Assembly (NCBI GenBank): GCA_016784285.1 | Contig: JADHUX010000006.1 | Coordinates: 1 to 14,377, forward strand | Direction of reading: 5' to 3' | DNA: 14,377 nt | DNA from: Parcubacteria group bacterium | Lineage (GTDB): Bacteria > Patescibacteriota > Minisyncoccia > Phycocordibacterales > UBA2163 | Part shown: positions 1 through 14,377 of the stretch, in pieces | Layout of the letters: each line of letters opens with the position of its first letter | How positions within the stretch are numbered: the stretch's first letter is position 1 | Made by a program: the position numbers and the translations under genes | The notes under the pieces: generated by a model | Databases searched by the model: none | Told to the model about the DNA's origin: nothing | Seen by the model: only the letters and a program-made list of their open reading frames with translations

Positions 1-1763
1 ATATCATACATTTTCATCTGATATACCTTTCCGCGATCAGAGAAGAACAACATATCGCTATGTGTACTTGCAGTTAGGAATGTAGTTACAAAATCTTCTT
101 CTTTCGTATTAAGATCTATTACTCCTACACCACCTCGTTTTTGTTTTTTATATTCATCCGGATTTGTTCTTTTTATATATCCACCTGAAGTTAGCACTAA
201 GATACTTTCATCGTCTGGTATGAGGTCCTCTACTGAAATAGATTTTACTCCACCTTTGACAACCTTTGTCCTTCGTTCATCGCCGTATTTTTCAGCTATT
301 TCTTTAAGCTCGTTCTTTATAGTAGTAAGTATCTTCTTAGGACTTGCTAGAAGTGCCTTAAGTTCACTTATAAGCTGTTGCACTGCTTTTAGCTCGTCTT
401 CTATCTTCTTTCTCTCAAGTCCTGCGAGCTTCTGTAGTCTCATCTCAAGGATTGCTGTCGCTTGTCTGTCAGAGAATTTAAATTCTTTCATAAGTGCCGC
501 ATGTGCTGATGAAGCGTCTTTAGATGCTTTTATAGTCTTTATGATCTTGTCTATATGATCAAGAGCTTTCTTAAGCCCGATAAGAATATGTTCACGGTCT
601 TCTGCTTTTTTGAGGTCAAACTCAGTCCTTCGACGTACTACTATCTGTCTATGAGCGATAAACTCTTCTAAGATCTTCTTAAGTGAAAGTGTCTGTGGTA
701 CACCATCCACAAGCATAACCATGTTGAAGTGAAATGTTTCTTCAAGTTGTGTGTGTTTATAAATATAATTTAAGACGTTCTGTGGTTGCGCACCACCTTT
801 GAGTTCTACTACTACCCTTATGTCTCCTTTTGCAGATTCGTCTCGTAAGTCTTTTATACCTTCTAGTCTTTTGTCGCGTACAAGATCAGCTATTTTTATT
901 ATAAGATCAGATTTATTAACACGATACGGAATAGAGCTAATTATAATATTAAAATTCCCTTTTTTGTCTTCTACTATTTCTGCTTCTCCGCGAGCCAAGA
1001 CTCCACCCTTACCACTTGAATAAGCATGGTGAATGTCTTTATGGTTATAGATAATCCCACCAACAGGAAAATCTGGACCCTTGATATGCTTCATAAGGTC
1101 TTCTGTAACTGCGTCTTTATTGTCTATCAGCTCAATGGTCGCATTACAAACCTCACCTAAGTTATGTGGTGGTATATTTGTCGCCATACCCACTGCAATA
1201 CCAAGTGTTCCGTTGAGTAATATGTTTGGTACTGCGGCTGGAAGTACTATAGGCTCTTTTCTTGTGCCGTCATAGTTAGGGCGCCACTCTACAGTATCCT
1301 TCTCTAAGTCACGCAGAAGCTCTGCGGAGAGTTTTGACATCTTTGCCTCTGTATAACGCATAGCAGCTGGACGATCGCCGTCTATTGAACCGAAGTTACC
1401 TTGACCTATAACAAGAGGGTAACGATACGTAAAGTCTTGTGCCATCTTTGCCATTGCATCATAAAGTGCTACGTCACCATGAGGGTGGTATTTACCCATT
1501 ACATCTCCGACTACTGCAGCAGACTTTCGAAACTTTGCTGAAGCAGTTAAGTTCATCTGATTCATCGTATGGAGGATTCTCCTATGCACAGGCTTAAGAC
1601 CGTCTCGTGCATCAGGAAGTGCACGCATAGTGATCACTGACATCGCATAGTCTAAATAAGACTCCCTCATTTCGGAGCTTATACTTTGAGATATGACATT
1701 TTGATGCGGTACATCATTTGTCTTTTTTTCCTCTCCGCCAGCTGGCAGATTACTCTTTACCAT
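1..1763 (-). CDS. gyrA: DNA gyrase subunit A, 5' part (C-terminus beyond window)
   Basis: Breakage-reunion subunit of DNA gyrase, which with GyrB introduces negative supercoils. I read 587 codons from the ATG at 1763 to the window edge with no stop. Visible in order: a short non-conserved N-terminal tail ([10 protein letters not shown]), the winged-helix quinolone region [13 protein letters not shown] (residues 90-102), and the catalytic tyrosine Y137 in AAMRYTE (E. coli Y122). The coiled-coil tower follows, then the start of the C-terminal beta-pinwheel with a GyrA-box-like heptapeptide QKRGGVG at residues 541-547 (bases 123-143). The canonical box is QRRGGKG, so two positions differ, but its presence favours GyrA over ParC. 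The residue matching E. coli Ser83 is Val98; the Asp87 equivalent is kept as Asp102. The gene has its own promoter and almost no leader. Identity is very secure; the gyrase versus topoisomerase IV assignment is somewhat less so. Confidence 0.95.
1735..1748. repeat. In-frame palindrome in gyrA N-terminal tail
   Basis: A 14-bp near-palindrome around the perfect core GCCAGCTGGC (1737-1746) encodes PAGG in the non-conserved N-terminal tail of GyrA. It shares its core with the palindrome in the MBL-fold gene. Confidence 0.65.
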
Positions 1764-1774
1764 AATTTGCTTTA

Positions 1775-1780
1775 ATTATA
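1775..1780 (-). promoter_or_regulatory. gyrA -10 box (extended), near-leaderless start
   Basis: On the minus strand a perfect TATAAT is preceded by TGC, forming an extended -10. It ends 11 nt before the gyrA ATG, so transcription should begin only a few bases before the start codon. No Shine-Dalgarno fits in the gap and no good -35 is visible. Confidence 0.7.
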
Positions 1781-1800
1781 GCATATTTAGGATATTTTTA

Positions 1801-1838
1801 AAAGAAAAAACAGCTTACAAAGTTAAACCTTGTAAGCT
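1801..1838 (-). terminator. Rho-independent terminator after the 135-aa gene
   Basis: Arms at 1812-1822 and 1828-1838 pair over 11 bp (AGCTTACAAGG on the minus strand, one G-U pair) around a 5-nt loop. On the minus strand a run of T follows (1805-1810, then more T). It ends the minus-strand transcript of the 1858-2265 gene before the gyrA promoter. Confidence 0.8.
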
Positions 1839-1857
1839 ATTTAGGTAAAAATAATAA

Positions 1858-2265
1858 TTAATCAATCAATATTTTAAGTTCTTCAGAAAGATCTTCTTCT
1901 TCAACACCTTCTTCTTGCATATTTACAATACTAGGATCATAAATAGAAATATTTGTACTTTCAATAGTATCCATCTTAAGTATTTCATCTAAAACCTTTT
2001 GAAGTTCTTCTTCTGTGGTAAATACTGCTACATGAAATACAACATGTCCATTTATTGGCTGATCTTTATACATAAAGAAAAAAAATGATCCATTATTTTC
2101 AAATTTTTCTTTAAAGAAAATATCAATATTATTTTCAAACCATTTTTTTATTTCTGTCTGCTGTTCATAATATTCACTACCATACCTGTTGTATTCAAAA
2201 TTAGCGGTAATCTCAGCACTTAAAAAAGTGCCTACTTTCCTTAATTCTTCAATTGTTATATTCAC
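1858..2265 (-). CDS. Hypothetical acidic protein, 135 aa
   Basis: I do not recognise this protein. It starts at GTG 2265 with a good Shine-Dalgarno (AAGGA at 2273-2277, 7 nt upstream). It has no signal peptide or membrane segment and looks soluble. The middle is aromatic (a stretch of four Phe near residue 61, in GSFFFFMYKD), and the last 25 residues are strongly acidic (EEGVEEEDLSEE). A beta-alpha pattern around GHVVFHVAVFTTEEELQKVLDEIL hints at a small alpha/beta fold, but that is inference. It is a single-gene transcription unit with a consensus promoter and its own terminator. The Shine-Dalgarno and roughly 50-nt leader contrast with the leaderless style of the neighbouring housekeeping genes, so it may be accessory or separately regulated. 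Confidence 0.8.
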   Translation of the reverse strand: MNITIEELRKVGTFLSAEITANFEYNRYGSEYYEQQTEIKKWFENNIDIFFKEKFENNGSFFFFMYKDQPINGHVVFHVAVFTTEEELQKVLDEILKMDTIESTNISIYDPSIVNMQEEGVEEEDLSEELKILID

Positions 2266-2323
2266 TATTATTTCCTTTCATTTAAATATTAAATGATTGA
2301 AACTCTTTATTTATCTGTGCATA

Positions 2324-2351
2324 AGTATATCACAACCTATGCTTTTGTCAA
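2324..2351 (-). promoter_or_regulatory. Consensus sigma70-type promoter of the 135-aa gene
   Basis: On the minus strand a perfect TTGACA (2346-2351), a 16-bp spacer and TATACT (2324-2329) with an upstream TGA (extended -10). The expected transcript starts near 2317 and gives a leader of about 50 nt carrying the Shine-Dalgarno. It is among the best promoter matches in the window. Confidence 0.8.
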
Positions 2352-2376
2352 CCCTGTCGTTCGCGAACGACGGGGT
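2351..2376. repeat. GC-rich palindrome abutting a -35 box
   Basis: GTCGTTCGCGAACGAC at 2356-2371 is a perfect 16-bp palindrome. The pairing extends to 13 bp per arm (ACCC/GGGT outside, one G-T). It lies 9 nt after the stop of the upstream minus-strand gene, and its last base overlaps the TTGACA of the next promoter. There is no T-run on the minus strand, so it is either a U-tract-less terminator or an operator. Confidence 0.75.
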
Positions 2377-2385
2377 CAACTGTAT

Positions 2386-2655
2386 TTATTGAGCAAATGC
2401 GCTCTCTAATTCCTTTTTTGTGTCATTAAACCTTTGCCTTCCTGCTTCAAATACCCCTGCAAACTCCTGTGAAGCATCTTCAAATAACCCGCTTTCTTGA
2501 TCTGAAGCTATGTCTTTATCATTACTTAACCTTACTCCTAAGACTGAGAGCCAAACTAAGAATATTACCCCAGCTACTGAAGCTGAGATAATGAAAGCAA
2601 CGCGCCTCCTATATGCTTCTGGCTTTTCTCTTAATTTTTCTATTTGTTTTAACAC
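2386..2655 (-). CDS. Small single-pass membrane protein, 89 aa
   Basis: I do not recognise the family. Start is GTG at 2655, only 3 nt after the TAA of the upstream MBL-fold gene, so translation is probably coupled. Residues 1-18 are basic (MLKQIEKLREKPEAYRRR). Residues about 19-42 form one hydrophobic helix (VAFIISASVAGVIFLVWLSV). The remaining 45 or so residues are charged, with Phe-rich helix-like repeats (FEDASQEFAGVFEAGRQRF). The positive-inside rule predicts a cytoplasmic N-terminus and an external C-terminal tail. The operon with the MBL-fold protein suggests a shared, unknown job at the membrane. Confidence 0.8.
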   Translation of the reverse strand: MLKQIEKLREKPEAYRRRVAFIISASVAGVIFLVWLSVLGVRLSNDKDIASDQESGLFEDASQEFAGVFEAGRQRFNDTKKELESAFAQ

Positions 2656-2658
2656 AGT

Positions 2659-3312
2659 TTATGTTTTAAGTACTACTATTTCTCCTTCTTTACCATCTAA
2701 GTCTTTCTTTTTTATAGTTAGCTTATCAACTGGTTTACCATTCTCACTTCCATCTTCTTTTAAGAACTTTGCTAAAGCAGTTTCTTTTCCTCCGCCAGCT
2801 GGCGGATTTTCTATATCTCCATAGTGCATTGGTATTACTATCTTTGGTTCTAGGTCTACCGCTAGGGCATGCGCATCAGCTGTATTAAGTACCCCATCTC
2901 CGCCGATAGGTAGAAACAAAATATCAATCTCCCCTAAAGCTTCTTTTACATCTGCATTAAGTTTATTTGAATTAAGAGCACCTAAAAACACAAGATTCAT
3001 TCCTTCAAGCATGATTGAATATATAGTATTAATTCTTTCACTTCCCCCATATCCTGACATGCTTTGTAATCCTTTTATAAATACCTTCTTAACTTCGTAC
3101 TCTCCTGGACCTAATATGGCAAACGGCTCTTTGTCTCCATGTGTGACCTGCTCTACACCATTAAAATCTTTATCGTTTAGACTGACAATAGCAATATCCG
3201 CACCAAACCGTGCGCTACTTAATTTTGATTCTTTTGAGATAGGGTTTATAGCAACAGTTGTGTCTGCAAAGCTTACTTTAAAAAATTCCCCTCCATGATA
3301 TGTGATTACCAT
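2659..3312 (-). CDS. Metallo-beta-lactamase-fold protein, degenerate metal site
   Basis: The 217-aa protein has the layout of the COG2220/UPF0173 group of MBL-fold hydrolases: an N-terminal beta region with a YHGGEFFKVSF start, a central LGPGEYEV segment, then FLPIGG and the C-terminal IPMHYG motif. The metal-binding motif HxHxDH is not present. At the expected place the sequence reads IVSLNDKDFNG, where alignment by eye puts Leu, Asp and Phe in place of the three histidines; only the Asp survives. It is therefore probably not a zinc hydrolase. A Pro-Ala-Gly-Gly stretch near the C-terminus (ENPPAGGGKE) is encoded by a perfect 16-bp palindrome. It is first in an operon with a small membrane protein. 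Fold assignment is good; activity unknown. Confidence 0.85.
   Translation of the reverse strand: MVITYHGGEFFKVSFADTTVAINPISKESKLSSARFGADIAIVSLNDKDFNGVEQVTHGDKEPFAILGPGEYEVKKVFIKGLQSMSGYGGSERINTIYSIMLEGMNLVFLGALNSNKLNADVKEALGEIDILFLPIGGDGVLNTADAHALAVDLEPKIVIPMHYGDIENPPAGGGKETALAKFLKEDGSENGKPVDKLTIKKKDLDGKEGEIVVLKT
2791..2806. repeat. In-frame 16-bp palindrome encoding Pro-Ala-Gly-Gly
   Basis: TCCGCCAGCTGGCGGA is perfectly self-complementary and lies inside the MBL-fold gene, encoding PPAGG on the minus strand. The same core (GCCAGCTGGC) recurs at 1737-1746 in gyrA. Confidence 0.75.
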
Positions 3313-3327
3313 AATTTTATTTACTAC

Positions 3328-3356
3328 ATTATATCAGATAATTGCAAAAATCTAAA
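3328..3356 (-). promoter_or_regulatory. Promoter of the MBL-fold operon
   Basis: On the minus strand TATAAT (3328-3333) with upstream TGA forms an extended -10. A weak -35 (TTTAGA) lies 17 bp upstream. The ATG at 3312 is 15 nt past the -10, so the leader should be about 8 nt and contains no Shine-Dalgarno. Confidence 0.7.
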
Positions 3357-3408
3357 TTTTGTAGTAATATTGAAGACATTGTTTTATTAGTTTGTGTAGG
3401 AATTAACC

Positions 3409-3482
3409 CCTGTTTTACTCCTTAAGGTCTCACCTCTTTCCGCTAAGCTTCACGAGGAAAGGCCTTCTCCCGTAAAAACAGG
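3409..3482 (+). ncRNA. Structured element copy A, upstream of rpsA
   Basis: First of three related elements in this window. The outer stem CCTGTTTTAC (3409-3418) pairs with 3472-3482 (one bulged A). The conserved core is TCCTTAAGGTC on the 5' side and CGAGGAAAGGCCTTCTCCCG on the 3' side. Inside, AAGGTC (3424-3429) can pair with GGCCTT (3461-3466), and CCTC (3433-3436) with GAGG (3454-3457). It ends 22 nt before the rpsA ATG, so it could be an rpsA leader. A short near-palindrome CAGGACATCCTG (3479-3490) overlaps its end. I found no convincing promoter upstream. Confidence 0.6.
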
Positions 3483-3504
3483 ACATCCTGCGCTATTTTA
3501 TATT

Positions 3505-4656
3505 ATGACAACAAAAACTAAAGAAGTAGAAGAAAAAGAAGTAGTATCAGAAGAGACAAACCTACCTGCCGGCAAGGCAGGAAAGACTGGGAAAAAGGAC
3601 TCTGCAATGACAAAGTTATTGAACGATAGTCCTAACCCACCAGAAGTTGGAGACCTTGTAGAAGGGGCTGTTATTGGTACTCTCAAATCAAGTGTATTTA
3701 TTGATCTACACCCATTTGGTACCGGTATTATTTATGGAAAAGAATTCCTACAGGCATCTGACATACTTAGAAAAGTAAATATAGGAGACAATATAGCAGC
3801 AAAGGTAGTAGACAGAACTACAAATAAAGACGGCTATATTGAGCTTTCACTTAAAGAAGCTCGTCAAGCACTTCTGTGGAGTGAAGCTGAGATCGCTATT
3901 GCGAACAAAAGCATCATTGAAGTACCTGTAAAGGAAGCTAACAAAGGTGGACTTATCCTTGAGTGGAAAAGCATACAAGGTTTCCTACCAGCTTCACAAC
4001 TTAAAGCAGGTCACTACCCACGAGTTACAGACGGTGATAAAGACAAAATACTAAACGAACTCAAAAAGCTTGTTGGTACTAAGCTTTCAGTATCAATCAT
4101 TACTGCTGACCCTAAAGAAGGTAAGCTTATCTTCTCTGAAAAGGATCCTGAGAAAAAAGAGAAAGAAAAGATAGTCGATAAATATGCAGTTGGTGACGAA
4201 GTAGAAGGAGAGATTACAGGTATCGTTGACTTTGGGATCTTTGTAAAGATTGAAGAAGGACTTGAAGGACTTGTGCATATCTCTGAGATAGAATGGGGTC
4301 TAGTAGACGATCCAAGAAGCTTGTTTGCAGTTGGAGACAAAACTCCTGTTAAGATCATAGAAATAAAAGACGGAAAGATCTCACTTTCTATCAAGGCTTT
4401 GAAAGAAAACCCTTGGAAAGAAGCTAGCGATAAATATAAGAAAGACGAAACAGTAACTGGAGTGGTGATCAAATACAATAAACATGGAGCTCTTGCATCA
4501 ATCGAAGAAGGTGTAGCAGGACTTGTACATGTATCAGAATTTGAAAACGAAGAAGATCTAAGAAAGACACTTGAACTTGGAAAGACTTATGACTTCAAAA
4601 TAGCAGTCTTTGAACCAAAAGAACAAAAAATGACACTTTCATTTAAAAAAGATTAA
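3505..4656 (+). CDS. rpsA: Ribosomal protein S1 (bS1), four S1 domains
   Basis: Binds mRNA on the small ribosomal subunit. The 383-aa protein has a charged, low-complexity N-terminal tail of about 45 residues, then four OB-fold S1 repeats at about 49-118, 135-215, 228-300 and 312-383. Repeats 3 and 4 are the most canonical (GIVDFGIFVKIEEGLEGLVH and KHGALASIEEGVAGLVHVSE). E. coli S1 has six repeats, so this is a shorter form. The tail contains LPAGKAGK encoded by a palindromic stretch (3565-3581). No Shine-Dalgarno precedes the ATG; a structured element ends 22 nt upstream, which could serve autoregulation as known for rpsA leaders elsewhere (inference). It is a single gene ended by a strong bidirectional terminator shared with pth. 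Confidence 0.93.
   Translation: MTTKTKEVEEKEVVSEETNLPAGKAGKTGKKDSAMTKLLNDSPNPPEVGDLVEGAVIGTLKSSVFIDLHPFGTGIIYGKEFLQASDILRKVNIGDNIAAKVVDRTTNKDGYIELSLKEARQALLWSEAEIAIANKSIIEVPVKEANKGGLILEWKSIQGFLPASQLKAGHYPRVTDGDKDKILNELKKLVGTKLSVSIITADPKEGKLIFSEKDPEKKEKEKIVDKYAVGDEVEGEITGIVDFGIFVKIEEGLEGLVHISEIEWGLVDDPRSLFAVGDKTPVKIIEIKDGKISLSIKALKENPWKEASDKYKKDETVTGVVIKYNKHGALASIEEGVAGLVHVSEFENEEDLRKTLELGKTYDFKIAVFEPKEQKMTLSFKKD
3565..3581. repeat. In-frame palindrome in rpsA tail
   Basis: CCTGCC (3565-3570) and GGCAGG (3576-3581) are inverted around GGCAA, within an overlapping TGCCGGCA palindrome. It encodes PAGKAG in the unconserved N-terminal tail of S1, like the PAGG stretches in GyrA and the MBL-fold protein. 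Confidence 0.6.
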
Positions 4657-4660
4657 GTAA

Positions 4661-4712
4661 AAACAAAAAAATAAACGGCTCATCTCACGATGAGCCGTTT
4701 ATTTTTTTGTTT
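4661..4712. terminator. Bidirectional terminator between rpsA and pth
   Basis: A perfect 24-bp inverted repeat (4661-4684 with 4689-4712) surrounds the loop TCAC. The GC part ACGGCTCATC is flanked by A-rich and T-rich arms, giving a U-run on either strand. It serves rpsA from the left and pth from the right. Confidence 0.92.
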
Positions 4713-4730
4713 AAATCCCACTTAATCCTA

Positions 4731-4751
4731 ATCCAAGGGCGACCCTTGGAT
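4731..4751. repeat. Second hairpin beyond pth stop
   Basis: ATCCAAGGG (4731-4739) and CCCTTGGAT (4743-4751) form a perfect 9-bp hairpin with loop CGA, 3 nt after the pth stop codon on the minus strand. There is no T-run; it may protect the pth 3' end or be a separate palindromic insertion. Confidence 0.6.
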
Positions 4752-4754
4752 GAT

Positions 4755-5315
4755 TTATCTATTATATTCATTCATTGCTTTTGCTCTACCCTCTTTTATT
4801 ATAGTTTCGAGTGCTTCATTTACTTTTTTGAAGATTTTCTTGAGTGTTTCTGTTTCTTTCTTTTTAAAGTCTCCAAGTATAAAATCAATTACTTTCTGTT
4901 CTTCTTTTATTTTCTTTATCTTTCCACTTGGAGTTGATGGCGCGATGCCAATCCTTATTCTTATAAAATCTTTAGTTTTTATTGAGCGCGCTATGGATTC
5001 TATCCCCTTGTGCCCTCCAGAACCTCTACCAAATGAGATCTTGATCTTACCAAGTGGCATATCAAGGTCGTCGTAGATGACAACAAGACTTTCTGCTTTC
5101 TTTTTGCTTGTAATTAACTTCGTAAGTTGAGTCCCTGACTTATTCATAAAGGTCTTAGGGAGCAATAAATGCACTTTCTCTTTACCAAATTTTTCTGTCT
5201 CGAAAAAATTTAATTTATTCTTCTTTGCAAAGCTTTCCACAGACAAAGCTCCTGCATTATGCCGAGTGTTTTGATATTCTTCACCTGGATTTCCTAAGCC
5301 TACTATATAAAACAT
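4755..5315 (-). CDS. pth: Peptidyl-tRNA hydrolase
   Basis: Cleaves the ester bond of peptidyl-tRNA released by stalled ribosomes, recycling tRNA in the cytosol. The 186-aa protein begins MFYIVGLGNPGEEYQNTRHNAG, containing the family signature with Asn9 and catalytic His19. Further motifs are KTFMNKSG (substrate-binding Asn), VVIYDDLDMPLGKIK and RGSGGHKGIESI. Length is normal for the family. I chose the ATG at 5315 because the signature starts there and a perfect TATAAT sits 7 nt upstream; an in-frame extension to 5354 would add residues not found in the family. It is divergent from lepB with overlapping promoters, and is terminated by the hairpin shared with rpsA. Confidence 0.95.
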   Translation of the reverse strand: MFYIVGLGNPGEEYQNTRHNAGALSVESFAKKNKLNFFETEKFGKEKVHLLLPKTFMNKSGTQLTKLITSKKKAESLVVIYDDLDMPLGKIKISFGRGSGGHKGIESIARSIKTKDFIRIRIGIAPSTPSGKIKKIKEEQKVIDFILGDFKKKETETLKKIFKKVNEALETIIKEGRAKAMNEYNR

Positions 5316-5322
5316 AAAATAA

Positions 5323-5354
5323 ATTATATCACACACTTTTAAATATTGTGTCAA
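5323..5354 (-). promoter_or_regulatory. pth promoter, predicted leaderless
   Basis: On the minus strand TATAAT (5323-5328) preceded by TGA is an extended -10, ending 7 nt before the pth ATG. TTGACA (5349-5354) lies upstream, but the 20-bp spacer is long, so the extended -10 may do most of the work. It overlaps the lepB -35. Confidence 0.7.
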
Positions 5355-5374
5355 ACAAATCTTTCAAGTACAAT
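5346..5374 (+). promoter_or_regulatory. lepB promoter, predicted leaderless
   Basis: TTGTGT (5346-5351), 17-bp spacer, TACAAT (5369-5374). The ATG at 5383 lies 8 nt past the -10, so the mRNA should start at or within a few bases of the start codon. Confidence 0.7.
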
Positions 5375-5382
5375 AGGTGTAA

Positions 5383-5940
5383 ATGGAATCTCTTAAATTA
5401 AAAAAAGAAAATCTTTTAAAAGAAATTCTTAAATTCTCTCTCATTGCTATTCTTATCGTTGCTCCAATACGACTCTTCATAGCACAACCTTTTATAGTAA
5501 GCGGTGCATCTATGCACCCAAGCTTTGACAGCAGTCAGTATCTTATAGTTGACCAACTAAGCTACCAGATAGGTACACCAGAGCGCGGAGAAGTAATAAT
5601 CTTCAAATACCCTAGAGATCCTTCAGTGTTTTTTATAAAAAGAGTCATAGGTCTCCCAAATGAGACTGTTATTATGGATTCTGGAAAACTTACTATCAAA
5701 AATGACCTATTCCCAGGGGGTTTTAATTTGGACGAGCCCTACATAAACGAAGAGACAAGAGACACTTTTACTACAAAACTAAAAGACGACGAATATTTTG
5801 TCCTCGGAGACAACAGAAATCATAGCTCTGATTCAAGAATATGGGGACCTCTTGATGAAAAGTTTGTAATCGGAAAAGCATTTGTAAGACTATTCCCTAT
5901 TAATCAGTTTAGTGTTTACCCGGGAGATTATAGTAACTAA
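5383..5940 (+). CDS. lepB: Signal peptidase I
   Basis: Membrane-bound serine/lysine protease that removes signal peptides from secreted proteins. The 185-aa protein has a basic N-terminus, one transmembrane helix (residues about 16-34, FSLIAILIVAPIRLF) and an external catalytic domain. Catalytic Ser43 sits in SGASMHPSF and the general-base Lys86 in FFIKRVIGLP. The third signature is GDNRNHSSDSRIWG. This compact form is like the short Gram-positive type rather than the two-TM E. coli protein. It leads a possible operon: the HisRS-like gene begins 7 nt after its stop. It is divergent from pth. Confidence 0.95.
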   Translation: MESLKLKKENLLKEILKFSLIAILIVAPIRLFIAQPFIVSGASMHPSFDSSQYLIVDQLSYQIGTPERGEVIIFKYPRDPSVFFIKRVIGLPNETVIMDSGKLTIKNDLFPGGFNLDEPYINEETRDTFTTKLKDDEYFVLGDNRNHSSDSRIWGPLDEKFVIGKAFVRLFPINQFSVYPGDYSN

Positions 5941-5947
5941 TATATTT

Positions 5948-7192
5948 ATGATACCTACAAAGATATTAACAAAATCAAACTCCGCAGATTTACTAAAAAA
6001 AGCAATGGGTATTGCATCATGTTATGGTTTTGACAATATCGATAAAGTATCTATACAAAAAAAACACTTTAATAATCTAAACAAAGAAAACGAAGCTAAT
6101 GCACCCATGTCAAAGAAATCTCCTATACGTACAGAAAAACCCAAAAATATAAAACAAAATATAAAAAACTACAGTGTTGATATAGCTAGTGACCAGATCC
6201 TTTCTACACTTAAAACTATAGTTGATAATGGACTTTTACCATACAAACACCCACTTCTAATACAGCAAAGCAATATAAACAAAAAACAAGACCACAAAAC
6301 ACTAAGCTTTGGTCTTGTGGCTGTAGGGATTAAGAAAAGCATTGCTGAAGCACTTATATTAAAAACAGCTACTGCAATCTTAGAAGATATCGGGATAAAC
6401 GACATTCAAATATCTATAAATAGTATGGGTGACAAAGATTCGTCTTCAAAGTTTGTAAGTGAACTAAATTCATACTTTAGAAAAAACATAAACTCTGTAC
6501 CCTCTCAAGTAAGACATACTCTAAAAAAAGACGTGTTTAAAGCATACAACCAACTTCATAAAGAATGTTGTTCAAATGAAGAAGATATCCCACAACCTAT
6601 TAAATTTTTATCAGACAACAATAGAAAACACTTGAGCGAGGTATTAGAGTACATGGAAATAGGAAACATGCCTTATGAAATAGACAACTTTCTTATTGGA
6701 AGCAATACTTGCTACTCACAAACACTGTTTGAAATACATAACGTTAATGAAGACAATGACATGCCTATACTTGCAAAAGGTGGTCGTTGTGATGAATTAG
6801 TAAAAAAGATGTTTAATATTGATGTTCCAACTGTAGGTATAGTATTTGAATTTGAGAAAAAGGGTATAAAAGAAAAAGAATTAAATACATTAAAGAGAGC
6901 TCGTAAACCAAAGGTATACTTCATACAGCTTGGCTCTGAAGCAAAAAGGCAAAGTCTCTCAATAATAGATACTTTACGAAAATCAAATATATACACTCAT
7001 CATTCACTAGACAATGACAAATTAAGCGAACAGCTCTCTTTTGCTCAATACCTCAAAGTACCTTATGCAATCATAATGGGTCATCGTGAAGCGCTTGATG
7101 GCACCGTAATAGTACGTGATATGAATACACAGTTTCAGCACACAGTCTTAGTAGATGATTTGTCACAATATCTAAAAGATATACATGTTTAG
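5948..7192 (+). CDS. HisRS-like protein lacking catalytic motifs
   Basis: The 414-aa protein matches the histidyl-tRNA synthetase plan without its active site. Recognisable parts are an N-terminal helix (LLKKAMGIASCYGFDN, 15-30), INSMGDKDSS (157-166, HisRS LNSLGDKE), PYEIDNFLIGSNTCYSQTLFE (242-262, where HisRS has the histidine-binding RGLDYY), GGRCDEL (278-284) and PTVGIVFEFEKKG (294-306, where motif 3 should carry an arginine). The TxE loop and the motif 2 FRxE segment cannot be found. Residues 321-412 resemble the anticodon-binding domain. A lysine-rich linker spans about 38-75. It is therefore probably not a tRNA ligase; HisZ-like or GCN2-like regulatory or tRNA-sensing roles are possible. 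I chose ATG 5948, after the lepB stop, because an upstream start at 5912 would overlap lepB. Confidence 0.75.
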   Translation: MIPTKILTKSNSADLLKKAMGIASCYGFDNIDKVSIQKKHFNNLNKENEANAPMSKKSPIRTEKPKNIKQNIKNYSVDIASDQILSTLKTIVDNGLLPYKHPLLIQQSNINKKQDHKTLSFGLVAVGIKKSIAEALILKTATAILEDIGINDIQISINSMGDKDSSSKFVSELNSYFRKNINSVPSQVRHTLKKDVFKAYNQLHKECCSNEEDIPQPIKFLSDNNRKHLSEVLEYMEIGNMPYEIDNFLIGSNTCYSQTLFEIHNVNEDNDMPILAKGGRCDELVKKMFNIDVPTVGIVFEFEKKGIKEKELNTLKRARKPKVYFIQLGSEAKRQSLSIIDTLRKSNIYTHHSLDNDKLSEQLSFAQYLKVPYAIIMGHREALDGTVIVRDMNTQFQHTVLVDDLSQYLKDIHV

Positions 7193-7199
7193 ATAAATA

Positions 7200-7228
7200 T
7201 TGTAAATCTACATATTATGTGGTATGTT
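7200..7228 (+). promoter_or_regulatory. rpsU promoter, predicted leaderless
   Basis: TTGTAA (7200-7205), 17-bp spacer, TATGTT (7223-7228) with upstream TGG (extended -10). The ATG at 7237 is 8 nt past the -10. There is no terminator between the HisRS-like gene and this promoter, so read-through is also possible. Confidence 0.7.
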
Positions 7229-7236
7229 TATTAACT

Positions 7237-7488
7237 ATGAGTATTAATGTTCAAGTAGAAAAAAACGACAAAGAAAACACAGCAGGCCTTCTGAGAAGGT
7301 TTACTAAGCGTGTACGTGGGTCTGGAATACTATCGCGAGTTCGTGGTATTAGATATTATGACAGACAAAAATCAACTTACGTAAAGAAGAAAAAGACTCT
7401 AAAAAGAATCAATAAGAAAGCCCAGCGAGACGAACAAATAAAACTTGGTAAAATAGTAGAGCAAACAGGTAGATATGGACGAAGATAA
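7237..7488 (+). CDS. rpsU: Ribosomal protein S21 (bS21)
   Basis: Small basic protein of the 30S platform, near the anti-Shine-Dalgarno end of 16S rRNA. The 83-aa protein has the family core INVQVEKNDKENTAGLLRRF followed by a very basic tail (YVKKKKTLKRINKKAQRDEQ). It is a little longer than the E. coli form (71 aa). I chose the ATG at 7237; a GTG at 7219 is in frame, but the -10 box overlaps that extension. ybeY follows after 3 nt, so the two are co-transcribed. S21 and YbeY both act around 16S rRNA 3'-end function, which fits the pairing. Confidence 0.92.
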   Translation: MSINVQVEKNDKENTAGLLRRFTKRVRGSGILSRVRGIRYYDRQKSTYVKKKKTLKRINKKAQRDEQIKLGKIVEQTGRYGRR

Positions 7489-7491
7489 ACA

Positions 7492-7875
7492 ATGAAAGAT
7501 AATAATTTCTCAATTTTAAATAAAACAAAAAGTAAGCCTCAAAGCTTGCTTTTTATTCGTATAAAAAACGACGTACTTGGTAAAAATTATGAACTTAGCC
7601 TTGTGTTTATAGGTAGCGCTAGATCTCAAACACTTAATAAAAAGTATCGTAAGAAAGATAGACCAACAAATATACTAACCTTCCCTTTGTCTAAGTCTGA
7701 AGGTGAGATATTTATAGCTCCTGAAGTAGCAAAACGTGATGCTAAAAAATTTGATATGAAAGAGGGCGATTTTATAACTTACCTCTTCATTCATGGACTA
7801 CTTCACTTAAAAGATTTCAAACATGGAGAAAAAATGGATAAAAAAGAAACAAAACTAAAGAAAAAGTATATATAA
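7492..7875 (+). CDS. ybeY: Endoribonuclease YbeY
   Basis: Zinc-dependent endoribonuclease involved in 16S rRNA maturation and ribosome quality control. The 127-aa protein has the conserved NILTFPLSKSEGEIFIAPEVA block (60-80) and the metal motif H-x3-H-x5-H as IHGLLHLKDFKHG (His101, His105, His111). It is shorter than the approximately 155-aa E. coli enzyme, and the usual GYDH before the last ligand reads DFKH. It starts 3 nt after rpsU, with no Shine-Dalgarno visible. ftsA follows 42 nt later with its own promoter. Confidence 0.92.
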   Translation: MKDNNFSILNKTKSKPQSLLFIRIKNDVLGKNYELSLVFIGSARSQTLNKKYRKKDRPTNILTFPLSKSEGEIFIAPEVAKRDAKKFDMKEGDFITYLFIHGLLHLKDFKHGEKMDKKETKLKKKYI

Positions 7876-7877
7876 AT

Positions 7878-7907
7878 TTGGGGGTTTTATAAGTTGTGTT
7901 GTATAAT
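7878..7907 (+). promoter_or_regulatory. ftsA promoter, near-leaderless
   Basis: A perfect TATAAT (7902-7907) with a weak -35 (TTGGGG, 7878-7883) at 18 bp. The ATG at 7918 is 10 nt past the -10, so the expected leader is about 4 nt with no Shine-Dalgarno. Confidence 0.7.
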
Positions 7908-7917
7908 AATTTTATAT

Positions 7918-9105
7918 ATGGCACGTAACATAACAACAGGGATAGATATAGGTACTCACCAAGTAAAAGTAATAGTGACTGAGTACGGTAAAAACGGAAA
8001 CGGCAATATGCCTAAGATAATAGGTACTGGTTTTTCGCAGTCCAAAGGCCTACGTCATGGTTATATAATTAACCAAAACGATACTGTAAGAAGTATAAGC
8101 ACAGCGGTTGCACAAGCAGAAAAGTCAGCCGGAATAAGAATCAAAAAAGCATTTATCTCTATAGGTGGTGTAGGACTAGAAGAAGTTCACTCGCGTGGTG
8201 GAGCTGTTATAGCAAGAGCAGACTCTGAAATAACAGATTTAGATATTGAAAAAGCTATAAAAGACAGCGAGAAAAAAGTCGCACAAAAGATAGCGAACCG
8301 CAAAATTCTCCATGAAGTCCCTCTTCAATACAAAATAGATGGACAAAAAGTTCTTGGTAAACCACAAGGTATGCGTGGCAGTAAACTTGAGCTAGACGTA
8401 CTTTTTATAACTTGTCTTGAACAGCATTTAAATGATCTCATATCTGCAGTAGAAGATGCAGGTATAGCAGTAGAAGATGTAATGGCTTCCCCTCTTGCTG
8501 GAAGTTTTGTTACATTAAGCCGAGCACAGAAGGTAGCGGGCTCTGTACTTGCAAACATAGGTGCAGAGACAGTTTCAATAGTAATATTTGAAAATAATAT
8601 ACCTGTATCACTTAAAGTCTTTTCAATCGGTGGTACAGATATAACAAACGATATAGCTCTTGGGCTCAAAATACCACTTGATCAAGCAGAACGAGTAAAA
8701 ACAGGGGCTCTCTCCGGTGCTGAGTTCCCACAGAAAAAACTAGACGAAATAGTTAGCGCAAGACTTTCTGATATATTTGAACTTATTGAGTCACACTTAA
8801 AGAAAATCGGTAAAGCAGGATTACTCCCTGCAGGGATAATAATCACTGGTGGTGGATCAGGTATAGCAACTATAGAAGACCTAGCACGAGCTGCACTCAA
8901 ACTTCCTTCAAAAACATCTTCAGGATTTACTAGTGGTAACAATGGGTCAGTAACTATACAAGGAAACGTACGCGACTCTTCATGGGCAGTTGCATATGGA
9001 CTTTGCATCTGGGGACTCTCTACTGACGAAGACGGAGTAGGAATAAAACTAGCAAAGCAAACTGGCGGAAGTATTGTCGGCTGGGTAAAGCAGTTTTTAC
9101 CTTAA
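7918..9105 (+). CDS. ftsA: Cell division protein FtsA
   Basis: Actin-like ATPase that tethers FtsZ filaments to the membrane. The 395-aa protein has the ATP-binding phosphate-1 loop TGIDIGTHQVKVIV near the N-terminus and an SHS2/1C domain containing AFISIGGVGLEEVHSRG. Phosphate-2 is seen as LANIGAETVSIVIFENN, with SIGGTDITNDIA after it, and the adenosine motif is IIITGGGSGI. The last residues (GSIVGWVKQFLP) form a short amphipathic segment, the expected membrane-targeting tail. I chose the ATG at 7918 because GIDIG begins shortly after and the TATAAT box lies just upstream; a TTG at 7894 in frame would lie over the promoter. ftsZ follows but as a separate transcription unit. Confidence 0.93.
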   Translation: MARNITTGIDIGTHQVKVIVTEYGKNGNGNMPKIIGTGFSQSKGLRHGYIINQNDTVRSISTAVAQAEKSAGIRIKKAFISIGGVGLEEVHSRGGAVIARADSEITDLDIEKAIKDSEKKVAQKIANRKILHEVPLQYKIDGQKVLGKPQGMRGSKLELDVLFITCLEQHLNDLISAVEDAGIAVEDVMASPLAGSFVTLSRAQKVAGSVLANIGAETVSIVIFENNIPVSLKVFSIGGTDITNDIALGLKIPLDQAERVKTGALSGAEFPQKKLDEIVSARLSDIFELIESHLKKIGKAGLLPAGIIITGGGSGIATIEDLARAALKLPSKTSSGFTSGNNGSVTIQGNVRDSSWAVAYGLCIWGLSTDEDGVGIKLAKQTGGSIVGWVKQFLP

Positions 9106-9106
9106 C

Positions 9107-9167
9107 GCTCCTCAAGGTCGCACCTCTTCCGTCATAAATTCCTCCTCGAGGAACGACTTTTTCCCGC
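9107..9167 (+). ncRNA. Structured element copy B, directly after ftsA
   Basis: Second copy of the repeated element, starting 1 nt after the ftsA stop. It keeps the core: GCTCCTCAAGGTCG and ACCTC on the 5' side, CGAGGAACGAC and TTTTTCCCGC on the 3' side. AAGGTC (9114-9119) pairs with GACTTT (9155-9160), CCTC (9123-9126) with GAGG (9148-9151). The outer stem is reduced to GC/GC because the next bases belong to the adjoining terminator. Placement suggests part of the ftsA 3' UTR. Confidence 0.6.
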
Positions 9168-9201
9168 AATAGCTCGGGAGCTCCGCTCCCGAGCTATTTT
9201 T
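9168..9201 (+). terminator. Terminator after ftsA
   Basis: Perfect 14-bp stem AATAGCTCGGGAGC (9168-9181) with 9185-9198, loop TCC, followed by T residues to 9201. It directly abuts element copy B, taking the bases that form the outer stem in the other copies. Confidence 0.9.
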
Positions 9202-9240
9202 GTGTAAAAACCATGACACAGCCGGCGATACTGTCAAAGT

Positions 9241-9269
9241 TCACAATACCCTTTCTATCTGATATGATG
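9241..9269 (+). promoter_or_regulatory. ftsZ promoter
   Basis: TTCACA (9241-9246), 17-bp spacer, TATGAT (9264-9269) with upstream TGA (extended -10). The leader to ATG 9302 is about 26 nt, AT-rich and without Shine-Dalgarno. It separates ftsZ from ftsA transcription. The leader shares the 12-mer CTAAATAAATAT with the trxB start region. Confidence 0.7.
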
Positions 9270-9301
9270 GGTTCAAATTAGCTAAATAAATATCAAAAAA
9301 T

Positions 9302-10504
9302 ATGAAACAAGTTAAACCTGATGTAGAATCTTTCGCAAGAATCCGAGTAATCGGAGTCGGAGGATCTGGAAATAACGCTATAAACCACATGATTAATTCT
9401 AAGGTTAAAGGTGTTGAATTCGTTTCTATAAATACAGATGCTCAAGATCTGCACCATTCATCTGCTAAAAAGAAGATCCATATAGGTAAAAACCTAACAC
9501 GAGGACTTGGAGCTGGTATGAATCCAGAGCTTGGAAGACGCGCAGCAGAAGAAACAAAAGAAGAAATACAAGAAGTCACAAAAGGTTCAGACATGGTATT
9601 TATCACTGGAGGTTTTGGGGGTGGTACTGGCACAGGTGCTGCACCTGTGATCGCAAACACAGCTCGCGAGTCAGGAGCACTTACAGTTGGTATCGTTACA
9701 AAACCATTTTCATTTGAAGGACAGCACAGAATGGAGCTTGCAGAAAAAGGACTTGAAGCTCTTAAGAAAGAAGTTGATGCACTTATTATAATTCCAAACG
9801 ACAGACTACTTGCAATCGTTGACAAAGATACAAGTGTTAAAAATGCATTTGGTATGTCAGACGACATACTACTTCAAGCAGTAGAAGGTATTTCAGATCT
9901 GATCACTACACCAGGTATTATCAATGTGGACTTCGCAGACATAAGAGCCGTTATGGAAAACGCAGGCTCAGCTCTTATGGGTATCGGTGTAGCAGGAGGA
10001 GAGAAACGAGCAGAAGAGGCAGCACGTATGGCTATCTCATCACCACTACTTGAGATATCTATCAACGGTGCTAAAGGAGTACTGTTTGCAGTAGCAGGTG
10101 GAGACGATCTAGGAATGCTTGAGATACAAGAAGCAGCTAAGGTTATCACAGAATCTATTGACCCACATGCAAAGGTAATCTTCGGAACTATTAAGGACGA
10201 TAGTATTAAGAAAAATGAAGTTAAAGTTACTGTTATTGCTACAGGTTTCCCTGACAATATCCTCCACAAGAGCCCAGCATTATTCCAATCTGGCAATGTG
10301 CATGAAGCTGACCAGAAAGTAAAAGATTTAGATGAAGACAAAGTACGTGGAAAGATATTTAATACAATCAAGACAGAACCCAAAAAAGAAGCTGCAGCTC
10401 CACAAACTCCAGACGAAGAAAATAAAAAGAAAGAAGATGATAGTGACGATGACGATGATTGGGGTGTAGTACCAGCATTTCTAAGGAGATCAAAGATTAA
10501 ATAA
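9302..10504 (+). CDS. ftsZ: Cell division protein FtsZ
   Basis: Tubulin-like GTPase that forms the division ring. The 400-aa protein has the N-terminal nucleotide motif VIGVGGSGNNAINHM, the tubulin signature GGGTGTG (residues 106-112) and the synergy loop NVDFADIRAVM (208-218), whose aspartates drive GTP hydrolysis in the next subunit. A linker rich in Lys, Glu and Pro leads to an acidic stretch (DDSDDDDDWG). The C-terminal peptide WGVVPAFLRR (387-396) is the docking site for FtsA and other partners. It is complete, with its own promoter and terminator. Confidence 0.97.
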   Translation: MKQVKPDVESFARIRVIGVGGSGNNAINHMINSKVKGVEFVSINTDAQDLHHSSAKKKIHIGKNLTRGLGAGMNPELGRRAAEETKEEIQEVTKGSDMVFITGGFGGGTGTGAAPVIANTARESGALTVGIVTKPFSFEGQHRMELAEKGLEALKKEVDALIIIPNDRLLAIVDKDTSVKNAFGMSDDILLQAVEGISDLITTPGIINVDFADIRAVMENAGSALMGIGVAGGEKRAEEAARMAISSPLLEISINGAKGVLFAVAGGDDLGMLEIQEAAKVITESIDPHAKVIFGTIKDDSIKKNEVKVTVIATGFPDNILHKSPALFQSGNVHEADQKVKDLDEDKVRGKIFNTIKTEPKKEAAAPQTPDEENKKKEDDSDDDDDWGVVPAFLRRSKIK

Positions 10505-10511
10505 CACGCAA

Positions 10512-10545
10512 AAAAAAAGAAACTGGAAAATCAGTTTCTTTTTTT
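10512..10545 (+). terminator. Terminator after ftsZ
   Basis: A 14-bp stem of seven A plus GAAACTG (10512-10525) pairs with CAGTTTC plus seven T (10532-10545), loop GAAAAT. It ends the ftsZ transcript just before element copy C. A TATACT follows at 10547-10552 with TGGAAA 17 bp upstream, a possible weak promoter inside the terminator. Confidence 0.9.
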
Positions 10546-10553
10546 GTATACTT

Positions 10554-10637
10554 AAATTATTGCTCCTCAAGGACGACCTATGTAGAAGGAGTTTCGCAAC
10601 TTCTACATCGAGGAAAGACCTTTTCCCGCAATAATTT
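10554..10637 (+). ncRNA. Structured element copy C, upstream of trxB
   Basis: Third and best-formed copy. The outer stem AAATTATTGC (10554-10563) pairs perfectly with GCAATAATTT (10628-10637). The core TCCTCAAGGACGACCT is followed by a 9-bp hairpin, ATGTAGAAG (10580-10588) with CTTCTACAT (10600-10608), then CGAGGAAAGACCTTTTCCCG. AAGGAC (10569-10574) pairs with GACCTT (10617-10622) with one A-A mismatch. It ends 23 nt before the trxB ATG. The outer stem differs completely in sequence from copy A but pairs equally well. Confidence 0.65.
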
Positions 10638-10643
10638 CTTATT

Positions 10644-10649
10644 CATAAT
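10644..10649 (+). promoter_or_regulatory. Possible trxB -10 box
   Basis: CATAAT ends 11 nt before the trxB ATG, the same spacing as other predicted leaderless genes here. A 17-bp spacer would place the -35 at TTTTCC in the 3' end of element C, which is a poor match, so this is tentative. Confidence 0.4.
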
Positions 10650-10660
10650 TCTAAATAAAT

Positions 10661-11584
10661 ATGTACGATTTAATCATAATAGGTGGTGGTCCTGCTGGAG
10701 TTGCTGCCGGAGTCTACGCTTCACGTAAAAGACTCAAGACTGCTGTCATAGCTTGCGAATTTGAAGGGCAAAGCGCCGTCTCAGAAGATGTCCAAAACTG
10801 GATAGGAACAGTCTCAATCCCTGGTAAAGAACTTGCAGAAAACATGAAGAAGCACCTAGAAGCTTATGCTGGAGATGTTGTAGATATCATAGAAGGAGAG
10901 AAAGTTAAAACTCTTTCAAAAGAAGATGACGAATTTGTGGCTGTTACTGAGAGCGGAAAAGAATATAAAAGTAAAAACGTACTTATAACATCTGGTGCAA
11001 ACAGAAGAAAGCTAGAAGTCCCCGGAGCAAAAGAATTTGACCACAAAGGACTTACTTACTGTGCATCTTGTGACGGACCTGTCTTCTCAGGACAAGATGT
11101 AGTAGTAATAGGTGGAGGTAATGCCGGCTTTGAAACCGCAGCGCAGCTTCTTGCTTATACTAAAAGTGTTACACTACTCTGCAGAAAACCAGTCTGTAAA
11201 GCTGATCCAGTAACTGTGAAGAAAGTATCTGCTCACCCCAATATGACAGTACTTACAGAATCTGATATTACAGAAGTAAAAGGAGATGGATTTGTAACAG
11301 GTATTTCATATAAAGATCTTAAGACAGGAGAGACAAAAGACATCCAAGCAAATGGAGTATTTGTAGAGATAGGCAATATACCAGCTACAGACTTTGCAAA
11401 AGATGTAGTAAAACTAGACGATTTTAACAGAATAATCACAGACCCTAAGAACCAACAAACCTCAACACCAGGCATCTGGGCAGCAGGCGACGTCACAGAC
11501 GAGCTCTACCACCAGAACAACATAGCCGCAGGAGACGCAGTAAAAGCCGTAGAGGACATCTATCAAGCGCACACAGCCCGGTAA
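10661..11584 (+). CDS. Thioredoxin reductase/AhpF-type flavin disulfide reductase
   Basis: FAD-dependent reductase passing electrons from NAD(P)H through a CxxC pair. The 307-aa protein has the FAD Rossmann motif IIIGGGPAGVAAGVYASRKR (6-25), the redox centre YCASCDGP (Cys134, Cys137), the second dinucleotide motif GGGNAG (151-156) and the FAD motif WAAGDV near the C-terminus. Several stretches look more like the C-terminal two-thirds of AhpF than classic TrxB: GGGNAGFETAAQLL, CKADPVTVKKV and TEVKGDGFVTG. The usual TrxB NADPH motif HRRDxFRA is replaced by LCRKPVCKAD, so cofactor preference is uncertain. The N-terminal AhpF glutaredoxin-like domain is absent, so a separate thioredoxin or glutaredoxin partner is expected. 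The last 120 nt are clearly more GC-rich than the rest. Confidence 0.9.
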   Translation: MYDLIIIGGGPAGVAAGVYASRKRLKTAVIACEFEGQSAVSEDVQNWIGTVSIPGKELAENMKKHLEAYAGDVVDIIEGEKVKTLSKEDDEFVAVTESGKEYKSKNVLITSGANRRKLEVPGAKEFDHKGLTYCASCDGPVFSGQDVVVIGGGNAGFETAAQLLAYTKSVTLLCRKPVCKADPVTVKKVSAHPNMTVLTESDITEVKGDGFVTGISYKDLKTGETKDIQANGVFVEIGNIPATDFAKDVVKLDDFNRIITDPKNQQTSTPGIWAAGDVTDELYHQNNIAAGDAVKAVEDIYQAHTAR

Positions 11585-11586
11585 AT

Positions 11587-11615
11587 AAAAGGCATCCTCA
11601 AGAGGATGCCTTTTT
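11587..11615. terminator. Bidirectional terminator, trxB / small membrane protein
   Basis: AAAAGGCATCCTC (11587-11599) pairs with 11602-11614 around AA, with T-runs on both strands. It overlaps the last codons and TGA stop of the convergent minus-strand gene. Confidence 0.9.
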
Positions 11616-11876
11616 GTTATATTTTATAAAAAGTAAATCAATAAAATCTAATAGAGGATTTATAAACATAATTACAAGTCCAATTAAAAAGATAGAAAAA
11701 CCATAAAATATACACGTACTATTTAACATACTTTTTGTAAAATCAAATGTATGTAAATTATCAAGAGCATATCCGTCTGTCCACACCATTGCGCCAAAGA
11801 AAACCACTAGAATACCACCGATAAAACGTGGGATCCTACACCACCTGCTGTCGCATACATCTTCTCTCTTCTTCAT
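11598..11876 (-). CDS. Small two-TM membrane protein, 92 aa
   Basis: I do not recognise this family. The ATG at 11876 has a clear Shine-Dalgarno (AAGGAG at 11886-11891, 9 nt upstream). The N-terminus is basic and has two cysteines (MKKREDVCDSRWCRIPRF). A first hydrophobic segment covers about residues 18-31 (FIGGILVVFFGAMVW), and a second about 54-76 (STCIFYGFSIFLIGLVIMFI). A hydrophobic stretch IDLLFIKYNKK ends the protein. Both termini are probably cytoplasmic. The stop codon is TGA and lies inside the terminator hairpin. It is a single-gene unit with a strong TTGACA promoter, an arrangement shared with the 1858-2265 gene. Confidence 0.82.
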   Translation of the reverse strand: MKKREDVCDSRWCRIPRFIGGILVVFFGAMVWTDGYALDNLHTFDFTKSMLNSTCIFYGFSIFLIGLVIMFINPLLDFIDLLFIKYNKKASS

Positions 11877-11919
11877 AAAGTACCTCTCCTTAATTTAATT
11901 AAAAAATTATTCTACCTAA

Positions 11920-11948
11920 AAGATATCGGTATTAAGTACTATTGTCAA
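11920..11948 (-). promoter_or_regulatory. Promoter of the small two-TM protein
   Basis: On the minus strand TTGACA (11943-11948), 17-bp spacer, TATCTT (11920-11925). The predicted leader is about 36-38 nt and carries AAGGAG. The -35 abuts the palindrome at 11948-11978. Confidence 0.78.
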
Positions 11949-11978
11949 TCCCCAGCAAGGACAGTCCTTGCTGGGGAT
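11948..11978. repeat. Strong hairpin after truB, abutting a -35 box
   Basis: Perfect 14-bp stem ATCCCCAGCAAGGA (11948-11961) with 11965-11978, loop CAG. It starts 2 nt after the truB stop and runs straight into TTGACA on the minus strand. No T-run follows, so it is either a U-less truB terminator or an operator. Confidence 0.8.
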
Positions 11979-11980
11979 AA

Positions 11981-12706
11981 CTAAAGTTTTATAGAATCCT
12001 CTATATCAAACTCCCCTACCTTTGTGCGAGTAAGCCCTAGAAGTACCCCTCCTAGGGAGTGAGCAATAGAGCGTATATATGTCCCACTTGAAACATTAAA
12101 CTTCGTTTTTGCTACAGAATATTTTTGCTCATCTTTTAAAACTTCTTGCCATTTGTTTAAGATTTCTTCTTGTCTGAAATCTCCTTTTACTAGATTAACC
12201 TTTTCTGTGATTCTTTTAAGTAATTCTGTAGAACTTATTTCATAAGAATCTAAAACTTGAGTACTGTGAATCTGTGTAGTTCGCATAGGTATTTCTATGT
12301 CACCTAACTTACCTTCTCTAGCCCACATGAAAAGGGGTTTACCGTTTATCTTATATGATGAGTACGGCGGAAGTGGTAAAGTTATCTCGCCTTTTAGGTT
12401 TTTAATCTTTTCTTCAAACAACCCAGTCGACTGGGTTGTTTGATTAATTCCTAAAATATCATAGGTATCTGTCTCAAAACCAAAAAGTATCTCTGCTTCA
12501 TACTGCTTTTCAAGCTTCATATATTCTTCCTTTTTATGCACGTCTTCCCCTGCAAGTAAAAGCAGTACTCCTTCTGCCACAGGATCTAACCGCCCAGCGT
12601 AAGTCATTGGTACATCTTTATATTTAGGGTTTTTCTCTTGCAGAAGCTTGATCACATCAAGCGGTGATATCCCTATTGGTTTGTATATATTTAAAATATC
12701 CTCCAT
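11981..12706 (-). CDS. truB: tRNA pseudouridine-55 synthase
   Basis: Converts U55 in the T-loop of tRNAs to pseudouridine. The 241-aa protein begins MEDILNIYKPIGISPLDVI, the usual family opening (xxKPxGxTS). The catalytic motif is YAGRLDPVAEGVLLLL, with the nucleophilic Asp in GRLDP. Later motifs LPLPPYSSYKINGKPL and SSGTYIRSIAHSLG are also typical. I chose the ATG at 12706, where family similarity begins; in-frame ATG 12724 and TTG 12736 would add residues and lie in the upstream inverted repeat. A perfect 30-bp palindrome sits inside the gene and encodes INQTTQSTGLF in a surface-loop region after the GFETDTYDILG motif. The gene follows the helicase on the same strand. Confidence 0.93.
   Translation of the reverse strand: MEDILNIYKPIGISPLDVIKLLQEKNPKYKDVPMTYAGRLDPVAEGVLLLLAGEDVHKKEEYMKLEKQYEAEILFGFETDTYDILGINQTTQSTGLFEEKIKNLKGEITLPLPPYSSYKINGKPLFMWAREGKLGDIEIPMRTTQIHSTQVLDSYEISSTELLKRITEKVNLVKGDFRQEEILNKWQEVLKDEQKYSVAKTKFNVSSGTYIRSIAHSLGGVLLGLTRTKVGEFDIEDSIKL
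12414..12443. repeat. Perfect 30-bp palindrome inside truB
   Basis: The half-site TCAAACAACCCAGTC (12414-12428) is followed by its exact reverse complement (12429-12443). There is no spacer. It stays in frame in truB and encodes about ten residues rich in Gln and Thr. Such a length of perfect symmetry is not expected by chance in coding DNA. Confidence 0.85.
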
Positions 12707-12720
12707 AAGTACAAAGCGTA

Positions 12721-12823
12721 GCATAGTCTCACTCAAAAGCCTTGCACAGCTCCGCCTCAGCGGAGCGAGCAGAGCAAAATTTGTCGCTACAAATTTATGT
12801 GTGCTTTTGATGGAGAACTATGC
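12721..12823. repeat. Nested inverted repeat between helicase gene and truB
   Basis: Outer arms 12721-12740 and 12803-12823 are near-complementary: GCATAGT/ACTATGC and TCAAAAGC/GCTTTTGA pair, with a loose CTC/GAG middle. They enclose two perfect hairpins, GCTCCGC-CTCA-GCGGAGC (12749-12766) and AAATTTGT-CGCT-ACAAATTT (12777-12796). This would make a three-way junction in RNA. On the minus strand it begins 10 nt after the helicase stop and ends 14 nt before the truB ATG, so it fills the spacer. Confidence 0.7.
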
Positions 12824-12833
12824 GAAGCGACAT

Positions 12834-14377
12834 TTATAAAAACAATCTTGCCAGACGAAGCTCATCAAAGGTAAAATTACTTCCTAAAATACTTCGTACT
12901 GGCGATAGCTTAGTGTCGCCAGACTTTTCAAATGCTTTTTTGATCTTTTTTAATCTTTCTTTGTCTATCGTCTTCTCTACATGAGTAATGTCAGGACACT
13001 CCCCTTGCTCTCTTAACTTTTCTATATGCCCTACTATAGTTCCTTTTGTCATTTCTCTTTTCTTCGCTATCTCCTCTACTGTAAGCTCTTCTGCAAGTAG
13101 TAGTCTCGTCTTCTCTACTGTAGAAAGCTTCTCTTCCTTTTCTTCTTTAGTTGGAGTAACTGAAGTTATAAACTCTTCTTGTTTCTTTTTATTATCTTTC
13201 AGATCTTTAAGCTCTTTCACTGCCTTTTTAGACTCTCTTAATAACTCATTATCAAACTCCAAAATCTCATCATTGACCCTTAGTGCCGTGTCATTAAGAC
13301 CCATTAACCTAAGCCCTGAGAGTGTCCGTACACGAGAAAGTGCCACGTATCCCTGCCCTTCTACAAATGCCTTTGAGAGGTCCATTTCGGCTGCGTCCAA
13401 GCTCATTCCTTGGCTTTTGTGTACTGTTATAGCCCATGCGAGGCGGAGCGGTATTTGGCCTATTTCGGCCTTTGTCTTGCCTTCTTCCTCTATCCTCCAG
13501 CTCTCTGGTTCTGCTAAAATTCTCTCACCATTTAAGGTCTCCACCACCGGCAAATCCTCTCCATATTCTTCATTAAATTCAAAGTCTACCACTTTACCAA
13601 GTGTCCCGTTTACATAACCTTTTTCAAAATTATTCTTTACAAACATTACCACTGCATTCTTCTTCAAATACAAATACTCCGGAGCCAAACAACTCCTCTT
13701 CAAAGTATCCTGAAGTGCACGAGCACCTCTACCTTTCATTTCAAATATTTTATTATTACCAGGCAACTTACCTAACTCTCTTTCGTTTATCTTATCTACA
13801 TCTATATTGTGTGTGTAAAGCTTAGTAGGTGCTTCTACCCCGTCTACATTTTTATTATATCTCTTCCTCAAGGGCTCAAGTGTATGCTCTCCGGTATTGT
13901 TTGCGCGAATATCGTTCAGCAGATTAAGAAGATTATCGTCTTCATGTCTGTACTGTTCGTCTAAGTAACACACTTTAAGCCCCATCGTATTCCAGATGTT
14001 GGACTTATGTACAAAATGCGCTCTCTCACTACCGCGCGATATTGGTGGAAGCTGGAAAAAGTCCCCCACGAGTATGACTTGCATACCACCGAAGGGCTCT
14101 GCGCTTTCTTTAAACATCTTACAGACTTTGTCTACCATATCTAAACGGAAGTGATGAAGCATAGAGACTTCGTCTATTACAAGTACCTTTGTTCTCTTGA
14201 ACCTTCCACCCAAATGCTTTTTCTTAGAAAGATCACGGATGTCACTTTCTGACATTTCATCATTGATACCGATACCTGCCCATGAGTGTATGGTCATACC
14301 ACCTATGTGAGTCGCTGCTATCCCAGTAGATGCAGTAATCCCCACCTCAACACCTTTCCCCTTAAGAAAGTTTACAT
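12834..14377 (-). CDS. Pif1-family DNA helicase, N-terminus beyond window
   Basis: ATP-dependent 5'-to-3' superfamily 1B helicase, linked in the family to replication-fork and G-quadruplex processing. 513 residues are visible, open to the window edge, so the Walker A loop lies just outside. Motifs in order: Ia VGITASTGIAATHIGGMTIH, Walker B VLVIDEVSML, III VILVGDFFQLPPI, IV LDEQYRHED, and V/VI AITVHKSQGMSLD with GYVALSRVRTLSGLRL. After a lysine- and glutamate-rich linker comes a helix-turn-helix (LTVEEIAKKREMTKGTIVGH), which matches the HTH_40 type found in RecQ and bacterial Pif1 proteins. The last 45 residues form a further helical tail. truB lies downstream on the same strand. The start and promoter are not in the window. 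Confidence 0.93.
   Translation of the reverse strand, partial: VNFLKGKGVEVGITASTGIAATHIGGMTIHSWAGIGINDEMSESDIRDLSKKKHLGGRFKRTKVLVIDEVSMLHHFRLDMVDKVCKMFKESAEPFGGMQVILVGDFFQLPPISRGSERAHFVHKSNIWNTMGLKVCYLDEQYRHEDDNLLNLLNDIRANNTGEHTLEPLRKRYNKNVDGVEAPTKLYTHNIDVDKINERELGKLPGNNKIFEMKGRGARALQDTLKRSCLAPEYLYLKKNAVVMFVKNNFEKGYVNGTLGKVVDFEFNEEYGEDLPVVETLNGERILAEPESWRIEEEGKTKAEIGQIPLRLAWAITVHKSQGMSLDAAEMDLSKAFVEGQGYVALSRVRTLSGLRLMGLNDTALRVNDEILEFDNELLRESKKAVKELKDLKDNKKKQEEFITSVTPTKEEKEEKLSTVEKTRLLLAEELTVEEIAKKREMTKGTIVGHIEKLREQGECPDITHVEKTIDKERLKKIKKAFEKSGDTKLSPVRSILGSNFTFDELRLARLFL

Follow-up and report, generated by a model that had tools for sequence, protein, structure and literature searches.

A dispersed family of miniature palindromes, probably mobile DNA, with complementary arms that differ from site to site in Patescibacteria genomes

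The window analysed here, meaning the whole stretch of 14,377 nucleotides, carries three copies of one short repeat, which we call A, B and C in order of position (Table 1). All three had been picked out in an initial annotation and all three lie where it placed them, sharing a 3' half, CGAGGAAMGNCYTTYTCCCG, that is free of mismatches on the + strand at 3453-3472, 9147-9166 and 10609-10628, when 0.01 matches would be expected. The three stretches each fold better than all of 200 shuffled versions (z -4.2, -6.2 and -3.8 for A, B and C), although the folded copy B stretch took in the neighbouring terminator-like hairpin, which contributes much of its energy. The outer arms of copies A and C are unrelated in sequence and yet each pair is complementary, so the pairing of dissimilar outer stems described earlier is real; copy B is almost without an outer arm (1 bp by an ungapped rule). 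Hairpins related to the one nested in the loop of copy C occur in either orientation at loci L004, L005, L015, L019, L030, L036 and L044.

Table 1. Positions of the three repeat copies and of associated features in the window.
Feature	Position	Strand	Remarks
Probable rpsA leader hairpin	3394-3493	+	Outer helix 3394-3401 with 3486-3493; copy A in the tip; rpsA ATG at 3505
Copy A, left outer arm	3409-3417	+	Falls on the leader's inner hairpin stem
Copy A, core	3418-3472	+	55 nt; two 25-nt half-units, 3418-3442 and 3448-3472
Copy A, right outer arm	3473-3482	+	
Copy B, core	9108-9166	+	59 nt; between the ftsA stop codon (9103-9105) and a terminator-like hairpin (9168-9198)
Copy C, left outer arm	10554-10562	+	
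Copy C, core	10563-10628	+	66 nt
Additional hairpin, nested within the copy C loop	10580-10608	+	ATGTAGAAGGAGTTTCG..CTTCTACAT
Copy C, right outer arm	10629-10637	+	

The surroundings of copy A contain a second structured feature. In G005, a relative in the same genus, and in other relatives a hairpin lies upstream of rpsA that has a YTAAYCC-like loop and ends in a variable tip; among 30 rpsA upstream regions from the order it was recognised by eye in 16. Its parts are an outer helix, the YTAAYCC-like 5' loop, a variable inner hairpin and a short 3' loop. When 13 rpsA loci were compared with Rfam the leader had no match, and two hits below the gathering score fell elsewhere in the loci. Since the leader hairpin is present in relatives, at least part of what had been taken for the outer stem of copy A is the inner stem of the leader itself. 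The earlier association of copy A with an rpsA leader therefore stands insofar as the copy does sit within a probable leader; it is probably a passenger in the tip of this separate hairpin, and the better RNA candidate at rpsA is the leader, not the repeat.

The repeat family is real and far larger than the three copies first noted. A pattern scan of the window genome (G000; 376 kb, 70% complete) that allowed up to three mismatches found 44 places, while a reversed control pattern found 1. These comprise 26 forward and 18 reverse copies (the orientation of the contigs being unknown), so that the rule that all copies occupy the + strand holds within the window but not genome-wide. For alignment we retained 32 regular copies and left out 2 without a clear 5' half and 10 that were nested, altered or damaged. 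A covariance model built from the 32 copies found 46 places in G000, about one per 8 kb, 13 in G005 and 2 in G001, whereas G002, G003 and G004 yielded none. All six genomes belong to one genus, G003 being 59% complete; the further copies in relatives on which the initial annotation had made the family depend thus exist. A search of the order that scored at most 12 candidates per genome, so that its copy numbers are lower bounds, gave matches at E<=1e-4 in 27 of 397 genomes and in 16 of 179 genera. When named genomes were scanned with a stricter pattern, eight stretches came up, six in the MAG JABGQE01 and one each in JAHIYV01 (Patescibacteria) and JACPGU01 (Microgenomates). The same strict pattern was absent from viral contigs, and a link to phage was set aside on that ground. 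The suggestion of a dispersed family in the CPR is accordingly borne out: it occurs in CPR/Patescibacteria genomes, its pairing is conserved, and its outer stems differ from locus to locus and covary. Composite copies, in which further units lie inside or beside another, were seen at L025 (1501-1628) and L086 (1477-1618).

The core runs from CTCC to CCCG, is mostly 50-75 nt long and is a dimer of a 25-nt half-palindrome of about CTCCTCAAGG-n5-CCTyTTCCCG. Aligning the first with the last 25 nt of 28 cores gave a score of 8.1, compared with 2.4 for shuffled sequence. The doublet of half-units is clear and the two orientations score alike: because the unit is itself a half-palindrome, the reverse-complement reading (7.7) scores nearly as high as the direct one.

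Pairing is strongly conserved in both the core and the arms. Among the 32 aligned copies of G000, 84.2% of cells are paired (74.7% when shuffled) and covariation is 0.295 as against 0.136. For 78 distinct rows from outside G000, in an alignment that had been fitted to the covariance model, the corresponding figures are 89.2% versus 69.5% and 0.484 versus 0.144 (reached in 0 of 500 shuffles), and the best slid version of this alignment has a covariation of 0.160. The outer arms of 42 G000 copies have a mean pairing score of 3.9, compared with 2.0 after permutation (largest of 2000, 2.7), and 81 rows from elsewhere, which include a few repeats of one place, have a mean of 6.4 against 1.06 (largest of 500, 1.77); the longest arms of single copies reach 14-16 bp. 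The significant covariation on which the initial annotation had staked its case is thus present, and it is strong, but it does not single out RNA. Such pairing indicates a constraint on the folded form, which RNA could also explain.

Comparison of sites between genomes bears on whether the element moves. At the three window sites, ten orthologous stretches from the five same-genus relatives, searched with filters off, contained no recognisable element (best 12.1 bits, E 0.53), and ten intergenic copies, copy C included, have readable core-free counterparts in G005. Three sites are occupied in the same orientation in both G000 and G005 (L005/L080, L008/L070 and L019/L067) and a possible fourth, L028/L078, is matched at one flank only; with three, perhaps four, sites in common, turnover is evidently not fast. 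The inner stem of L005/L080 is AAGGAC/GACCTT in one genome but AAGGAC/GTCCTT in the other, and at this site the outer arms have changed in concert. One further site, inside a frame, carries the element in opposite orientations in G000 and G005 (L044, 1445-1520; L064, 1501-1571), either through inversion between the arms or through two independent insertions. L019 and L030 possess identical 75-nt cores within unrelated flanks, and L032 and L040 nearly identical cores with different arms. Because G005 has a shorter core at the L019 site, conversion between copies could also account for L019 and L030 being identical. Direct repeats around the core are weak overall (at register 23, z of 3.6 in one set and 2.3 in the other when 37 registers were scanned), and the best cases are L001, at overlapping convergent genes, and L019; a target duplication of about 19 nt was set aside as weakly supported.

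Copies are also found inside genes. In G000 or its relatives they lie in frame within leuS, rsmA, rnhB, murC and gatB, and miaA has one at its start. A simple ORF rule places 7 of the 40 G000 copies that could be tested inside a frame, though for two of these (L006 and L018) the stretch concerned may be an upstream extension of the frame; when an open frame of 100 nt on each side is required, the count is 6 of 42. Outside G000, 32 of 76 testable copies are in frame, including 6/6 in G354, 4/4 in G371 and 0/8 testable copies in G203, although open frames by themselves are no proof of coding. NCBIfam named nine of ten such fragments: LeuS four times (three genomes, two sites), RsmA, RNase HII, GatB, MurC and MiaA; a second GatB-like fragment, L209, had no NCBIfam hit. 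In MiaA the core falls in an N-terminal extension ahead of the first matched residue. The LeuS, RsmA and RNase HII of G005 have shorter loops from which the core is absent, and the core is missing from MurC in four relatives. When long-arm copies were compared with congeneric genomes, L207 and L221 gave usable in-gene pairs and L210 was blurred. G000 and genomes from other families carry copies at the same LeuS sites (L012/L168 and L035/L170), which may reflect repeated insertion, great age or transfer of the gene. Stop triplets in the six frames of 37 cores number 129, whereas shuffled cores have 173.6 and the lowest of 300 shuffles 145. We put the survival of the element in genes down to this scarcity of stop triplets and to its adding only about 20 residues, in a variable loop. 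A different small palindrome, CCGCCAGCTGGCGG, and its relatives lie in frame in coding sequence of the window at 2792-2805, 1735-1750 and 3565-3581, giving the peptides PPAGG, LPAGG and LPAGKAG in a metallo-hydrolase-like protein, GyrA and RpsA (names assigned by eye), and the type recurs in MiaA of the window genome and in rpsA of G002.

Taken together, the many copies, the patchy presence, the pairs of occupied and empty sites, the repeated cores and the insertions both between and in genes lead us to regard the element as a palindrome of mobile DNA. That it is mobile DNA of some kind we hold to be very probable; that it is, more specifically, a miniature non-autonomous palindrome whose mobile unit is the core, a dimer of the 25-nt half-palindrome, is probable as well. 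The core would be mobilised in the form of a folded single strand, with a transposase acting in trans to cut and rejoin it; the most likely candidate for this enzyme would be a Y1 protein encoded in the same genomes. The outer arms would lie outside the moving unit, as part of the insertion site or as a product of insertion, and the simplest reading is that the core is mobile and the arms belong to the site.

Matches to Y1_Tnp number six in G000, five in G005, one in G002, two each in G003 and G004 and none in G001, which nevertheless carries two copies of the element. Fifteen of the 16 frames are 162-301 aa long, a RAYT-like length. A Y1 gene is present in 13 of 14 element-bearing genomes as against 6 of 11 element-free ones, all chosen by us, and this co-occurrence is suggestive only. 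Several Y1 genes are flanked by short palindromes of their own (by eye), but none is flanked by the element: the 16 loci, searched with its model and filters off, gave at best 14.4 bits (E 0.14). Movement of the element by Y1 (HUH, RAYT-like) proteins is thus a tentative assignment, which we put at somewhat below an even chance. Carriage as cargo of a neighbouring transposon was rejected, since four places with adjacent copies show ordinary genes (by eye) and the Y1 loci are unflanked. Short palindromes like those flanking the RAYT-like Y1 genes of the genus are also present in the window at 11950-11976 (ccccagcaaggacagtccttgctgggg) and 4731-4751 (atccaagggcgacccttggat).

The most interesting part of the problem is how copies come by mutually complementary flanks. 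Among the ten empty counterparts in G005, both arms are already present in two, the right arm alone in four and neither in four, as counted by a 7-of-8 rule on short AT-rich arms with one relative and no outgroup. A pre-formed palindromic target was rejected because both arms were so seldom present, a rejection that does not extend to sites like L034. Arms that travel with the moving unit were likewise rejected, since close core pairs differ in their arms, with the reservation that about 30% of the genome, and with it possible donors, is missing. The scarcity of empty sites with both arms also fits a later origin, in which the arms arise by template-switch correction of a quasi-palindrome and have no role in insertion. 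Such correction is a known mutational process, and we consider it a possible but somewhat unlikely source of the arms: where a copy has close relatives elsewhere in the genome, its arms are at least as good as those of diverged copies (rho -0.31, p 0.06, 36 copies), so that arms seem to be early and not to grow with age. With both arms so rarely pre-existing, we retain as the boldest reading, and a rather doubtful one, that the insertion builds its own inverted repeat by snap-back synthesis. The folded core would join one target flank and its 3' end would then be extended back along that flank, giving each copy private complementary arms of up to 14-16 bp.

Other explanations of the family as a whole must be weighed against that of a mobile DNA palindrome. 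The initial annotation proposed a structured RNA, naming as candidates an rpsA leader, a trans-acting small RNA and a dispersed CPR RNA family, and gave the LOOT motif, described from CPR phyla, as the first to compare. A cis-acting 5' leader, a small RNA or a LOOT-like motif would owe its conservation to the fold of a + strand transcript. The strong pairing and covariation, the stable folds and the presence of start codons 22-23 nt downstream of the ends of the arms in copies A and C all agree with this. However, an Rfam search with the three window copies matched zero families at E<=5 among 4227 models, a set that may or may not include LOOT. Nor are copies oriented as leaders should be: the gene downstream of 33 intergenic copies, within 200 nt and by the simple ORF rule, is on the same strand in 13, on the opposite strand in 16 and absent in 4, and no bias of these copies towards gene starts was found. 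Selection on a + strand RNA should tolerate G-U and avoid A-C. Counted in two alignments, G-T versus A-C pairs were 8 versus 3 and 7 versus 18 in the inner helices and 9 versus 13 and 26 versus 35 in the outer ones, or 50 versus 69 over the four classes, a count to which positions past the true stem add noise and which had no RNA positive control. G-U is thus not favoured over A-C, and one class leans against the + strand (p 0.04, four tests), so nothing here indicates selection on a + strand RNA. In-frame insertions in either orientation, empty sites in close relatives and the absence of the element from 3 of 5 same-genus relatives also speak against an RNA family, and we rejected it as the main reading on Rfam, gene orientation and the wobble count; as an account of the family we judge it highly improbable. 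The case carries a more general caution: because mobile DNA hairpins covary too, compensatory pairing, however strong, is not by itself proof of RNA, and a count of G-U against A-C is a cheap discriminator.

Two further explanations concern how the element is maintained or copied. A dispersed site with a function maintained by the host, in DNA uptake, the nucleoid or replication, would agree with the density of copies, the conserved core and the depletion of stop triplets, yet the element is missing in close relatives, patchy in the order and present inside conserved genes, and a host function does not account for arms specific to each locus; we regard such a function as improbable. The same mobile element might also be copied through RNA, by SINE-like reverse transcription into staggered breaks. 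The conserved fold, and long variable direct repeats at a few copies such as L001 and L019, would suit that route, to which we give a slim chance, given that duplications are weak overall and neither a tail nor a fixed 3' rule was seen.

Read as mobile DNA, these miniature palindromes form a new family whose behaviour is close to that of Rickettsia palindromic elements (RPEs) and REPINs. RPEs are short palindromic repeats of about 150 bp, found in Rickettsia in many copies and divided into ten families; nearly half of the copies lie in genes in frame and add a peptide to unrelated metabolic proteins (PMC10969869). The present element is similarly short, palindromic, multi-copy and in frame within conserved proteins, a likeness of behaviour; unlike the RPEs as described there, its core is mostly 50-75 bp, its lineage is another and its arms differ at each site. 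REPINs, as portrayed in the sections consulted, are doublets of short palindromic REP units in one hairpin, and REPs within genes are on record (PMC3116915, PMC3733652). Our element too is a doublet in one hairpin and most element-bearing genomes checked hold a RAYT-like Y1 gene, but it lacks a conserved GTAG/CGTC foot (by eye, the flanks vary and the core starts with CTCC), and the RAYT-like genes are flanked not by it but, in several cases and by eye, by other palindromes. It is best read as behaving like REPINs without the REPIN hallmarks that were tested. The GC clusters of yeast mitochondria, GC-rich hairpins of 42 nt in the commonest form, are in the account used here mobile in an AT-rich genome and merge with one another (PMC4478555); they resemble the element as mobile palindromic hairpins but belong to another cell compartment and have short AG/ACT direct repeats in place of complementary arms. 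Complementary site-specific arms are not described for RPEs, REPINs or GC clusters in the portions of these papers that we drew on (PMC10969869, PMC3116915, PMC4478555, PMC3733652). Among the matches listed in a search of the open-access literature, none dealt with palindromic elements or with elements of REP type in CPR bacteria.

Patescibacteria genomes are very small. Here one such genome carries a selfish palindrome about every 8 kb, in some cases in frame in aminoacyl-tRNA synthetases and other conserved enzymes, and protein-coding palindromes would thereby gain a lineage far from Rickettsia. The arms raise the testable question of how hairpin DNA integrates. If snap-back synthesis is the answer, it would be a new mode of integration, by a protein-tolerant CPR parasite that shapes the loops of essential enzymes.
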